NCBI RefSeq assembly: GCF_003382685.1
Contig: NZ_KZ859505.1
Location: 73,897 to 137,896 of the forward strand
Source: Halorussus litoreus
GTDB lineage: Archaea; Halobacteriota; Halobacteria; Halobacteriales; Haladaptataceae
Direction of reading: 5' to 3'
DNA length: 64,000 nucleotides
Each line of letters opens with the position of its first letter. Position 1 is the stretch's first letter. The notes below the pieces were generated by a model. It saw only the letters and a program-made list of their open reading frames with translations. It was not told the DNA's origin and ran no database searches. This document shows positions 1 through 64,000 of this stretch, piece after piece. The position numbers and the translations under genes were made by a program.

Positions 1-1
1 G

Positions 2-610
<609 letters not shown>

Positions 611-657
611 CCCCGGTGGCCCGTGGTTTCAAGGAACTGCCGTGAGTCGTACCCGGT

Positions 658-2205
658 ATGCCCGAATCCGACCTCGCGTCGCAGGTCGACGACGTGCTCT
701 CGGTCGACGCCGACGAGTTCCAGTCCCGGGTCGACGAGGAGGCCGAGGTCATCGTCGAAGAGATCGACGACGGGACGTTCGACAACCCGCAGGCCATCGT
801 CGGGTTCGAGTACGAGTTCTACGCCGTCGACGCCGAGACCGCCGCGCTCCGGCGGGTCCCCCGACAGCTGCTCGAACTCATCGGCTTCGAGAAGGAACTG
901 GGCCTGCACAACGCGGAGATGTCGACCAGCCCGCAGCCCCTGAACCCCCACGGGCTGGCCGCGCAGGAGGCCGAGGTGAAGGCCCGGTTGTCGGCCGCCG
1001 AGGACCGAACCGGCGCGGAGGGGATGCGGCTGGTGAGCGACGCGCTGTGGACTATCCCGCCGGAGGGCGAGTCCGCGCACAGGTATCTGACCGACAGCGT
1101 CGAGGATCGCGGGGTCCGCATCGCCTCGAACATGAGCGACGCGGTGCGGTACCACGCGATGGCCAACTCCGATGCCCAGGCTGGGATGAAGCTCGACGCG
1201 CCCCACGTGAGCCTCGACGCCGACACCGTGATACCCGAGAGCCTCATCACTTCCATCCAGCCCCACTATCAGGTGCCCCACGCCCGCGACCTGCCGACGT
1301 TCTTCCAGTACGCGCTCCGCATCGCGGGGCCCCTGCTCGCGCTGGGGGTCAACTCGCCGCTGTTCCCGCCGGACCTGTACGACGCGGACGCCGAGCCCGA
1401 GGAGATCCTGGCCGACGGCTGGGACGAACACCGCGTCGGCGTGTTCGAGTCGGTGCTGAACCGCGAGGTAGACGAGCCCGACAAGGTGCGATTCCCGCGC
1501 GACGTCGAGCGCGTCGAGGAGGCGGTCGAGCGCGTGGCGGCCGACCGGACCCTCGTCCCGATGCCGGTCGAGACCAGCGACCGGTTCGACGACGAGTTCG
1601 CCCACTTCCGGCTCAAGCACGGCACCTACTGGCGGTGGGTCCGCCCCGTCTTCGGCGGCCCGACCCGGTCGGCTGCCAACGCCCGCATCGAGTTCCGTCC
1701 CATCGCCGCCCAGCCTACCGTCCGGGACTCTATCGCGTTCCAGGCCGCGTTCGCGGGCCTGCTCGAATCCACGTTCCGGCGCGAGCACCCGGTCCGGCAC
1801 CTCGACTGGGTCGTCGCGCGGGACAACTTCTACGACGCCGCCCGCGAGGGGCTCGACGCCGACGTCTACTGGATCACCAACGCGGGCGAGGAGACCACCG
1901 ACTACGAGACGGTGTACGCCGACATCTTCGCCCACGCGAAGGATGGCCTCCAGTCGCGGGGCCTCTCGGACGAGCAGGCCGCGAAGTACCTCTACCCGCT
2001 CCGCCAGCGCGCCCGCCACCGGCTGACGCCCGCGAGCTGGAAGCGCGACCGGGTCCGCGAGCGACTCGACGACGGCGAGAGCTTCGAGGAGGCCGTCCAC
2101 GGGATGCAGCGCGACTACATCGACCGGCAGGCCGAGACCCTGATCGACGGCACGTTCGCCGACTGGGTCGGTCGCGGCGACACCGAGATGGAGCGCGAGG
2201 AGTGA
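658..2205 (+). CDS. Glutamate-cysteine ligase-like (GCS2-type carboxylate-amine ligase) protein
   Basis: A 515-residue soluble acidic protein. Residues about 45-60 contain VGFEYEFYAVD, which matches the E-x-E metal/substrate core of the glutamine-synthetase-like GCS2 superfamily, and GLHNAEMSTSPQPLN follows at about 80-95. RIEFRPIAAQPT at about 345 resembles the conserved arginine-containing strand near the C-terminal part of such ligases. Known family members join glutamate or another carboxylate to an amine using ATP; haloarchaea make gamma-glutamylcysteine as their main thiol. It is longer than the roughly 360-aa YbdK-type enzymes, so the substrate is uncertain. It stands alone, about 50 nt after the partial membrane gene. 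The ATG at 658 is the first in-frame start. Confidence 0.6.
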   Translation: MPESDLASQVDDVLSVDADEFQSRVDEEAEVIVEEIDDGTFDNPQAIVGFEYEFYAVDAETAALRRVPRQLLELIGFEKELGLHNAEMSTSPQPLNPHGLAAQEAEVKARLSAAEDRTGAEGMRLVSDALWTIPPEGESAHRYLTDSVEDRGVRIASNMSDAVRYHAMANSDAQAGMKLDAPHVSLDADTVIPESLITSIQPHYQVPHARDLPTFFQYALRIAGPLLALGVNSPLFPPDLYDADAEPEEILADGWDEHRVGVFESVLNREVDEPDKVRFPRDVERVEEAVERVAADRTLVPMPVETSDRFDDEFAHFRLKHGTYWRWVRPVFGGPTRSAANARIEFRPIAAQPTVRDSIAFQAAFAGLLESTFRREHPVRHLDWVVARDNFYDAAREGLDADVYWITNAGEETTDYETVYADIFAHAKDGLQSRGLSDEQAAKYLYPLRQRARHRLTPASWKRDRVRERLDDGESFEEAVHGMQRDYIDRQAETLIDGTFADWVGRGDTEMEREE

Positions 2206-2301
2206 GCTGACCGTCGGCAGGCGATTCTACCGAGGGCCGATTGGAAATACGACCGCCGAGCAGACGACAACCTTCTTGTCGGGGAGCGACCACGTGCCGA
2301 T

Positions 2302-3579
2302 ATGGTTCCCAGTTCCTCCCGCCGGACCGCCCTCCTCGGGATCGGCTCCGCCGTCGTCGGCTCCACTCTCTTTGGCTCCACCGCCTCGTTCGCCGACCGA
2401 CTCGGCAGCGCCGAGTCGGTCGGCGAACGAGGCGGTCAGTCGACGGACGATTCACCGTCGAGTACCGCCCACGATTGGCCGATGGCGCGGTACGATGCCG
2501 CCGGGACCGGCTACAGTCCGGACGCCTCCGGGCCGGGCGAGAGCGTCCGGGTGAAGTGGCGTCGCGAGCCGGACGACTTCTCGGGCGGCACCGGCTCGCC
2601 CATCCTCGTCGGCGGCACCGTCTACGCGACCAGCGGGACTCTCGTCGCGCTCGACGCGGAAACTGGCGAGACGCGGTTCTCTACCCAGGGCTCGTATCGG
2701 TCGAGTCCGGCGCGGGCCGACGCGCGAGCCTACCAGACCGACACGCTGGCGGTCGCGTCTCCGCGGGGGGTCTTCGGACTCAACGCGGGTGGCGGCCTCC
2801 GGCTTCTCGGCCGCGAGTTCGGCGTCGAGCGCTGGCACGGTCCCCGCTCGGAGTCGCGTACCACCCTGTTCGGACCGCCGACCGCTCCCCCGCCGGTGGT
2901 GGTCGACGGCAGGGTGTACGCCGCGATTCCCGGGACCGACCACGTCGTCGCGCTCGATGCGAGCAGCGGCCGCGAACTGTGGCGGGCCTCGCCCGACGAC
3001 GAACTCCGCCGTCCCGCGGTGAGAGACGGGCGACTGTTCGCGGTCAACTGGCCGTATCAGGTGACCGCGTACGACGCCGCGACCGGCGAACGGGACTGGC
3101 AGACCCAACTCGACGAACAGATGGTGCTCGCGCCGACCGCGACCAGCGACGCGGTCGTGGTTCCCGACCGCCTCGGCGTGACTACGCTCGACGCCAGCGA
3201 CGGCAGCCTGCGCTGGCGATTCGACCACGACGGCAACGCGACGGAGGGGGCCGCGACGGTCGCCGAGGACGTACCTGCTGATAGCGAAGACACCGTCTTC
3301 GTCCAGTCGGCGGGCGGCGACGGACGACTCCACGCGGTCGACCTCGCCACCGGCGAGGAACGCTGGTCAGCGCCGGTTTCGGGTGAAGGAACCCCCGTGG
3401 TCGCCGACAGCGTGGTGTACGCGGCGGGCCACCGCGAGATCGTCGCGTTCGACGCGACCGCCGGGGACGTTCGTTGGCGTCACGAAACCCGACTGCCGGT
3501 GTCGACGCCCGCGGTCGGAGACGGTGCGCTGTACGCCACGACCCACGGGCAGATTATCGCGCTGGAGGCGGACCGATGA
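2302..3579 (+). CDS. Exported PQQ-repeat (BamB-like) beta-propeller protein
   Basis: A 425-residue protein. The N-terminus has a twin-arginine signal (SSRRTALLGIGSAVVGS), with cleavage likely near SFA at about residue 31. The mature part contains repeated PQQ-type blades: VALDAETGETRF, VVALDASSGRELW, VTAYDAATGERDW, VTTLDASDGSLRW, LHAVDLATGEERW and IVAFDATAGDVRW. The family forms a beta-propeller scaffold, in haloarchaea usually extracytoplasmic; substrate or partner is unknown. Codons 27-45 are formed by a perfect 27-bp inverted repeat with a 3-nt loop (see separate entry). The stop overlaps the next gene start by 4 nt (ATGA), so it is probably co-expressed with the downstream membrane protein. 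Confidence 0.85.
   Translation: MVPSSSRRTALLGIGSAVVGSTLFGSTASFADRLGSAESVGERGGQSTDDSPSSTAHDWPMARYDAAGTGYSPDASGPGESVRVKWRREPDDFSGGTGSPILVGGTVYATSGTLVALDAETGETRFSTQGSYRSSPARADARAYQTDTLAVASPRGVFGLNAGGGLRLLGREFGVERWHGPRSESRTTLFGPPTAPPPVVVDGRVYAAIPGTDHVVALDASSGRELWRASPDDELRRPAVRDGRLFAVNWPYQVTAYDAATGERDWQTQLDEQMVLAPTATSDAVVVPDRLGVTTLDASDGSLRWRFDHDGNATEGAATVAEDVPADSEDTVFVQSAGGDGRLHAVDLATGEERWSAPVSGEGTPVVADSVVYAAGHREIVAFDATAGDVRWRHETRLPVSTPAVGDGALYATTHGQIIALEADR
2380..2436. repeat. 57-nt perfect hairpin inside the PQQ-protein coding sequence
   Basis: Positions 2380-2406 and 2410-2436 are exact reverse complements (27 bp) separated by agc at 2407-2409. The repeat begins at the first base of codon 27 and covers exactly 19 codons. 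It encodes the signal-peptide C-region and the first mature residues (TASFADRL...GERGG). Confidence 0.95.
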
Positions 3580-4433
3580 GCGAGAGCGCACCCACGGACG
3601 TCAGGAACCCCGACCGCGACCGAGCGGGGGGACCGTCTGCGACCGCCATCCTCGCCGAATCCGTCCGCCGAGTCGTCCGCGACCCGGCGCTCGCGCTTCC
3701 GTTCGCCATCGTCGGGGTCGTCCTCGCGCTGGTCGACCGACTGCGGCTCCGCGATCCGGTGCCGACGACGAGTCCCGATCGGGTCGGCGACGTATCGGTC
3801 GGCGTCTCGTTTCCGGTGTACCCGTCGGGGGTCAGGTCGACCGGCCTCGACCTCGCCGCGCTGGTGGACCTCCGGCCGTGGTACCTGCTTCGGACGGTCG
3901 GCCTCGAAGCGCTGGCCGTCTTCGCGGTCGCGTTCGCGGGCTGGCTGACGATCTCGCGAGCGGCCGGAGTGACCCCGTCGCGCGAGCGCCTCGTTTCGTA
4001 CCTCTGGTTCGTCGTCGCGGTTCGGATACTCCTCGGTGCGTTCGGCCTCTTCGACGACCTCGCGTGGGTCACCCTGCTCGCTCTCGTCGCGCTCGCCGTG
4101 GCGTTCGTCAGGCTGTTCGCTGCGCCCGCGCTGGTCGTCGTCGGGGGCGATGGGCGAGAAGGAGACGAGGCGGGCGAAGGTGACACGGGTAGCGTTTACG
4201 CGGCTGCGAGCCGGAGCAGTCGGCTCGCTCACGGTCGCGGCGCGACGGTGTTCGGGCTCGTCGTCGCCTTCGGCGTCGCAGCGTGGCTGCTCGGGAGCGT
4301 TCCGGCGGTCGGCGCGCTCGCCAGCACCGCGCTGGTCGCGCCGGTCCACGCCGTCGCGGTCGTGACGTTCGTGGAATCGGTCGACCCGGACCGGAATCGC
4401 GCTGCTGCGTCCGGAGCGGAGCGACGCCACTGA
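3576..4433 (+). CDS. Polytopic membrane protein, co-transcribed with the PQQ protein
   Basis: A 285-residue protein starting at ATG 3576, overlapping the upstream stop (ATGA). A longer in-frame extension to 3474 exists but would overlap the PQQ gene by 100 nt, so the ATGA start is preferred. Several hydrophobic segments are visible: LALPFAIVGVVLALV, LEALAVFAVAFAGWL, VTLLALVALAVAFV, GLVVAFGVAAWLLG and LVAPVHAVAVVTFV. The short N-terminus is charged. I do not recognise a named family. Translational coupling suggests it works with the beta-propeller protein at the membrane. Confidence 0.75.
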   Translation: MSESAPTDVRNPDRDRAGGPSATAILAESVRRVVRDPALALPFAIVGVVLALVDRLRLRDPVPTTSPDRVGDVSVGVSFPVYPSGVRSTGLDLAALVDLRPWYLLRTVGLEALAVFAVAFAGWLTISRAAGVTPSRERLVSYLWFVVAVRILLGAFGLFDDLAWVTLLALVALAVAFVRLFAAPALVVVGGDGREGDEAGEGDTGSVYAAASRSSRLAHGRGATVFGLVVAFGVAAWLLGSVPAVGALASTALVAPVHAVAVVTFVESVDPDRNRAAASGAERRH

Positions 4434-4465
4434 GGGAACTCGAAAGAGCGGAGAAGAATCGTCGT

Positions 4466-5194
4466 CTACAGCGCGTCGTCGGGATCGTCGTAGTCGGAGA
4501 TCTCGACGCCCTCGTCGGTGATCTCGGCGAGCCACATGCCGTTCCCGCTCGCGGTGTCGCGCTCGATGGCGCTCTTGAGCGCGCGGATGGCGACCTCGCG
4601 GGCGTCGTCCTGGCTGATTCCCTCGTCGTACTCCTGTTCGAGGACGCCGAGCGCGAACTGCGAGCCCGACCCGGAGACGCTGTAGGTCTCCTCGGTCACG
4701 CCGCCGAGCGCGTCGTAGGAGTAGATGTGGCCGCCCTCCTCGTCGACGCCGCCGAGCACCGGCACCGTGATGAGGAAACCGCCCGAGCGCAGGAGGTTGC
4801 TCGTCAGCGTCGAGAGCGCCTCCATGCTCATGTCGTTGCCACGTCGAGTCTCGTACAGGTTGGTCTCGACTTCGAGGGTCTGGATGAGCGACTGGGCCGC
4901 CGACACCGAGCCGGAGATGGTGAGCGCGCCGGTCGGGTGGACCTGCTCGACCTTCTTCGCGGTCTTGCTCGACACCATGTTGCCGAGGCTCGCGCGCTTG
5001 TCCGTGACCATGATCACGCCGTCGGCGGTCGTCAGGCCGATGGTCGTGGTGCCGGTCTTGAGTTCCTGGATGTCCTCGGCGTCGACCGAGCGGTCGGGGA
5101 GCGAGCCGAGCTCGGGCTCGTGCGGGTCGAGGTTGTCGGGTTCGAGACGCGAGACGTTCTGCGAGAATTCGGTCCCGTTCATAGGCGTACGCAT
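4466..5194 (-). CDS. psmB: Proteasome beta subunit
   Basis: A 242-residue N-terminal nucleophile hydrolase, the catalytic beta subunit of the archaeal 20S proteasome. The propeptide ends KTG and autocatalytic cleavage before T49 (G48-T49) would expose the nucleophile threonine of TTTIGLTT. Other family features: D-K-R at KRAS (about residue 65-70), SGSVSAAQ and the GSGSQFALGVLEQEYDE segment. The start MRTP at 5194 matches the usual haloarchaeal N-terminus; an upstream extension to 5251 looks like untranslated DNA. The proteasome regulatory ATPase PAN is encoded about 20 kb away at 24588-25802. No alpha subunit gene is in the window. Confidence 0.95.
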   Translation of the reverse strand: MRTPMNGTEFSQNVSRLEPDNLDPHEPELGSLPDRSVDAEDIQELKTGTTTIGLTTADGVIMVTDKRASLGNMVSSKTAKKVEQVHPTGALTISGSVSAAQSLIQTLEVETNLYETRRGNDMSMEALSTLTSNLLRSGGFLITVPVLGGVDEEGGHIYSYDALGGVTEETYSVSGSGSQFALGVLEQEYDEGISQDDAREVAIRALKSAIERDTASGNGMWLAEITDEGVEISDYDDPDDAL

Positions 5195-5399
5195 TGCCCC
5201 AACGTAGTCCGCCAGTACGGATAAATCCCACCATTCGGGCAGGCGTAGCAACCGGTCGGACGACGGCGACGCGACTCGGCGGCGGAATCGGTGCCGGCGG
5301 AATCGATGCCGACGGAATCGGTGCCAGCGGTGCCAACCGACTGCTGGACCGACGGCTCGACGCGTGGAAGTGCCGCGAGAAGTCCTCTTCGATCCGTCT

Positions 5400-5567
5400 T
5401 TAGGCCGTGGCGTCGTAGGCTCGCTCCAGTCGCTGCACGATTCTGTGAGCGGGCAGCGTGACGCCGGCTTGCCGGGTCAGCACCGCCAGCGGCAGCAGCA
5501 TGATGCTGGCCGCGACGCTCGTCTGGTACAGGGCGAACAGTATCGCATGGGTGATCCGCGTGTGCAT
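5400..5567 (-). CDS. Small haloarchaeal membrane protein, 55 aa
   Basis: Starts ATG at 5567-5565 (MHTRITHAILFALYQTSVAA) and ends TAA at 5400-5402. One strong hydrophobic stretch (residues 7-31, with MLLPLAVL) is followed by a basic-acidic tail (RIVQRLERAYDATA). A TATA-like cttttatgta lies on the minus strand around 5601-5612, 34-45 nt upstream of the start. The good codon use, clean start and promoter argue that it is a real gene. Function is unknown; similar short proteins are, from memory, conserved in Halobacteria. Confidence 0.65.
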   Translation of the reverse strand: MHTRITHAILFALYQTSVAASIMLLPLAVLTRQAGVTLPAHRIVQRLERAYDATA

Positions 5568-5901
5568 CGGGGTTCGTACCTCGAACGCCCGTCAGCCCAC
5601 CATACATAAAAGAGTTTCTGAACTCTAGTGACATAATTATCTTTCATTTCTTTCTGGGGTCGCCGCTGTCCTGCGATTCAACCATACTTGTGTAGCGTCC
5701 AACGAACGCGGAACCCGGCGCGCTGCTGACGTAGGCGTCGGCGTGGCGACGCCGGGCGTACGCATAACTTATGAGGATAATTCGATTCACGTGCGCGACT
5801 CGACTCCCCCCTCGCTGTGGCTGGTCCGACCGGAACTCGATTCGGCCCCGCCGCGACTCGATTGAACGTCTTTTAAATATCTGTGCACGGAAGCGGTAGG
5901 T
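5568..5901. other. Divergent intergenic region, no gene seen
   Basis: It holds the minus-strand TATA of the 55-aa gene near 5601-5612, an AT-rich patch at 5625-5655, and ttttaaatat at 5871-5880, 27 nt before the DUF555 start at 5902, consistent with a leaderless promoter. No tRNA-like fold or ORF with haloarchaeal codon use was found between them. Confidence 0.6.
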
Positions 5902-6279
5902 ATGAGCAACTATCTCGTTGCGATGGAGGCGGCGTGGCTGGTCCGTGACGTGGAAGACGTCGACGACGCTATCGGCGTGGCGGTCAGCGAAGCCGGTAAG
6001 CGACTCAACGATCAGGACATGGACTACGTGGAGGTCGAGGTGGGCGCGACGGGCTGTCCCGCCTGCGGGGAGCCGTTCGACTCTGCGTTCATCGCGGCCG
6101 GAACGTCGCTGGTCGGCCTGCTGCTGGAGATGAAGGTGTTCAACGCCGAGGGCGAGGAGCACGCCCAGCGCATCGCCAAGAGCGAGATCGGGGGCGCGCT
6201 CCGTGACGTCCCGCTCGAAGTCGTCGAGACCATCGAGTACGAGGACGAAGAAGAAGTCGAGTTCGGCGACGAGGAGTGA
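5902..6279 (+). CDS. DUF555 (UPF0212) family protein
   Basis: A 125-residue acidic protein with the CPACG knuckle at residues 52-56 and a long D/E-rich tail. The order N-terminal alpha/beta region, CPACG, then a hydrophobic helix ([24 protein letters not shown]) matches the archaeal DUF555 family of methanogens and halophiles. The function is not known. The start is 27 nt after a TATA box (5871-5880), so the transcript is probably leaderless. The single CxxC may bind metal together with a partner. Confidence 0.85.
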
Positions 6280-6386
6280 ACTGAACCCCCGAACCGAACG
6301 ACGCTGCTCCGGCTACTCCGGACCGAACTCGACTCGCTCCGACCGTAGTCCGAACTTTTATCTATAACCCGTAGTTATCCGAAGGT

Positions 6387-6926
6387 ATGGAACTGCCGAC
6401 GCCTCAAGACGTCCGGGAACGCCGGACCGAACTCGGCCTCACCCAGAGCGAGTTGGCCGACCGGGCGGGCGTCTCTCAGCCGCTGATCGCCCGCATCGAG
6501 GGCGGGGACGTCGATCCCCGGCTGTCGACGCTCCGCCGCATCGTCGAGGCGCTCTCGGACACCGAAGCCGACATCGTGCGCGCGGAGGACCTGATGCACG
6601 AGGAGGTCGTGAGCGTCAGCCCCGACGACTCGGTCAGCGAGGCCGTCTCGAAGATGCAGGAGGAGGGGTTCTCCCAGTTGCCGGTCATCAACGACGGCGT
6701 GCCGGTCGGCTCGATCAGCTTCGAGGATCTGATGAGCGTGAGCGAGGACGCCCGCGACCAGCCGGTCACGGAGTTCATGGGAGAGAGCTTCCCCACCAAG
6801 TCCCGGACCGCGACGCTCGACGAACTCAGCACCGATCTGGGCCACAACAAGGCCGTCGTGGTAACCGAGCGCGGCGAGACGGTCGGCATCGTGACGGAGG
6901 CCGACATCGCGGCGCGACTGTCCTGA
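6387..6926 (+). CDS. HTH-CBS domain transcriptional regulator
   Basis: A 179-residue protein with an N-terminal XRE-type helix-turn-helix (residues 8-58: [20 protein letters not shown], then a recognition helix with [11 protein letters not shown]) and two CBS motifs forming a Bateman pair (about 68-120 and 125-178: [35 protein letters not shown]). CBS pairs usually bind adenine nucleotides, so the likely role is nucleotide-responsive DNA binding. A TATA-like cttttatct lies about 29 nt before the ATG. It sits 40 nt upstream of an aminotransferase gene on the same strand, which could be its target. Confidence 0.88.
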
Positions 6927-6966
6927 AACACCAACCATTATCGTTCGGGACCGTGCAGACCCAGCC

Positions 6967-8088
6967 ATGACGGACTTCTCCGACAGAGTCGAGCAGGTCT
7001 CGATCAGCGGCATCCGCGAAGTGTTCGAGGCGGCGGGCGAGGACGCCATCAACCTCGGACTGGGCCAGCCCGACTTCCCTACCCCCGAGCACGCCCGGCA
7101 GGCCGCGGTCGACGCCATCGAGGCCGGGAAAGCCGACGCGTACACCTCCAACATGGGAACGCTGGAACTCAGGGAAGCCATCAGCGCCAAGCACGAGCGC
7201 GACAACGACGTGTCGGTCTCGCCCGACGAAATCGTCGCCACCGCGGGTGGGAGCGAGGCGCTCCACCTCGCGCTCGAAGCCCACGTGAGCGCGGGCGAGG
7301 AGGTGCTGTTCCCCGACCCGGGCTTCGTCTCCTACGACGCGCTGACCCGGCTCGCGGGCGGCGAACCCAAACCGATCGCGCTCCGGGAAGACCTCACCCT
7401 CGACCCTGCCGCGGTCGAGGACGCGATCACCGACGACACCGCGGCGTTCGTGGTCAACAGCCCGGCGAACCCGACCGGCGCGGTCCAGAGCGAGGACGAT
7501 ATGCGGGAGTTCGCCCGCATCGCCGACGAGCACGACGTGCTCTGCGTGAGCGACGAGGTGTACGAGCACATCGTCTTCGAGGGCGAGCACCGCTCGCCGA
7601 TGGAGTTCGCCGAGTCGGACAACGTGGTCGTCGTGAACGCCTGCTCGAAGACCTACTCGATGACGGGCTGGCGGCTCGGCTGGGTCGCCGCCAGCGAGCG
7701 CCGCATCGAGCGCATGCTCCGGGTCCACCAGTACGTGCAAGCCTGCGCCTCGGCCCCGGCGCAGTTCGCCGCTGAGGCCGCCCTCTCCGGCCCGCAGGAC
7801 CCCGTCGACGAGATGGTCGCCGCGTTCGAGGAGCGCCGGGACGTCCTCCTCGATGGCTTCGCCGACATGGGCATCGACTGCCCGACGCCGGCGGGCGCGT
7901 TCTACGCCATGCCGAAGGTGCCCGAGGGCTGGGTGGACGAGGTCATCGACCGCGGCGTGGTCGTCGTGCCGGGCGAGGCGTTCGGCGAGCACGGCGAGGG
8001 CTACGCCCGCATCTCCTACGCGACCGATCTGGAGACGCTGAAGGAGGCCATCGAGGTCATGCGCGAGGCGACCGAAGCGGTCCGATAG
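6967..8088 (+). CDS. Class I/II pyridoxal-phosphate aminotransferase
   Basis: A 373-residue fold-type I aminotransferase of the aspartate-aminotransferase-like I-gamma group. The PLP lysine is K228 in CSKTYSMTGWRLGW. NSPANPTGAV (about 160-170) is the family N-P-T-G turn, and SDEVYEHIVFEG carries the Asp and Tyr that contact the cofactor. ARISYAT near the C-terminus holds the substrate-carboxylate arginine. Such enzymes transfer amino groups between an amino acid and 2-oxoglutarate; the exact substrate cannot be read from sequence. It follows the HTH-CBS regulator by 40 nt. Confidence 0.88.
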   Translation: MTDFSDRVEQVSISGIREVFEAAGEDAINLGLGQPDFPTPEHARQAAVDAIEAGKADAYTSNMGTLELREAISAKHERDNDVSVSPDEIVATAGGSEALHLALEAHVSAGEEVLFPDPGFVSYDALTRLAGGEPKPIALREDLTLDPAAVEDAITDDTAAFVVNSPANPTGAVQSEDDMREFARIADEHDVLCVSDEVYEHIVFEGEHRSPMEFAESDNVVVVNACSKTYSMTGWRLGWVAASERRIERMLRVHQYVQACASAPAQFAAEAALSGPQDPVDEMVAAFEERRDVLLDGFADMGIDCPTPAGAFYAMPKVPEGWVDEVIDRGVVVVPGEAFGEHGEGYARISYATDLETLKEAIEVMREATEAVR

Positions 8089-8160
8089 CTCGGGTCGAAT
8101 CGTCCTTCTATCGAGTTCTCTCGTTCTTCCGAATTTGCGTACGCTGACCTGTCTTCTCGA

Positions 8161-8485
8161 CCCGGCGCGTGCTGGCGCGGGTTTATCCCGCGCCAAACCG
8201 CGCGAGGGACGAGGACCGCAGGCCGTAGGCCGAGGACCGCAGGAGGCTGGGGAGGTACGAGGCTTTTGCGGTGCGGTCGCAGTGCTGTGGCGGTGCGGTC
8301 ACGCCTATGCTCAAGCAGTAGCTAGCTTCCCGGATCTGTCTACCATTCCTTCGCCTTTCTGCCCTCTATTGATTCGGGAGAATGCTGAACAGAGACGCTA
8401 GCTACTGCTTGAGTCTATGAAGACAGCATCCGCACCGCAACCACACAGCATTGTTCCCACCGCAACCACACAGCACTGCTCACGC
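8161..8485. repeat. Dispersed palindromic element, copy A
   Basis: It fills the 486-nt spacer between the aminotransferase and UbiA genes, which has no convincing ORF. The left edge is cccggcgcgtgctgg, followed by hairpin GGCGCGGG-tttat-CCCGCGCC, the motif gcgcgagggacgag, hairpin GGCC-gta-GGCC, then gaggctggggaggt and a G/C-rich tract. The centre is a perfect 17-bp inverted repeat, ctcaagcagtagctagc (8310-8326) and its complement at 8397-8413, with a 70-nt loop. The right arm repeats accgcaaccacacagca, imperfectly complementary to the left tract. Related to copies at 13732, 24290, 28290 and 32424. Confidence 0.85.
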
Positions 8486-8574
8486 TGAAATACTGCGATA
8501 CCCCACTCGCGCTCCGAACCCAACTCCCCGTTTCGCCTGAGATTTTATGCGTCTCGCTCCCGTCACTTGGTACC

Positions 8575-9450
8575 ATGTCTATCTCCCGCCGGGGGTCCGG
8601 CGTCGGCCCCGCGGCCCGCGCGCTCGCGTCGCAGGTCCACCCGGTGTTCATGCTCCCGCCGGTCGCGTGCTCGCTGTTCGGCGCGGTACTCGCGGGCACG
8701 TTCGACGTCGGGTTGGCGGAGTCCCTCGACCTTTCGCTGGCGGGCCTCCACGCGGTCGCCATCTTCGCGGCGGTGTACACCGCCCACGTCAAGGACGGCT
8801 ACGTGGACTTCCACCTTCGGGGAGAGGACGACGACCATCCCCTGACCGAGCGGGGGTGCAAGGCCGCGCTCGCCGGCTCGACTGCGCTCTTCTTCGCCTG
8901 CGTACTCGCGCTGTGGGCCGTTGCAGGCTTCGGCCCCGCTCTGCTGACCCTGCCGACGTGGCTCATCGGCTATCACCACGCGCCCCAGCTCGACACCAAC
9001 CCCGTCACCGCGACCACGGGCTACCCGCTCGGCATCGCGCTCGCCATCCTCGGCGGGTACTACGCGCAGGCCGGCGCGCTCGGGGCCGTTCCGGTGGCGT
9101 TCGCGCTCGTGTTCCTGCTCGTGCTCTCGGGCGTGAAGGTGATCGACGACGCGCAGGACTACGACTACGACCGCTCGATCGAAAAGCGCACCGTGGCGGT
9201 GACGGTCGGCCCCCGGCGCGCCCGGACCGCGGCGTACGCGCTGATGGCCGCGGGGCTCGCGCTCGTGGTCGGCTTCGCGGCGCTAGCGGTGTTCCCGCCG
9301 AGCAGCGTCGCGGGCGTCGCGGGCTTCGGCGTCGTCGCCGTGGTCGCCCGCCGGGCCGACCCCGAACTGGCGACGATGCTGCTCGTCCGCGGGTCGTACG
9401 TGTTCCTCGCGCTGTTGCTCGCCGCAGTGTGGTTCCGACCGCTAGGCTGA
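8575..9450 (+). CDS. UbiA-family prenyltransferase
   Basis: A 291-residue polytopic membrane protein with about eight hydrophobic segments. The two Asp-rich motifs of UbiA enzymes are present: KDGYVDFHLRGEDDDHPL (about 82-100) and DDAQDYDYDRSIEKRTVAV (about 190-210, a D-x3-D-x3-D pattern). Family members attach polyprenyl chains to aromatic or glycerol acceptors, for example in menaquinone or archaeal lipid synthesis. The first motif departs from the usual N-x3-D-x2-D by starting KDGYVD, so substrate is uncertain. A TATA-like gattttatgc at 8541-8550 lies 29 nt before the ATG. Confidence 0.85.
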   Translation: MSISRRGSGVGPAARALASQVHPVFMLPPVACSLFGAVLAGTFDVGLAESLDLSLAGLHAVAIFAAVYTAHVKDGYVDFHLRGEDDDHPLTERGCKAALAGSTALFFACVLALWAVAGFGPALLTLPTWLIGYHHAPQLDTNPVTATTGYPLGIALAILGGYYAQAGALGAVPVAFALVFLLVLSGVKVIDDAQDYDYDRSIEKRTVAVTVGPRRARTAAYALMAAGLALVVGFAALAVFPPSSVAGVAGFGVVAVVARRADPELATMLLVRGSYVFLALLLAAVWFRPLG

Positions 9451-9488
9451 TGTGAATTTGCCGAAGCGTCGATAGCTGGAGCAGAGTC

Positions 9489-9532
9489 TTCGAAAGCCCT
9501 CGGCGCGCCTCGCCCTTTCAGTCCGCCAGGGG
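9489..9532 (+). repeat. Second dispersed repeat family, short copy
   Basis: Positions 9489-9532 begin ttcgaaagccctcgg and end ccctttcagtccgccagggg. The same two ends bracket a longer structured segment at 34374-34504. The rest of the 291-nt spacer (9451-9741) holds no ORF; gcgtttattc at about 9697 is a possible TATA for the next gene. Confidence 0.75.
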
Positions 9533-9741
9533 AGCGGTTGGTTCGCCAGCCCACCCTGTTCCGTCACTGTCGTCTTGGGCGACAACGCCGTCCTGAGCGC
9601 GCGAAATCTCCGTTACCGGACCGCCGTTCCGCGTTACCAGAACGTAGCGCGGACTTGGCGGTCGGTAGTCGCTCGTTCGCTCGCTGAACGATTGGCGCGT
9701 TTATTCCCGGATTCGGTCGTCCTTCCAACGAGGTTGATAGA

Positions 9742-10428
9742 ATGACACGAAAAGCAACGCTCGTAGCGGTCGTCGCACTGCTCGCGCTCGGAACGTCGGC
9801 CGCGCTCGCGTTCGGCGCTGCCCCGGGAGCGACCGGCGACGCCGCGATGGCACAGGACACGACGACAGCCGAGGAGACGACGGCGATGGGCCAGGAGACG
9901 ACGATGGCCGAGGCGGCGAACGTCACCTTCGAGGACCAGACCTCGAACGGTAGCGCGGTCGTCGTCGACGAGGTAGTCGTACCCGAAGGCGGGTTCGTGG
10001 TGATCCACGCCGCCGAGGAGGCCACCGAGGACCCGGCCCAGAACGAGACCGAGTTCGAAGGCGTCACGCAGACCGAGACGGAGATGGACACCGCGATGGT
10101 TACCGAAACGGAGATGGACGGAGCGATGGCCCAGCAGTACGCCGCGGGCGAGGTGCTGGGTAACTCGACGTACCTCGAGCCGGGCACCCACGAGAACGTG
10201 ACGGTCACCCTCGACGTGCCCATCGAGGAGGATCAGGTGCTCATCGCGATGCCGCACCTCGACACCAACGACAACCAGCTGTACGAGTTCCCCGAGGCTG
10301 ACGACCCGTACACCGACGACGCGGGTGCCGTCACCGACTGGGGCGAGGTGACCGTCGAGGAGGACGTGGCCGAGACGACCATGGCTGACGACGGCGACGA
10401 GGAGGACGGAGAAACCACGACCGAGTAG
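9742..10428 (+). CDS. Exported acidic protein with DUF7282-like domain
   Basis: A 228-residue protein with a Sec-type signal (residues 2-27: KATLVAVVALLALGTSAALA) and an acidic, Thr-rich mature chain. A low-complexity linker rich in TTAEETT and TETEMD units (residues 38-55 and 105-130) surrounds and interrupts a domain ending with YLEPGTHENVTVTLD, VLIAMPHLDTNDNQLYEF and DDPYTDDAGAV. This pattern is typical of haloarchaeal secreted DUF7282 domains (recalled, not searched). There is no lipobox. The function is unknown; a surface or extracellular role is likely. The tail ends GETTTE. Confidence 0.7.
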   Translation: MTRKATLVAVVALLALGTSAALAFGAAPGATGDAAMAQDTTTAEETTAMGQETTMAEAANVTFEDQTSNGSAVVVDEVVVPEGGFVVIHAAEEATEDPAQNETEFEGVTQTETEMDTAMVTETEMDGAMAQQYAAGEVLGNSTYLEPGTHENVTVTLDVPIEEDQVLIAMPHLDTNDNQLYEFPEADDPYTDDAGAVTDWGEVTVEEDVAETTMADDGDEEDGETTTE

Positions 10429-10513
10429 ATGTGAGGAAGACACGAAGGAAGTGAGGACGAGACGAAGGTGTCGACGAACGCGAACCCGTAGCGACGACCG
10501 GCCGGGGCCGTCC

Positions 10514-10927
10514 CTACCCGTCCTCCATCTCGGCCTGACACCGGGCAATCCACTGCTCCTCGAAGTCGTCGTGATTCAGCACGCGCCCGGTCAGATCGCC
10601 GATCTCGGTCACGCCCTCTTCTTCGCACCAGTCGAGGCACGTCCGATAGACGTCCATCGGCAAGTCGTCGGTGTCCCGGACGATTCGGAGTCGGTCCGCA
10701 CCGGCAAGGTAGGTCACGAACGCGCGGGTGTGACCGTCGGTCAGCATCCACTCGTCCTCGACCTTGCGGACTGGGAGCGCGTCGTAGTTCGGGTCCGCGA
10801 AGTCGAACCACTGGGTCACCAGCGATAGCTTCAGCCCGTCGACGTACAACTGGCTGGGCCGGACGTCGTCGATAGCGATGGGGAAGGGCTGCGGCTCGGC
10901 GGAAGCGGACCCGTCGGCGTCCGTCAT
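10514..10927 (-). CDS. ParB/sulfiredoxin-like small acidic protein
   Basis: A 137-residue protein, counted from ATG 10927 (MTDADG). A 7-residue longer start exists at 10948, but 10927 lies 28 nt from the TATA-like cgattaag at 10951-10958, fitting a leaderless transcript. The segment AIDDVRPSQLYVDGLKL followed by LPVRKVEDEWMLTDGHTRAF resembles the ParB-like fold, in which D-G-H-x-R is the conserved nucleotide-binding loop. The C-terminus contains two Cys residues (CLDWCEEEG) and another in RCQAEM. No partner is evident; it is divergent from the hydrolase gene. Confidence 0.55.
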   Translation of the reverse strand: MTDADGSASAEPQPFPIAIDDVRPSQLYVDGLKLSLVTQWFDFADPNYDALPVRKVEDEWMLTDGHTRAFVTYLAGADRLRIVRDTDDLPMDVYRTCLDWCEEEGVTEIGDLTGRVLNHDDFEEQWIARCQAEMEDG

Positions 10928-10948
10928 GGTCGCCGGTTCGGGCATCAA

Positions 10949-10962
10949 GCCTTAATCGTTTC
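10949..10962. promoter_or_regulatory. TATA-like element shared by two divergent genes
   Basis: The sequence cttaatcg (10951-10958) is centred about 26 nt before the plus-strand ATG at 10980 and about 28 nt before the minus-strand ATG at 10927. Read on the minus strand it is cgattaag. Only 52 nt separate the two start codons. Confidence 0.5.
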
Positions 10963-10979
10963 CCCCGCGCACGTTCGGT

Positions 10980-11876
10980 ATGGAGATACCAGGACCGTGG
11001 ACCCACGAGCAGGCCGTGGTCGGCGACGTGCGCCTCCACTACGTGACCGCAGGCGACCCGGACGACCCACTGGTCGTCCTGCTCCACGGCTTTCCGGAGT
11101 TCTGGTACTCGTGGCGGCGCCAGATTCCGGCGCTGGCAGACGCCGGATTTCGCGTCGTCGCGCCCGATATGCGAGGGTACAACCGCTCGGAGAAGCCCCA
11201 CGGCGTCGGGAGCTACGGAACGGACGAACTCGTCGGCGACGTGGTTGGACTGATCGAGCAGTTCGACCGCGAACGGGCCCACGTCGTCGGCCACGACTGG
11301 GGCGGCGTCGTGGCGTGGGAGACGGCGATTCGTGAACCCGAGACAGTCGACTCGCTCGCGGTGCTGAACGCGCCCCACACAGGTCGCTACCGCGACGAAC
11401 TCCGGGAGAGTGCCGAGCAGCGGCGGCGGTCGCTGTACGCCCTCTACTTTCAGCTTCCGAGACTCCCGGAGTTCACGCTCGGCGCGCGAGGCGGTACGGG
11501 AGTCGCTGCGATGCTCCGGGCGACCGCGGCCCCCGGCGCGTTCGAGGAGGCCGACCTCCGGCGCTACCGCGAGGCCGCGTGTCGACCGGGCGCGCTCACC
11601 GCGATGCTGAACTACTACCGGGCAGCCTTCCGAGAGGGCGTCCGCGAGGAGGTCAGCGCACTGCTCGGCGGGAGTCGGCCCGACCGGCGCGTCCGCGTTC
11701 CGACCTTGCTCGTCTGGGGCGAACAGGACGCCGCGCTCAGTACGGAACTGACCGAAGGGCTGGCGCGGTGGGTGCCGGACCTGCGCGTCGAGCGGTTCCC
11801 CGAGGCGAGCCACTGGGTGCAGAACGAGCGGCCGGAGGCGGTGAACGACTTGCTGTCGGGATTCCTCGGCCACTGA
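10980..11876 (+). CDS. Alpha/beta hydrolase, epoxide-hydrolase type
   Basis: A 298-residue soluble hydrolase. HGFPEFWYSWR (about 35-46) is the oxyanion-hole H-G-x-P motif with the Trp typical of epoxide hydrolases. The nucleophile is D106 in GHDWGG, which points to epoxide hydrolase or haloalkane dehalogenase chemistry rather than a serine esterase. The catalytic base is H278 in ASHWVQNE, and EQDAAL near 250 supplies the acid region. Epoxide hydrolases add water to epoxides. The substrate cannot be inferred. It is convergent with the gene at 11889. Confidence 0.85.
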   Translation: MEIPGPWTHEQAVVGDVRLHYVTAGDPDDPLVVLLHGFPEFWYSWRRQIPALADAGFRVVAPDMRGYNRSEKPHGVGSYGTDELVGDVVGLIEQFDRERAHVVGHDWGGVVAWETAIREPETVDSLAVLNAPHTGRYRDELRESAEQRRRSLYALYFQLPRLPEFTLGARGGTGVAAMLRATAAPGAFEEADLRRYREAACRPGALTAMLNYYRAAFREGVREEVSALLGGSRPDRRVRVPTLLVWGEQDAALSTELTEGLARWVPDLRVERFPEASHWVQNERPEAVNDLLSGFLGH

Positions 11877-11888
11877 GTCTTTGCGAGC

Positions 11889-12251
11889 TCAGTCGACGCG
11901 GTCCTCGGGGAGTCGGCCGCTCTCGGGCATCACCTCAGCGTACCCCGAGAGGTCGGTGGTGTCCGCGAGGTGCTCGTGCCACGAGGCGGGGTAGCTGAGG
12001 GTCCCGTCGACCTCGAAGACGCGCTCGCCGGGTTGCAACGTCCGCGCGTCGGTGACGCGGTCGTCGAGCGAACTCGCGAACCGGTCGGCGTCGTCGTCCA
12101 GCGCTTCGGCGTAGGCCTCCGCGAGATCTCGCGGAACGCCGGGCCCCTCGACCGGGTGTCGGCGTTCGAGGTATCTGAGGAGTTCTCTCGCAGTGAGATA
12201 CTCGTCGTGGCGAAACAGCGACTCCACGAGGTCCGAGTCGACGGACGGCAT
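11889..12251 (-). CDS. Conserved haloarchaeal hypothetical protein
   Basis: A 120-residue acidic soluble protein starting MPSVDSDLVES. An upstream in-frame start at 12278 is possible, but a TATA-like cttttggg near 12280-12288 is about 30 nt before 12251, favouring the shorter form. The N-terminal 45 residues (SLFRHDEYLTARELLRYLER) could form helices; the C-terminal half (VFEVDGTLSYPASWHEHLAD) looks beta-rich. No family recognised and no metal or catalytic motif is seen. It ends 12 nt from the convergent hydrolase gene. Confidence 0.6.
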   Translation of the reverse strand: MPSVDSDLVESLFRHDEYLTARELLRYLERRHPVEGPGVPRDLAEAYAEALDDDADRFASSLDDRVTDARTLQPGERVFEVDGTLSYPASWHEHLADTTDLSGYAEVMPESGRLPEDRVD

Positions 12252-12361
12252 GGAGACGTGCTGCGACCCGACTCCCAAAAGCGCGGCGTACGGTTTCAGA
12301 GAGGTGGGCCGCGGTAGGGGGGAGAACGGCGGTGGTTGTCCTTCGGAGGATCTGCTCTCGC

Positions 12362-13543
12362 TCAGTTCGCCGTGCTGACGATCTTGATCACGTCGCCCTC
12401 CTCCAGTTCGTAGCTCTCGCTTACCTCGCGGTCGGTCTTGCCGTTCACGGCGTGGAGGTAGCCGTCGCCGATGTCCGAGTGGACCGCGTACGCGAGGTCC
12501 TTCGGCGTCGAGCCGTGGGTGAGTAGGAAGGCGTCCGGGAGGACGTTGCCCTTCGCGTCGGTCCAGCGCGTCTCGTTCTGGACCGGGTAGGCCGTAATCT
12601 GGTCGAGCAGGTCGTAGACGGCGTAGTTCAGCGCCTGCTGGACGCCCGTCCCGCCCCAGTCGGCCATGACCTCGCGGATCTTCTCGAGGCCGGCCGCCTG
12701 CTCGTCGCTCAGGTCGCCGACCACCTCGAAGTCCTCGTCGCCGGAGTCGTAGTCGACGGCTCCGGCCTCGGCGGCCTGTCGCAGAGCGAGTTCACCTTCA
12801 GCAGTCGCGGGAATGACGGGCTTACCGGTCTCGCGCAGGCGTTCGATGTTCTCCGGGGGCGCGACGTCGGCCTTGTTCGCGACGAGGACGATGGGTTTGG
12901 TCCGGGCGCGAACGTCGCGGGCGAGCGCTTCGCGGTGCTCGTCGGTCCACTGAATCGGGTCCTCGGGGTAGTCCAGTTCGCGCAGGCTGGCCGCCACGTC
13001 GGCCTCGCTCGCGCCGAACCCGGTCAGCATCTCCGCGAGCGCGTCGTCCACGTCGAAGTCCGGCGAGCGCGACTGGCGCTCGACGGTCTCCCAGTTGCGC
13101 TCGATGATGCCCGCGAGCCACTGGTCCATCTCCTCCTCGATGAAGTCGACCTCCTCGACGGGGTCGTAACTGCCGACCTCGACGGGTTCGCCCTCCTCGT
13201 TCGTCCCGCCGGAGGCGTCGACCACGTTCACGATGGCGTCGGCGTTGGTCAGCTCGTCGAGGAACTGGTTGCCGAGGCCCCGGCCCTCGTGCGCGCCGGG
13301 GACAAGCCCGGCCACGTCGAGCAGTTCGATGGGGACGTAGCGCTTGCCGTCGCGGCAGTTCTCGTCGCCGCAGCGCTCGTCGCGTTCGAGGCAGGGGCAG
13401 TCGGTCCGGACCGAACTCACCCCGCGATTCGCGTCGATGGTCGTGAACGGGTAGTTCGCCACGTCAACGTCGGCTCTCGTGGCCGCCTTGTAGAAGGTGG
13501 ACTTGCCCGCGTTGGGCTTGCCCGCCAGCGCGATGGAGATCAT
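12362..13543 (-). CDS. ychF: YchF/OLA1-type GTPase (Obg superfamily) with TGS domain
   Basis: A 393-residue P-loop NTPase. G1 is GKPNAGKST (residues 8-16), G2 TTID in NYPFTTID, G3 DVAGLVPGA with the Obg-type GHEGRG-like region, and G4 NKAD (about 224). The archaeal form carries Cys-rich [15 protein letters not shown] near residue 50. The C-terminal 70 residues form a TGS domain ([19 protein letters not shown]). Bacterial and eukaryotic relatives bind ribosomes and act in translation or stress control. The gene stands alone; the spacer upstream carries repeat copy B. Confidence 0.9.
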
Positions 13544-13684
13544 GAGTGGGAGTACCGGCGTTCGGGGGAACTGCCTTTCGGTTCCGCGGATTCGCGACGA
13601 AACTGGGTGCTCGGTCGAAATTGCTCGATGCGATCGCCGCCTCGGTCCGGGAACTCTCTCGCGCTCGGTGACCCGTCAGACGGG

Positions 13685-13736
13685 CGTGCGCTGGCTATCC
13701 TTCTGTCTGGCGTGCGCTGGCTTCCCTTCTGCCCGG
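13685..13736 (+). repeat. 26-bp tandem duplication at the left edge of element B
   Basis: Positions 13685-13710 and 13711-13736 share cgtgcgctggct and ccttctg segments (24 or so of 26 bases alike); a third, partial unit runs into the left edge of element B. Part of the unit (gctatccttc) recurs at the left edge of element E at about 32428. Confidence 0.75.
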
Positions 13737-14174
13737 CGCGTGCTGCGCGGCGCTCTCGTGCGCCGCGCCAAACGCGCGAGGGACGAGCATCGCAGGGCGA
13801 AGCCCGAGACGCGCAGGAGGCTGGGGAGGTGTGAGGCCCGCGGTCGCGGTGCTGTGCGGTTGCGGGGCTGTGCGGTTGCGGGGCTGTGCGGTTGCGGGGC
13901 TGTGCGGTTGCGGGGCTGTGCGGTTGCGGGGCTGTGCGGTTGCGGGGCTGTGCGGTTGCGGGGCTGTGCGGTTGCGGGGCTGTGCGGTCGCGGTGCGGTT
14001 GCGGTTACTCCTAGGCTCAAGCAATAGCTAGCTTCGCGATTTCGTCCCTCTCTGTCACAGTCCGTTTTAGCTAGCTACCTCCGAAGCCTATGAGTAACCG
14101 CAACCTCGTCCTCCCCAGCCTCCTCGTTCGCTTCGCTCACTCGTCCCTCGAGCGCGTTGCTCGCACGCGCCGGG
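13732..14174. repeat. Dispersed palindromic element, copy B (most complete)
   Basis: It lies in the 741-nt divergent spacer between ychF and the dodecin gene, which has no real ORF. The arms are nested inverted repeats: 12-bp ends cccggcgcgtgc (13732-13743) and gcacgcgccggg (14163-14174); cgagggacgag (13777-13787) against 14140-14150; aggaggctggggagg (13815-13829) against 14110-14124; and a centre ggttactcctaggct...tagctagctt (14003-14034) against 14069-14099. The left arm also has hairpins GCGCGGCG/CGCCGCGC and GGGC-gaa-GCCC. A 16-bp tandem array expands the left arm. Confidence 0.9.
13851..13994 (+). repeat. 16-bp tandem array, nine units
   Basis: The unit gctgtgcggttgcggg repeats head to tail from 13851: eight identical copies and a ninth variant (gctgtgcggtcgcggt). 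Because 16 is not a multiple of three, the array is open in several frames and creates spurious ORFs on both strands. It sits within the left arm of element B. Confidence 0.95.
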
Positions 14175-14284
14175 AATCAAAATATGAATGTGCTATCGAA
14201 GAACTCCTCCACTACTGAAACTACTCGAAAGACATTCCGAGCGGCCACAAGACGCTACACAACTCCCGTCGTACGCCTGTTGCC

Positions 14285-14494
14285 ATGACGGCAGTCAAGA
14301 TCATCAAGGTGCTCGGCACCTCCGAGGAAGGGTGGGAGCAGGCGGCCCACGAAGCGGTCGAACAGGCCAGTCACACCATCGACGACATCCACGGGGTCGA
14401 GGTCGAGGACTGGACCGCAGACGTGGAGAACGGTGAGATACAGGAGTACAAGACCACCGTCGAGGTGGCGTTCCCGGTCCACGACGAGCAGTAG
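14285..14494 (+). CDS. Dodecin-family protein
   Basis: A 69-residue protein with the dodecin beta-alpha-beta-beta pattern: KIIKVLGTSEEGWEQA, helix to about residue 30, then IHGVEVEDWTADVENGEI and YKTTVEVAFPV. Dodecins assemble into hollow 12-mers; haloarchaeal flavin-storing dodecin uses a Trp at the start of the second strand to stack flavins. Here that position reads IHGVEV, with Gly37 in place of Trp, and a Trp appears six residues later (W43). It may belong to the non-flavin dodecin subgroup. It is convergent with 14505, with a 10-nt gap. Confidence 0.85.
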   Translation: MTAVKIIKVLGTSEEGWEQAAHEAVEQASHTIDDIHGVEVEDWTADVENGEIQEYKTTVEVAFPVHDEQ

Positions 14495-14504
14495 CTTCAC
14501 CGCT

Positions 14505-15323
14505 CTACTCGCCCGGCTCTGGCTCCCAGCGAACGCTGCTCGACGCCGACTCCGGCCGCGCAGTCAGTCCGTAACCGATGGCGTACCACGGACCGGCCAC
14601 CGCGGCGAGTACGAACGCGCCTCGCCCGACCGCGGAGGCCGACTGGCCGTCGGCGACGGCGGCGACGGTGCCGGCTGTCACCAGCACGGCGACCGGCAGG
14701 AGCGCCTGCCGAGTCTTCCCGCGCTTGACCGCCGAGCCGACGACCGACGCGGCCACGAACGCCGCGACCATCGCTTGCAGGTGGACGTACGACGGCGGTT
14801 CGAAGGCACCGCCGACCACTACGTCGTAGTACTCGGTCCCCACGAGTGTGGCGAACACACCGACCGGAATCCAGAGCGTTCGCCGGGGCGTCAGCGGCCG
14901 GAAGCGCCCGGTTCGGCCGGCGAAGATGCCGACGACGAGCGCGATGACTCCGAGCGTCGAGAGGACCATTCGGAGTATCGAGCTCGCCCCGTCGAGCACC
15001 CCGGCGCTTCTGAACTGATATTCGTAGTACTCGCCCTTGTACGCGACGTACTCGTGGCCCGCGAACGCATCGTAGGCCGCGGCGTGTTCGCCGGACCAGA
15101 CTCTCCCCGAGTGGCCGTCGAGTCCGGCGTCGAAGCGGTCCTGCGCGACCGGCGGGAGCTCCTCAAAGGCGATGGTCTCCTCGCCCGGCGGCGTGTCGCC
15201 GACCGTCTCGACCGCCGAGAGGTGATACAGGTTCTCGCCGTGGTGCGGAAAGAGGTAGAGCGGGTGTGCGACGACCAGGAGGCCGACGAGCGCGAGGACG
15301 AGGCCGACCGACCGGACGTTCAT
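14505..15323 (-). CDS. Polytopic membrane protein with a large external loop
   Basis: A 272-residue protein. The first segment (VGLVLALVGLLVVAHPLYLF) is followed by about 95 mainly polar residues (LYHLSAVETVGDTPPGEETI through YKGEYYEYQF), then five or six hydrophobic segments (ILRMVLSTLGVIALVVGIF; LWIPVGVFATLVG; LQAMVAAFVAASVVG; ALLPVAVLVTAGTVAAVA; FVLAAVAGPWYAIGYG). The acidic polar domain is probably outside the cell. I do not recognise the family; similar proteins occur in halophiles by memory. It overlaps no neighbour. Confidence 0.65.
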   Translation of the reverse strand: MNVRSVGLVLALVGLLVVAHPLYLFPHHGENLYHLSAVETVGDTPPGEETIAFEELPPVAQDRFDAGLDGHSGRVWSGEHAAAYDAFAGHEYVAYKGEYYEYQFRSAGVLDGASSILRMVLSTLGVIALVVGIFAGRTGRFRPLTPRRTLWIPVGVFATLVGTEYYDVVVGGAFEPPSYVHLQAMVAAFVAASVVGSAVKRGKTRQALLPVAVLVTAGTVAAVADGQSASAVGRGAFVLAAVAGPWYAIGYGLTARPESASSSVRWEPEPGE

Positions 15324-15455
15324 GTTCCGCGCTCGCGCCGCGGAAAGTAAATCTCTTCTGGTGTTACCGAAGTGGAACTTCCGGACCTCCGTTCAGCCCC
15401 GCCGGCCCCCGGCAACTACACAGACCTCTACTCCCAGTGGTCGGCCAGCAGGCGC

Positions 15456-16454
15456 TCACTCCCGGTCGGCCAGCAGACCCGCCGCGAGCAGGGGAACGAC
15501 CAGCGTCGCCTCGGCCTCGACCTGCGTGTAGTTGCTCTCCGTTCGCTCGTCGTCGCCCGCGCCGTCCTTGATCTTGCCCCACGAGACGGCCTCGTCCGGC
15601 GGCGCGCCCGACAGCGAGCCGTCCCCCTCCATCCCGGTCGAGACGTACACCGCGTAGTCGGCCCCGCCGCGGAACAGGTTGGTCATGATGGCGTGGTGCT
15701 TGGGCACGCCGCCACCGAGCACTATCAGTCCCGTCTCGTCGGCGAGCATCCCCTCGTCGATGAGTCGGTCGTAGTCCTCGACGATCTCGATGCCTACGTC
15801 CGGGCCGACTCCCTGCCGGTAGTAGTAGAGGAAGTTGCCGACCTCCGCGTCGGTCAGCGCCGGGCAGAACACCGGCACGTCGTTGTCGGCGGCCTGCTTC
15901 AGGACGGAGTCCTCGTCGTCGAGGGTCGCACCGAGTTCCCGGGCGAACTCGGTCGGGGTTCGGACCGCCTCGTCGGCGAAGAAGTCGTCGAAGAAGTCGT
16001 AGAGGTACTCCTCGAGCCAGACGTACCGGTCGGAGGGGACGAAGATGTTGCCCAGCCGGTTGATGCCCCGCTCGCGCATCTCGGCCTCGTCGACGTCCCA
16101 TTCGCCCATCTTGAACGGCTTCGCGGTCTTGATCACGTCTTCGGTGATCGAGCCGGAGGTGGTGATGAGCACGTCCACGAACCCCTCGCGCACGAGCGCG
16201 GCCACGACCTCCCGCAACCCCGAGGAGACGACGTTCGAGGTCATCGTCAGATACACCTTGGCGTCGGCCTCGTCCATCGTCTGGAGGAGGTCGATGGCCT
16301 CGGCGAGGTGGGTCGCCTGGAAGCCGGTCGTCTCGTAGGTCGACAGCATCTCGAAGACGTCGAACTCTCCGCGGAAGTCGTAGCCCGCCACGTCGGCGGT
16401 GTCGAGTTCCTCGTCGCTCCCCGGAATCACGTGATCGCGGCTCTCGTCGGTCAT
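15456..16454 (-). CDS. dys: Deoxyhypusine synthase
   Basis: A 332-residue NAD-dependent enzyme that transfers an aminobutyl group (from spermidine or, in archaea, possibly agmatine via a variant route) to a lysine of initiation factor aIF5A. The active-site lysine is K294 in VSWGKIKDGA. NAD-site motifs include TMTSNVVSSG, LITTSGSITED and VLGGGVPKHH; STGMEGDGSLSGAPPDEA is the conserved segment before the lysine. The start is ATG 16454 (MTDESRDHVIPG); an upstream extension is not supported. aIF5A is not in the window. Confidence 0.93.
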   Translation of the reverse strand: MTDESRDHVIPGSDEELDTADVAGYDFRGEFDVFEMLSTYETTGFQATHLAEAIDLLQTMDEADAKVYLTMTSNVVSSGLREVVAALVREGFVDVLITTSGSITEDVIKTAKPFKMGEWDVDEAEMRERGINRLGNIFVPSDRYVWLEEYLYDFFDDFFADEAVRTPTEFARELGATLDDEDSVLKQAADNDVPVFCPALTDAEVGNFLYYYRQGVGPDVGIEIVEDYDRLIDEGMLADETGLIVLGGGVPKHHAIMTNLFRGGADYAVYVSTGMEGDGSLSGAPPDEAVSWGKIKDGAGDDERTESNYTQVEAEATLVVPLLAAGLLADRE

Positions 16455-16541
16455 AGAGTCCGGTAGGGAGTTGTCCAGCAAGAGTCTTGCACTTCGTCGC
16501 CGCAACGTCACTGGTCGCTTACAACTTTCTAATACGAAAAA

Positions 16542-17324
16542 TTACAGATCCACAGCCATCATCACTTCGTCGACGTACTCGCCGTCGATCTTGTAGTGGT
16601 CCTCCCGGACGGCCTCGGTCTCCCAGCCGTGGCCTTCGAGGAACGCGATGGCGTCGTCGTTGGTCGAGGGCACGCTCTGGTACACCTTCTCGGCGTGGTT
16701 CGACGCGGCCCACTCCAGTCCGCGTTCGAGCAGGTGGCTCCCGATGCCGTTGCCCCGATAATCTTCGAGTACGCCCACGGTCAACTCCGCGGTGTGGGCG
16801 AGCTTGGCGAGTTCGGGCGCGTGGAGGTGGACCCAGCCGACCACCTCGTCTCCCGGGCTACTCCCGGTCGACGTTTCCGAGGCGTCGTACGCCTCGCCGT
16901 TCCCGACAGTCGCGACGAAGAACATCCGCGACTCCAGTTCGTTGTTCCGGAGCAGCGCCTCGTCGTGGTCGACCTCGTCGGCGACGCTCTCGGCCACGAT
17001 GTAGCTGCCCTGCTCTGCGACGCGGCGGATCGCGCCCACGATTCCCGAGAGGTCCTCCTGTCGCGCGGGCCTGATGGTGAAGTCCACCGCCTCTGTCTGG
17101 TACTCCTCGGCCGCGCCCTCCTCGAACGCGGCCCGGAGCTTGCCCTCCTGCTCTTCGATGTAGCCGTCGCGCTTCAGGATTGCGACGTGGTGGCGGAACC
17201 CGCCGGGGTCGACGTGGAGGCGCTCGCGCACTCGCTCGGCGTCGACCTCGCCGTGGCTCTCGATGTGTTCGTAGATGCGCTTGCGGTCCTCGTGGCCAAA
17301 CTCCAAGTTCTCGGAAAATTGCAT
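16542..17324 (-). CDS. Winged-helix plus GNAT acetyltransferase
   Basis: A 260-residue two-domain protein. Residues 10-60 (DRKRIYEHIESHGEVDAERV, then HVDPGGFRHHVAILKRDGYI) form a winged helix. Residues 85-260 are a GNAT fold with the acetyl-CoA loop VGVLEDYRGNGIGSHLLERG (about 175-195). Start ATG 17324 (MQFSENLEFG) is favoured because a TATA-like ggattaagt is about 30 nt upstream. Tandem ttaccaattaccatg abuts the start and could be an operator. A DNA-binding domain fused to an acetyltransferase suggests a regulator sensing or modifying a small molecule or protein; the target is unknown. Confidence 0.82.
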   Translation of the reverse strand: MQFSENLEFGHEDRKRIYEHIESHGEVDAERVRERLHVDPGGFRHHVAILKRDGYIEEQEGKLRAAFEEGAAEEYQTEAVDFTIRPARQEDLSGIVGAIRRVAEQGSYIVAESVADEVDHDEALLRNNELESRMFFVATVGNGEAYDASETSTGSSPGDEVVGWVHLHAPELAKLAHTAELTVGVLEDYRGNGIGSHLLERGLEWAASNHAEKVYQSVPSTNDDAIAFLEGHGWETEAVREDHYKIDGEYVDEVMMAVDL

Positions 17325-17467
17325 GGTAATTGGTAACAGGTGCCCCTCGTACTTAATCCTTTTCTCGACGAACCGGACCGAGTTCAGAGGAGTCCCGCGG
17401 ACGGTTCGGCCGTCGGCGCGGCCGCTCGGATTGGGGCCGCTATCGCGACGACCGGAAAAAAGCGGAC

Positions 17468-17827
17468 TCAGCGAGCCGGCACGCCGGTCAGGAGCTGTGC
17501 GGTGTCGACCACGTCGCGGGTGTCGAGGATGGTCTCGGCGACCACCCGAACCGTGAACTCGGCGTCGATCTCGCGGCCGTGACACCGGGCGTACAGCTCC
17601 AGCCAGTCGTTCGTGGCGCGCTCCAGCCGGGTCATCTCGGCGTCGTCGAGCGGGACGAAGTCGCCCGTCCGCGCGTCGACGTACACCTGCACGGCGTCGC
17701 CGACGCCCTCTCGGAGGTATCGAATCGCGCGCTCCTCGTCCGGCGGATCGGCCGGCGGGTCGAACGCCCGGCGGTCGGCCCGCGCGCGCTCGGCCAGCGC
17801 GTCGATACGGTCGCGGAACTCGCTCAT
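17468..17827 (-). CDS. Conserved haloarchaeal hypothetical protein
   Basis: A 119-residue, mostly helical, acidic protein (MSEFRDRIDALAERARADRR, then YVDARTGDFVPLDDAEMTRL and EFTVRVVAETILDTRDVVDT). No metal-binding or catalytic motif seen. It lies 53 nt downstream of fixC on the same strand and could be the last gene of the fixABC transcript. Neither fold nor function is recognised. Confidence 0.65.
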   Translation of the reverse strand: MSEFRDRIDALAERARADRRAFDPPADPPDEERAIRYLREGVGDAVQVYVDARTGDFVPLDDAEMTRLERATNDWLELYARCHGREIDAEFTVRVVAETILDTRDVVDTAQLLTGVPAR

Positions 17828-17880
17828 GATCGGACGAGCGCAGTCGTCATCATGGGCGGGCGAGTGCTCCCTTCACGCGG

Positions 17881-19548
17881 TCACCCCTGCTCGAACTCCA
17901 CGCCCTTGCCACCGCGGGGGTGTTCCCAGTCGGTGTCGGCGACCACGGCGCAGGTGCCACACTCGACGCAGGGCTGGGTGTCGAGACTCACCCGCTTCTC
18001 CTCGCTCCCGTTGGTCTTGACCTCCTCGGCGCGGTAACAGCCACCGCCGAAGTCCTCGGCGCTGACCGGACACGCGTACACCGCGGCCCCGCTGGCCTCC
18101 ATCGAGGTGTCCTGTAGTTCGATGTGCGGGTTGCCAACGTCGGTGTCGTAGGTCAGGTCGCCGATGCGGCTGGCCAGGTCCTTCGGCTCGAAGTCGGCCT
18201 CGCCGTCGACGCGCTCGCCGAGTTCCTCGGCGATGACGGTCGGCAGGGTGACGTACGGCGTCTGGGTGTCTGGCACCATCATCGAGAGCCGCGGCGAGGA
18301 GTAGAGCCGTTCGAGCAGCCCGCCGGTCAGCTTCACGCCGAGTCGGCCGACGCCCGAGGTGAGGACCGAGTCGGCGAGGCTCGTCACCGGCCCGCGCTCG
18401 CCCAGTGCGCTGGCGACCCGGTAGCCGGTCGGGCGGAGCTTGCCCATGACGCCCTCGTCCTTGAGCTTTCGCTCGTAGAGCGCACCGGCCCGCTCGGTGT
18501 TGTCGCGCAACTGGGCCTCGGCGAACGCCTCACCGGCGAGCGCGCCCGCGCTCACGGCGTGGTTCATCCCCTTGATGATGGGGCCCTGAGCCTGCATCTG
18601 GCCGGCGGCGTCGCCGACCGTGAGCAGCCGACCCCGGTGTGGCGACGGGTTGGCGACCTTCTTCGAGTCGGGGACCAGCTTCGCGCTGTACTCGACCTCG
18701 TCGTAGTGGCCCTCCAGCCAGTCGGCCAGCAGCGGATGGGTGAGCAGGCTGTCGAGCAGTTCGTGGGGCTCGGCCTGCTCGGCCACGAGGCTGTCGAGGT
18801 GGAACACGGTCCCGATGGAGAGGCTGTCCTCGTTGGTGTAGAGGAAGCCGCCGCCCCGCACGTCCTCGAACAGGTCGCCCGAGAACAGGTGGGCCACGCC
18901 CTCGTCGTCGTCAACGTCGAACCGCTCGGCGATGACGTCCTCGGGCACGTCGATGACGGCCTTGACGCCCTGGAACCACTCCTCGGGTTCCTCCCAGTCC
19001 ATCAGGCCCGCGTCGCGGGCGAGTTCGGAGTTGACGCCGTCCGCGGCGATCACCACGTCGGCCGTGATGGGGTCGAGTTCGTCGCAAGTGACCCCGACGA
19101 TCTCGCCGTTGTCCCGAAGGAGGCCGTTCACGCGAACGTCGGTCAGGAGGCCGCCGCCGGTCTCGGCGGTCATCTCGTGGACGCGCTTGGCCATCCACGA
19201 GTCCATCTTCCGGCGCAACACGGTGTCCGACCACGCGGTGTCGTGCTCGTGGAGGTCGGTGATGTCGAACGTCTTGACCTTGTCGCCGGCGACGTTGTGC
19301 AGGTAGTAGTCGGTGACCGGCCGCTCGCTGGCCTGCTCGCGGAAGTCGGGGAACAGGCCGTCGACGGTGTACGGCGCGGACTCCTCGGCGTAGATGAGCC
19401 CGCCGCTCACGTTCTTCGACCCGGCGTCGACTCCCCGTTCGAGCACGAGGGTCTCCACGTCGTTTCGGGCCAGTACCGCGGCCGCGGCCGCGCCGCCGGG
19501 TCCGGCCCCGACGACGACCGCCTCGTAGTGTTCGTAGTCGTCAGTCAT
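17881..19548 (-). CDS. fixC: Electron-transfer flavoprotein:quinone oxidoreductase, FixC with FixX-like C-terminus
   Basis: A 555-residue protein. The FAD Rossmann motif is VVVGAGPGGAAAAAVLARN (residues 10-28), KNVSGGLIYAE follows, and the second FAD contact is LLTVGDAAGQMQAQGP at about 300. The C-terminal 70 residues resemble the ferredoxin domain of ETF-QO or FixX: YACPVSAEDF and QPCVECGTCAV provide four Cys for a 4Fe-4S cluster, followed by TDWEHPRGGKGVEF. It would pass electrons from the FixAB flavoprotein to the quinone pool at the membrane. Third gene of the fixA-fixB-fixC cluster, 65 nt after fixB. Confidence 0.9.
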   Translation of the reverse strand: MTDDYEHYEAVVVGAGPGGAAAAAVLARNDVETLVLERGVDAGSKNVSGGLIYAEESAPYTVDGLFPDFREQASERPVTDYYLHNVAGDKVKTFDITDLHEHDTAWSDTVLRRKMDSWMAKRVHEMTAETGGGLLTDVRVNGLLRDNGEIVGVTCDELDPITADVVIAADGVNSELARDAGLMDWEEPEEWFQGVKAVIDVPEDVIAERFDVDDDEGVAHLFSGDLFEDVRGGGFLYTNEDSLSIGTVFHLDSLVAEQAEPHELLDSLLTHPLLADWLEGHYDEVEYSAKLVPDSKKVANPSPHRGRLLTVGDAAGQMQAQGPIIKGMNHAVSAGALAGEAFAEAQLRDNTERAGALYERKLKDEGVMGKLRPTGYRVASALGERGPVTSLADSVLTSGVGRLGVKLTGGLLERLYSSPRLSMMVPDTQTPYVTLPTVIAEELGERVDGEADFEPKDLASRIGDLTYDTDVGNPHIELQDTSMEASGAAVYACPVSAEDFGGGCYRAEEVKTNGSEEKRVSLDTQPCVECGTCAVVADTDWEHPRGGKGVEFEQG

Positions 19549-19613
19549 CGGTTCTCTCCCTCTGTTCGTCGTTCGTCGGCAGTTGGGTGTCGTCAGTCAT
19601 CGCTCGGATGTCC

Positions 19614-21221
19614 TCAGTCATCGCTGGCCTCCGCTTGCATGGTGAGTTCGCCCGCGTCGACCGACTCGATGAGGCGGGGGAGCACGTCGAAGAGGTCGCC
19701 CTCGATGTAGTAGTCGCTGAAGTCCCGGATTCGCGCGTCGGGGTCGGTGTTGATGGTGACGATGGTGTCCGAGCCGTCCATCCCGACCTTGTGCTGGACC
19801 GCGCCCGAGATGCCGGCCGCGATGTACAGTTCGGGTTCGACCTCCTGGCCGGTTTCGCCGATCTGGCGCTCCTCGGCCACGTAGTTCGCGACGTGACCGT
19901 CCACGTCGTACGAGGCCGTGACGACCCCGCGCGAGAGGCCGAGCGCCGCGTCGTCGAACGCGTCCACGAGGTCGAGGCCGAGTTCGATGCCCTTCGTCGG
20001 GTCGTCGCCGATGCCCCGGCCGAGCGCGACGACCACGTCGTGGCCCGTCAGGTCGACGCCGTCGTCGAGCCGGTCGAACTCGGTCACGTCCACGCGGAAC
20101 CAGTCGTCGGGCAGGTCGAGGTCGTGTTCGATCACCTCACCCTCGCGGTCGTAGTCCGGGTCTATCGGGTCGAAGCTCCCCGGGATGACCGAACAGCCCT
20201 GCGGGTGGAAGTCCCGGCCGGGATTGTCGATGCAGAGGATGGTCGAGTACTCGAAGCCCGAGAAGTCCGGACGCTTCATGAAGAGGATGCGCTCGAACTC
20301 GATCTTCTCGCCGGGCTCGCCGGTCTTTACGGGGTTCGAGACGAGTTCGTTCTCGATAGTCAGCCCCGAACAGTCGCTGGCGAGTCCCGTGTCGAGTTCG
20401 CCCTGCACCTGCGCCGAGAGGTCTCGTCCGTTGTTGGTCGCGGGGAACAGGAAGTACCGCGGCTTGTCGTAGTCACGCCACTCCGCGGTGGGCTCGGTGC
20501 CCGGCTCGCCCGTCGTCCAGTCTGGTGGCTCCGCGCCGCCGCGGGCCATGTCGGAGACGATCTCCGTGTAGGACTTGTGGCGGAACCGCTCCAATCGCTC
20601 GTCCTCGTGGTAGATCGCCACGTCCGCGCCGTGAGCGACGACCTCTTCGGCGAGCCCCGTGACCGTCTCGTCGCCGACGAGCACGCCGACTACGCGCTCG
20701 TCCGAATCGTAGTCGTCATTGTACGTGTCCATGAGTTCGCGCGCCTTGCCGAGCATCTCCTTGGACACGTCGAGGAGTTCGCCGCCCTGCGTCTCGCAGT
20801 ACACCCACATGTCCCCGTAGTCGCCGCCCTTCAGCGCCCGGACGTGCTTCTTGTCGTTGGTCCGGTTCTCGGGGGTGTAGTCGACTTCCTCGTCGGGCGC
20901 GTCTTCGCCCTGGTCGGCGTCACCGGCTTCCTCGGGGGCGTCGGTGCCGCCCTCGTCAGCATACTCCTCCTCGTGGTCCGTCTCTGCGGGCTCGGTGTCG
21001 GTCTGTTCCTCCAGGTCGTCGATGCGCGACTGGATCGCCTCCCGTGCGGTCTTGCGGTCCTTGCCCTCCTGCTCGGCTGCAAGCACGGCGTCGAGTGACG
21101 AGGGGTCGTCCACCGCGTTCAGCTTCTCCCTCAGCTCCTTCACCGTGTACTCGTCGGGGTCGAGTTCCACGTCGAGGTCGTCCGCGTTCTGGTCTGCGGC
21201 GTCGTTTGCGTCGTCGGCCAT
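19614..21221 (-). CDS. fixB: Electron-transfer flavoprotein alpha subunit, FixB, with N-terminal extension
   Basis: A 535-residue protein, much longer than the usual 310-350 aa. Residues 18-70 (YTVKELREKLNAVDDPSSLD and RKTAREAIQSRIDDLEEQ) form a small helical module resembling SAP/Rho-N-like tags, followed by a 45-residue acidic linker (EAGDADQGEDAPDEEVDY). The ETF alpha part starts near DMWVYCETQGGELLDVSKEM and ends with the FAD-binding domain: VVALGRGIGDDPTK, ASYDVDGHVANYVAEERQIGETG, YIAAGISGAVQHKVGM and IVTINTDPDARI. It partners FixA; the start is 2 nt from the fixA stop. Confidence 0.9.
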   Translation of the reverse strand: MADDANDAADQNADDLDVELDPDEYTVKELREKLNAVDDPSSLDAVLAAEQEGKDRKTAREAIQSRIDDLEEQTDTEPAETDHEEEYADEGGTDAPEEAGDADQGEDAPDEEVDYTPENRTNDKKHVRALKGGDYGDMWVYCETQGGELLDVSKEMLGKARELMDTYNDDYDSDERVVGVLVGDETVTGLAEEVVAHGADVAIYHEDERLERFRHKSYTEIVSDMARGGAEPPDWTTGEPGTEPTAEWRDYDKPRYFLFPATNNGRDLSAQVQGELDTGLASDCSGLTIENELVSNPVKTGEPGEKIEFERILFMKRPDFSGFEYSTILCIDNPGRDFHPQGCSVIPGSFDPIDPDYDREGEVIEHDLDLPDDWFRVDVTEFDRLDDGVDLTGHDVVVALGRGIGDDPTKGIELGLDLVDAFDDAALGLSRGVVTASYDVDGHVANYVAEERQIGETGQEVEPELYIAAGISGAVQHKVGMDGSDTIVTINTDPDARIRDFSDYYIEGDLFDVLPRLIESVDAGELTMQAEASDD

Positions 21222-21223
21222 GG

Positions 21224-22075
21224 TCAGTCACCCCCGGCCAGCGGCTGCATCGTTTCGAGCACGTCGTTCATCGCCTCCGCGTCGTCGGGGTCGACCATCG
21301 TGGCCTCGCGCTCGGAGGGTGCCTTCGGGATAGGGTCGACGCCCGAGACGATGGTGGGCGAGCCGTCGAGTCCGATGAAGTCGGGGTCGAGGTCGAGTCC
21401 CTCGGCGCTCCACGTCGTGAGGTGGTCCTCGTAGTTCTCGACGCGCTCGGTGGTCTCGGCCTTGAGCCGCTTGTGCCGGAGCCGGTGTTCGGCCCGCCGA
21501 TACGAGGGAGAGAACTCCGGATCGGTCACGACGAACGCGGGCAGCGGCGCTTCGACGGTCTCGATCTCGTCCACGTCGCCCTCCACGAGTCGCTTGGCGC
21601 GAAGCGTCTCCTCCTCCTCGTCGATCTCCATCGAGATGACGTGGGTCACGATGGGCCGGTCGAGACACCACGCGGTCTGCGGGCCGGTCTGTCCCGTCTC
21701 GCCGTCCGCGGTCTTGAACCCCGCGATCACGAGGTCGGGTTCCTCGTCGATCTTCTCGATGCCCGCAGAGAGCGTGATGGAGGTCGACCACGTGTCGGCC
21801 GCCGCCATCTCGCGGTCCGACAGCAGGTAGAGGTCGTCGGCGTACACGCTCATCGCCTCCTCCAGCACGTTCTCGTAGCCGGGCGGGCCCATGCTCATCA
21901 CGCTCACGTCGCCGCCGTGTTTGACCTTCGTCTGGAGGGCAGCCTGCAGCGCGAACTCGTCGTTGGGGTTCATCACGGTCGGCGTCGCGCCCCGTTCGAG
22001 GTGGCCGTCCTCGTCGAACGACACCTGCCCCTCTCGGAAGTCCGGGACGCCCTTCGTCAGCACTACCGAACGCAT
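21224..22075 (-). CDS. fixA: Electron-transfer flavoprotein beta subunit, FixA
   Basis: A 283-residue ETF beta subunit that binds AMP or a second FAD and forms a heterodimer with FixB. Typical signals: VVLTKGVPDF at the N-terminus, VMNPNDEFALQAAL, the nucleotide loop GYENVLEEAMSVYADDLYLL, FKTADGETGQTGPQTA and LPAFVVTDPEFSPSYRRAEH. ATG 22075 is chosen over a GTG 9 nt upstream. A TATA-like ctttatgaac lies near 22137-22146, giving a leader of about 40 nt. First gene of fixABC. Together these resemble fix-type ETF systems that link NADH or acyl-CoA oxidation to quinones or bifurcation. Confidence 0.92.
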   Translation of the reverse strand: MRSVVLTKGVPDFREGQVSFDEDGHLERGATPTVMNPNDEFALQAALQTKVKHGGDVSVMSMGPPGYENVLEEAMSVYADDLYLLSDREMAAADTWSTSITLSAGIEKIDEEPDLVIAGFKTADGETGQTGPQTAWCLDRPIVTHVISMEIDEEEETLRAKRLVEGDVDEIETVEAPLPAFVVTDPEFSPSYRRAEHRLRHKRLKAETTERVENYEDHLTTWSAEGLDLDPDFIGLDGSPTIVSGVDPIPKAPSEREATMVDPDDAEAMNDVLETMQPLAGGD

Positions 22076-22363
22076 CGGTACCACCTGTCGCGGGAATTGT
22101 TCTCTATCATGTTCGTTCGGGACTTACAGTCGAGGGTTCATAAAGGTTGCAAGGAACTCCCCCATGAAACCGGGCGTGGGCATCGAACTCCGACCGGCGT
22201 CGTCACTCGTGAGGCACCGCAAATGACGGGAACGCGATTATTACCAGAACAGGGGGTCCCCCTCGTCCTCGACGCTATCGGGCGGTTCGCATCAGTTCAC
22301 GGCAGATCGGCCCCAGTCGGTGAACGAAGGGTACGGAAACCAACTCGGTGTCGAGACGGAAAA
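22076..22363. other. Spacer between bactofilin-like gene and fixA
   Basis: No ORF with haloarchaeal codon bias. It contains the fixA promoter (about 22137-22146) and, near 22249-22261, the short palindrome agggggtccccct, which may help end transcription of the bactofilin-like gene coming from the right. Confidence 0.5.
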
Positions 22364-23722
22364 CTACTCGTCGTCTGCGGTCTCGTTATCTGCGGTCTCG
22401 TCGTCTGCAGTCTCGTCGTGGCTTGCTGTTTCGTCATCGTCCGCAGTTTCAGCGTCGTCCACAGTCTCGCCGTCGTCGGGCCACGCGTCGTCCAGTATCT
22501 CGCGGTCGTCCGAATCGGGCTTCGCCGCGGCTGAGTCGTCGGACTCTTCAGCAGCCGACTCGCCGGAGTCGTCCGTCGCGTCGGCCGCGTCGGCGACCTC
22601 GGTGTCGCCCGATTCTGCGTCGTCGGAGTCGCTCTCGATTGCGGGCTCGGTTTCGCTCTCGGGGTCACTCTCGGTCTCGGAATCGCTCTTGGTCCCGTTC
22701 TCGGAATCGTTCTCACCCTCGCTCTCGGCGGCTCCGCCGCCACCGGGGTCGTCCCCGTGGAATCGCTTGCGGTTGCCCCGAGATGGGCGGTCGGACGACG
22801 CCGAGGAGGTCGACGAGGCGGACGCAGTGGGCGTTCCGCGACTGTGTCTCCCGCCGTCGCCGTCCGCGGCGATCTTTTCGTGGGTTCCGGCCTTCACCAT
22901 CGACATCTCCCCGCTGGCGCGCATCGTCCCGTCGACGATAGCGCCCTCGTGGAAGTGGAGGTCCTCGCAGGAGACGTCGCCCCGGACCTCCACGTCGTCG
23001 GCGAGCTCGACCGTCCCATTCCGGGTCGTCACGTCGCCGTGGATGACGGTACTCGGGCCGACCGAGATGTTCCCGCGAGCGCGCAGGCTGCCGAACACGT
23101 CGTTGCGCTCGCCGACCTCGATGGACTCGGCGCGGAAGTTGCCGTGGAGCCGACAGTCGTCGCCGATGGTCGCGGGGGTCGAGACCCGCCACGAGTCGTC
23201 GCTGACGTGGCCGTTCCGCGGGACGACCACCGGATCGGCGTCGATCTCCTCGTTTTCGAGGAGGTCCGAGACGACCTCCTCGGCGGCCTCCTCCTCGCCG
23301 ATGCGGAGCAGTTGCTGGAGGTAGACGAACACGAACACGATGGTCGGCATCGGGTTACGGATGACGATCCACCCGTTGGCCTCGAACCCCTCCTCGATGT
23401 TCACGTCGTCGCCGATGTCGAGGTCGCCCGAGACCATCAGGCGACCGCCGATGTGGACGCGCTCGCCGAGGTAGGCGTCGCGGCCGACGAGCACGTTGTC
23501 CTGCACGTCCGACCACATGTCGAGCCGACAGTCGGCCTCGGCCTCGATGTGGCCGCCGAACTTCACGCGCTCGCCGGCGATGACGTTGTGGCCGCGGACG
23601 CCGAACTCCACGGTGCTCTGACCGCCCACGATGACGTCCCCGTCGGTGACGAGGTCGTGCTCTTCGACGGTCGTTCCGTCCGGAATCGCGAGTTCGTCGA
23701 GCGGGTCCGAGCCAAGCGGCAC
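22364..23722 (-). CDS. Bactofilin-like polymer-forming protein with acidic tail
   Basis: A 452-residue protein. Residues 10-300 are short beta-helix-like repeats with the hydrophobic-polar periodicity of bactofilins: DGDVIVGGQSTVEF, DNVLVGRDAYLGERVHIGG, LMVSGDLDIGDDVNIEEG and TVELADDVEVRGDVSCEDL. A more hydrophobic segment (MPTIVFVFVYLQQLLRI) sits at about 125-140. The last 150 residues are a disordered tail of D, E, S and T ending in DDETADNETADDE repeats. Bactofilins polymerise without nucleotides; halofilin proteins in Haloferax shape cells. A cytoskeletal or envelope-scaffold role is inferred. Confidence 0.75.
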   Translation of the reverse strand: MPLGSDPLDELAIPDGTTVEEHDLVTDGDVIVGGQSTVEFGVRGHNVIAGERVKFGGHIEAEADCRLDMWSDVQDNVLVGRDAYLGERVHIGGRLMVSGDLDIGDDVNIEEGFEANGWIVIRNPMPTIVFVFVYLQQLLRIGEEEAAEEVVSDLLENEEIDADPVVVPRNGHVSDDSWRVSTPATIGDDCRLHGNFRAESIEVGERNDVFGSLRARGNISVGPSTVIHGDVTTRNGTVELADDVEVRGDVSCEDLHFHEGAIVDGTMRASGEMSMVKAGTHEKIAADGDGGRHSRGTPTASASSTSSASSDRPSRGNRKRFHGDDPGGGGAAESEGENDSENGTKSDSETESDPESETEPAIESDSDDAESGDTEVADAADATDDSGESAAEESDDSAAAKPDSDDREILDDAWPDDGETVDDAETADDDETASHDETADDETADNETADDE

Positions 23723-23874
23723 ACTGTCCCGTTTCGGTTCGCTCCTAATAAACTTCCGTCAGACATTTCGTCGTGGCTCGGTGGTTCTTGCGGCGTGGGA
23801 CGGAGAATCGGGTCGAATTGCCACACGCGAAAGTTCTGTAGGGTTTTTAAGTGACCGGGGCGAACCGGCGGGGT

Positions 23875-24069
23875 ATGACGACGCTCGCGTTCGAGGACGA
23901 CGGCGTGGACGTAGTGTACGAGGGGACGGAGTTCCGCCTCTCGAAGGACCTCATCGAGGGTGCGACGGGGAAGAGCTACTTCGACGTGACAGACCACGAG
24001 GTGCTCCAGATCGTCGAAGAGAACCCCGAGCTCGCGGGTGAACCGCGGCGCATCGGCGACATCATCTGA
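23875..24069 (+). CDS. Small conserved haloarchaeal protein (DUF5800-like)
   Basis: A 64-residue soluble acidic protein, MTTLAFEDDGVDVVYEGTEF ... EPRRIGDII. A strong TATA-like gtttttaag at about 23849-23857 lies about 25 nt upstream of ATG 23875, so the longer start at 23851 is rejected as it falls on the promoter. The pattern of EGTEFRLSKDLIE and SYFDVTDHEVLQIVEENP matches, from memory, the DUF5800 family. Its function is unknown. It is the first of two short genes in tandem. Confidence 0.75.
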   Translation: MTTLAFEDDGVDVVYEGTEFRLSKDLIEGATGKSYFDVTDHEVLQIVEENPELAGEPRRIGDII

Positions 24070-24102
24070 GGTTTTATGGGCCGGCGACCCGTCGCTTCGG
24101 GC

Positions 24103-24240
24103 ATGAACCTCCCCGCTGACTTCGACCACCCGTCGTACCTGACCGCGCTCGGCACGTTCGCCGGCTACGGCGTGATCTTGCTGGTGATGTTCGCTCTACT
24201 GTTCCTAATCCCGTACGGCATCTACGTCGCTCTCTGGTAG
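24103..24240 (+). CDS. 45-aa single-pass membrane protein
   Basis: ATG 24103 to TAG 24240. The N-terminus MNLPADFDHPSYLTALGTFA precedes a hydrophobic helix (residues 20-43: GYGVILLVMFALLFLIPYGI). A TATA-like gttttatgg (24071-24079) is centred about 28 nt before the ATG, consistent with its own leaderless transcript. Codon use is haloarchaeal. It follows the 64-aa gene by 33 nt. Function unknown; the size and promoter make it a good candidate for a conserved micro-protein. Confidence 0.7.
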   Translation: MNLPADFDHPSYLTALGTFAGYGVILLVMFALLFLIPYGIYVALW

Positions 24241-24289
24241 TCGAACTCTATTTCTTCCGGGGCGTTTCGTGAGCTTTCTCAGTCCACCA

Positions 24290-24470
24290 GCGGCCCGCTC
24301 GCGCGTTCATGCGCGAGCGAACGCGCTGCGGTGTGCTGTGCCGTTGCGGTTTGCGGTCTGGGTGCTGTGCGGTTGTGGTGCACGTGCGGTTACTCATATG
24401 CCTCGGCACGTGAGAACCGCACCGCACCCGCCGTCCCCCGCGCGTTGCTCGCACGCGCTGGATTCAAAAT
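24290..24470. repeat. Dispersed palindromic element, copy C (reduced)
   Basis: It lies between the convergent 45-aa gene and pan; that 347-nt spacer has no gene. It has a left hairpin CGCTCGCGC-gttcat-GCGCGAGCG, a tract of gcggt/gctgtgcggt units, the centre-like ggttactcatatgcctcgg, and a right end gcgcgttgctcgcacgcgct (24440-24459) followed by ggattcaaaata, almost identical to copy B at 14153-14186. The TAGCTAGC core is missing, so it looks like a deletion derivative. A fragment agtccaccag at 24281-24290 recalls the second repeat family. Confidence 0.75.
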
Positions 24471-24587
24471 AAAGTATCGCGCTACGGACCTCACCGTAAC
24501 ATATCGCGCGGCAGAACTCACTGGCACGTTGTCGCGCTTCAATCCCGAGAAAATCGCCGAAAAGCTACTCGTAGACAACGAGAACGC

Positions 24588-25802
24588 CTACGCGAACGTC
24601 TTCGAGATCTCCTCGTCCTCGTCCTCGGCCTCGATCTTGGTCTTGGCGCTCTCGAAGTCCGCCATCGTGATCTCGGTCCGGTCGTCGCGGATGGCGAACA
24701 TCCCGGCCTCGGTACAGACTGCCTTGATGTCAGCGCCGCTCTTGTCCTCGGCCTCCCGGGCCAGTTTCTCGAAGTCCACGTCGTCGGCGACGTTCATGTC
24801 GCGGGTGTGGATCTGGAAGATCTTCTCGCGGCCTTCGAGGTCCGGCTTGGGGACCTCGATGAGGCGGTCGAAGCGGCCGGGCCGGAGGATGGCGCGGTCG
24901 AGCATATCGAAGCGATTCGTCGCGGCGATGATGCGGATCTCGCCCCGGTCCTCGAAGCCGTCCATCTCCGAGAGGAGTTGCATCATCGTCCGCTGGACCT
25001 CCGCGTCCCCGGAGGTCTTCGAGTCCGTGCGCTTGGCCGCGATGGCGTCGATCTCGTCGATGAAGAGGACCGCAGGCTCGTGCTGGCGCGCGACCTCGAA
25101 CAGGTCACGGACGAGCTTCGCGCCCTCGCCTATGAACTTGTGGACGAGTTCCGAGCCGGCCATCTTGATGAACGTCGCGTCGGTCTGGTTCGCGACCGCC
25201 TTCGCGAGCATCGTCTTCCCGGTGCCGGGTGGGCCGTACAGCAGGACGCCGCTCGGCGGGTCGATACCAACTTCGCCGAACATCTCCGGGCGTTCGAGCG
25301 GCATCTCGACCGTCTCGCGGACCTCCGTCATCTGCGCTTCGAGGCCGCCGATGTCCTCGTAGGTCACGGAGGGCGATTCTTCGACCTGCATGACGCGGGC
25401 GCGAACGTCGGTCTCGCTCTCCAGCGTCTTGACGATGGACAGCGAGTTGTTCACCGCGACCCGGGCGTCGGGTTCGAGGTCCTCGCGCATCTCGTCGGTC
25501 ACCTCGGTCACGGCCTCCTGGTTGTTGCCGTGCTGTTTGATGATGACGCCGTCGTCCATGAGTTCCTGGACGGTGGCGACGAACAGCGGGGACTGTTTGA
25601 GCTTCTTGTTCTCGTGGGTCAGGCGCTCGAGCTTCTGCTGGTACTTGTTGTTCTCGGCGTTGGCGTCCAGCAGCTTGTCGCGCATCTCCTCGTTCTGGGA
25701 TTCGAGGACCTCGAGCCGCTCCTGAAGGGCCTCGATCTTGTCCTGTTGAGACGCGGCCTCCTCGTCGTACGGGAGGTCGACGTCGTCCACAGTGTCGGTC
25801 AT
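24588..25802 (-). CDS. pan: Proteasome-activating nucleotidase (PAN)
   Basis: A 404-residue AAA ATPase that unfolds proteins and feeds them into the 20S proteasome. An N-terminal coiled coil (residues about 15-75: [20 protein letters not shown]) precedes an OB domain and the AAA module: Walker A GPPGTGKT, Walker [10 protein letters not shown], second-region-of-homology RPGRFDR. ATG 25802 is used; a GTG 3 nt earlier is less likely. The C-terminus ends EISKTFA: where gate-opening PANs carry Hb-Tyr-X, this has T-F-A, a Phe in place of Tyr. A second PAN paralogue is usual in halophiles but is not in this window. Confidence 0.94.
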
Positions 25803-25997
25803 CACGACGCTGTAGGTGCCTGTCTCATAAGAGGCTTCGGGTCACCGTGACACGTGTGACGATATACCACACCTATCCCCCTCTCCGCTGTCGTGGCGCC
25901 CCTGCGATCCCGTCAGATACCTGACCGGTTGAATGACCTATAGTAATATATCGGAATGCGAAATATTATTACGCTGTATCTAAAAGAGGTTGTTAGC

Positions 25998-26273
25998 ATG
26001 AGTGCGTCAGAAACTACAAAGCGGGAGAAAAGCCGTCTGACGGGGGAGAACGCTACCGAGGCGATCCGGGAGCTACCGCCGAGCGCCAAGCTGGTCGCCA
26101 AAGTCCTCGAGTACAACGACACTCTGACCCAGAGCCAGATCGCCGAGGAGTCGCTGCTGCCCGACCGCACGGTCCGCTACGCGCTCAACCGACTCGACGA
26201 CGAAGGGCTGGTGGACTCGCGGTTCTCGTTCTCGGACGCCCGCAAGCGACTCTACACGTTGAACCTGGACTGA
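25998..26273 (+). CDS. Winged-helix transcriptional regulator (MarR/TrmB-like)
   Basis: A 91-residue DNA-binding protein, start ATG 25998 (MSASETTKREK). An upstream in-frame start at 25956 falls in the promoter. The wHTH core is SAKLVAKVLEYNDTLTQSQI followed by LLPDRTVRYALNRLDDEGLV and SRFSFSDARKRLYTL. An AT-rich imperfect inverted repeat surrounds the promoter (gtaatatat at 25940-25948 with atattattac at 25965-25974), a possible self-regulating operator. No ligand domain is present, so it is a minimal regulator. The target genes are unknown; pan is divergent. Confidence 0.8.
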   Translation: MSASETTKREKSRLTGENATEAIRELPPSAKLVAKVLEYNDTLTQSQIAEESLLPDRTVRYALNRLDDEGLVDSRFSFSDARKRLYTLNLD

Positions 26274-26413
26274 GCGCCGAATCTCGACCCATCTCTTTTT
26301 GGGAGCTTCGACCGACCTCTTTTCGAGAATATTGTCGCATTCGGGCGATTCTCCGGCCAATTGCCGGGCGCAGCGACCACAGTTTTATATCCGACTGCGA
26401 ACAATTCCCGAAC

Positions 26414-27055
26414 GTGAGCCTTCGCAAGAGCTACCTCGTCGGCGTTGCCATCGTCGCGGCTTCGGCGCTGGCCAGTTTGGTCGCCGCGCCCGAGATGCCC
26501 GCGGAGATGGCGACCCACTGGAACGCGGCGGGTGAGGTCGACGGAGCGATGGACAAGGAGATAGCGCTCGCGCTGTTCCCTGCGCTCTCGGCCGTCGTGC
26601 TCGCCCTGCTCGCGGCCGTCCCCCGATTCGACCCGCTCGGCGAGAACGTCGCGGCGTTCCGCGAGCAGTACGACTCGTTCGTGGTCGTGCTGCTCGCGTT
26701 CCTCGCGTACGTCCACCTGCTCGTGCTCGCGGCGAACGCGGGCTACGAGTTCGAGATGATACAGGCGCTCGCGCCGGCCATTGGCGGCCTGTTCTTCTAC
26801 GTCGGCGTGCTGCTCGAACACGCCGAACAGAGCTGGTTCGTCGGCATCCGGACGCCGTGGACGCTCTCGAACGAGGAGGTGTGGAACCGGACCCACGAGC
26901 GCGCCGCCCCGCTGTTCAAGGTCGCGGGCGGCATCGCCGTGCTGGGCGCGCTCGTCCCGACCTACGCCGAGCTACTCGTCGTCGCCCCCATCCTCGCAGT
27001 ATCGCTGTACGCCACGGCGTACTCGTACGTGGCGTACCGGCGCGTCGCGACCTGA
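26414..27055 (+). CDS. SdpI/DUF1648 family membrane protein
   Basis: A 213-residue polytopic protein with about six hydrophobic segments. MATHWNAAGEVDGAMDKEIA is the DUF1648 signature, and SWFVGIRTPWTLSNEEVWNR followed by THERAAPLFKV is the SdpI motif. SdpI in Bacillus gives immunity to a toxin and senses it; in archaea the role is unknown. The GTG start at 26414 is 27 nt after the TATA box tttatat (26384-26390), so it is likely leaderless. It lies about 140 nt after the wHTH gene, which could regulate it as SdpR regulates SdpI; this is inference only. Confidence 0.85.
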   Translation: MSLRKSYLVGVAIVAASALASLVAAPEMPAEMATHWNAAGEVDGAMDKEIALALFPALSAVVLALLAAVPRFDPLGENVAAFREQYDSFVVVLLAFLAYVHLLVLAANAGYEFEMIQALAPAIGGLFFYVGVLLEHAEQSWFVGIRTPWTLSNEEVWNRTHERAAPLFKVAGGIAVLGALVPTYAELLVVAPILAVSLYATAYSYVAYRRVAT

Positions 27056-27124
27056 GACCGTACCAGCGGTTTTTCGACGATTCGCGCGAGTCTCGGTGAA
27101 GGAGAGACTCGGTGCAGGAGAGAT

Positions 27125-27541
27125 TCAGCGCAGCACCGCCACCGCCCCGCGCCATGCCGCGAGGAAGGTGACGCCGAAGCCGGTGACGACCAGCGCGAAG
27201 GTCCACGGACTACTGCCGTGGAAGAAGGGGGTCGACCGGAGCGCGAGCCCGATAGCGGCCGCGATGATCCACGCTCCTGCTACGCGAGTTATCGCCGTCT
27301 TGACCGTCCGGTTCGCGCCGGGCGCGTACGCGCCCACGACCACCGCGGCTACGACCCAGCCCGCGAGGAACGGCGCGATAGTGTCGGCCACGACCAGCGG
27401 CGACTCCACCGGGCTGACTCCGTGGTTGAGTTCGCCGACGGTCAGGAACCCGACGATCACGAGCAGGTCCCCGAGCGCGAGCCTCGCGGTCCCCGACGAC
27501 CGGGCGACCCGCGACCCGAGGAGTCCGTTCGCGTTGCTCAT
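27125..27541 (-). CDS. DUF3054 family membrane protein
   Basis: A 138-residue membrane protein starting ATG 27541 (MSNANGLLGSRVARSSG). Four hydrophobic segments: LALGDLLVIVGFLTVGEL, ADTIAPFLAGWVVAAVVVGAY, ITRVAGAWIIAAAIGLAL and WTFALVVTGFGVTFLAAWRG. The GDLL..F..VGE..H pattern at the N-terminus matches DUF3054. Function unknown. It ends 70 nt from the convergent SdpI-family gene. Its start is 71 nt downstream of the methyltransferase stop on the same strand, so the two may be co-transcribed. Confidence 0.8.
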   Translation of the reverse strand: MSNANGLLGSRVARSSGTARLALGDLLVIVGFLTVGELNHGVSPVESPLVVADTIAPFLAGWVVAAVVVGAYAPGANRTVKTAITRVAGAWIIAAAIGLALRSTPFFHGSSPWTFALVVTGFGVTFLAAWRGAVAVLR

Positions 27542-27611
27542 GCTCGCGGCTTGGGACCGGGTCGTTACGATTCTTCCGATGCGAGGAGGCGAGACTGCGA
27601 AGAGGATGAGG

Positions 27612-28214
27612 CTACGATTCTCCCGGCGCGCGCCCGACCACGGTGTACTCGAACCCGTCGGTCCGGAAGCGGGCGTCGAGGCCCGCGTCGTCGACCAGTC
27701 GAGCGAGCTCGGCCGGTCCGAAGAACGTTGAGTCGAAACCGTACAGGTGCTCGCCGACCTCGATAGCGCGACCCACGAGCGCGGTCGGGTCGATCTCGCG
27801 GACGACCAGCACGCCGCCGGGCCGGAGAACTCGGGTCGCTTCGCGCAGCGCTGCCTCGGGGTCGCCGAAGTGGTGGAGCGCGTCGGCGATGAGCACCGCG
27901 TCCACGGTTGCACTCTCGAAGGGCTGGCGTGCTGCGTCGGCCCGGACCGCCTCGAACCCCTTCCGGCGGGCTTGCTTGACCATTCCCGGCGCGGCGTCGA
28001 CGACGATTCGCTCGCGCACGCCAGTCGTGCTAGCTTCGGCAAGCGCGTCCGCGCCCCGGCCGGTGCCGCCGCCCACGTCGAGGACGCGCTCGACATCGCG
28101 CTCGGCGAACGCGAGCGCTTCGCGGAGTTGCCCGGTATCGATCGACGGGGCGGCCCAGTCGTAGAATCGCGCCAGGCGGTCGAACGTCGCGGTGTCGCTG
28201 ATGGATCGGGTCAT
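27612..28214 (-). CDS. Class I SAM-dependent methyltransferase (UbiE-like)
   Basis: A 200-residue enzyme, start ATG 28214 (MTRSISDTATFDRLARFYDW). Motif I is VLDVGGGTGRGADAL, followed by IVVDAAPGMVKQARRKGF (motif II-like) and VDAVLIADALHHFGDPEAAL (motif III/post-II), then LRPGGVLVVREIDP. The arrangement resembles UbiE/type-11 methyltransferases acting on quinone precursors or lipids, but substrate-binding residues cannot be assigned. The long upstream open frame to 29357 is non-coding shadow across repeat copy D and the GNAT gene. Confidence 0.83.
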   Translation of the reverse strand: MTRSISDTATFDRLARFYDWAAPSIDTGQLREALAFAERDVERVLDVGGGTGRGADALAEASTTGVRERIVVDAAPGMVKQARRKGFEAVRADAARQPFESATVDAVLIADALHHFGDPEAALREATRVLRPGGVLVVREIDPTALVGRAIEVGEHLYGFDSTFFGPAELARLVDDAGLDARFRTDGFEYTVVGRAPGES

Positions 28215-28289
28215 GCGTGGATACGATGGGTCGAGAAAGTAAATAACTGGACGCTCGTTTCGACCGCAGGGGGTAACGGATGGACGTAC

Positions 28290-28560
28290 TGCGGTCGCTG
28301 TTGCAGTGCTGTCCTCACGGGGGCCCGCAGTAGCTAATTCCTCGATACGAGTTCGTTCGCCGTGAGACCAAGGGAAGCTAGCTGTTGCTTGAGCCACAGA
28401 GAAACCGCACCGTACAGCACACCAAAGCACCGCAACAGCAACGACACCGAACAGTACCGCGACCGCGGTCCACATACCTCCCCAACCGATTGCGCTCCTC
28501 GCTCCGTTGCGGTGCTCACCCCTCGCAGTTCCGCGGCCGTCGGCCGCGCCCCGCTCTCGA
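28290..28560. repeat. Dispersed palindromic element, copy D (right half mostly)
   Basis: It fills most of the 510-nt divergent spacer between the methyltransferase and GNAT genes; no gene is seen there. A short left part (gcggtcgctgttgcagtgctgt) leads to gcagtagctaattcc (28328-28342), then a loop and ggaagctagctgttgcttgagcc (28372-28394). The right arm reads aaaccgcacc, acctccccaaccgattgcgc (28470s) and tgctcacccctcgc, the reverse complement of the left arm of copy E. The tail holds GCGGCCG-t-CGGCCGC. Confidence 0.8.
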
Positions 28561-28724
28561 CGACCGCGCCCGCAAGCGCCGAGGTGGACAGTCAAGCCAG
28601 CGCGCGTTCGAGTGAACAGTTGGTCGTTCACGGAGTTCGGACGAACCACCGAGTCCGCGACGGGAACGTTCCGGACTGAGCATCGCAACCCAACACGGAA
28701 ATTCCCGAAGGCCCAACCCCGACC

Positions 28725-29321
28725 ATGGAGTACGCGGTGCTCGGCTGGCCCGAGGACGGCCCGCAGCTCAGGCTCGACCATCGGGCGTTCAGCTACGCCG
28801 GGAAGTTCGTGATGTCGAACACCGGGAAGGCGGTCGCTCGCGAGGACGAGTGCGAAACGGGAGGTGCGCGCGGAAGCGCAAGCGAGGATACAGTCGAATC
28901 GAGCGACGAGTACGACGACCCGGTCGCAGCTATCGCGTTCAACGAGGACCGGACCGACGCGGGAACGGCGTGGCTCCGGTACGTGACGGTCCGGGACGAG
29001 CGACGGGGCGGGGGCGTCGGCGCGAAGCTCGCCCGGTTCGCGTCGGCGCGACTCCGCGAACGCGGTTACGACGAGGTTCGAATCGCGGTGAACAACCCCT
29101 TCGCGTTTCACGCCCTGTACAAGGCCGGGTTCGGGTTCACGGGCGAGCGAACCGGCATCGCAGAACTCGTGCTGTCGCGGCCCGGCGACCGGTCCCCAAG
29201 CCGCTACCAGTCGGGGCTGGACGAGTTCCGCGAGCGCGACGACCTCGCCGCCGAAGAGCGGTCGTTCCTCGACGCGAAAGCCGACGAGGGTCCGCCGGAC
29301 GTGATTCCCGATCCGGAGTAG
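28725..29321 (+). CDS. GNAT family N-acetyltransferase
   Basis: A 198-residue protein. The acetyl-CoA site is RYVTVRDERRGGGVGAKLAR (about 88-107, RGGGVG being the pyrophosphate loop), followed by RERGYDEVRIAVNNPFAFHA and LYKAGFGFTG. An acidic insertion (DECETGGARGSASEDTVESS) at about 45-64 separates the first strands. The substrate is unknown. The C-terminal 40 residues (EFRERDDLAAEERSFLDAKA) look helical and are specific to haloarchaeal members. The start is the first ATG after the repeat-filled spacer. Confidence 0.8.
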   Translation: MEYAVLGWPEDGPQLRLDHRAFSYAGKFVMSNTGKAVAREDECETGGARGSASEDTVESSDEYDDPVAAIAFNEDRTDAGTAWLRYVTVRDERRGGGVGAKLARFASARLRERGYDEVRIAVNNPFAFHALYKAGFGFTGERTGIAELVLSRPGDRSPSRYQSGLDEFRERDDLAAEERSFLDAKADEGPPDVIPDPE

Positions 29322-29411
29322 TTCGGTCGGTACCCCTCTACCTGCGCTCGCGGCCATCGCGGTTAAGCGCGGCGCGGTCGAATCCGGACGCGATTCTGGG
29401 GGTTCTCGGGA

Positions 29412-30998
29412 ATGAGCAATCGAAATTCGCTACCGGGGCGACACGACTCGCTGTGGACCGACACCACGCCGCGGACCGACTACCCGGCGCTGGACGGCGA
29501 CCTGCGTGTCGACACCGCGATAATCGGCGGGGGAATCGTCGGCGTGACGGCCGGAGTCCACTGTGCGGAGGCGGGCCGGGAGGTTGCGCTGCTCGAATCC
29601 GACCGCGTGGTCGAGGGCGTGACCGGCAAGACCACCGCGAAGGTGACCGCACAGCACGGCCTCGTCTACGACTCCCTGCTCGACGCGCACGGCCGCGAGG
29701 CGGCCCGGAAGTACGCCGAGGCCAACGCCGCGGCCGTCCAGGCGGTCGCCGCGCGGGTCGACGAACGGGACATCGACTGTGACTTCCAGCGACTCCCGGC
29801 GTACACCTACGCCGCCGACGAGGACCAGCGCGAGAACGTCGAGCGCGAGGCCGAGGTGGCCGACAGTCTCGGTCTTCCAGCGTCCTTCGTCGAGAATCCA
29901 CCGTTCCCCGCAGAGGCACCTGGCGCGGTCCGGTTCGCCGAGCAGGCCCAGTTTCACCCGCGGAAGTACCTGCTCGACCTCGTCGAGGCGATCCCCGCCG
30001 AGGGCTCGCACGTCTTCGAACGGACGAAGGCGACCGGCATCGAGGACGCATCGGAGGGGTCTCGAAGATGGGATGGAGAAGGCGCAGCGGCAGGAGCAGG
30101 AGTCGGCGACGAAACGCTGTGCCGGGTCGAGACCGAGCGCGGGACCGTCACCGCCGAGAACGTGCTCGTCGCCACGCACTTCCCCATCGAAGATCCGGCG
30201 CTCTACTTCGCGCGCCAGTTCCCCAAGCGGTCGTACGTGCTCGCGGTCCGACTCGCCGAGGAACCGCCCGAGGGGATGTTCTACCGCGACGCCGAGCCGT
30301 ACTTCTCGGTCCGGCCGCATCCGACCGACGACGGCACGCTCACGCTGATCGGCGGCCAGAACCACAAGACCGGGCAGGGCGGGTCGACTGCGGCGCGGTA
30401 CCGCAGGCTGATCGAGCAGGCGCGAGAGCACTTCGACGTCGAGTCGGTCGAGTACCGCTGGTCGACCCAGGACTTCGTCTCGGCGGACGAGATTCCGTTC
30501 GTCGGCGAACTCGGGCCGACGACCGAAGGCGTCTACGCCGCCACGGGCTTCGGTGGCTGGGGCATGACCAACGGGACCGCGGCGGGGATGATGCTCGCGG
30601 ACTTCGCGCAGGGGAAGACTCCGCGGTGGGCCGACGCGTTCGACCCCGCGCGATTCGACCCCGGCGCGGGGACCAAGGAACTGGTGACCGAGAACGTCGA
30701 CGTCGGCAAGGAGTTCACGGTGGACTGGGCCAAGGCGCTCCTCGGCGGGGAGGACCCCACTGTCGCGCCCGGTGAGGGAGAGGTCGTCAAGCGCGACGGC
30801 AAGCCTCTCGCGGTCGCGCGCGACGACAATGGAGACCTCCACGTCACCTCTGCGGTCTGCACGCACCTCGGTTGCATCGTCCACTGGAACGACGGCGAGC
30901 AGTCGTGGGACTGCCCCTGTCACGGCTCGCGGTTCTCGATGGACGGCGACGTGCTCGACGGGCCGGCCGTGGATGGCCTGCCGAAGCGCGGGGAGTAG
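29412..30998 (+). CDS. FAD-dependent oxidoreductase fused to a Rieske [2Fe-2S] domain
   Basis: A 528-residue two-module protein. Residues 30-420 are a DAO-type flavoprotein: GGGIVGVTAGVHCAEAGREV is the FAD-binding loop, and YAATGFGGWGMTNGTAAG is the second FAD contact near 380-395. Residues 440-528 are a Rieske domain with CTHLGCIVHW and CPCHGSRFS, giving the Cys-His/Cys-His ligands. Similar fusions act as glycine-oxidase or amine-oxidase-like electron donors; the physiological substrate is unknown. No signal peptide is seen, so it is cytoplasmic. A TATA-like ggttaag is at about 29361. Confidence 0.87.
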   Translation: MSNRNSLPGRHDSLWTDTTPRTDYPALDGDLRVDTAIIGGGIVGVTAGVHCAEAGREVALLESDRVVEGVTGKTTAKVTAQHGLVYDSLLDAHGREAARKYAEANAAAVQAVAARVDERDIDCDFQRLPAYTYAADEDQRENVEREAEVADSLGLPASFVENPPFPAEAPGAVRFAEQAQFHPRKYLLDLVEAIPAEGSHVFERTKATGIEDASEGSRRWDGEGAAAGAGVGDETLCRVETERGTVTAENVLVATHFPIEDPALYFARQFPKRSYVLAVRLAEEPPEGMFYRDAEPYFSVRPHPTDDGTLTLIGGQNHKTGQGGSTAARYRRLIEQAREHFDVESVEYRWSTQDFVSADEIPFVGELGPTTEGVYAATGFGGWGMTNGTAAGMMLADFAQGKTPRWADAFDPARFDPGAGTKELVTENVDVGKEFTVDWAKALLGGEDPTVAPGEGEVVKRDGKPLAVARDDNGDLHVTSAVCTHLGCIVHWNDGEQSWDCPCHGSRFSMDGDVLDGPAVDGLPKRGE

Positions 30999-31140
30999 CC
31001 AACCACGACGCAGTTGCGAGACGCCCGAACCGCGACGGTCGTTCGTCCCCCCGTCGGAGAATGTCTGAACTAATCGATTAAAATCCGGCAAAAACGTTGA
31101 CTACCCTTCGCACGGTACCACATCCGGGCCAGAGAGAGCA

Positions 31141-31335
31141 ATGGAACGCATTCTCAACGAACACACCGGGACGGTTCACAAGTCCCGTCGGGGGACGACC
31201 AGTGACGAAGCGGTCTGCGGTGCGCTTCGGCACGTCCCGCACCGGCAAGTCACGTCCGTCCCGAACGAGGAGACGGGAGTCGAGGAGGGGGTCGAACGCT
31301 GCGGGCGGTGCTTCGAGGAGGCCGGGGGCTACTGA
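31141..31335 (+). CDS. Small Cys/His protein, probable zinc micro-protein
   Basis: A 64-residue protein with C26, H31, H34, C54 and C57 (AVCGALRHVPHRQV ... RCGRCFEEAGGY). Four of these could coordinate one zinc. The N-terminus (MERILNEHTGTVHKSRRGTT) is basic, which is unusual in halophiles and hints at nucleic-acid contact. It is 80 nt upstream of fen1 on the same strand. Similar short proteins are common in Halobacteria (memory). The function is unknown. Confidence 0.7.
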   Translation: MERILNEHTGTVHKSRRGTTSDEAVCGALRHVPHRQVTSVPNEETGVEEGVERCGRCFEEAGGY

Positions 31336-31414
31336 GGGCGCTTCCTTCGGGGGCGCGCGACGCGATTCGGACCAGTAGCTTTCAAACCCCCGCGACGCCT
31401 ACCTTCGGGTACGA

Positions 31415-32398
31415 ATGGGAAACACCGATCTCCGCCAGTTGGCCGTCATCAGCGAGGTCCCGTTCGCGGAACTCGACGGTAACACCGTGGCGGTCGACGC
31501 CCACAACTGGCTCTACAAGTACCTGACGACCACCGTGCAGTGGACCCGCGACGAGGTGTACACGACCGACGACGGCACGGAGGTCGCCAACCTCGTCGGG
31601 GTCGTTCAGGGGCTCCCGAAGTTCTTCGAGAACGATCTGACGCCGGTGTTCGTCTTCGACGGCGCGGTGACCGACCACAAGGCCGCCGAGATCGAGCAGC
31701 GCCGCGAGGAGCGCGCGAAGCGCGAGGAGCAACTGGAGGAGGCCCGCGAGGAGGGCGACGCCGTCGAGGTCGCGCGATTGGAGGCCCACACCCAGCGACT
31801 CACCGACACGATACAGGAGACGACACGCGGGCTGTTCGACCGGCTCGACGTGCCCTACATCGAAGCTCCCGCGGAGGGCGAGGCCCAGGCCGCCCACATG
31901 AACCGGACCGGCGCGGTCGACTACTGCGGGACCGAGGACTACGACGCCCTGCCGCTCGGCGCGCCGCTGACGCTCCGCCAGCTCACCAGCAAGGGCGACC
32001 CCGAACTCATGGACTTCGAGGCCACGCTGGAGAAACACGACGTGACGTGGGAGCAGCTCGTGGACATCGCCATCCTCTGCGGGACGGACTTCAACGAGGG
32101 CGTGACGGGGATCGGCCCGAAGACCGCGCTGAAGGAGGTCAAGGAGCGCGGGGACATCTGGGCGGTGCTCGACCATCGCGGCGCGAGCATCGAGAAGGAC
32201 GTAGACGTGATCCGGGAACTGTTCCTGAATCCGACCGTCAGCGACGACTACGAGTTCGACGCCGAGATGGACCCGGACCTCGACGCAGCCAAGGAGTACG
32301 TGACCGGCGAGTGGGGCGTCCACGCCGACGAGGTCGAGCGCGGCTTCGAGCGCATCGAGGAGTCGGTGGTCCAGACCGGGCTGGACAAGTGGACCTGA
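31415..32398 (+). CDS. fen: Flap endonuclease 1
   Basis: A 327-residue structure-specific nuclease for Okazaki-fragment maturation and repair. N domain: [13 protein letters not shown] and [16 protein letters not shown] domain: [27 protein letters not shown] and [18 protein letters not shown], holding the acidic metal ligands and helix-hairpin-helix. The C-terminus is QTGLDKWT, a PCNA-interacting (PIP-box-like) peptide. [11 protein letters not shown] has Pro where most relatives have Leu-Phe. The ATG at 31415 follows a TATA-like gctttcaaac by about 30 nt. Confidence 0.94.
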
Positions 32399-32423
32399 GG
32401 GCGGCTTCCTGAATCGAGTGCTT

Positions 32424-32665
32424 TGCTATCCTTCGAATCTGGCGCGTGCTGGCTCGCTCTTTTCAACAATGCGCGCCATCTTTCACGCGCGCCATCTTCC
32501 TCTCCACCTCGGCGCGCGTTTGGGCGCGGCGCGCGAACGCGCCGCGCCCTATCGCGCGAGGGATGAGCACCGCAGGCCCTTGGCCGAGGAGCGCAATCGG
32601 TTGGGGAGGACGTGGCTCTTGCGTTGCGGTTTCTCATGTGCTTCGGCAGTAGCTAGCTCGACTCC
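32424..32665. repeat. Dispersed palindromic element, copy E (left half mostly)
   Basis: It lies in the 398-nt spacer between fen and bolA; no gene is seen in it. The left edge gctatccttcgaatctggcg and cgcgtgctgg match copies A and B. It then has hairpin GGGCGCGGCGCG-cgaa-CGCGCCGCGCCC, gcgcgagggatgagcaccgc, hairpin GGCC-ctt-GGCC, gttggggagga, gttgcggtttctcatgtgc and gcagtagctagctc. The element stops at the TAGCTAGC centre with no clear right arm. A remnant accgcaggccc is within the left arm. Confidence 0.85.
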
Positions 32666-32796
32666 TGCTCCAGTGGCAAACGCTGACTCAGGAATCCAAG
32701 AATCAACAGAAACCAAGAGACTCCCAACTCTTGCACCGTTTTACTGACTCCGACCGACCTGACACCTTTTTACCGACACCACACCTACCGACGTGC

Positions 32797-33042
32797 ATGA
32801 ACGCCGACGACGTGGCAGCACTCATCGAGGAGAATCTGGACGACGCGGAAGCGACCGTCACGCATCCCCGCGGCGTGGACGACGAGGACCACCTCGCGGC
32901 AACCGTGGTCTCGCCGGAGTTCGAGGGCGTCTCGCTCGTCCAGCAGCACGAACTGGTGTACGACGCGCTGGGCGAGCACATGACGACCGACATCCACGCG
33001 CTCGAACTGGAGACGTACGCGCCCGAGGAGTACGAGGAGTAG
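32797..33042 (+). CDS. BolA family protein
   Basis: An 81-residue BolA/IbaG-like protein, start ATG 32797 (MNADDVAALIEENLDDAEAT). The class II KH-like fold is indicated by ATVTHPRGVDDEDHLAATVV, then FEGVSLVQQHELVYDALGEH and the strand MTTDIHALELETYAPEE, with the conserved His in IHALEL. BolA proteins pair with monothiol glutaredoxins in iron-sulfur trafficking. A TATA-like cctttttac at about 32765-32773 lies about 28 nt upstream, so the longer start at 32731 is rejected. Confidence 0.87.
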   Translation: MNADDVAALIEENLDDAEATVTHPRGVDDEDHLAATVVSPEFEGVSLVQQHELVYDALGEHMTTDIHALELETYAPEEYEE

Positions 33043-33075
33043 AGCGGGGAATCCGGTTGCGGCGACGGTCGCGAC

Positions 33076-34233
33076 TCAGACGTTCGGCGGAGCCGTCTCG
33101 GCGGTCTCCAGTTCCCGATTGTGCAGCGCCTCGCCCGTCTCGCGGTCGAACAGGTGGATCGTCTCCTCGGGAATTCGGACTGCAACCTGCTGGCCCGACT
33201 CGACGCGGCGCATGCCCGAGACTGTCGCAATCAGTTCCTCGGCGTTCGTCTGGAGGTCCTCGCCGTTCCCGAATCGGAGGTGAACCTGATTCTCGTCGCC
33301 CATCGGTTCGACCACGTCCACCGTCGCGGGGAAATCTCGATCAGTTTCCGGCTCCGCGACGAGTTCCACGTCCTCCGGGCGCACGCCGAGGACGAGCCGG
33401 TCGTGGCCCGCCACGTCCGCGCGGACACCCTCCGAGAGCGGATACTCGAAGCCTGCGCCGACGAGGGCGTCGTCCTGCAAATCGGTATCGAAGAAGTTCA
33501 TCGCTGGCTCGCCGACGAACCCCGCGACGAAGCGGTTCCGCGGTTCGTGGTAACACTCCAGCGGCGTGCCGACCTGCTGGAGTCGCCCGTCGTTCAGGAT
33601 GGCGATGCGGTCGCCCATCGTCATCGCCTCGGTCTGGTCGTGGGTGACGTAAATCGTGGTCGTTCCCAGATCCTCCTGCAATCGCTGGAGTTCGGTCCGC
33701 ATCTGCGACCGGAGTTTGGCGTCGAGATTCGAGAGCGGTTCGTCGAGCAGGAAGACGGCGGGGTCGCGCACGATGGCGCGCCCGAGCGCGACCCGCTGGC
33801 GCTGGCCGCCAGAGAGGTCGCTGGGCGCGCGGTCGAGCAGATCCTCGATTTCCATCGTCTCCGCGGCGTCGTCGACCCGCTGCCGAATCTCGTCGTCGGA
33901 CAGATCGGTCGACTCCTCCAGCCCGAAGCTCATGTTCCCACGGACGGACATGTGGGGGTAGAGCGCGTACGACTGGAACACCATCGCGATGTCGCGGTCC
34001 CGAGCCGGCAGGTCGTTGATGACGCGGCCGTCGAGGCGTATCTCGCCGTCCGTGACCGTTTCGAGCCCCGCGATCATCCGCAGGGTCGTGGACTTGCCAC
34101 AGCCCGACGGCCCGACGAGCACGAGGAACTCGCCGTCGTCGATGGACAGCGAGAGGTCGTCGACCGCGACGACCTTCGAGCCGTCTCGCTCGGTGAACAC
34201 CTTCGATACGTGGTCGAGTTCAGTTTTCGCCAT
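33076..34233 (-). CDS. Sugar ABC transporter ATP-binding protein (MalK/UgpC type)
   Basis: A 385-residue ABC ATPase. Walker A is GPSGCGKST, signature LSGGQRQRVALGRAI, Walker B VFLLDEPLSNLD, H-loop VTHDQTEAMT. The C-terminal 120 residues form a TOBE/MalK-type regulatory domain (LVLGVRPEDVELVAEPETDR, QVHLRFGNGEDLQTNAEELI). It energises the two permeases upstream (34588-36583) with the solute-binding protein at 36621. It is separated from the malG-type permease by a 354-nt spacer that carries a repeat of the second dispersed family. Confidence 0.92.
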   Translation of the reverse strand: MAKTELDHVSKVFTERDGSKVVAVDDLSLSIDDGEFLVLVGPSGCGKSTTLRMIAGLETVTDGEIRLDGRVINDLPARDRDIAMVFQSYALYPHMSVRGNMSFGLEESTDLSDDEIRQRVDDAAETMEIEDLLDRAPSDLSGGQRQRVALGRAIVRDPAVFLLDEPLSNLDAKLRSQMRTELQRLQEDLGTTTIYVTHDQTEAMTMGDRIAILNDGRLQQVGTPLECYHEPRNRFVAGFVGEPAMNFFDTDLQDDALVGAGFEYPLSEGVRADVAGHDRLVLGVRPEDVELVAEPETDRDFPATVDVVEPMGDENQVHLRFGNGEDLQTNAEELIATVSGMRRVESGQQVAVRIPEETIHLFDRETGEALHNRELETAETAPPNV

Positions 34234-34325
34234 TGTGGATGAGTTGAAATTCGATGAGTCGGTCGAGTTGGTGTTGGTGTCTCGAACACTGTCGGCCTAC
34301 GCGACTGCGGGACCGATTACAGGTT

Positions 34326-34504
34326 CTCGAAAGCCCTCGGTGCCCACGACTGCTGCAAAACTGAGACGACGTGTTCGAAAGCCCTCGGGCCGCTCGCGGT
34401 CGCTCAGCGACATATCCTCGCTCGCTACCGCTCGCTCGGATAGGGGTCGCTGAGTCGACCACGGTAAACGCGAGCGGCCCTCGCCCTTTCAGTCCACCAG
34501 GGGT
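34326..34504 (+). repeat. Second dispersed repeat family, long structured copy inside the sugar ABC operon
   Basis: A first partial copy ctcgaaagccctcgg (34326-34340) is followed by a full unit ttcgaaagccctcgg (34374-34388) to ccctttcagtccaccagggg (34485-34504). Between them is a long imperfect hairpin: ggccgctcgcg pairs with cgcgagcggcc, and gtcgctcagcgacatatcc pairs partly with ggataggggtcgctgag. It fills the only large gap (354 nt) in the operon, where no gene is seen. Short copy at 9489. Confidence 0.8.
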
Positions 34505-34587
34505 GTCCGTTGTCGAGTCGAGCGACGTGCTGGACGGTCGGCATGTCCCCAAAAGTCGTCGGTCGGCCTTCGCTCGCTGTAACCCGG

Positions 34588-35505
34588 TCACACTCGCACC
34601 CCCTCCGCGAACTGGTCGGCGAACAGCACGTAGACGATCAGCGTCGGGAGCGCCGCGATGAACGCCCCGGCCATCCGGAGCGGAAAGTCCACGCCTTCGA
34701 GTGCGGTCCCCAGTCCCGACAGGATGAGCGTGACCGACGCGGCCGGGTCGCTGACGCTCCGGATGATGGTCAGCGAGAACAGGAACTCGTTCCAGATCTG
34801 GGTGAACTGGAAGATGAAGACGACCGCGAACATCGGCACCGACAGCGGGAGCACGATGCGCCGGTAGATGCGCCACAGCGACGCGCCGTCGAGTCGCGCG
34901 GCCTCGATCATCTCCCACGACATGGTCTGGTACTGCGCGCGGAACAGGATGGTGCAGATGGGAATCCCGTAGGCGGTGTGGGTCACGATGAGTTCGAGGA
35001 TGGTCGCGTGGTGTTCTTCGAGCAGGGGCAGCGCCCACAGGAACGCCAGTCGCTCGTCGAGTTCGACCCAGATGGACCAGAACTCCGACAGCGGGATGAT
35101 GACCGCCTGATACGGGATGAAGATGCCCGCGACGAACAGCGCCAGCACCGCGATCTGGCCGCGCCAGTCGACCAGCGTCAGGCCGTACGCCGCCATGCTC
35201 CCGAAGACAGCACAGAGGAGCGTCGACGGGATGGTGAACAGGACGCTGTTGACCATCCCGTGCGAGAGCGCGTCGAAGGCGAACGCCCACTTGTCGAGCG
35301 TGAATCCCGACAGTCCCGGCGGGAGGAAGGGGAGGGTGTTCCGGACCGCCTCGCTCGTCTTGATCGATGTCACGAGCCCCGTCTCGATGGGAGCCAGATA
35401 GAACGCGACCAGTCCCGCGAGGGTCGCGTACAGCGCGGCTCGACGGAGCGCGTCGCTTCGTCTCGTTGCGTTTCGTGCTTCCGGTCGTTCCTCTTCGTGA
35501 CTCAT
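34588..35505 (-). CDS. Sugar ABC transporter permease, MalG type
   Basis: A 305-residue inner-membrane permease with six hydrophobic segments. The EAA loop is MIEAARLDGASLWRIYRRIV (about residues 195-215), with the E-A-A-x3-D-G-A-S and a P at IVLPLSVPM. FFEA-type start MSHEEERPEARNATRRSD is cytoplasmic. It pairs with the MalF-type subunit 25 nt upstream. The substrate is probably a mono- or oligosaccharide or related polyol by family similarity. Confidence 0.9.
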   Translation of the reverse strand: MSHEEERPEARNATRRSDALRRAALYATLAGLVAFYLAPIETGLVTSIKTSEAVRNTLPFLPPGLSGFTLDKWAFAFDALSHGMVNSVLFTIPSTLLCAVFGSMAAYGLTLVDWRGQIAVLALFVAGIFIPYQAVIIPLSEFWSIWVELDERLAFLWALPLLEEHHATILELIVTHTAYGIPICTILFRAQYQTMSWEMIEAARLDGASLWRIYRRIVLPLSVPMFAVVFIFQFTQIWNEFLFSLTIIRSVSDPAASVTLILSGLGTALEGVDFPLRMAGAFIAALPTLIVYVLFADQFAEGVRV

Positions 35506-35530
35506 AGATTCTCCTGCCTATCTGTCCGGA

Positions 35531-36583
35531 TCATAGGTTCCCCTGTCTGTGTTGTTGGTAGAGGTACGGCGCGATGACGGCGAGCGAGAGCGCGAACAGC
35601 AGGATGGCGATGGCCGAGGCGTAGGCCCACTCCTGCTTGTTGAACGCCTCGCGGACCATCTTGGTCGCGAGGATGTCCGCGCCACGCCGCGGGCGATACC
35701 CCCAGATGGCGTACAGGAAGTCGAACGCCTTGAGCGCGAACAGCACCAGCACGACCGACGCGCTCACCATCGCGGGCTTGAGTTGCGGGACGATGACCCG
35801 CCAGTACATCCGGAGCGTGCTCGCGCCGTCGACCCGCGCGGCCTCGTACTGGTCGTCGGGAATCGCGCGGAGCGCGGCGAGATACACGACCATCGTGTAG
35901 CCGCTGAACTGCCAGATGAGCGCGAACACCACCGACCCGAGCACGAGATCGGGATTCCCGAGCCAGCTGTAGGGCCCGAGGCCGACGACCCCGAGCAGCT
36001 GGTTCACGATGCCGAAGTTGAAGTTGTACATCCACATCCAGAACTGCGCGGTGACGATGAACGACAGGCTCATCGGCAGGAGGTAGATTGTCCGGAGCGT
36101 GCGCCCGAACCGGACCTCCCGGTCGAGCAGGATGGCGAGCACGAGGCCCACGACCAGACAGACCAGCGTGAACCCGACCAGCAGCGCGAACGTGTTCCGG
36201 GTGGCCGCCCACATCGCGGGGTCCGACAGCATCGCGCCGTAGTTGTCGAGGTCGAGCACGGAGTAGTCCGGCTCGCCGAATCCCTGGTAGTCGGTGAGCG
36301 AGATGGCGAAGTTCCAGCCGATGGCCGCGTACACGAAGAATCCCATCAGCAGGAACGGCGGCAGCCAGAACGGCGCAGACTGGACCGCATCGTGGTCGAG
36401 CAGCCGCCGGAACGCCGACCGCTCGACGACCCGCCGGTCGGTTCCGACGGCGCGCTCCTCGTCGGCTCCGACCTCCTGCCCGCCGTCGGTTTCGGTGACG
36501 CGGTCGCCAGTCCCGCGGCTCTCGCGAACCTCGCGGAGTCGGTCGCGCAGCCTCTCGACGGTCTTTGCCAGTTCGTCCCTCAT
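35531..36583 (-). CDS. Sugar ABC transporter permease, MalF type
   Basis: A 350-residue permease, longer at the N-terminus by about 75 charged residues (MRDELAKTVERLRDRLREVR...). Six hydrophobic segments follow from FLLMGFFVYAAIGW. The EAA loop is YEAARVDGASTLRMYWRVIV. It starts 37 nt after the solute-binding-protein stop and ends 25 nt before the MalG-type gene. The last residues (APYLYQQHRQGNL) are cytoplasmic. Confidence 0.9.
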   Translation of the reverse strand: MRDELAKTVERLRDRLREVRESRGTGDRVTETDGGQEVGADEERAVGTDRRVVERSAFRRLLDHDAVQSAPFWLPPFLLMGFFVYAAIGWNFAISLTDYQGFGEPDYSVLDLDNYGAMLSDPAMWAATRNTFALLVGFTLVCLVVGLVLAILLDREVRFGRTLRTIYLLPMSLSFIVTAQFWMWMYNFNFGIVNQLLGVVGLGPYSWLGNPDLVLGSVVFALIWQFSGYTMVVYLAALRAIPDDQYEAARVDGASTLRMYWRVIVPQLKPAMVSASVVLVLFALKAFDFLYAIWGYRPRRGADILATKMVREAFNKQEWAYASAIAILLFALSLAVIAPYLYQQHRQGNL

Positions 36584-36620
36584 GCGCGTGAAAGATGGTA
36601 GTGGAGGCCTGCGCTCGTCG

Positions 36621-37910
36621 CTACACGATCTCCATGAACCGTCGCGTGGCCGCGTCCACGTCGTACGGGTCGAGGAACGTGTCCGAGAGCGCGTCCTCGA
36701 GGTCCGACTGCACGTCCTGCGTGACCGCGAGGCCGTGCGCGATGGTCGGCGGTCGCTGGTCGACCGAGTTGAAGTCCTCGATGGTCTCGGTGAGGTACGG
36801 GCTGAACTCGTCGGTCGGCACCTCCCGCGTCGGGATCGACCCCTTGTACTGGTTGAACGCCACGTGGGCAGTTTCGGATCCCGCGAACCGGAGGAACGCC
36901 TTCGACTCCTCAGGACTCGGGTTGTCGAGCTGGTTGCCCGGGTAGATGAACGAGTCGAGGTGGAAGCCGTACATGTCCTCGGTGCCCGGGAACTGGATGC
37001 GACCCCAGTCCTCGCCGAAAGTCAGGTCCTCGTTCACGTACGCGCCCGCGACCCAGTTCCCCTGATGGATGAACGCGGCGTCGCCCGACATGATGCGCTG
37101 GTTGGCCTCCGTGAAGTCGATCTCCGCGGCGTCCTCGTTGAGGTACTCCGACAGCACGGTCTGGACGTTCTCGAAGGCCGCCCGCACCGCCGCCTCGTCG
37201 CCCTCGCCGTCGATGAAGTTCATGTAGGCGTCGAACCCCTGCGAGCCGAGCATGTTGACCGCCCAGAACTGGAGCACCACCCACGTCGCAAGCGAGTTGG
37301 CGTAGGGCACGGCGTCCGTCTCGCTGGCGACCGCGTCGAGCGCGTCGAGCCACGCGTCGAAGCTGTCGATGCTCTCGGGGTCGACCCCCGCCTCGTCGAG
37401 CACGGAGACGTTGTAGAACAGGTCGTTCATCCGGTGGGAGCCGATCGGGACGGCCGAGAAGCCGTCGTTGAATCGGCACGCCTCCACGACCTCGTCGGCG
37501 TGGGGCTCGACCAGCCCGGCCTCGTTCCACACGTCCTGTTCGATGTCCCCGAGCACGCCCTCGTACTGGACGAGGTTCGGCCCCGGCCACCCCGCGAACA
37601 CGCTCGGCGGGTCGCCGGCCCTGAGTCGCTGGGCGACCGCCTGATCGAGGTTGACGTTTCCGGTGCCGCCGATGGCCCGGAAGTCGGTGTCCATCTCCGG
37701 ATACTCGTTCTGGAACGCCTCTTCGAGGGCTGCGACCGCCTCGGCTCCGTCGCCGCCGGTCCAGCCGTGCATCAGCTCCATCGTGTTCGACCACTGCTGG
37801 TCCTGCTCGGCGTATCCCGTCAGCGCGGCCGCCCCGCCGCTCCCCAGCAGCGCCGCACATTTCGTAAACGTTCGTCTGTCGATGCTCTCCCGGTTACCCC
37901 CGTCCGTCAT
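36621..37910 (-). CDS. Sugar ABC transporter solute-binding protein
   Basis: A 429-residue extracellular family-1 binding protein, starting ATG 37910 (MTDGGNRES) with the Shine-Dalgarno-like ggggag 8 nt upstream; a longer start at 37937 is possible. The Tat signal is SIDRRTFTKCAALLGSGGAA. The usual haloarchaeal lipobox would be L-x-G-C, but here the site reads ALTGYAEQ: Tyr (TAC) sits where Cys (TGC) is expected. The mature part has the SBP-1 pattern, e.g. LMHGWTGGDGAEAVAALEEA, FIHQGNWVAGAYV and TRRFMEIV. First gene of the four-gene operon ending with the ATPase. Confidence 0.9.
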   Translation of the reverse strand: MTDGGNRESIDRRTFTKCAALLGSGGAAALTGYAEQDQQWSNTMELMHGWTGGDGAEAVAALEEAFQNEYPEMDTDFRAIGGTGNVNLDQAVAQRLRAGDPPSVFAGWPGPNLVQYEGVLGDIEQDVWNEAGLVEPHADEVVEACRFNDGFSAVPIGSHRMNDLFYNVSVLDEAGVDPESIDSFDAWLDALDAVASETDAVPYANSLATWVVLQFWAVNMLGSQGFDAYMNFIDGEGDEAAVRAAFENVQTVLSEYLNEDAAEIDFTEANQRIMSGDAAFIHQGNWVAGAYVNEDLTFGEDWGRIQFPGTEDMYGFHLDSFIYPGNQLDNPSPEESKAFLRFAGSETAHVAFNQYKGSIPTREVPTDEFSPYLTETIEDFNSVDQRPPTIAHGLAVTQDVQSDLEDALSDTFLDPYDVDAATRRFMEIV

Positions 37911-38185
37911 CTGATTTCTCCCCCGCTGTACACTCATCGAGGTGGTACTTAACGTTTTTCTAGGATGAACCCGAATCGGGGCGGTTGCGTCCGTCTCTCC
38001 TGGCACGACGCGCGACCGAGAGAATCACTATCAAACCGTTCGAGCCTCGCCGACTCACTGAGTCGACGCCCGCCGAACGCCGTCACCGGGTGGCCACCGC
38101 ACTGGCGAGTGCCTAACTGAGTCCCGGGGACTGTCCAGCCGGTTCCGGAGGGTTTTACGCCCGGCGGTGACCTACCCCCGAGCGT

Positions 38186-39601
38186 ATGAGCGACGACGAG
38201 GACTACCGCGTCGAGCAGGACAGTCTCGGAGAGATGCAGGTACCGGCCGACGCCTACTGGGGAGCACAGACCCAGCGCGCGCTCGGGAACTTCCCGATCT
38301 CGGGCATCACGTTCGGGCGACGGTTCGTACGCGCGCTCGGGGTCGTCAAGAAGGCCGCCGCGCAGGCCAACCGCGACCTCGAACTCGTCCCCGAGGAGAA
38401 GGCCGACGCCATCGTCGCGGCCGCCGACGAGGTCATCGACGGCGAGCACGACGACCAGTTCCCGGTCGACGTGTTCCAGACCGGGTCGGGCACCTCCACG
38501 AACATGAACGCAAACGAGGTCATCGCCAACCGCGCGACCGAGATCTACGGCGGGGAGATCGGCAGCCGGGAGATCCACCCCAACGACCACGTCAACTTCG
38601 GCCAGTCGAGCAACGACGTGATCCCGACCGCGATGCACGTCGCGAGCCTCGAAGCGGTCGAGAAGGACCTCCTGCCCGCGCTCGACACGCTTCGGGAGGC
38701 GCTCGACGCCAAGGCCGAGGAGTTCGACGGCGTGGTCAAGACCGGCCGCACTCACCTCCAGGACGCCACGCCGGTCCGACTCGGTCAGGAGTTCGGCGGC
38801 TACCGCACGCAGGTCCAGAAAGGTCTCGCGCGCGTGGACAACGTCCGGGACCACCTCGCGGAACTCGCGCTCGGCGGTACCGCCGTCGGGACCGGCCTGA
38901 ACACCCATCCGGAGTTCCCCGGCCGGGCGGCGGAGTACATCACCAAGGAAACGGGGGTCCAGTTCCGCGAGGCCGACGACCACTTCGAGGCACAGGCCGC
39001 CCACGACGCGATGTCGGAGGCCCATGGCGCGCTCCGCACCGTCGCAGGTTCGCTCAACAAGATCGCCAACGACCTGCGCCTGCTCGCCTCCGGCCCGCGG
39101 AACGGCCTCGGCGAGATCGAGCAGCCCGAGAACCAGCCCGGGAGCTCCATCATGCCGGGCAAGATCAACCCGGTCGTCGCGGAGGCCGTGAATCAGGTCC
39201 ACAAGCAGGTCGTCGGCAACGACGCCGCCGTGAGCGCCGGTGCTGCGGAAGGCCAGATCGACCTCAACCTCTACAAACCCGTCCTCGCGCACAACTTCCT
39301 CCAGTCGTCGGAACTGCTCGCCAACTCCGCCGAAGTGTTCGCCGAGAAGTTCGTCGCCAAACTGGAGGCCAACGAGGCCCACTGCGAGTCGCAGGTCGAG
39401 CAGAGCATGGCGCTCGCCACAGCGCTCAACCCCCACATCGGCTACGACAAGGCCAGCAAAGCCGCCAAGACCGCGCTGAAGGAGGGCAAGACGGTCAAGC
39501 AGGTCGTCGTCGAGAAGGGCTACCTGAGCGAGTCCGAGGCCGAGAAGGTCATCGACCCCGAGGCGATGACCCACCGCGGGATTCTGGGGAGCGACGACTG
39601 A
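38186..39601 (+). CDS. fumC: Class II fumarate hydratase
   Basis: A 471-residue enzyme that interconverts fumarate and malate in the TCA cycle. Family signature GSSIMPGKINPVVAEAVNQV is near residue 320. Other conserved pieces: SGTSTNMNANEV, GQSSNDVIPTAMH and KTGRTHLQDATPVRLGQEF. The closest alternative family, aspartate ammonia-lyase, shares the signature, but TGSGTSTNMNANEV fits fumarase better. The T-rich tract ctcttttttc (39631-39640) after the stop is a likely terminator. The upstream gene is the divergent ABC operon. Confidence 0.93.
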   Translation: MSDDEDYRVEQDSLGEMQVPADAYWGAQTQRALGNFPISGITFGRRFVRALGVVKKAAAQANRDLELVPEEKADAIVAAADEVIDGEHDDQFPVDVFQTGSGTSTNMNANEVIANRATEIYGGEIGSREIHPNDHVNFGQSSNDVIPTAMHVASLEAVEKDLLPALDTLREALDAKAEEFDGVVKTGRTHLQDATPVRLGQEFGGYRTQVQKGLARVDNVRDHLAELALGGTAVGTGLNTHPEFPGRAAEYITKETGVQFREADDHFEAQAAHDAMSEAHGALRTVAGSLNKIANDLRLLASGPRNGLGEIEQPENQPGSSIMPGKINPVVAEAVNQVHKQVVGNDAAVSAGAAEGQIDLNLYKPVLAHNFLQSSELLANSAEVFAEKFVAKLEANEAHCESQVEQSMALATALNPHIGYDKASKAAKTALKEGKTVKQVVVEKGYLSESEAEKVIDPEAMTHRGILGSDD

Positions 39602-39630
39602 GAACCCGCGACTGCGCCCTGTTCTCGACA

Positions 39631-39640
39631 CTCTTTTTTC
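39631..39640 (+). terminator. T-rich terminator after fumC
   Basis: Six T residues in ctcttttttc 30 nt past the fumC stop match the U-tract terminators common in haloarchaea. It could also serve as part of the promoter of the next gene, since the ATG at 39697 is about 60 nt on. Confidence 0.45.
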
Positions 39641-39696
39641 CCGATTCCGAGACGCCCGCCACTCGTTTCACCGATGGGACCGTACTTCTCGGAGAG

Positions 39697-40116
39697 ATGT
39701 CCGACAGCCAGTCAGCCAGCGTCGAGATGACGAAGGGCGAGGCCCGGGTGGTCATCGCCGCGCTCGCCGACGAGGAGATGACCGCCATCGGCGAGCGAGC
39801 GACCCGTCTCCAGAACGTGCAGGACCACCTCGCGGCCGAGTTCGAGTTCGATCAGTATCGCGAGAGCGACCGGACGGAGTTGGCCGGCAGCGACGACTCG
39901 GGCTGGTTCACCGAGGAATGGCTCGACGACGGCCGCTTCGACACTGACGACACCGAGCGCGTCGAACTCGCCCGCGCGGAGGCCGACGCCGTGACCGACG
40001 CGCTCGCCGCCTTCGAACTCGACGAGACCCACGGGAACGCCGGGACGGCCGAGAACGTTCGCGAGCGCGTCCTCGACGCGTTCGGTGGCGACCTCGTCGG
40101 CGCTGGCGACGACTGA
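39697..40116 (+). CDS. Conserved haloarchaeal hypothetical protein
   Basis: A 139-residue acidic, helix-rich protein (MSDSQSASVEMTKGEARVVI, then VALADEE..RATRLQNVQDHL and LDDGRFDTDDTERVELARAE). A large overlapping frame reaches back to 38167 through fumC but its codon use changes at 39697, so ATG 39697 is the true start. No catalytic or metal motif. Two similar helical blocks (residues 8-45 and 80-110) may be an internal repeat. The product is unknown. Confidence 0.65.
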   Translation: MSDSQSASVEMTKGEARVVIAALADEEMTAIGERATRLQNVQDHLAAEFEFDQYRESDRTELAGSDDSGWFTEEWLDDGRFDTDDTERVELARAEADAVTDALAAFELDETHGNAGTAENVRERVLDAFGGDLVGAGDD

Positions 40117-40143
40117 GTTGTCGGTTCCGAGCTCTCAAACCGA

Positions 40144-41013
40144 CTACCGATTCCGGCTTCCTTCGAGATAGAGGTGCGCGAGCGCGAGACCGAAGAAGGG
40201 GAGCACGACCGCGCCGGTGACCGCGCTCGCGAGCGTCGACGCCACGTCGTACTCGCCGCCGAACAGTCCCGACACGACCGCCGAGGCGACGCTCGCGACG
40301 AGGTACACCACGCCCACCGCGAACACCTTCCGGACGATGCCCGTCGCGGCACCCCACCCGGCTCGCGAACTGGCGAGCGGGCCGGCGTCGTCGACCACGC
40401 ACGCCGGGAACGCGAGCAGCAGTCGGAGGAGCGCGTAGGCCGCGAGGACGAGCGCGAGCAGGGAGAGAACCGCGAGCAGGCCGTCGTCGACGCCCGGAAG
40501 CGCCTCCCATTCGAGCAGATATCCCGGGAGGAAGCCCAGTCCCGCGACGACCGCCAGCACGACGCCCGTCGCGGCCAGCGCGGGCAGTCGGCGGGCCGCC
40601 GCTCGGACGCGGGTCGACAGGGACCGGGTGCGGTAGGCCACCGCGTCGGCCGCGGTCAGGTACACCGCGCCCGCGACGACCGCCACGGCGACCAGTTGGA
40701 CGAGATAGGCCGGCCAGACCCAGAGCGCCACGTCGAGGTCTGCGGACGGCGAGGGTCGCGTGACCCCCACCGCGGCCGCGACCGACGGGAGATTGGCCGC
40801 GAGCGCGAGGCCGACCAGCGACGGTCGGTCGCGCAGCGTGGCCCACGACCACCGGAGCGTGTCGGCCACGGTGAGTCGCCGGACGTGGACGTTTCCGGAC
40901 GACTTCTCGTGGTCTTCTCGGTCGTGGTCTTCCCGGCCGTGGTCACCCGGGCCGGGGTCGGACGCGTTGCTGTCGGTCGCGTCCCGACGGCTGCGATCCG
41001 AATCGACGCCCAT
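40144..41013 (-). CDS. Polytopic membrane protein (DUF7847-like)
   Basis: A 289-residue protein, start ATG 41013 (MGVDSDRSRRDATDSNASDP); a longer start at 41040 overlaps a TATA-like aaatttatg. The charged N-terminus (35 residues with GDHGREDHDREDHE) leads to about six membrane segments (VGLALAANLPSVAAAVGV; VWPAYLVQLVAVAVVAGAVY; LAATGVVLAVVAGLGFLPG; LLAVLSLLALVLAAYALLRL; VFAVGVVYLVASVASAVVSG; LASAVTGAVVLPFFGLALAH). The pattern is typical of halophile proteins called DUF7847 (memory). Function unknown. Confidence 0.7.
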   Translation of the reverse strand: MGVDSDRSRRDATDSNASDPGPGDHGREDHDREDHEKSSGNVHVRRLTVADTLRWSWATLRDRPSLVGLALAANLPSVAAAVGVTRPSPSADLDVALWVWPAYLVQLVAVAVVAGAVYLTAADAVAYRTRSLSTRVRAAARRLPALAATGVVLAVVAGLGFLPGYLLEWEALPGVDDGLLAVLSLLALVLAAYALLRLLLAFPACVVDDAGPLASSRAGWGAATGIVRKVFAVGVVYLVASVASAVVSGLFGGEYDVASTLASAVTGAVVLPFFGLALAHLYLEGSRNR

Positions 41014-41078
41014 GCCACGGGTTTCACGAACGCTCGCCATAAATTTCCGGGACTGCGAAAGCCCATCCCGTTCCGCGT

Positions 41079-41124
41079 GGGTGAGGCCGCGGTCGCGCTC
41101 GTGAGCGCGACCGCGGCCTCACCC
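41079..41124. repeat. 46-nt near-perfect hairpin upstream of the DUF7847-like gene
   Basis: gggtgaggccgcggtcgcgctc (41079-41100) is an exact complement of 41103-41124 with only gt as spacer. It lies about 65 nt upstream of the minus-strand start at 41013 and far upstream of the plus-strand start at 41356. The 342-nt divergent region contains no ORF. Confidence 0.93.
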
Positions 41125-41274
41125 ATCGCGGTGGCGTTTCGGATCACTCGACACCAAATCGTCTCTTGGTCGCCGCGTAACAGCGTTTTTGCACCAGTTT
41201 GTTCAACCGCAGAGTGGGTCTCGCGGTGAGCGTGCAGCGAGACTGCGCGCCGAGCGCGAATGACAGCACCGCGG

Positions 41275-41318
41275 GTCTCGGATTGCGCGACCGAATTCTC
41301 GGCCGCGCAATCCGAGAC
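41275..41318. repeat. 15-bp inverted repeat upstream of the bPH2 operon
   Basis: gtctcggattgcgcg (41275-41289) and its exact complement (41304-41318) flank a 14-nt spacer. It lies 38 nt before the start at 41356, close to where a TATA-box would be, so it could be an operator or transcript hairpin. An extra 7-bp pair gtctcgc/gcgagac surrounds 41225-41252. Confidence 0.8.
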
Positions 41319-41355
41319 GGGGAGACTTATCGGACGCGAGGTACATTGTTGGAGC

Positions 41356-41820
41356 ATGGAGACGCTGAACCCCCGCGTGCGACTCGCCTGGGCCATCGGC
41401 GCGGTCGTGACCGCGGCGTTTCTCGGGGTCGGTGCGGCGGCTACCGACCGATTCGTGCTCGGCGTCGGCCTCTGGATCGCCGTGACCGTGGCGGGTCTCG
41501 CGCTCGCGCTCGGACTCGTCTTCGTCGTGCTCAGATACCGCGTCTGGCGCTTCGCGGTGCGCGACGACGACCTCTACCTCGAACGCGGCGTACTGACCCG
41601 GGTGAACACCGTCGTGCCGTACGTCCGCGTCCAGCACGTCGACACCCAGCGCGGGCCGGTCGAGCGCGCGCTCGGGCTGTCGAGCGTCGTGGTGTACACC
41701 GCCGGCTCGCGCGGTGCCGACGTGACCGTCCCCGGACTCACCCCCGAGCGCGCCGACGACCTCCAGGAACAGCTCCGGCGGCTCGCCATCGAGAGCGAGC
41801 GCGAGATCGACGCCGTATGA
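41356..41820 (+). CDS. bPH2 (YdbS-like) membrane protein
   Basis: A 154-residue protein: two hydrophobic helices (LAWAIGAVVTAAFLGVGAAA; LGVGLWIAVTVAGLALALGL) followed by a bacterial PH-like domain 2 (RVWRFAVRDDDLYLERGVLT, RVQHVDTQRGPVERALGLSS, SRGADVTVPGLTPERADDLQ). Its GGAG-like sequence is 5 nt before ATG 41356. Its stop overlaps the start of the next gene (ATGA), the usual ydbS-ydbT pairing. The bPH2 domain is found in haloarchaea and bacteria; its function is unknown but it may contact membrane lipids or proteins. Confidence 0.88.
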   Translation: METLNPRVRLAWAIGAVVTAAFLGVGAAATDRFVLGVGLWIAVTVAGLALALGLVFVVLRYRVWRFAVRDDDLYLERGVLTRVNTVVPYVRVQHVDTQRGPVERALGLSSVVVYTAGSRGADVTVPGLTPERADDLQEQLRRLAIESEREIDAV

Positions 41821-43352
41821 AGCTCCACCCCGTTTCGATCCCGTACCGCGGGCTCTCCCGCGGCGCGAGCGTCGGGTTCATGCTGTTTTTCGTCTCGCAG
41901 TCGCTCGCGGGGACCGACGCGATTCCGTTCGCGCTGGTCGGCCCGACCGCGGTCGCGATAGCCGTCCTCGGCGTCGCTGCCGTCGTGGCGTGGGAGGTCG
42001 CCTACTACCGGCGGTTCGAGTACCAGCTTGGCGACGACGGGCTCGAACTCGCCTCGGGGGTGCTCTCGCGGCGAAACCGTGAGATACCGCTGCGGCGCAT
42101 CCAGAACGTGGACATCTCGCGCAACGTCGTCCAGCGCGCGCTCGGCATCGCCGCGGTCGACGTCGAGACCGCGGGCGGCGGCACCACCGAGGCCAGCCTC
42201 CGGTTCGTAGGCTACGACGAGGCCAAGCGCCTCCAGCGCGAGATCCAGCGCCTGAAACGCGGCGCGGGGGGTTCCGCCGCGGAAGGCGAAGACGGCGAGA
42301 TGACTGCCTCGGACGAGGGCGCAGCCGCCGAGGAGGAGCTGTTCGCGCTGGCGACCGAAGAACTGCTCCTGCTGAGTGCGCTGTCGTTCGACTTCCGGTA
42401 CCTCTCGCTGCTGGCGTTCGGCCCCGCGGCGGTTCCGTTCGTCCCGGGGTTCGCGGAACTCGCGTTCGTCGGCGGCGTGATGCTGGTGGCCGTCCTGCTG
42501 GTGGGTCTCTGGGCCATCAGTTCGGCGATGACGTTCGCGCGCTACTACGGCTTCCGGCTGACGCGGGTGGACGACGAGTTGCGGTACGAGCGCGGCCTGC
42601 TCCAGCGCTACGACGGCTCCATCCCGCTGGCGAAGGTCCAGACCGTCACGCTCACCGAGAACGTCCTGATGCGTCGCGTGGGCTACGCCACCCTCGCGGT
42701 CGAGACCGCGGGCTACGCGCCCGGACAGACCCCGAGCGGCGGGTCGGAGGCCGCGGTGCCGCTCGCGACCCGCGAGCGGGTACTCGGACTCGCACGGGAG
42801 ATAGAGGCGTTCGACCTCCCCACGTTCGAGCGGCCGCCCGAGCGCGCTCGGACGCGCTACGCGGTCAGGTACGGGCTCGTGTTGGCCGGTCTCGCTGGCG
42901 GACTATTCAGCGTTCGGGAACTGGTCGGGTTTCCCGGACCGGACTTCCTCGCGTTCGCGCCTTTCGCACCCCTCGCACTGCTCACGCTCGCACCGGTGGC
43001 TGCCCACCTCAAGTGGCGCAACCGGGGCTACGCGGTCGGCGAGGACCACGCCGTCACGCGGAACGGCTTCTGGGACCGGACAATCAAGGTGGTTCCGCTC
43101 TACCGAGTCCAGACCGTCATCGAGACGCGGACGCCGTTTCAGCGACGCCGACGCTGGCGGCTGGCGAACGTCGTGATAGATACGGCGAGTTCGGCCGGCA
43201 GCGCGGCGCTCGCGGCGGATTTGGACCGCGAGACGGCCGCGGAGCTTCGGGAGTTGGTCGGCGAGAAACTACAGGCGAGTCTGGCCGAGCGCCGATCAGA
43301 GGGGACCGATTCGAGTCCCGACGGGACCCAAGGAAACGCTCGCCGAGACTGA
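41817..43352 (+). CDS. bPH2 (YdbT-like) membrane protein with three PH-like domains
   Basis: A 511-residue membrane protein. Three copies of the bPH2 domain are recognisable: YQLGDDGLELASGVLSRRNR / RRIQNVDISRNVVQRALGIA; FRLTRVDDELRYERGLLQRY / KVQTVTLTENVLMRRVGYAT; and YAVGEDHAVTRNGFWDRTIK / RVQTVIETRTPFQRRRRWRL. Hydrophobic pairs lie between them. An acidic loop (EGEDGEMTASDEGAAAEEEL) sits between domains 1 and 2. Translation is coupled to the YdbS-like gene. Function unknown. Confidence 0.88.
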   Translation: MKLHPVSIPYRGLSRGASVGFMLFFVSQSLAGTDAIPFALVGPTAVAIAVLGVAAVVAWEVAYYRRFEYQLGDDGLELASGVLSRRNREIPLRRIQNVDISRNVVQRALGIAAVDVETAGGGTTEASLRFVGYDEAKRLQREIQRLKRGAGGSAAEGEDGEMTASDEGAAAEEELFALATEELLLLSALSFDFRYLSLLAFGPAAVPFVPGFAELAFVGGVMLVAVLLVGLWAISSAMTFARYYGFRLTRVDDELRYERGLLQRYDGSIPLAKVQTVTLTENVLMRRVGYATLAVETAGYAPGQTPSGGSEAAVPLATRERVLGLAREIEAFDLPTFERPPERARTRYAVRYGLVLAGLAGGLFSVRELVGFPGPDFLAFAPFAPLALLTLAPVAAHLKWRNRGYAVGEDHAVTRNGFWDRTIKVVPLYRVQTVIETRTPFQRRRRWRLANVVIDTASSAGSAALAADLDRETAAELRELVGEKLQASLAERRSEGTDSSPDGTQGNARRD

Positions 43353-43388
43353 ACGGTTTTTTACTCCTCGCGCTCGGAGTGGCGGGTA

Positions 43389-45266
43389 ATGACCGACTAC
43401 GACCACGACTACGAGGACCTCGGCCTCGTAGCTGGCCTCGAAATCCACCAGCAACTCGACACCGAGACGAAGCTGTTCTGTGAGTGTCCGACCGAACTCC
43501 GCGAGCCCGACGAATCCGAGCGGCGGTTCACGCGCTTCCTCCACCCGACCAAGAGCGAACTCGGCGAACTCGACGACGCGGCCGTCGAGGAGAGCCGGGT
43601 CGACCGCGAGTTCGAGTACCTCGCGTACGACACGACCTGTCTGGTCGAGGAGGACGACGAGCCGCCCCACCGACTCGACGCGGAGGCCCAGGAGGTCGTC
43701 CTCGAGATCGCACAGCTGCTCGACATGAACGTGGTCGATCAGGCCCACGTCATGCGCAAGATCGTCGTCGACGGCTCGAACACCTCGGGATTCCAGCGCT
43801 CGACCCTGATGGCCTCCGATGGGGAAATATCGACCAGCGAGGGGGCGGTCGGCGTCGAGGACCTGCTGCTCGAAGAGGAGAGCGCCCAGCGCGTCGAAGC
43901 GACCGACGACGGGGTCCGGTACTCGCTCGACCGCCTCGGCATCCCGCTCGTGGAGATCGGCACCAAGCCCGACATCCGCTCGCCCGAGCAGGCCCGCGAG
44001 GCCGCCGAGCAGATCGGGATGCTCCTGCGCTCGACCGGGAAGGTCAAGCGCGGGCTGGGCACCATCCGGCAGGACCTCAACGTCTCCATCGCGGAGGGCG
44101 CACGCGTCGAGATGAAGGGCGTCCAGAGCCTCGACGACATCGACGACCTCGTCGAGAACGAGGTACACCGGCAGGTCCGCCTGCTCGAGCTCCGGGACGA
44201 ACTCCGCGAGCGGGACGCCGAAGTCGGTGACCCGACGGACGTGACGGCGGTCTTCGAGGGTTGCGACTCCGGCGTCATCGGCGGCGCGCTCGACTCTGGC
44301 GGGAAGGTCACCGCGGTCCTCCTCTCGGGCTTCGACGGCCTCGTGGGAGCCGAGATTCAGCCCGACCGGCGACTCGGCACGGAACTCTCGGACCACGCCA
44401 AGCGCCACGGCGCGGGCGGTATCTTCCACACCGACGAACTCCCGGCGTACGGCGTGACCGAGCAGGAGGTCGCCGACCTTCGCGAGGCGGTGGGCGCAGA
44501 CGAGCGGGACGCGGTCGCCATCGTGGCCGCGGACCCCGAGACGGCTGACCTCGCCATCGAGGCCGCCGCCGACCGCGCCGAGACCGCACTCGACGGCGTT
44601 CCAGAGGAGACCCGCGGCGCGAACGAGGACGGGACGACTCGGTACCTGCGCCCGCTGCCCGGCGCGGCCCGGATGTACCCCGAAACCGACGTTCCCCCGG
44701 TCGAACCCGACCCGAGCGAGGTCGAGACTCCCGAACTCCTGACCGAGAAGGTACAGCGGTACCAGGACGAGTACGGACTCGACGCCGGACTCGCCGAGCA
44801 GGTCGCGTACGGCGAGCGCATGCCCCTGTTCGAGCGAGCGGTCGAGGAACTGGGCGTCGACGCCACGCTCGCGGCCGGAACCGTCGAGAGCACCGTCACG
44901 GAACTCCGGCGCGACGACGTGCCGGTCGAGACCCTGACCGACGACCACTTCCTCGGGACGCTCGAACTCGTCGCGGCGGGCGAGACGGCCAAGGGGAACG
45001 TCGGCGAACTGCTGACGGTCCTCGCCGAGACCCCCGATCTCACCGCGGCCGAGGCGGTCGAACAGGAGGATCTCGGTAGCGCGGACACCGACGAGGTCCG
45101 CGAGGCCGTCGTGGAGGTCGTGGAGCGAAACGAGGGACAGGTCCAAGAGCAGGGTATGCAGGCGTTCTCCGCGCTGATGGGCGAGTGCATGGGCGCGCTC
45201 GGCGGGAACGCCGACGGCGACCTCGTGAGCGAACTCCTCCGCGAGGAGATCGGCAAGCGCGCCTGA
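43389..45266 (+). CDS. gatE: Glu-tRNA(Gln) amidotransferase subunit E
   Basis: A 625-residue archaeal GatE. With GatD it converts Glu-tRNA(Gln) to Gln-tRNA(Gln), as archaea lack glutaminyl-tRNA synthetase. N-terminal GatB-like core: LVAGLEIHQQLDTETKLFCE, HVMRKIVVDGSNTSGFQRST, SLDRLGIPLVEIGTKPDI and GLGTIRQDLNVSIAEGARVEM, then an insert resembling AspRS (residues 290-400) and a YqeY-like tail (PLPGAARMYPETD, MGECMGALGGNADGDLV). A TATA-like gttttttac (43356-43364) is 28 nt before the ATG. GatD is not in the window. Its stop lies in a 40-nt perfect palindrome. Confidence 0.95.
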   Translation: MTDYDHDYEDLGLVAGLEIHQQLDTETKLFCECPTELREPDESERRFTRFLHPTKSELGELDDAAVEESRVDREFEYLAYDTTCLVEEDDEPPHRLDAEAQEVVLEIAQLLDMNVVDQAHVMRKIVVDGSNTSGFQRSTLMASDGEISTSEGAVGVEDLLLEEESAQRVEATDDGVRYSLDRLGIPLVEIGTKPDIRSPEQAREAAEQIGMLLRSTGKVKRGLGTIRQDLNVSIAEGARVEMKGVQSLDDIDDLVENEVHRQVRLLELRDELRERDAEVGDPTDVTAVFEGCDSGVIGGALDSGGKVTAVLLSGFDGLVGAEIQPDRRLGTELSDHAKRHGAGGIFHTDELPAYGVTEQEVADLREAVGADERDAVAIVAADPETADLAIEAAADRAETALDGVPEETRGANEDGTTRYLRPLPGAARMYPETDVPPVEPDPSEVETPELLTEKVQRYQDEYGLDAGLAEQVAYGERMPLFERAVEELGVDATLAAGTVESTVTELRRDDVPVETLTDDHFLGTLELVAAGETAKGNVGELLTVLAETPDLTAAEAVEQEDLGSADTDEVREAVVEVVERNEGQVQEQGMQAFSALMGECMGALGGNADGDLVSELLREEIGKRA

Positions 45267-45295
45267 GCGCCGCCGCGGCGGCGCTCAGGCGCGCT
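45256..45295. repeat. 40-nt perfect palindrome spanning the gatE stop codon
   Basis: Positions 45256-45275 and 45276-45295 are exact complements with no spacer (agcgcgcctgagcgccgccg and its complement). TGA at 45264-45266 is inside the left arm, so the last three sense codons of gatE are part of it. A transcript would form a 20-bp hairpin, a candidate terminator or cruciform. Confidence 0.93.
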
Positions 45296-45371
45296 ACCGC
45301 CGCTCGACGTTGTTCTGGGGACCGAGACGCGGCGTCGCCGGGCGAGTTCCACATCGCAACCACTAAATGCT

Positions 45372-45389
45372 TTTTAGGCCTACCTAAAA
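45372..45389. promoter_or_regulatory. DtxR/SirR-like iron operator 1
   Basis: TTTTAGG-ccta-CCTAAAA, an inverted repeat with 7-bp arms, sits directly on the promoter region of the permease gene at 45396 (6 nt before the ATG). The spacing differs slightly from sites 2 and 3, which have a 2-nt spacer with a GC/GC inner pair. The core matches the TTAGG/CCTAA half-sites of DtxR-family iron repressors. Confidence 0.75.
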
Positions 45390-45395
45390 CAACTG

Positions 45396-46538
45396 ATGGC
45401 GAGCGAAGCTCCCGCGGAGTCGAACTCGAAGTCCGAGCGGCCGACCGGAAAATCGAACTCGGAGCGGTCGGCCGGAAACGAGTACGTCGACCGGTCGCTC
45501 GCCACGGTCGTGCTCGGGAGCCTCGCCATCGTCGCGGTGGGCGGACTCGTGCAGGTCAGCTTCGGGTCGTACTCGATGACGCTCCCCGAGGTGTGGGCCG
45601 CGGTGTTCGACCCGGCCGTCCTGCTCGACCCGCGAGCGTGGGAGTCGTTCCTGCTCGGTACCGAGATGCCCGAGGTTTCGCGGGACGCCAGCGTCGTCTG
45701 GAATCTCCGGATTCCGCGGGTCGTCGTCGGTATCCTCGCCGGCGCGAACCTCGCCGTCTCCGGGGCCATCTTCCAGGCCATCACCCGGAACGAACTCGCG
45801 AGCCCGTACGTCCTCGGCGTGAGTTCCGGGGCCGGACTCGCGGTACTCTTGACGCTGGTCGTGTTCAGCGGGGCCGCGGCGTTCCTCCCGCTGTTCGCGG
45901 CCGCCGGTGGTGCCATCGCCTTCATGCTCGTGTACGCCATCGCGTGGAAGGGCGGGACGAGCCCGGTTCGGCTGGTGCTGGCCGGCGTCATCGTCGGCAC
46001 GGTGTTCAACTCGCTCCAGACCGGTCTGTTCTTCTTCGCGGAGGACCTCGCGGTCGTCCAGTCGGCCATCGCGTGGACCACCGGCTCGCTGACCGGCACC
46101 GACTGGGAGCAGGTCAGGCTCGCGCTCCCGTGGACCATGATAGCGGTTGTGCTGTCGGTGGCGGGGTCGCGCCAACTCAACGTCCTCCTGCTCGGCGAGT
46201 CGACGGCCAAGTCGCTCGGCATGTCGGTCGAGCGGGTCCGCTTCGGCCTCGCCAGCGTCGCGGTACTCGCGGCGAGCGCGGCTATCGCTGTCGCGGGCAT
46301 CGTCGGGTTCGTGGGCCTCGTCGTTCCCCACATGGTGCGCTACCTCGTCGGCAGCGACTACCGGCGGTTGGTGGTCGGCTGCGCGTTCGCGGGCCCGGCG
46401 CTGATGGTCGCGGCGGACGTCGGCGGCCGACTGCTGCTGTATCCGATCCAGCTTCCGGTCGGTATCGTCACCGGCGTGCTGGGCGGCCCGTACTTCCTAT
46501 ACATGATGCGAAAACAACAGGACGTGGGTGAGATCTGA
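45396..46538 (+). CDS. Iron-siderophore ABC transporter permease (FecCD/BtuC family)
   Basis: A 380-residue permease with about nine or ten hydrophobic segments. A typical FecCD pattern: RIPRVVVGILAGANLAVSGA, ITRNELASPYVLGVSSGAGL, LAGVIVGTVFNSLQTGLFFF, AWTTGSLTGTDWEQVRLALP and VVGIVGFVGLVVPHMVRYLVG-like (GIVGFVGLVVPHMVRYLVGS). The charged N-terminus (35 residues, SNSKSERPTGKSNSERSAGN) is cytoplasmic. First gene of a three-gene iron-uptake locus; operator 1 covers its promoter. ATPase follows 1 nt after its stop. Confidence 0.92.
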   Translation: MASEAPAESNSKSERPTGKSNSERSAGNEYVDRSLATVVLGSLAIVAVGGLVQVSFGSYSMTLPEVWAAVFDPAVLLDPRAWESFLLGTEMPEVSRDASVVWNLRIPRVVVGILAGANLAVSGAIFQAITRNELASPYVLGVSSGAGLAVLLTLVVFSGAAAFLPLFAAAGGAIAFMLVYAIAWKGGTSPVRLVLAGVIVGTVFNSLQTGLFFFAEDLAVVQSAIAWTTGSLTGTDWEQVRLALPWTMIAVVLSVAGSRQLNVLLLGESTAKSLGMSVERVRFGLASVAVLAASAAIAVAGIVGFVGLVVPHMVRYLVGSDYRRLVVGCAFAGPALMVAADVGGRLLLYPIQLPVGIVTGVLGGPYFLYMMRKQQDVGEI

Positions 46539-46539
46539 G

Positions 46540-47487
46540 ATGAGACTGAACGACACCGAACGCGTGAGCCGGTCAGACGACGAATCGGCGGATGTCTCGG
46601 ACCGCGAGCGCGCGAATCGCCCGGACGGCGACCGGAAGCAATCCGACCAATCGGAGCGGCAGGGCGGAGCGACCGAATCCGGCCACGACCCGACCGTCGA
46701 CAGCGCCGTCCTCGCGGAAGACCTGTCCATCTCCTACGCGCCCGACGCCGACCCGGTGGTCGAGTGCGAGCGCCTCGACGTGCCCGAGGGCGAGGTCACC
46801 GGGCTGGTCGGACCGAACGGGAGCGGGAAGTCCACGCTGCTGAAGGCGCTCTCGGATCACCTCGACCCCGACCGCGGGTCGGTGTACCTCCACGGCCGCG
46901 AGGTCCAGTCGTACGACCAGAAGGAACTTGCCCGCGAACTCGGCCACCTCTCGCAGGAGAACGACTCGCCCGGCTCCATCACCGTCGAGGAACTCGTCTA
47001 TCACGGCCGATACCCGCATCGGGGCGTGTTCGAGAGCGTCGACGAGACCGACCGCGAGGCGGTCGAGCGCGCGCTCGACCTCGCGGGCGTCGCACACCTC
47101 CGCGACCAGAACGTCGACAGCCTGAGCGGCGGCCAGAAGCAACTGGCGTGGATCGCGATGGTGCTGGCACAGGACACCGACGTCCTGCTGCTCGACGAGC
47201 CCACGACGTTCCTCGACCTGCACCATCAGCTCGGCGTGCTCGAAACCGTCCAGCGGCTCAACCGCGAGAAGGGCGTCACCGTCGCGGTAGTGCTCCACGA
47301 CATCTCGCAGGCAGCCCGGTTCGCCGACTACCTGGTCGCGCTCGACGACGGCGAGATCTACGACTGGGGCCCGTCCGAGGAGGTCGTCTCCGAGCAACTG
47401 CTCGCGGACGTGTTCGAGGTCGAGGCCGCCGTCTCCTACGAGCCGGAACTCCAGATACTGCCGAAACGCGCGATTCGCGACCGCTGA
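46540..47487 (+). CDS. Iron-siderophore ABC transporter ATP-binding protein (FecE type)
   Basis: A 315-residue ABC ATPase: Walker A GPNGSGKSTLLKAL, Q-loop near GHLSQENDSPGS, signature LSGGQKQLAWIAM, Walker B VLLLDEPTTFLDLHH and H-loop VVLHDISQAARFAD. The N-terminal 60 residues are a highly charged extension (NDTERVSRSDDESADVSDRE) not found in most FecE proteins. ATG 46540 is chosen over a GTG at 46528 that would overlap the permease. It is 2 nt after the permease gene, so the two are one transcript. It powers import of ferric siderophore or cobalamin-like ligand. Confidence 0.92.
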   Translation: MRLNDTERVSRSDDESADVSDRERANRPDGDRKQSDQSERQGGATESGHDPTVDSAVLAEDLSISYAPDADPVVECERLDVPEGEVTGLVGPNGSGKSTLLKALSDHLDPDRGSVYLHGREVQSYDQKELARELGHLSQENDSPGSITVEELVYHGRYPHRGVFESVDETDREAVERALDLAGVAHLRDQNVDSLSGGQKQLAWIAMVLAQDTDVLLLDEPTTFLDLHHQLGVLETVQRLNREKGVTVAVVLHDISQAARFADYLVALDDGEIYDWGPSEEVVSEQLLADVFEVEAAVSYEPELQILPKRAIRDR

Positions 47488-47494
47488 AGCTTTC

Positions 47495-47510
47495 TTTAGG
47501 CCAGCCTAAA
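47495..47510. promoter_or_regulatory. DtxR/SirR-like iron operator 2
   Basis: TTTAGGC-ca-GCCTAAA is a perfect 7-bp inverted repeat with a 2-nt spacer, immediately upstream of the TATA-like gcttaaaatg (47517-47526) of the binding-protein gene. Confidence 0.82.
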
Positions 47511-47527
47511 CCGAAGCGCTTAAAATG

Positions 47528-47545
47528 TTTTAGGCGAGCCTAAAA
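47528..47545. promoter_or_regulatory. DtxR/SirR-like iron operator 3
   Basis: TTTTAGGC-ga-GCCTAAAA, a perfect 8-bp inverted repeat with a 2-nt spacer, lies 2 nt before the ATG at 47548 and downstream of the TATA box. With site 2 it brackets the core promoter, so a bound repressor would block transcription start. Confidence 0.85.
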
Positions 47546-47547
47546 AT

Positions 47548-48681
47548 ATGGTAGAAGACGATTCGGCTCGAACGACCCGGCGTCGGTATCTCACCGCCAG
47601 CGGATCGATAGTCGCGGCAGGGCTTCTCGCCGGCTGCGTGGGCGGCGTCGCCTCACCCAGTGACGGCGACGAGACCACCGTGAGCGGCGGGGCGTACTCG
47701 GCGACGATGGAGCCGGTCGGCGAGGTGAGCCTCGACGGCGTGCCCGAGACGTGGGTCGCCAACAACGGGAGCTGGGCGGACATGGGCGTCGCGCTCGGCG
47801 TCGACCCGCCGGCCGCGCTCTGGCTCACGAGCCGGTATCACACCCAGTACTACGACGAGATCGACGGCGTGTCGGTCGATAAGAGCGAGATGGTCGATCT
47901 GTACCGCGACGGGGTGAGCACGGAACTGTTCTACGAACTCGACGCCGACGTACACGTCCTCGATCCCAACTTCCTCATGAATCGCTACAAGGGCTGGGCA
48001 CAGGAGGACGTCGACGACGTCGCCGAGACTGTCGGGCCGTTCTTCGGCAACAGCATCTTCTCGCGTGGCTACGGGTGGCACGAGGACTACACCTACTACA
48101 CGCTGTACGAGGCGTTCGGGAAGCTCGCCGAGCTGTTCGGCCGGACCGACCGCTACGAGGCGTTCGCCGACCTCCACGAGGAGTTCCAGTCGTCGCTGTC
48201 CGACGTGATTCCGGCCGAGGGCGAGCGCCCGACTGTCGCGGTCCTCTGGGCGGCAGGCGACGAGCCCGAGACGTTCCTCCCGTACGTGATGAGCGAGGGA
48301 ACCAGCTTCAAACAGTGGAACGACCTCCAGGTCCGGGACGCGCTGGCCGAGACCGACGTGAAGGACTTCCACAGCAACCGCGGCGAGATCGACTACGAGA
48401 CGCTGCTCGAGGTCGACCCGGACGTGTTGCTCCTCCGCGGTCAGGAAGCCAAGACCGCCGAGGAGTTCCGGGACACGGTTGGCTCGTTCATGGAAGACCA
48501 CAACGTCGCGCGCTCGCTGACCGCTGTCCAGAACGGCGACGTCTACCGCGGCGGCCCGCTGTATCAGGGCCCGATCACCAACCTCGTCCTCACCGAGCGC
48601 GCCGCAAGGCAGGTTTACAACGTGGACACGGAACTGTTCGACCGCGGTCGCGTCGCCGACATCGTGAACGGCGATATCTAA
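47548..48681 (+). CDS. Iron-siderophore ABC transporter substrate-binding lipoprotein
   Basis: A 377-residue protein. Tat-lipobox signal: TTRRRYLTASGSIVAAGLLAGC (lipobox LAGC, lipid anchor on C31 or so). The mature part has the periplasmic-binding-protein fold of FepB/BtuF-type cluster A: TWVANNGSWADMGVALGVDP, DVHVLDPNFLMNRYKG, and EVDPDVLLLRGQEAKTAEEF. Y/W-rich segments (YGWHEDYTYYTLYEAFGKLA) could contact an aromatic siderophore. It is transcribed from its own promoter between operators 2 and 3, with TATA gcttaaaatg about 27 nt before the ATG. Confidence 0.92.
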   Translation: MVEDDSARTTRRRYLTASGSIVAAGLLAGCVGGVASPSDGDETTVSGGAYSATMEPVGEVSLDGVPETWVANNGSWADMGVALGVDPPAALWLTSRYHTQYYDEIDGVSVDKSEMVDLYRDGVSTELFYELDADVHVLDPNFLMNRYKGWAQEDVDDVAETVGPFFGNSIFSRGYGWHEDYTYYTLYEAFGKLAELFGRTDRYEAFADLHEEFQSSLSDVIPAEGERPTVAVLWAAGDEPETFLPYVMSEGTSFKQWNDLQVRDALAETDVKDFHSNRGEIDYETLLEVDPDVLLLRGQEAKTAEEFRDTVGSFMEDHNVARSLTAVQNGDVYRGGPLYQGPITNLVLTERAARQVYNVDTELFDRGRVADIVNGDI

Positions 48682-48694
48682 GCCGGCCTGCGCG

Positions 48695-50185
48695 TCAGTC
48701 GTCGCCCAGTCGCTCGACCGACTCGCCGATGGCTTCGACGCGTTCGACCTGTTCTCCGGTGACCTCCGCGACCGTCGAGGCCTCTTCGGCGACGTCGGTC
48801 GAGTGGCGCGACACGGTCTCGACCATCGCGGAGATCTCCTCGGCGGCGACCGCCTGCTCGTCGGTCGCCTCCGCGACCTCCTCGATGCCCTCCACGGTCT
48901 CGGTCACCGCGGTTACGATGTCCCTGAGCGTCTCCATCGAGGACTCGACGTTCTCGACGCCCGCTTCGACGCGTCGCTCGGTCCGTTCGAGGCTCTCGAC
49001 CGTGTCGTCGGTGTGTGCCTGTATCTCGGCCACCATCTCCTCGATCTCGCTGGCCTGGGTCTTCGACTGCTCGGCGAGCGACTTCACCTCCTCGGCGACC
49101 ACCGCGAAGCCGTCCCCGGCCTCGCCCGCGCGTGCGGCCTCGATAGACGCGTTGAGCGCGAGCAGGTTGGTCTGGTCGGCGATGTCGTTTATCACGTCCA
49201 CGATGTCGTCGATCTCGGTGACTCTCTCCTCTAGGTTCGCCATGTCGTCGGTCACGTCCCCCCGCGCGTCGTCGATGTCCGTCATGGCGTCCATGGCCTC
49301 GCTGGCGGTCTCCTGACCGTCCTCGGCGAGTTGCTTGGCCTGCCGACTGGTCTGTTCGACCTCCTCGGCGCTGGCGGCGACCTCCTCGACGGTCGCGCTC
49401 AGGTTCTCGGTCTCGCCGGCGATCTCGTCGATGTCGTCGGCCTGTTCGTGGACCGACTCCTGGATCTCGTCGGCGCTCCGCGCGACGTTCTCCGCCGAGT
49501 CCGACAGGTCCTGGAGCGACGCGTTCACGTCTTCGGAGATAGCCCGCTGGAGGTGCTCCATCTCCGCGTTTGTCTCCCGAATCTCCTCGCTGTACGACTG
49601 GATGTACGTGTCAGACACCACCTGCATGTCGAGGTTCACGATTCGGAGCAGCGACAGTACCTCCTCTATGCCCTCGGAGAACTCCTCGCGGATTACGTCG
49701 GCGGCCTCGTCGTCGACACGCTCGACGGTGCGTTCGATCACGCGCTCGCCGATCTTCGGCACGAGGAAGTTGTAGTAGAGCGCGTACGCTCCGAGGTAGT
49801 GTTTCATCGGCATATCGAGCACGTCGTGGACCTTCCCGATGCGGGCCCGACTCGAGAAGTACTCGCGGTCGTACTCGCCGCTTGCGAGCGACAGCAGATA
49901 GTCGGCCTGCGTCTCCTTGAGTTGATCGACGGTCCGGGTCGAGCGGCCGAGGACCTCCGAGGTCTCCTCGCGGTCGGTGAGGTGGTCGTAGAACTCCGCG
50001 ACCGCCTCGTCGGCGACCGACTCGAACATGTCGCTCATCCCGTCGAGCCGCTCGGCGTCGGCGTCGTCGAACCCCGTGAAGTCCTTGCGCCACGCGACCT
50101 CCTCCTCGTCGATGGCGAGGTCCGCGAGCAGCGAGTCACCGTCGATACGCCCGGCTATCCGGTCGTCGGCCGTCGCAGTCTCCAT
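48695..50185 (-). CDS. HemAT-type globin-coupled aerotaxis transducer
   Basis: A 496-residue soluble methyl-accepting chemotaxis protein, start ATG 50185 (METATADD). Residues 30-170 are a sensor globin with the proximal heme ligand H120 in RIGKVHDVLD. A linker leads to a long coiled coil (residues 200-495) with the CheA/CheW tip EIDDIVDVINDIADQTNLLA and SIEAARAGEAGDGFAVVAEEV-type hairpin. No membrane segments. It senses oxygen and signals to CheA. The long upstream start at 50233 has poor codon use. The gene stands alone and is convergent with the iron-binding-protein gene. Confidence 0.93.
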   Translation of the reverse strand: METATADDRIAGRIDGDSLLADLAIDEEEVAWRKDFTGFDDADAERLDGMSDMFESVADEAVAEFYDHLTDREETSEVLGRSTRTVDQLKETQADYLLSLASGEYDREYFSSRARIGKVHDVLDMPMKHYLGAYALYYNFLVPKIGERVIERTVERVDDEAADVIREEFSEGIEEVLSLLRIVNLDMQVVSDTYIQSYSEEIRETNAEMEHLQRAISEDVNASLQDLSDSAENVARSADEIQESVHEQADDIDEIAGETENLSATVEEVAASAEEVEQTSRQAKQLAEDGQETASEAMDAMTDIDDARGDVTDDMANLEERVTEIDDIVDVINDIADQTNLLALNASIEAARAGEAGDGFAVVAEEVKSLAEQSKTQASEIEEMVAEIQAHTDDTVESLERTERRVEAGVENVESSMETLRDIVTAVTETVEGIEEVAEATDEQAVAAEEISAMVETVSRHSTDVAEEASTVAEVTGEQVERVEAIGESVERLGDD

Positions 50186-50340
50186 GATAGCACCACGGGA
50201 GCACGGCGACTTAATCATTCGGAGCGTTATCATGCGTGAAAAGCGGGACGGGAAGGAGTTCGGCGACCGCGACGGACCGGTGAACGCGAGTGCAACGGCC
50301 CGGAGAAACCTTGAAGATTGGGGGTGCCCAACGTGTCACC

Positions 50341-50583
50341 ATGAACAAGTGGCTGCGCGTCGGCGGCTGGGCCGCGCTCGCGCTCGTCGTCCTGTGGGTG
50401 ATCCTGGAGATCGTGACGGTCGTCCTCGGCATCGTGTCGTGGCTGGTAGGAACGGTGGTCTCGCTGGTGGTCCTCGGTTTGGTGCTGTATCTGGCATACC
50501 TCCTCGTCTCGAAACTGCTGGGCGGTGGCGGCTCCGGTCGCTCGCGGTCGCGGTCGCGCGAGCGCGAGAAGATCTTCGAGTGA
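50341..50583 (+). CDS. Small haloarchaeal membrane protein with RS-rich tail
   Basis: An 80-residue protein from ATG 50341 (MNKWLRVGGWAALALVVLWV). Two hydrophobic helices (residues 8-30 and 33-58) are followed by a basic tail, GGGGSGRSRSRSREREKIFE. The longer start at 50290 is rejected. A T-tract (50614-50619) and a 52-nt palindrome follow the stop. From memory the C-terminal GGGG..RSRSRERE..FE pattern recurs in Halobacteria. Function unknown. Confidence 0.75.
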   Translation: MNKWLRVGGWAALALVVLWVILEIVTVVLGIVSWLVGTVVSLVVLGLVLYLAYLLVSKLLGGGGSGRSRSRSREREKIFE

Positions 50584-50612
50584 AAAGCATCGAGTGCGGA
50601 TGATAGCGGACG

Positions 50613-50619
50613 ATTTTTT
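50613..50619 (+). terminator. T-tract terminator
   Basis: Six T residues in cgattttttc, 30 nt past the stop of the 80-aa gene, immediately before the palindrome at 50631. Confidence 0.45.
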
Positions 50620-50630
50620 CGAGCGAGTCC

Positions 50631-50682
50631 GGTTGCTCGGCGAGTCCGCGGCGGCGCGCCGCCGCGGACTCGCCGAGCAACC
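50631..50682. repeat. 52-nt perfect palindrome between convergent genes
   Basis: 50631-50656 and 50657-50682 are exact complements (26 bp, ggttgctcggcgagtccgcg followed by gcggcg) with no spacer. Flanks gagtcc and gcgcgt are not complementary, so the arms end sharply. Related fragments gcgagtccg (50624-50632) and cggagtcaccgagcaatcgc (50696-50715) lie on either side. Confidence 0.95.
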
Positions 50683-50745
50683 GCGCGTACCGTCGCGGAG
50701 TCACCGAGCAATCGCACAGTGTCGACAACAACTGGTCGAACTCGC

Positions 50746-51600
50746 CTACACCGGCGCATAGCGCCGAACGCCCGACACGAACTCGCGGGAGATCACCGAC
50801 CAGCGGGGGTCGCTCACGCGCTGTGAGAGCCGGTAGGCGACCCAGACCAGCACCACCGCGAACGCCGCGTCGGTGACCCAGTGGACGCCCAGATACAGCG
50901 TCGACAGCACGATGCCGACCGCCAGAATCCCCGCGGTGTAGGCGTACCGAGCGTCGGCCTTCCGGGCATAGAGCGCCGCGAGCACCGACAGGCCGGTGTG
51001 GAGGCTCGGGAACGCCTTCACCAGCGTGTCGGTCGAGAAGATGCCGTACCGGATGGCCGGGCTGAGCTCGTACATCAGCGGGTCGACCGACGAGAGGTAC
51101 AGCGACGACACCTTCACCGGGAACAGCAGGAAGAACGGCACCGAGCACAGTACCACGATGATGTACGCCAGCGCGTAGCGCTGGGCCTCCTTCTCGTCGT
51201 GGGCCTTCACCTTGAAGTACGTGAACAGCACGATGAACGGGAAGCCCACGAGGTAGATGGCGGTGGCGAAGATGGTCAGCGGCGTGGTCGCCACCGCCTG
51301 AAACGCCACGACGGTCGCGCCTTCGAGCGCGTAGATAGCCCCCGTGAACGTCCGGGGCACGTGGAAGTGCAGCGCCAGCGTGTTCACGGTCTGGGTGACG
51401 ACCCACGCCACGCCGAGATACTTCCAGTCGGTCCGTAGGAAGTCCCGGAGCAGGTCGCGGAACCGGAGGTCCGGGATGAACACCCGCTTGCCGACCAGCA
51501 TGGTGGCGACGCTCGGCACCGCCACGAGGAGGGTGAACTGCGTGCCGAGCGGCAGGGAGGCGAACTGCATATCGAACGGCAGGGAGGGAACCATATTCAT
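50746..51600 (-). CDS. PAP2-superfamily phosphatase/transferase, membrane
   Basis: A 284-residue membrane protein starting at ATG 51600, 26 nt after a TATA-like cgcttttatg at 51621-51630 on the minus strand. PAP2 motifs: C2 KAFPSLHTGL (about residue 205), C3 LGVHWVTDAAFA (about 252), with the basic C1 region near residue 122 (FKVKAHDEKE) being weak. Several hydrophobic segments surround them. The family includes phosphatidate phosphatases and inositol-phosphoceramide-synthase-like transferases; a lipid phosphate is the likely substrate. Confidence 0.82.
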   Translation of the reverse strand: MNMVPSLPFDMQFASLPLGTQFTLLVAVPSVATMLVGKRVFIPDLRFRDLLRDFLRTDWKYLGVAWVVTQTVNTLALHFHVPRTFTGAIYALEGATVVAFQAVATTPLTIFATAIYLVGFPFIVLFTYFKVKAHDEKEAQRYALAYIIVVLCSVPFFLLFPVKVSSLYLSSVDPLMYELSPAIRYGIFSTDTLVKAFPSLHTGLSVLAALYARKADARYAYTAGILAVGIVLSTLYLGVHWVTDAAFAVVLVWVAYRLSQRVSDPRWSVISREFVSGVRRYAPV

Positions 51601-51804
51601 CGCTGAGTTCGTGCCAGTTGCATAAAAGCGTTGACTATCGGTACGAATCCGTCGGTTCGTCGGCTGGGCGCGGACGTCGGTCGGCGGGACGTAGGCACCG
51701 GTCCGCGACGCGCTATACGCTCCATCTGCAGGTCGATACCGAGTATCTTCGCGGACGAACAAAACCGTTCGGGCGGAATCCGCGGCTTCGACCGCCTCAG
51801 CCCG

Positions 51805-52620
51805 CTACTGACCGCTGGATTCCGATTCGTCGCTCTCCAACTCGTTGCTCTCCGAGCCATCGCTCGCCGATTCGTCGTTCCTCGATTCGTCGTTCCCAGA
51901 TTCGTCGTCCGCGTGATATATAGCGCGGCGCAACACGCCGCGGAGCGTCCTGACCTCCCGGCCGGTCGGGTGCGCGCGGCCGAGCAGCCGCCGGACGAGC
52001 CGTAGCGTCTTGTCGCGCTTCTCCTCGGGGTGGTCGACGGCCGCGAGGAACTCGGCGAAGTGGTCGTAGAACCCCTCGATCTCGCGCTCGTCGGCGCGCT
52101 CGCGCTCCACGTCGGGGAGCTGGGTCTCCTCGATTCCGAGGTCCCGGAGTTCGTACAGCGTGACGGTGGCGGCCTGTCCGAGGTTGAGCGAGGGGTAGGA
52201 CGCGCTGGCCGGAATCGAGCACACCTCGTCCACGCGGGCCATCTCCTCGTTCGTCAGGCCGTTGTCCTCCCGGCCGAAGACGAGGCAGGTGTCGGCCTCG
52301 ACCGTCTGCAGGGAGTCGGCCAGCTCCGCGGGCGTCACGAACGGGAAGCGCCGGTGCTTGCGGGCGTCCTCGTTGGTCGTGGCGGTCAGCCCGACCGTGT
52401 GGTAGTTCGCGACCAGTTCGTCGAAGCTGACCTCGTCGTAGTTCGGCAGCACGTCCTCGCGGGCCTGCCCGGCGAAGCCGTACGCCTCGCTGTCGCGGTC
52501 GAGTTCGGGCGGGTCCACCAGCTTGAGGTCGTGCATACCGAAGTTCTTCATCGCGCGAGCGATGGTGCCGACGTTGCCCGGCGTCTTCGGCTCGACGACG
52601 GCCACTGCGGGCGGGTTCAT
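51805..52620 (-). CDS. trmJ: TrmJ-type tRNA 2'-O-methyltransferase (SpoU family)
   Basis: A 271-residue SPOUT methyltransferase, start ATG 52620 ([20 protein letters not shown]). Motif 1 is [20 protein letters not shown], motif 2 [19 protein letters not shown], motif 3 [19 protein letters not shown] (the SPOUT knot). It probably methylates the 2'-OH of the anticodon loop (position 32). The C-terminal 35 residues are a degenerate acidic repeat ([20 protein letters not shown]), which is not part of the fold. Its start overlaps the upstream gene's stop (ATGA), implying co-translation. Confidence 0.88.
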
Positions 52621-53162
52621 GACGGATAGTCCGCGTCGAGGTCCAGATCGTCGTCCACGTCGAGCGGTTCCCGGAGGTCGATGCGCTCCTGATCCTCCTC
52701 GGGGACGTCGACGGTGAGCGCGTCCTGATCGACGTTCGACGGGTCGGGCACGTCCTCGGGGTCGGTCTCGACGTGCTCGACGCTGCCGTACCCCTCGGGC
52801 GCGCGTCCCCCGTCGGCGAACCACTCGTGGAACTCGTCCTGAAGCTCCTGCTCGCCCTTGTAGCGGTCGCCGCCTGCCTCGGCGAACCAGTAGACGAAGT
52901 CGGCCTCGTGGTCGGCACAGAGCACGACCTCGCTCATAGGTTCGCCGTACACGATCTCGGCGACGTTGCACTGCTCCAGGCCCTCGTCGCCGTGAATCAG
53001 CCAGCAGGCGTCGCACGGCGAGTTCACCAGCGCTTGGAGGCGAGCCAACCGATTTCGCGCGTCGTCCGGGATCTCGTCCATCGGCCGGAACTCGCCCTCG
53101 TCGGTGAACAACTCGTCCTCGTCGAACCGCCACCCTCTGAGTCCGATGCTGACCTTGCCCAT
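52617..53162 (-). CDS. Conserved haloarchaeal Cys-containing hypothetical protein
   Basis: A 181-residue acidic protein starting [20 protein letters not shown]. It has Cys pairs in [20 protein letters not shown] and [16 protein letters not shown], suggesting a zinc site. The C-terminus is acidic and low in complexity ([20 protein letters not shown], then [14 protein letters not shown]). It overlaps the trmJ start by 4 nt, so a joint tRNA-related role is plausible but unproven. Confidence 0.7.
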
Positions 53163-53311
53163 TTGCTCGGGAAGTTGGGATTCGGCGGTGAAAAAGAGCG
53201 CGTTCTGTTCGCGCTCGCGGCCGCGCGCCGCTCCGGGTAGTCCCGTCGGGGACTCTGACGACCGCAGGCGAACCGACCTCCTTTTTGTCGCTCGCTCCCT
53301 GCTACCCGGAC

Positions 53312-54502
53312 ATGCAGAACGTCACCGCCGCGGGGCTGGGTATCGGCGACGACCACCCGCCGCGGATCATGGGCGTGCTCAACGTCAGCGAGGAGTCGCC
53401 CTACGACCCGAGCGTGTACGACGACCCGGGCGAAGCCGCCGCGTACGTCGACTCGGAGCTCGTCGGCGAGGGCGCGGACATCGTGGACGTGGGCCTCGAA
53501 TCCGCCAACAAGCGCTTCGAGGTGCTGTCTGCCGAGGAAGAGCTCGACCGGCTCGACACCGCGGTCGAGGCCATCGAGAGCGTCTCGGGCGACCCCGTCT
53601 TCTCCATCGAGACGCGCTACAGCGAGGTCGCCGACGAGGCGCTCTCGCGGGGGTTCGACATGGTTAACGACATTTGCGGGTTCGCCGACCCCGAGATGCC
53701 CGTGATTTGTCGCGAGCACGACGCCGCCGTGGTCAAGATGGCGAGTCCGCCCGACCTCGAACGCCCCGGCGCGGTGGAGAAACCCGACGACATCTACGAA
53801 GCGCTGAAACGCGGTGGCCTGACCGACAAGACCATCGTGGACCCCGCGTTCGGCGGCTGGTCGGAGGACAAGACCCTCGAAGACGACCGCGAGACGTTCC
53901 GCAGGCTCCGGGAGTTCCGCGGGCTGGGCCAGCCCATTCTCGTCTCGATCAACCGGAAGAACTTCCTCCGAGACCTCGCAGACAGGAGCACCGAGGAGGC
54001 GCTACCGGTGTCGCTGGCCGCGACCTCGATGGCGGTCGAGCGCGGCGCGCACGTGATCCGAACGCACGACGTGGCCGAGACCGCCGACGCCGCGAAGATC
54101 GGCGCGGCGTTCACCCGCGACCGGGTCCGGACGGCGATTCCGGGCGATGAAGGAGATCGCGAAACCCTCCGAGTCGAGGAACTGGACGTGACGACCTCGG
54201 GCGAGGCGGCCCGTCACTTGGAGCGCATCGCGGCCTCGTCGACCAGTGCCGACGAGGCCGCGATGCGCGTGGTGGAACTGTCCGGGCTTTCGAGCGACGA
54301 GCGCGAAACGCTCGCGCAAGCGGCCACGGACGCGGGCGTCACGGTCGAGCCGGGAGATCCGACTACACGGGGTGATTCCGCGATCTTGCTCGCGGGAACG
54401 CTCGCCGGATTGGATCGGCTCCAGCGCACGGTGGAACCGAACTCCGACCGGATCGTCGCGGCTCTCGCGGCTCTCGAAGCTGTCGAAGACCCGGAACGTT
54501 AA
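53312..54502 (+). CDS. folP: Dihydropteroate synthase
   Basis: A 396-residue TIM-barrel enzyme that condenses p-aminobenzoate with hydroxymethyl-dihydropterin diphosphate. Recognisable parts: [14 protein letters not shown] (strand 1), [34 protein letters not shown] and [15 protein letters not shown]. It is about 110 residues longer than bacterial FolP (280 aa); residues 270-396 form an extra alpha/beta part ([20 protein letters not shown]). ATG 53312 is 28 nt after ctttttg (53281-53287), fitting a leaderless transcript; the longer start at 53285 lies on the promoter. Confidence 0.9.
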
Positions 54503-54546
54503 GAGAAAACTTATGCCGGGGGAGTCAGAAAGGTCGCTTGGGAAGC

Positions 54547-54592
54547 TGGAAGGGCACCTCGCGGGTAGGGGTACTTGCAAGGTGACCTTCCG
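54547..54592 (+). ncRNA. Hairpin in the mptE leader (candidate regulatory RNA)
   Basis: ggaagggcacct (54548-54559) pairs with aggtgaccttcc (54580-54591) apart from one mismatch, enclosing a 20-nt loop. A smaller gctt-ggg-aagc hairpin precedes it. A TATA-like acttatgcc near 54508 puts the transcript start at about 54535, so the gene has an unusually long 75-nt leader. Confidence 0.35.
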
Positions 54593-54609
54593 GCTCGAAC
54601 GGTTCTGAC

Positions 54610-55347
54610 ATGAACTACGAAACGTGGAGTCCCGTCTATCGCGAAATCCTGGCCGACTTCGGCTTCGACGCGGCGGGCGACGAGCGCGCTCGCGACGAAC
54701 TCGCCGAGCTGACCCGCCCGTTCGACCTCGGCCGCCTCGACGTCGCTGGCGAGACGGTCGCCATCGCGGGCGCTGGTCCGTCGTTGACCGACCCCGACCA
54801 TTCGGACCGGAACGACGAACTCGCTCGGGCTCGCGACGCCGACGCGGTGTTCGCCGCCTCGACAGCGGCTGACGCGCTTCGGGAAGCCGAGATCGCGCTC
54901 GACTGCATGGTCACGGACCTCGACAAGAACCCGAAGACGGCCCGCGACCTGACGGAGGAAGGCGTCCCGGTCGCGACCCACGCCCACGGCGACAACGTGG
55001 CGGCGGTCCGCGAGTGGGTCCCGAGATTCGAGCCCGAGGCCGTCCTGCCGACCACGCAGGCCCGACCGGTCGCCCACGTCGAGAACGTCGGCGGGTTCAC
55101 CGACGGTGACAGGGCAGCCTTCCTCGCCGATCACCTCGGCGCGGCGGAACTAGTGTTCATCGGCTGGGACTTCGACGACCCGGCCGTCGACCCCGTGAAG
55201 GCGAAGAAACTGGCGTGGGCCGAGCGCCTGCTCCGGTGGCTGGAGCTCCGCCGCGGCGAGCAGTTCGGCGTGCTGGAGGGTCGTCGGGAAGAGGGCGTTC
55301 TCGGCGGCCGTCGCGAGGGAATCGACGTGAGCGAATTCCCAATCTGA
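54610..55347 (+). CDS. mptE: 6-hydroxymethyl-7,8-dihydropterin pyrophosphokinase, MptE type
   Basis: A 245-residue archaeal 6-hydroxymethylpterin diphosphokinase (DUF115-related). Core: MNYETWSPVYREILADFGFD, then VAIAGAGPSLTD (pterin/nucleotide loop), CMVTDLDKN and THAHGDNVAAVREWVPRF, TTQARPVAHVENVGGFTDGD, and FIGWDFDDPAVDPVKAKKLA. It makes the diphosphate substrate used by FolP just upstream; the two genes are 107 nt apart on one strand and form a pterin/folate pair. Its own promoter and hairpin leader lie between them. Confidence 0.88.
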   Translation: MNYETWSPVYREILADFGFDAAGDERARDELAELTRPFDLGRLDVAGETVAIAGAGPSLTDPDHSDRNDELARARDADAVFAASTAADALREAEIALDCMVTDLDKNPKTARDLTEEGVPVATHAHGDNVAAVREWVPRFEPEAVLPTTQARPVAHVENVGGFTDGDRAAFLADHLGAAELVFIGWDFDDPAVDPVKAKKLAWAERLLRWLELRRGEQFGVLEGRREEGVLGGRREGIDVSEFPI

Positions 55348-55451
55348 ACGGATTTCCGGGGCCGATTACGGCGGTGACGGGCCAATCATCACGTTTCCGG
55401 GCATCATCACTTTTGTCCTGCGCGTAGAGACCGGAGTAAGGGTCACCGACA

Positions 55452-56105
55452 ATGAGCGTCCTCGCCGAGTTGACGGTCCCGGCCGCCGAGTTCGTCCTGA
55501 CCGAGACGCTTACGTCCGTCTCCGGAATGCGAATCGAGATCAAGCGCGTCGTCGCGGGGAGCGACCGCGTGACGCCGTACTTCTGGGTGGCCGAGGCCGA
55601 CTTCGACGACTTCGAGGCCGCGCTCCGCGGCGACCCCACGGTCGAGGACATGGTCATGATGGAGGAGCAGACAGACGACGAGCGGTTCTACCGGGTCGTC
55701 TGGCGGGCCGACAGCGCCAATCTCATCACGGCCGTCTCGGAGACCCGCGCGACCATCATGGAAGCCGTGAGCGAGAACGGCGACGACTGGCAGGTCAAGT
55801 CGCTGTTCCCGGACCGGGACGCGCTCTCGAAGTTCCACGACTACTGCGTCTCCCACGACTTCTCGTTCACGCTCGACCGCGTCTACACCGCCGACAACTC
55901 CCAGGAGGAGGGCGAGTACGACGTGACGAGCGACCAGCGGGAGGCGCTCGTCGGGGCCTACCACGCCGGCTACTTCGACGTGCCCCGCGGAATCACGCTG
56001 ACCGAACTCGCCGAGGAACTCGGCATCTCCCGGAACGCGCTGTCGGCCAGACTCCGGCGGGGCCAGCGGAATCTCCTCTCGAACACGCTGGTCCACGACG
56101 AGTGA
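55452..56105 (+). CDS. Bat-type helix-turn-helix regulator (bacterio-opsin activator family)
   Basis: A 217-residue haloarchaeal transcription factor. The N-terminal 140 residues are the BAT sensor-like region (LAELTVPAAEFVLTETLTSV, EADFDDFEAALRGDPTVEDM, FYRVVWRADSANLITAVSET). Residues 155-210 are the HTH_10 domain: LVGAYHAGYFDVPRGITLTE followed by LAEELGISRNALSARLRRGQ. Such proteins respond to redox, light or metabolites. No operator is recognised. HalOD1 protein follows about 100 nt later. Confidence 0.9.
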   Translation: MSVLAELTVPAAEFVLTETLTSVSGMRIEIKRVVAGSDRVTPYFWVAEADFDDFEAALRGDPTVEDMVMMEEQTDDERFYRVVWRADSANLITAVSETRATIMEAVSENGDDWQVKSLFPDRDALSKFHDYCVSHDFSFTLDRVYTADNSQEEGEYDVTSDQREALVGAYHAGYFDVPRGITLTELAEELGISRNALSARLRRGQRNLLSNTLVHDE

Positions 56106-56136
56106 GTCGACGGCGAAACGGACCGCACGTAAAACG

Positions 56137-56152
56137 GTGGTAGCACTACCAC
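56137..56152. promoter_or_regulatory. GTGGTAG-ca-CTACCAC inverted repeat upstream of the HalOD1 gene
   Basis: A perfect 7-bp inverted repeat with a 2-nt spacer at 56137-56152, 54 nt before the ATG at 56206. Its symmetry suits a dimeric regulator; which one is unknown. Confidence 0.5.
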
Positions 56153-56205
56153 ACCGAACCTATCGGGAGTGCGGGCCAACGTTTGGAGGCGACTTCGGTG
56201 GTACG

Positions 56206-56541
56206 ATGAACGTAGAAGACAAACGAGTAAACCTCGATACTGCAGAGTCGGCGGAGCAACCGACGGTCGTATACGAGCGAGACGACCGCGAGATGGCGAC
56301 AGAGGCCGTGGTCGCGGCAGTCAGTTCAGCGCTGGAGACCACGGCGACCGAACTCGACCCGATCTACGACGTGGTGGATTCGGACGCACTCGATGCTCTC
56401 TTTCCTCCCGATGATGCGCGTAAGTCGGGGATGCGCGACACGACTGGGATGAACGGCCACGTCACGTTCCTGTACGGCGGCCAACTGGTTCGCATCGGGA
56501 GCGACGGGGCGGTGCGCGTCTTCTCCGCGCACGACGGCTGA
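56206..56541 (+). CDS. HalOD1 output-domain protein
   Basis: A 111-residue acidic protein starting ATG 56206 (MNVEDKRVNLDTAESAEQPT). The HalOD1 pattern is PTVVYERDDREMATEAVVAA, then DSDALDALFPPDDARKSGMR and GHVTFLYGGQLVRIGSDGAV. HalOD1 is an output domain in haloarchaeal signalling proteins and is also found alone, as here. The start codon 56206 is supported by a shift to good codon use. An inverted repeat at 56137 may regulate it. The exact role is unknown. Confidence 0.78.
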   Translation: MNVEDKRVNLDTAESAEQPTVVYERDDREMATEAVVAAVSSALETTATELDPIYDVVDSDALDALFPPDDARKSGMRDTTGMNGHVTFLYGGQLVRIGSDGAVRVFSAHDG

Positions 56542-56719
56542 TCGGCTTTCTGGACGATTGGGGCTCTGTGAGCGGACCGCCGTAGCGGAGCGTGCTGTAG
56601 TGGTGACCCGAGTTTGGTTTTTCGAGGCCTTGCCGACAACCGCGCGAGTGCGTGACTTGGTAGCGCGATTCCGGCAAGTCTCAAGGGTAGGCCGTTCCTA
56701 CTCTCTTTCCTCAGAACTC

Positions 56720-57730
56720 ATGTGGAATCCGAATCTCCGATCTCACACCGATCTCGGTCTATTCGTCGGTCTCGCGGCAGTCTGGGGTACCGCCTATCTC
56801 GCCATCGAAGTCGGTCTGCGGACCGTTCCGCCAGTGACGCTCGCCGCGCTCCGGTACGACGTTGCCGGGGTCGTGTTGCTCGCGGTCGCGGCCGTACTCG
56901 CCGTCCGCCGGGGGAACCGATTCCTCCCGCGGACCCGCGACGAGTGGAAACTGATCGGCATGGGCGGCGTGCTCGTCATCGGGGCTCACTTCGCGCTGCT
57001 GTTCGCCGGCCAGCGGTACGTCTCCGGCGGCGTGGCCTCGGTCGTTATGAGCCTCGTACCTGTCATGACGCCGGTGTTCGCGCTCGGACTGCTCCCCGAC
57101 GAGCGGCCCGACGCCCGACAGACGCTCGGCGTGGTGCTCGGCCTCGTCGGCGTGATCGTGGTCGCGCGGCCCGACCCTTCGGGAAGCACGACGACCATCG
57201 GCGTGGCCCTGCTCGTGCTCTCGGCGGCGAGCTTCGCGCTCGGCTCCGTGCTCACGAAACGCTACGAGTCGGGGCTGTCGGTGGTGGCCGCGCAGGCGTG
57301 GACGATGCTGGTCGGTGCCGCGGTGCTCAACCTGTTGGTGGTCGGCCTGCCGGGCGAGTCGTTCGGTCGCGTGGGCGCGACCCCGACGATGCTGGTCGCG
57401 CTGGCGTACCTCTCGGTGGTCGCGAGCGTCGGCGGCTTCGTGGCGTACTTCCGGCTGCTCGACCGGTTCGGTCCGAACGAGGCCTCGCTGGTCAGCTACG
57501 CGGTGCCGATGTTCGCCGCGCTGAGCGAGTGGCTCGTTCTGGGAAGGACCATCACGACCGCCACGGCGGTCGGCTTCGGCATCATCGTCGTCGGGTTCGC
57601 GGCCATCAAGTGGCGCACGCTCCGCCGGGCCACGACGCCGACGCCCGAGCGGACTGCAGTGAAGTCACAGGCGTCGAAGGCGGGCGCGGTGATGGTCCAC
57701 GACAACGTCTACCTCCGCGACGTGGAGTAA
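56720..57730 (+). CDS. EamA/DMT-family transporter
   Basis: A 336-residue permease with ten hydrophobic segments in two EamA halves: LGLFVGLAAVWGTAYLAIEV ... GVILGLVGVIVVARPDPSG, then TTTIGVALLVLSAASFALGS ... ITTATAVGFGIIVVGFAAIKW. Members export amino acids, nucleobases or other small metabolites. ATG 56720 (MWNPNLRSHTDLG) is preferred over 56558, where the reading has non-haloarchaeal character. The C-terminus (EERTAVKSQASKAG...) is a cytoplasmic tail. Confidence 0.88.
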   Translation: MWNPNLRSHTDLGLFVGLAAVWGTAYLAIEVGLRTVPPVTLAALRYDVAGVVLLAVAAVLAVRRGNRFLPRTRDEWKLIGMGGVLVIGAHFALLFAGQRYVSGGVASVVMSLVPVMTPVFALGLLPDERPDARQTLGVVLGLVGVIVVARPDPSGSTTTIGVALLVLSAASFALGSVLTKRYESGLSVVAAQAWTMLVGAAVLNLLVVGLPGESFGRVGATPTMLVALAYLSVVASVGGFVAYFRLLDRFGPNEASLVSYAVPMFAALSEWLVLGRTITTATAVGFGIIVVGFAAIKWRTLRRATTPTPERTAVKSQASKAGAVMVHDNVYLRDVE

Positions 57731-57747
57731 CTGACAGAACGCACCAA

Positions 57748-57788
57748 GTCGGGCGACCGGACGGCGACCGGCCGTTCGGTCGCCCGAC
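57748..57788. terminator. Bidirectional hairpin between convergent EamA and PPOX genes
   Basis: gtcgggcgaccggacgg (57748-57764) pairs with ccgttcggtcgcccgac (57772-57788) with a single mismatch and a 7-nt loop cgaccgg. It lies midway between the stops at 57730 and 57799, so it may end both transcripts. Confidence 0.7.
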
Positions 57789-57798
57789 GAGCGTCAGC

Positions 57799-58230
57799 TC
57801 AGACGTCGGGGCCGAATCTACGCCCGGTTATCTCTTCGGGTCGTAGCCTGTAGAAGTCGAACCCGAGTTCGTCGACCGACATCTGCGTGGAGACGTTGAG
57901 CACCGGAACGACGTTGTTCTCGGCGAGCGCGTTGGCTGCGAGCAGTTGTTCATCCTCGGGGACCGGTTCGATGGGGCCCCGAGCCACGACGCTCGACGCG
58001 GTCAACCCGTCCACGTACACGGTGAACGTGGCGGTCTCGGTCGTCTCCATGAACGACATCTTGTGGCTGGAGTCGGTGTAGGCCATCTGGAAGTAGATGC
58101 TCTCGCCGTCGTACCCGAACGACTCGGGGACTGCGTACGATTCGCGTCCGTCTGACAGCGACAGGACTCCCGAGTCACGCTCCCGGAGGAATGAGTCGAT
58201 CTCCGACTCACTCATATTTGCGACATCCAT
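57799..58230 (-). CDS. Pyridoxamine 5'-phosphate oxidase-like flavin protein
   Basis: A 143-residue split-barrel FMN/F420-binding protein of the PPOX family: GVLSLSDGRESYAVPESFGY, IYFQMAYTDSSHKMSFMETT and VDGLTASSVVARGPIEPV are the typical beta-barrel elements. A family role in flavin- or F420-dependent oxidation or repair is known; the substrate here is unclear. ATG 58230 lies about 27 nt after TATA-like cttaaacag (58249-58257 on the minus strand), so it is probably leaderless; MSESEID (58215) is an alternative. Confidence 0.82.
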   Translation of the reverse strand: MDVANMSESEIDSFLRERDSGVLSLSDGRESYAVPESFGYDGESIYFQMAYTDSSHKMSFMETTETATFTVYVDGLTASSVVARGPIEPVPEDEQLLAANALAENNVVPVLNVSTQMSVDELGFDFYRLRPEEITGRRFGPDV

Positions 58231-58287
58231 TCATTGCGAATAGATGATATCTGTTTAAGTACCTGTTCTTCGATCGCGGGCCACCAT

Positions 58288-59292
58288 TCACTTGCTTGGC
58301 GCGAGCGCGTCGATGGTCGACTTAATCTCGCTTTGGTCCGCACCGCGTGGGAACGACACGGCCACCCTGTCGACGCCCTCGATCTCCTCGAATTTCTGCA
58401 ACTCCTCGCGGGCCTCGTCGGGCGTCCCGACCGCGCCGAGATCCTGGAGGAGGTCGTCGCCGATGGCGTCCAGCGCGGTCTCCTTGTCGGCGTTACCCCA
58501 CGCCGAAGCGACGGCTTCGGCGGTCTCCTCGTAGCCCTGCCGGGCCAGCGCCTCCCGGTAGAAGGTTCCCATCGCGCCGACGTAGAACGCGAGGTGCTGG
58601 CGCGCGAGCGTCCGGGCACGCTCGCCGTCCGCCAGCGCGGCACAGGTCAGCGAGAGCGTGACCCGCACGTCGTCGGGGTCCCGGTCGCCGAGGTCGGCCC
58701 CACGCCGGAGGTCGTCGAGGCGCTCGCGCACGCCGTCGGGCGTGACCATCAGCGCGTGCCAGCCGTCGGCGAACCGCCCGGCGAGTTCGACCGACTTCGG
58801 GCCCATCCCGGCCGCGTCGATGGGCACGGTAGTCTCGGGCGGGTCGCACCGGAGTCGGAACCCGCCGAGCGTGAAGATATCGCCCGCGTAGTTGACGGTC
58901 TCGCCCGAGAGCACCTTCCGGACGATCTCGACGTACTCGCGGGTCCGGCGCAGCGGTCGCTCGAAGCTCTGGCCGTGCCAGCCCTCGATCACCGCGGGAC
59001 CGGAGGGGCCGATGCCGAGCCGGAGCCGTCCGTCCGACAGTTCCTGCAGGGTCGCGGCGGTCTGACCCACGAGCGCGGGCGACCGCGAGTAGACGTTCAG
59101 GATCGAGGGGCCGATGCCGATCTCGTCGGTGCGCTCGGCGATAGCCGACAGGACGGTCGCGGCGTCGCGGCCCCACGTCTCGGGAAGCCACGCGCGGCGA
59201 TACCCGTGATCTTCGGCGCGCTGAGCGAGCGAGACGAGCGAGTCGATGCTCGGCTGGGCCGCGACTGGCAGGTGGACGGTTCGCTTGGTCAT
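58288..59292 (-). CDS. LLM-class F420-dependent oxidoreductase (TIGR04024-like)
   Basis: A 334-residue TIM-barrel luciferase-like monooxygenase/oxidoreductase. Core: HGYRRAWLPETWGRDAATVL, RTDEIGIGPSILNVYSRSPA, LQELSDGRLRLGIGPSGPAV, and PLRRTREYVEIVRKVLSGE. Family members commonly use coenzyme F420. The substrate is unknown. Its 5' end is 204 nt from the MOT1-type transporter, and the PPOX gene follows 57 nt downstream, which also handles flavin-type cofactors, suggesting but not proving a joint pathway. Confidence 0.88.
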   Translation of the reverse strand: MTKRTVHLPVAAQPSIDSLVSLAQRAEDHGYRRAWLPETWGRDAATVLSAIAERTDEIGIGPSILNVYSRSPALVGQTAATLQELSDGRLRLGIGPSGPAVIEGWHGQSFERPLRRTREYVEIVRKVLSGETVNYAGDIFTLGGFRLRCDPPETTVPIDAAGMGPKSVELAGRFADGWHALMVTPDGVRERLDDLRRGADLGDRDPDDVRVTLSLTCAALADGERARTLARQHLAFYVGAMGTFYREALARQGYEETAEAVASAWGNADKETALDAIGDDLLQDLGAVGTPDEAREELQKFEEIEGVDRVAVSFPRGADQSEIKSTIDALAPSK

Positions 59293-59495
59293 GGCCGGGA
59301 CGACGCGGACCGGCCCCTTAGTTCCGATGCCAACGCCGAGCGTCGGAAACGGGGTTCATCCGGAGCGGGATTGGTTCGGTTTCCCAGAGATTGTCGAACT
59401 CGCGTCGTGAAAACAGATTCAGTTACGATGTTTCGGGATAGAACCGATCACCGTTTCTCGATAAACTGAAGTCGATTACGCCCTTTCGCTCCGAC

Positions 59496-60599
59496 GTGAG
59501 TTTCTGGGCCACCGACGCGGACGAGCGCCGACTCTCCTTTTCCGCGGGCGAGATCACGGGCGCGGTCGGCGACTCGGCCACGGTACTCCCGGTGGTCGTC
59601 GCGGTGTCGGCGCTGACCCAACTCAGCCTGCCGATCCTCCTGCTCTGGTTCGGCGTCTTCCAGGTGGCCTGGGGCCTGCGGTACGGCGCGCCCGTCTCCG
59701 TCGAGCCGATGAAGGCGCTCGCCGCGCTGGTCATCGCGGGCACGCTGTCGGTGCCCGAACTCGCGTTCGCGGGGGTGCTCGCGGGCGCGGTCCTGCTCGC
59801 GCTCGGGGCCGCGGGCGCGCTCGGAACGCTGGCCGAGTACGTCGACACCCCGGTCATCCGCGGCGTCCAGTTGGCGGTCGCGCTGGTGCTCGCGCAGACG
59901 GGGCTCGAACTCGGCGTTGGCGCGCCCCGGACGGCGCTCGCGGCCGGAGCGGTCGGCGCGGCGGTGGTCGCGGTCGGTCGCCCGCGGGCGAGCGCGCTGG
60001 CCGTCCTCGGATTCGGGGTCGCGCTGGCTGGACTGGAGACGGGAGTCCCGACGATTGCAATTCCGGAGTTCGGCGCGACGCTCACAACGCTCCCGTCGCT
60101 CGCACCCACGGCCGACGCGCTCTCGGCCACCGGCGCGCAGTTGGCGATGACCGTGGGCAACGCCGCGGTGGCGACCTCGCTGCTGCTCTCGGACCTGTTC
60201 GACGCCGACGCGTCGCCGGACGAACTCGCGACGAGTATGGGCGCGATGAACCTGCTCGCGGTCCCGCTCGGCGCGCTCCCGATGTGCCACGGCTCGGGCG
60301 GCGTCGCGGGCAAGTACGCCTTCGGCGCGCGGACCGCGGGCGCGAATCTGGTGCTCGGCGCGTTGTACGCCGCAGCCGCGTTCGTCGCGGTGGATCTAGT
60401 GGCGGCGTTCCCCCTCGCCGCGCTCGGCGTGGTGCTGGTGGTCGTCGCGGGCCAGTTGGGCAAGGCGAGTCTGGAGACAGAGTCGCTAGGGCTGACGGTG
60501 AGTATCGGCGTGCTCGGTTTGGTCGCGAACGTCGGGGTGGCGTTCGTGGCTGGAATCGTGGGTTCGGTCGTGCTGTCGAGGATTCGGGGCGGGTCGTGA
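59496..60599 (+). CDS. Putative sulfate/molybdate transporter, MOT1 family
   Basis: A 367-residue polytopic membrane protein. MOT1 motifs: SFSAGEITGAVGDSATVLPV, GAPVSVEPMKALAAL and PMCHGSGGVAGKYAFGARTA. The plant and fungal relatives carry molybdate. About ten hydrophobic segments are seen. The GTG start at 59496 is used; no better ATG exists upstream, and TATA-like cgataaact (59460-59468) is about 30 nt before it. No molybdopterin genes are nearby. Confidence 0.83.
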   Translation: MSFWATDADERRLSFSAGEITGAVGDSATVLPVVVAVSALTQLSLPILLLWFGVFQVAWGLRYGAPVSVEPMKALAALVIAGTLSVPELAFAGVLAGAVLLALGAAGALGTLAEYVDTPVIRGVQLAVALVLAQTGLELGVGAPRTALAAGAVGAAVVAVGRPRASALAVLGFGVALAGLETGVPTIAIPEFGATLTTLPSLAPTADALSATGAQLAMTVGNAAVATSLLLSDLFDADASPDELATSMGAMNLLAVPLGALPMCHGSGGVAGKYAFGARTAGANLVLGALYAAAAFVAVDLVAAFPLAALGVVLVVVAGQLGKASLETESLGLTVSIGVLGLVANVGVAFVAGIVGSVVLSRIRGGS

Positions 60600-60720
60600 C
60601 TGCGTGGTGGTTCGAGAATACCTAGTCACGATTTCTGAACTCAGTGTGTATACAGATCGGAATCAACTGGTCAGTAAGTCTGCCCACCCATCATTGCCAA
60701 ACGGAGAAACTCACGCCCAT

Positions 60721-60831
60721 TTAGATAATGTTGAGGTACTGAAGCCCGGCGATAAGCAAGATGCAACCAGCCAGTACGAGTTTCATTACCCAAGACGGGA
60801 CGTCTTTTCGAATTCTAAAGGCCCAATCCAT
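60721..60831 (-). CDS. 36-aa leaderless single-pass membrane protein
   Basis: Minus-strand ATG 60831 to TAA at 60721-60723 (MDWAFRIRKDVPSWVMKLVL, then AGCILLIAGLQYLNII). A basic N-terminal half precedes one hydrophobic helix (residues 15-36). A strong TATA box ttataataat (60851-60860) is centred 26 nt before the ATG, the distance expected for a leaderless archaeal transcript. Too short for usual ORF calling; the promoter is the best evidence. Confidence 0.6.
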   Translation of the reverse strand: MDWAFRIRKDVPSWVMKLVLAGCILLIAGLQYLNII

Positions 60832-61306
60832 ACGAACTAATAGTACGCCTGATTATTATAACCCGAGGCTTTGGTTACGATACACAACTGAACCGTCAGC
60901 TATCTAGAAAATCTGTCTGTAACGATCGAACGCTCGGCGAAAACCTGTCCGAGAGAATATCTGAAACCCTCGATTTCGTCCGGATCACGCCCGAAATGAC
61001 GATTTGTTCACGCGGCGAACGAAGGCCCTTTGCGCCCATAGCCAATTCTCGGGAGTCTAACCGCACGAATGCGGCGGGTAGTAGGTCCGTGAACGCAATG
61101 GTGGTCCTTTCGTTCGACGGACCCGATCTGAGAAGCTGTGGGGAACTCTCGGATTGTTTCCGGCTCTCGATTGTTGGAACGGTTGCTAAGTGCTATGCAA
61201 ATTGAGCAGTCCGCATCGCTCGATAGTCACACGATGTACGCCTATATGTCAGTTCATGCCCACTAATGAGCGGGAGAAAACTACCGTAGAAGAGAGGACA
61301 CGTTGT
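60832..61306. other. Lower-GC spacer with no confident gene
   Basis: About 475 nt, clearly more AT-rich than the rest. A 69-aa frame at 60996-61205 has non-haloarchaeal codon use and no recognised motif, so it is not called. The minus-strand TATA of the 36-aa gene is at 60851-60860. No inverted or direct terminal repeats were seen, so there is no direct sign of an insertion sequence. Confidence 0.55.
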
Positions 61307-62044
61307 CTATGACCGGGAGACGCGCATGTCTTCGACAATTACTTCATCTGTGCCCTCTCCGCCGTTGACGACGCCAATATAGAGCGCGGTAAGTGTCTCC
61401 CCAGAGATGCCCTCAACAGTTCCTTCCTGCAACTCGGCCAGTGTTGCCTCGGTTTCCGCATTCAGAAGGCCGAATACGGTGTCGCCGTCGATGGTCACCT
61501 CCCCACTTGCGGCTGAAAACAGGATTCCTTCATCGTCAGTCTCGGAGCCAAGGGCACTCTCCGTCCCGTCGTCGTTGGACTCCCAATTCCCGAACTCGCC
61601 GCTATCATCTTTGTCCAAGTACAGGCCGAAGAACAATTCGGCAGGTCTCCAGCGCGAGGTCTGGAGGGTTCGTGAAGTGACGGTCACGGTTTCAATCGTG
61701 CCAAGCCGCCCGAGATGGACGTCGAATCCTGTATTCCGGTTCGGTGGCTCCGTCCCGAGGTTTTGCGCGAGACAGCGCACGCTGCCATTGGATTGTGGCT
61801 CTGCCAGCCATCGACTCTCCCCGTCTTGCATATCGTACGGTGTGTCTGACCGCCCCCACGTCTCGGGGCCTTTCGGAAACCACGCGTAATGGCCGTGACC
61901 CTCGATTTGGGCAACGAGGCCCGTTTGCTCATCATCCGCGATTGCACTCCCGACGGCTGTTGTGCCACCGCAGACGACCGCTCCTGTGGCGACCGCTCCT
62001 TCGCGAAGGACACTGCGGCGTGAGACAGTCTTGTGTGGTGTCAT
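61307..62044 (-). CDS. Tat-exported hypothetical protein
   Basis: A 245-residue protein with a twin-arginine signal (TVSRRSVLREGAVATGAVVC). The mature chain contains beta-rich Thr/Ser/Asp segments (TIETVTVTSRTLQTSRWRPA, ELFFGLYLDKDDSGEF, EVTIDGDTVFGLLNAETEA). No catalytic or cell-wall motif is recognised. Codon use is less GC-biased than its neighbours, and it lies in the lower-GC stretch, so recent gain is possible. Extracytoplasmic; function unknown. Confidence 0.65.
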   Translation of the reverse strand: MTPHKTVSRRSVLREGAVATGAVVCGGTTAVGSAIADDEQTGLVAQIEGHGHYAWFPKGPETWGRSDTPYDMQDGESRWLAEPQSNGSVRCLAQNLGTEPPNRNTGFDVHLGRLGTIETVTVTSRTLQTSRWRPAELFFGLYLDKDDSGEFGNWESNDDGTESALGSETDDEGILFSAASGEVTIDGDTVFGLLNAETEATLAELQEGTVEGISGETLTALYIGVVNGGEGTDEVIVEDMRVSRS

Positions 62045-62328
62045 TGCAGTATTTCACACCCACGTGGCTATTGGTATACGTTAACAAATAACATATAGAG
62101 CGTTTCTATCGTTCATCCGTCGTAATAAGGAATACAGCGGACTAAACCTCTCTACGGTAGTCATGCCCGTTGCGTAATATCCTGTTTCCGACACAAATTG
62201 CGCCATGTTTTCGGAACGCGGTTGCCAAACGACCTATGATAGGTACACACTCTATACTTATCACTGCCAGCTCTTCGAGACCTCCATCCCCGACAACCTA
62301 TAACACCCTCCACCACGACCCACGCCAC

Positions 62329-63543
62329 ATGGACGACCCCTCGGACCCCTACGGACCCACGCGCCAGCGTGAGGTGTACGCCAGCGGGATGCTCGCCGAC
62401 CAGCGCCCCGACCTCCCGGTCGACCCCGACGAACTCCGCGAGCAGGCCATGAACGCCCTCTCCGAGGAGGCCTACGCCTACGTCCGGGGGAGCGCAGGTG
62501 GCGAGAACACAGCCGAGCGCAACCGCGCTGCCTTCGACCGCTGGCGGATCGTCCCGCGGATGCTGCAGGACGTGGCCGAGCGCGACCTCTCCGTCGATCT
62601 GCTCGGCCAACAGCTCCCCGTCCCGGTCCTGCTCGCGCCCATCGGCGTCCAGTCGATCATCCACGAGGGCGGCGAACTCGCCAGCGCGGCCGCCGCGCGC
62701 GACGCGGGCGTCCCGTTCGTCTCCAGTTCCGCCGCGTCGGCCACGATGGAGGCGGTCGCCGACGAGTTGGGCGAGGCGACCGGTTGGTTCCAGCTCTACC
62801 CCAGCGTCGACCCGGACGTGACCGCGAGCTTCCTCGACCGCGCCGAGTCCGCGGGCTACGAGGCCGTGGTCGTCACCCTCGACACGCCGACGATGGGGTG
62901 GCGCGAGCGCGACGTGCAGAACGCCTACCTGCCGTTCCTCGACGGCGAGGGCGTGGCGAACTACCTCTCGGACCCCGCGTTCCGCGATTCGCTCGACGCC
63001 CCGCCGGAGGACGACGAGCGCGGCGCGCTCTGGCAGTTCATCGACCAGTTCGGCGATCTCTCGATGGACTGGGACACCGTCGAGTTCGTCCAGGAGCACA
63101 CCGACCTTCCCATCGTTCTGAAGGGCATCCTCCACCCCGAGGACGCCCGCGAAGCCGTGCGCCGGGGCGTCGACGGCATCGTCGTCTCGAACCACGGCGG
63201 CCGACAGGTCGACGGCGCGATCTCGGCCGTCGCGGCGCTTCCCGAAGTCGTCGCGGCCGTCGAGGACGAGCGGGCAAGGAACGACGGCGGCGACGGGGAC
63301 GACTTCGCGATCCTCTTCGACAGCGGAATCAGGCGCGGCTCGGATGCCATCAAGGCGCTCGCGCTCGGCGCGGACGCGGTCCTGCTCGGGCGACCGTACG
63401 TGTACGGGCTCGCAATCGACGGCGAGGACGGCGTGCGCGAGGTCGTCAGGAACTTCCTCGCGGACCTGGACCTCACGCTGGCGCTGAGCGGGCACGACAC
63501 CGTCTCGGAACTCGACGAGTCCGTGCTGGTCGAGCGCAGCTGA
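62329..63543 (+). CDS. FMN-dependent alpha-hydroxy-acid oxidase (lactate oxidase/monooxygenase-like)
   Basis: A 404-residue TIM-barrel flavoenzyme. The catalytic motif is SNHGGRQVDGAIS (His base with Arg). Other features: APIGVQSIIHEGGELASAAA, VVTLDTPTMGWRERDVQNAY, LPIVLKGILHPEDAREAVRR and DSGIRRGSDAIKALALGADAV (FMN phosphate). The family oxidises lactate, glycolate, mandelate or 2-hydroxy acids. ATG 62329 lies about 28 nt after TATA-like cctataac (62298-62305), so the longer frame to 62170 is rejected. Substrate unresolved. Confidence 0.88.
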   Translation: MDDPSDPYGPTRQREVYASGMLADQRPDLPVDPDELREQAMNALSEEAYAYVRGSAGGENTAERNRAAFDRWRIVPRMLQDVAERDLSVDLLGQQLPVPVLLAPIGVQSIIHEGGELASAAAARDAGVPFVSSSAASATMEAVADELGEATGWFQLYPSVDPDVTASFLDRAESAGYEAVVVTLDTPTMGWRERDVQNAYLPFLDGEGVANYLSDPAFRDSLDAPPEDDERGALWQFIDQFGDLSMDWDTVEFVQEHTDLPIVLKGILHPEDAREAVRRGVDGIVVSNHGGRQVDGAISAVAALPEVVAAVEDERARNDGGDGDDFAILFDSGIRRGSDAIKALALGADAVLLGRPYVYGLAIDGEDGVREVVRNFLADLDLTLALSGHDTVSELDESVLVERS

Positions 63544-63568
63544 GCCGACCGAGAGGCCGATATTCGGC

Positions 63569-64000
63569 TTACCTGACCGCGAACGCGAGACAGATGAGTG
63601 CACCGTTGAGCCCGAGGAATCCGACGATCAGAAGGCCAATCGGCGGTTCGTCAGTGGGGTGGACGGCGAGCAGGACGAACGATCCCACGCCGAGCGCGCC
63701 GAGGCCGACCACGAGCACGGCGTCCGACCACCGGTTCCACGCGTCCTCCAGCACCGGTTCGACCCTCGCGAGCCACCAGTCCGAGTCCGGCGCGTCCGCG
63801 TCGACGTTCCGAGCGCCGACCAACTTGAGAACTGCTGACGGACCGGCCGCAGCGGCGAGACAAGCGAAGCCAATGGCCGTGACGGCGATGAAGCTGATCA
63901 GCGTCGGCCCACGGACCTGCCCGAGAAAGAACACCGCCACGAACGAGAGACAGGCCACGCCGGCGAGGACCCCGCGGATCGCGCGGACGACGGACGGTCG
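63569..64000 (-). CDS. Membrane protein, 5' end beyond the window (partial)
   Basis: The frame remains open to the window edge, giving at least 143 residues ending FAVR. Three or four hydrophobic segments are visible: ACLSFVAVFFLGQV, ISFIAVTAIGFACLAAA, AVLVVGLGALGVGSFVLLAV and IGLLIVGFLGLNGALICLAF. A GTG at 63958 could start it, but upstream residues (RPSVVRAIRGVLAG) remain coding-like, so it is treated as truncated. Family unknown. Convergent with the FMN oxidase gene. Confidence 0.6.
   Translation of the reverse strand, partial: RPSVVRAIRGVLAGVACLSFVAVFFLGQVRGPTLISFIAVTAIGFACLAAAAGPSAVLKLVGARNVDADAPDSDWWLARVEPVLEDAWNRWSDAVLVVGLGALGVGSFVLLAVHPTDEPPIGLLIVGFLGLNGALICLAFAVR

What the first reader, a model, noticed from the sequence alone, without database searches (positions are those of the whole stretch)
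2380..2436. In-frame 57-nt perfect palindrome in a protein-coding gene
A 27-bp exact inverted repeat with a 3-nt loop covers exactly codons 27-45 of the PQQ-protein gene, right after the signal hydrophobic core. It begins and ends on codon borders. Perfect pairing of this length inside a gene is unlikely by chance and recalls coding palindromic insertions. It could slow translation at the export signal or mark an inserted element.
Basis: partly seen in the sequence, partly recalled or inferred. Interest (0 to 1): 0.7.

Follow-up and report, generated by a model that had tools for sequence, protein, structure and literature searches.

The report
Template-switch palindrome inside an archaeal gene
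A perfect 57-base mirror-image sequence really does sit inside this salt-loving archaeon's gene, and it is one of roughly 130-145 such unrelated perfect palindromes estimated across its genome (perhaps about 1,200 in a sister species), most likely made when the DNA-copying machinery briefly doubled back on itself.

Summary
In detail: an exact 27-bp inverted repeat with a 3-nt loop at 2380-2436, codons 27-45 of a Tat-signal PQQ-type beta-propeller gene of a Halorussus species (about 2e-8 expected per genome by chance). It is not a copy of a repeat family: nothing like it recurs in this genome or 27 family genomes. It is one member of a genome-wide class. 852 kb of this genome holds 32 perfect short-loop hairpins with arms of 15-30 bp (3 may be assembly-related), where Markov simulations gave none above 13. 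Other Halorussus species are richer (G005: 68 in 200 kb), while several have essentially none. The palindromes have unrelated sequences, are nearly all-or-none in arm identity, and are depleted in coding DNA in the two best-sampled genomes. Orthologues show two signatures: an inserted inverted copy (photolyase gene) and one arm overwritten to match the other without an indel (dihydropteroate synthase gene, window 54223). Both fit replication template switching. At the PQQ site, orthologues lack the palindrome and have a shorter linker, but which arm is new cannot be decided. The mechanism is known; its patchy, extreme accumulation in some haloarchaeal genomes appears undescribed. The enzymatic cause is unknown.

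The parts
2302..3579 (+). Host gene: secreted (Tat, RR motif) PQQ-type / BamB-like beta-propeller protein, 425 aa
   Evidence: (PF13360 E 1e-54)
2380..2406 (+). Left arm of the perfect palindrome, codons 27-35 (TASFADRLG)
   Evidence: some resemblance by eye to Haladaptatus salinisoli 'LADRVGS'
2407..2409 (+). 3-nt loop (AGC)
2410..2436 (+). Right arm, exact reverse complement of the left arm, codons 37-45 (AESVGERGG)
41078..41125 (.). Another perfect palindrome of the class: arms 23, loop 2, between genes
45256..45295 (.). Another: arms 20, loop 0, across the 3' end of a predicted gene
50630..50683 (.). Another: arms 27, loop 0, between convergent predicted genes
54223..54268 (.). Another: arms 19, loop 8, inside a dihydropteroate-synthase-like gene (53285-54502); left arm overwritten to match right arm, no net indel
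41275..41318 (.). Possible further member: arms 15, loop 14, in a predicted gene
   Evidence: loop longer than the rest of the class, so membership uncertain

Best explanation
The palindrome is a mutation product, not an element or a signal. During replication or repair the growing strand paused at a short GC-rich self-complementary spot, folded back (or jumped to the opposite strand), copied about 27 bases of its own recent product in reverse complement, and then returned to the original template. That leaves a new inverted copy next to the old one; repeats of the same event restore perfect pairing when mutations arise. It persists here because the linker between the Tat signal and the beta-propeller tolerates about 10 extra in-frame residues. 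Shown: the perfect palindrome; its absence from orthologues; the genome-wide class; the insertion and overwrite signatures at sister sites. Inferred: the replication step itself, continuing correction, and which arm is new at this particular site.
For: (1) Genome-wide class with no shared sequence: 32 hairpins with arms of 14 bp or more in 852 kb (31 of them 17-30 bp), none above 13 bp in third-order Markov simulations, and only one weak similar pair among them. (2) Photolyase gene: removing 9 codons covering the right arm (SRIGDRTLL) raises the summed alignment score to 14 orthologues from 3557 to 3688, whereas removing the left arm lowers it to 3494. (3) M20 peptidase gene: palindrome lies in an insertion of 14-35 residues. 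(4) Dihydropteroate synthase gene: no net indel against most orthologues; the left arm differs more than the right arm in 15 of 16 orthologue comparisons, most clearly at 7-11 against 2-5 mismatches, as expected if one arm was rewritten from the other. (5) In species G002, palindromes correspond to near-palindromes in this genome, 14/16 and 11/14 pairs. (6) Identity is close to all-or-none: 23 perfect, 10 with one and 5 with two mismatches here; 53 of 58 perfect in G005. (7) Depleted in coding DNA: 15/32 here, p 9e-5; 26/68 in G005, p 1e-12. (8) Both outcomes are documented for template switching: palindrome expansion and correction in rad27-deletion yeast (PMC5677150); creation of perfect stems by one event (PMC8794818).
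Against: At the PQQ site the linker varies so much among orthologues that deleting either arm improves alignment almost equally (1634 and 1638 against 1617), and the best single deletion is only 5-7 codons overlapping the left arm. So direct evidence is weaker here than at the photolyase and dihydropteroate synthase sites. Three of eight measured coding palindromes in this genome show no net insertion. No strain of the same species without the palindrome was available. Simple fold-back models predict loops of 3 nt or more, yet loops of 0-2 are common, which favours a jump between strands or seeding at tiny existing palindromes. No enzymatic cause was identified.
Confidence: 0.77

Rival explanations
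1. Mobile palindromic element inserted in frame, in the manner of Rickettsia palindromic elements or REP/REPIN sequences.
For: In-frame insertion in a tolerant linker; many palindromes in the genome.
Against: No sequence family: own-genome and family-wide searches find only itself plus short weak matches; all-against-all comparison finds one weak pair in G000 and nine weak or partial pairs among 68 in G005; the dihydropteroate synthase case rewrites resident sequence without adding any.
Confidence: 0.04
2. Selected hairpins: transcription terminators, mRNA stabilisers or translation-slowing structures.
For: In this genome the between-gene palindromes favour convergent gene pairs (8 of 14 in about 22% of intergenic bases). 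The RNA fold is very stable.
Against: In G005, with 42 between-gene palindromes, density is the same for tandem, divergent and convergent gaps (102, 104, 90 per 100 kb). Many lie inside genes in unrelated positions. Sister species have none at the same genes. Archaeal termination relies on T-rich tracts rather than hairpins (general knowledge).
Confidence: 0.08
3. Sequencing or assembly artefact (fold-back chimeras, collapsed consensus).
For: This assembly is a 75-contig draft; two of the 32 hairpins lie within 25 nt of N gaps and a third is a poly-C/poly-G run next to one.
Against: No N in the window; the gene reads through in frame with conserved sequence on both sides; palindromes are depleted in coding DNA; the same class occurs in few-contig assemblies G005, G012, G002; the overwrite case is not a chimera pattern.
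Confidence: 0.06
4. Palindromic junctions left by opening of hairpin-capped DNA ends after breaks or transposon excision (P-nucleotide-like repair).
For: Would also give locally derived inverted copies of variable sequence with short loops (inference; no tool result points to it specifically beyond).
Against: Does not readily produce arm overwriting without length change or near-binary perfect identity; no transposon remnant was looked for systematically.
Confidence: 0.05

Closest known systems
Coding palindromes of Nematomorpha mitochondrial genes (Mikhailov et al. 2019, PMC6649704)
   Same: Many long, perfect inverted repeats inside functional genes, scattered and gained or lost between species, binary identity, template switching proposed
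   Different: Mitochondrial and up to 284 bp there; here a cellular archaeal chromosome, arms 14-30 bp, both in and between genes, and orthologues show insertion and overwrite events
Template-switch / quasipalindrome-correction mutations (yeast rad27 deletion, PMC5677150; S. cerevisiae genes, PMC8604942; RNA stems, PMC8794818)
   Same: New inverted copies or correction of an imperfect palindrome to a perfect one; both seen here
   Different: In those systems detected as rare or mutator-dependent events; here roughly 130-145 (this genome) to about 1,200 (G005) standing palindromes estimated per genome, in some species and not their sisters
Rickettsia palindromic elements
   Same: Palindromic, in frame, tolerated in proteins
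   Different: They are a repeat family described as selfish and as losing arm identity over time (PMC6649704); no shared sequence and little loss of identity is seen here
Genome-wide inverted-repeat surveys (PMC13155455; PMC4060949)
   Same: Count perfect short-loop inverted repeats across prokaryotes; archaea overall have few
   Different: A text search for words beginning 'halo' found none in either paper, and total counts at 8-10-bp arms would hide an excess that lies in the long-arm tail

Membership tests
Template-switch-derived palindrome | New arm is the reverse complement of adjacent resident sequence | tested here: met
   Perfect arms; photolyase right arm absent from orthologues while left arm is retained. 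At the PQQ site itself inconclusive.
Template-switch-derived palindrome | Correction of a pre-existing imperfect palindrome (one arm rewritten from the other) | tested here: met
   Dihydropteroate synthase site and G002 sites; not shown for the PQQ site
Template-switch-derived palindrome | Observed as a single mutation event in a parent-offspring comparison | not testable with these tools
   No same-species strains held; mutation-accumulation data needed
Rickettsia palindromic element / REP-type repeat | Members share a conserved sequence | tested here: not met
Rickettsia palindromic element / REP-type repeat | In-frame insertion in a tolerant protein region | tested here: met
Functional terminator or regulatory hairpin | Placed consistently relative to gene ends and conserved between species | tested here: not met
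   no orientation bias in G005, though convergent bias in G000; not conserved

The most novel reading that the evidence does not exclude
Some Halorussus lineages carry a heritable, hyperactive palindrome-making and palindrome-correcting state (a replication/repair change or an acquired factor) that comes and goes between sister species and has written hundreds to more than a thousand perfect palindromes, including new in-frame protein segments, into their chromosomes.
Probability: 0.35. Interest if true: 0.8.

Novelty: new variant of a known kind. Interest (0 to 1): 0.6.

Why it matters
Template switching is usually inferred from rare events. A genus whose species differ from about zero to about 34 long perfect palindromes per 100 kb would be a natural mutator comparison: the gene responsible could be sought by contrasting sister species (for example G005 against G008, G002 against G006, G000 against G001). 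It also shows a route by which new in-frame protein segments arise in one step, and why some haloarchaeal genomes may be hard to assemble.

Tried and rejected
Dispersed element: rejected. Short matches on both strands in other Halorussus genomes first looked like family members; they are other hairpins with similar GC-rich motifs. Loss of hairpin- or flap-processing genes as the cause: FEN1 (PF00867) and RNase HII (PF01351) are present in all 18 genus genomes, and a Rad50-sized AAA_23 frame in the 7 tested, so simple loss is excluded; the Rad50 zinc-hook model was not informative. Boundary or centre motif: only weak enrichment for G/C. Terminator function: no orientation bias in G005. A literature search for haloarchaea plus perfect palindromes found nothing in the open library, and Halorussus plus palindrom- found only unrelated papers; that library omits most subscription papers. 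Searches returned input errors and were not needed.

Full report
Observation. The palindrome is exact: ACCGCCTCGTTCGCCGACCGACTCGGC-agc-GCCGAGTCGGTCGGCGAACGAGGCGGT at 2380-2436, codons 27-45 of ORF 2302-3579, a secreted PQQ/BamB-like beta-propeller protein with a twin-arginine signal (the Tat reading is from the RR motif and hydrophobic stretch, not from a predictor). Chance expectation for arms of 27 bp in the whole genome is about 2e-8.

Not a repeat family. The stretch matches only itself (both strands) in its own genome, apart from a 34-base partial match at 85%. In the search of 28 family genomes (this one and 27 others) the other hits are short and at E 6e-6 or weaker. Inspecting them showed other, unrelated hairpins in several relatives, which prompted a direct scan for hairpins.

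A genome-wide class. Scanning 852 kb of this genome for perfect hairpins with loops up to 12 gave 32 with arms of 14 bp or more. 31 of these have arms of 17-30 bp and only one lies between 14 and 16, so they form a separate group rather than a tail. Third-order Markov sequences of 395 kb, three times over, gave none above 13 bp. Two of the 32 lie next to N gaps and one is a poly-C/poly-G run beside a gap, so 29 is a conservative count. Extrapolated to 3.84 Mb this is about 130-145 palindromes. The window itself holds five, including the one reported.

Patchy in the genus. Per 100 kb: G005 34, G010 17.5, G002 14, G012 13, G015 6, G000 (this genome) 3.8, G006 2.5, G009 and G017 1.2, G003 0.5; none found in 60-80 kb of G001, G004, G007, G008, G013, G014 and G016. 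Samples are small, so the zeros mean 'below about 5 per 100 kb'. On a three-gene tree the rich species are interleaved with poor ones (G005 beside G008, G002 beside G006, G000 beside G001), although some nodes are weakly supported. G005 extrapolates to about 1,200. Typical arm length also differs: mostly 17-28 bp here, 14-20 in G005.

What they look like. The palindromes share no sequence, arms are GC-rich (0.80 against 0.67 in flanks), and loops are mostly 0-4 nt. Arm identity is close to all-or-none: 23 perfect, 10 with one mismatch and 5 with two here; 53 of 58 perfect in G005; no such stems at all in the G003, G014 and G016 samples. They are depleted in coding sequence: 47% against 78% expected here (p 9e-5), 38% in G005 (p 1e-12), but not in G002 (11/14). 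Gene calls are from a simple codon model of my own, so coding fractions are approximate. Depletion and intact frames argue against an assembly artefact.

What happened at the sites. Orthologue comparison gives two signatures. Insertion: in the photolyase gene the right arm is a 9-codon insertion whose removal restores alignment to the relatives, while the left arm is ancestral. In an M20 peptidase gene the palindrome lies in an insertion of 14-35 residues. Across all measured gene pairs, 59% of palindrome windows are at least 5 residues longer than the orthologue, against 9.6% of control windows; these pairs are dominated by four genes and are not independent. Gene by gene, five of eight coding palindromes of this genome with a measured orthologue show net insertion. 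Overwriting: in the dihydropteroate synthase gene at window 54223 there is no length change against most orthologues, and the left arm carries the excess of differences (left greater than right in 15 of 16 comparisons). In G002 several palindromes have near-palindromic counterparts here (14/16 and 11/14 pairs).

The reported site. Orthologues in Halorussus and Haladaptatus lack the palindrome, and the protein here is 4-18 residues longer than the nine measured orthologues. The linker is so variable that neither arm can be named as the new one. Start and end on codon borders is a one-in-three coincidence.

Mechanism. The combination of locally derived inverted insertions and arm overwriting is the known fingerprint of template switching at replication forks, with both outcomes recorded in rad27-deletion yeast (PMC5677150) and in RNA stem evolution (PMC8794818). 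The overall picture, numerous perfect palindromes of binary identity that come and go between species, closely parallels the coding palindromes of nematomorph mitochondria (PMC6649704), where the authors also propose template switching and an unknown maintenance peculiarity. What drives it here is not known. FEN1, RNase HII and Rad50-like genes are present, so it is not simple loss of those genes; their sequence changes were not examined.

Verdict. The single palindrome is most likely a neutral or nearly neutral mutation product in a tolerant linker.

Noticed in passing
L054:13809-13896 (G000 contig C5, just before the window) and window 3-42: A hairpin, an N gap and G/C homopolymer runs lie together at the window's left edge; similar gap-plus-hairpin or gap-plus-homopolymer spots occur at L190:17202-17264 and L184:14171-14227, suggesting the assembly breaks or is patched at hard-to-read hairpins.
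   Followed up: partly
L071-L080 (G005, 200 kb): About one long perfect palindrome per kilobase of intergenic DNA in this Halorussus species, with no preference for gene orientation.
   Followed up: partly
G000 intergenic regions: In this genome, unlike G005, intergenic palindromes favour convergent gene pairs (8 of 14).
   Followed up: no
G000, G005, G002 arm lengths: Each palindrome-rich species has its own typical arm length (mostly 17-28, 14-20 and 14-18 bp), as if a species-specific length limit applied.
   Followed up: no
window 8266-8479: Several overlapping imperfect inverted repeats with 18-27-nt arms and 50-160-nt spacing cluster between two genes.
   Followed up: no
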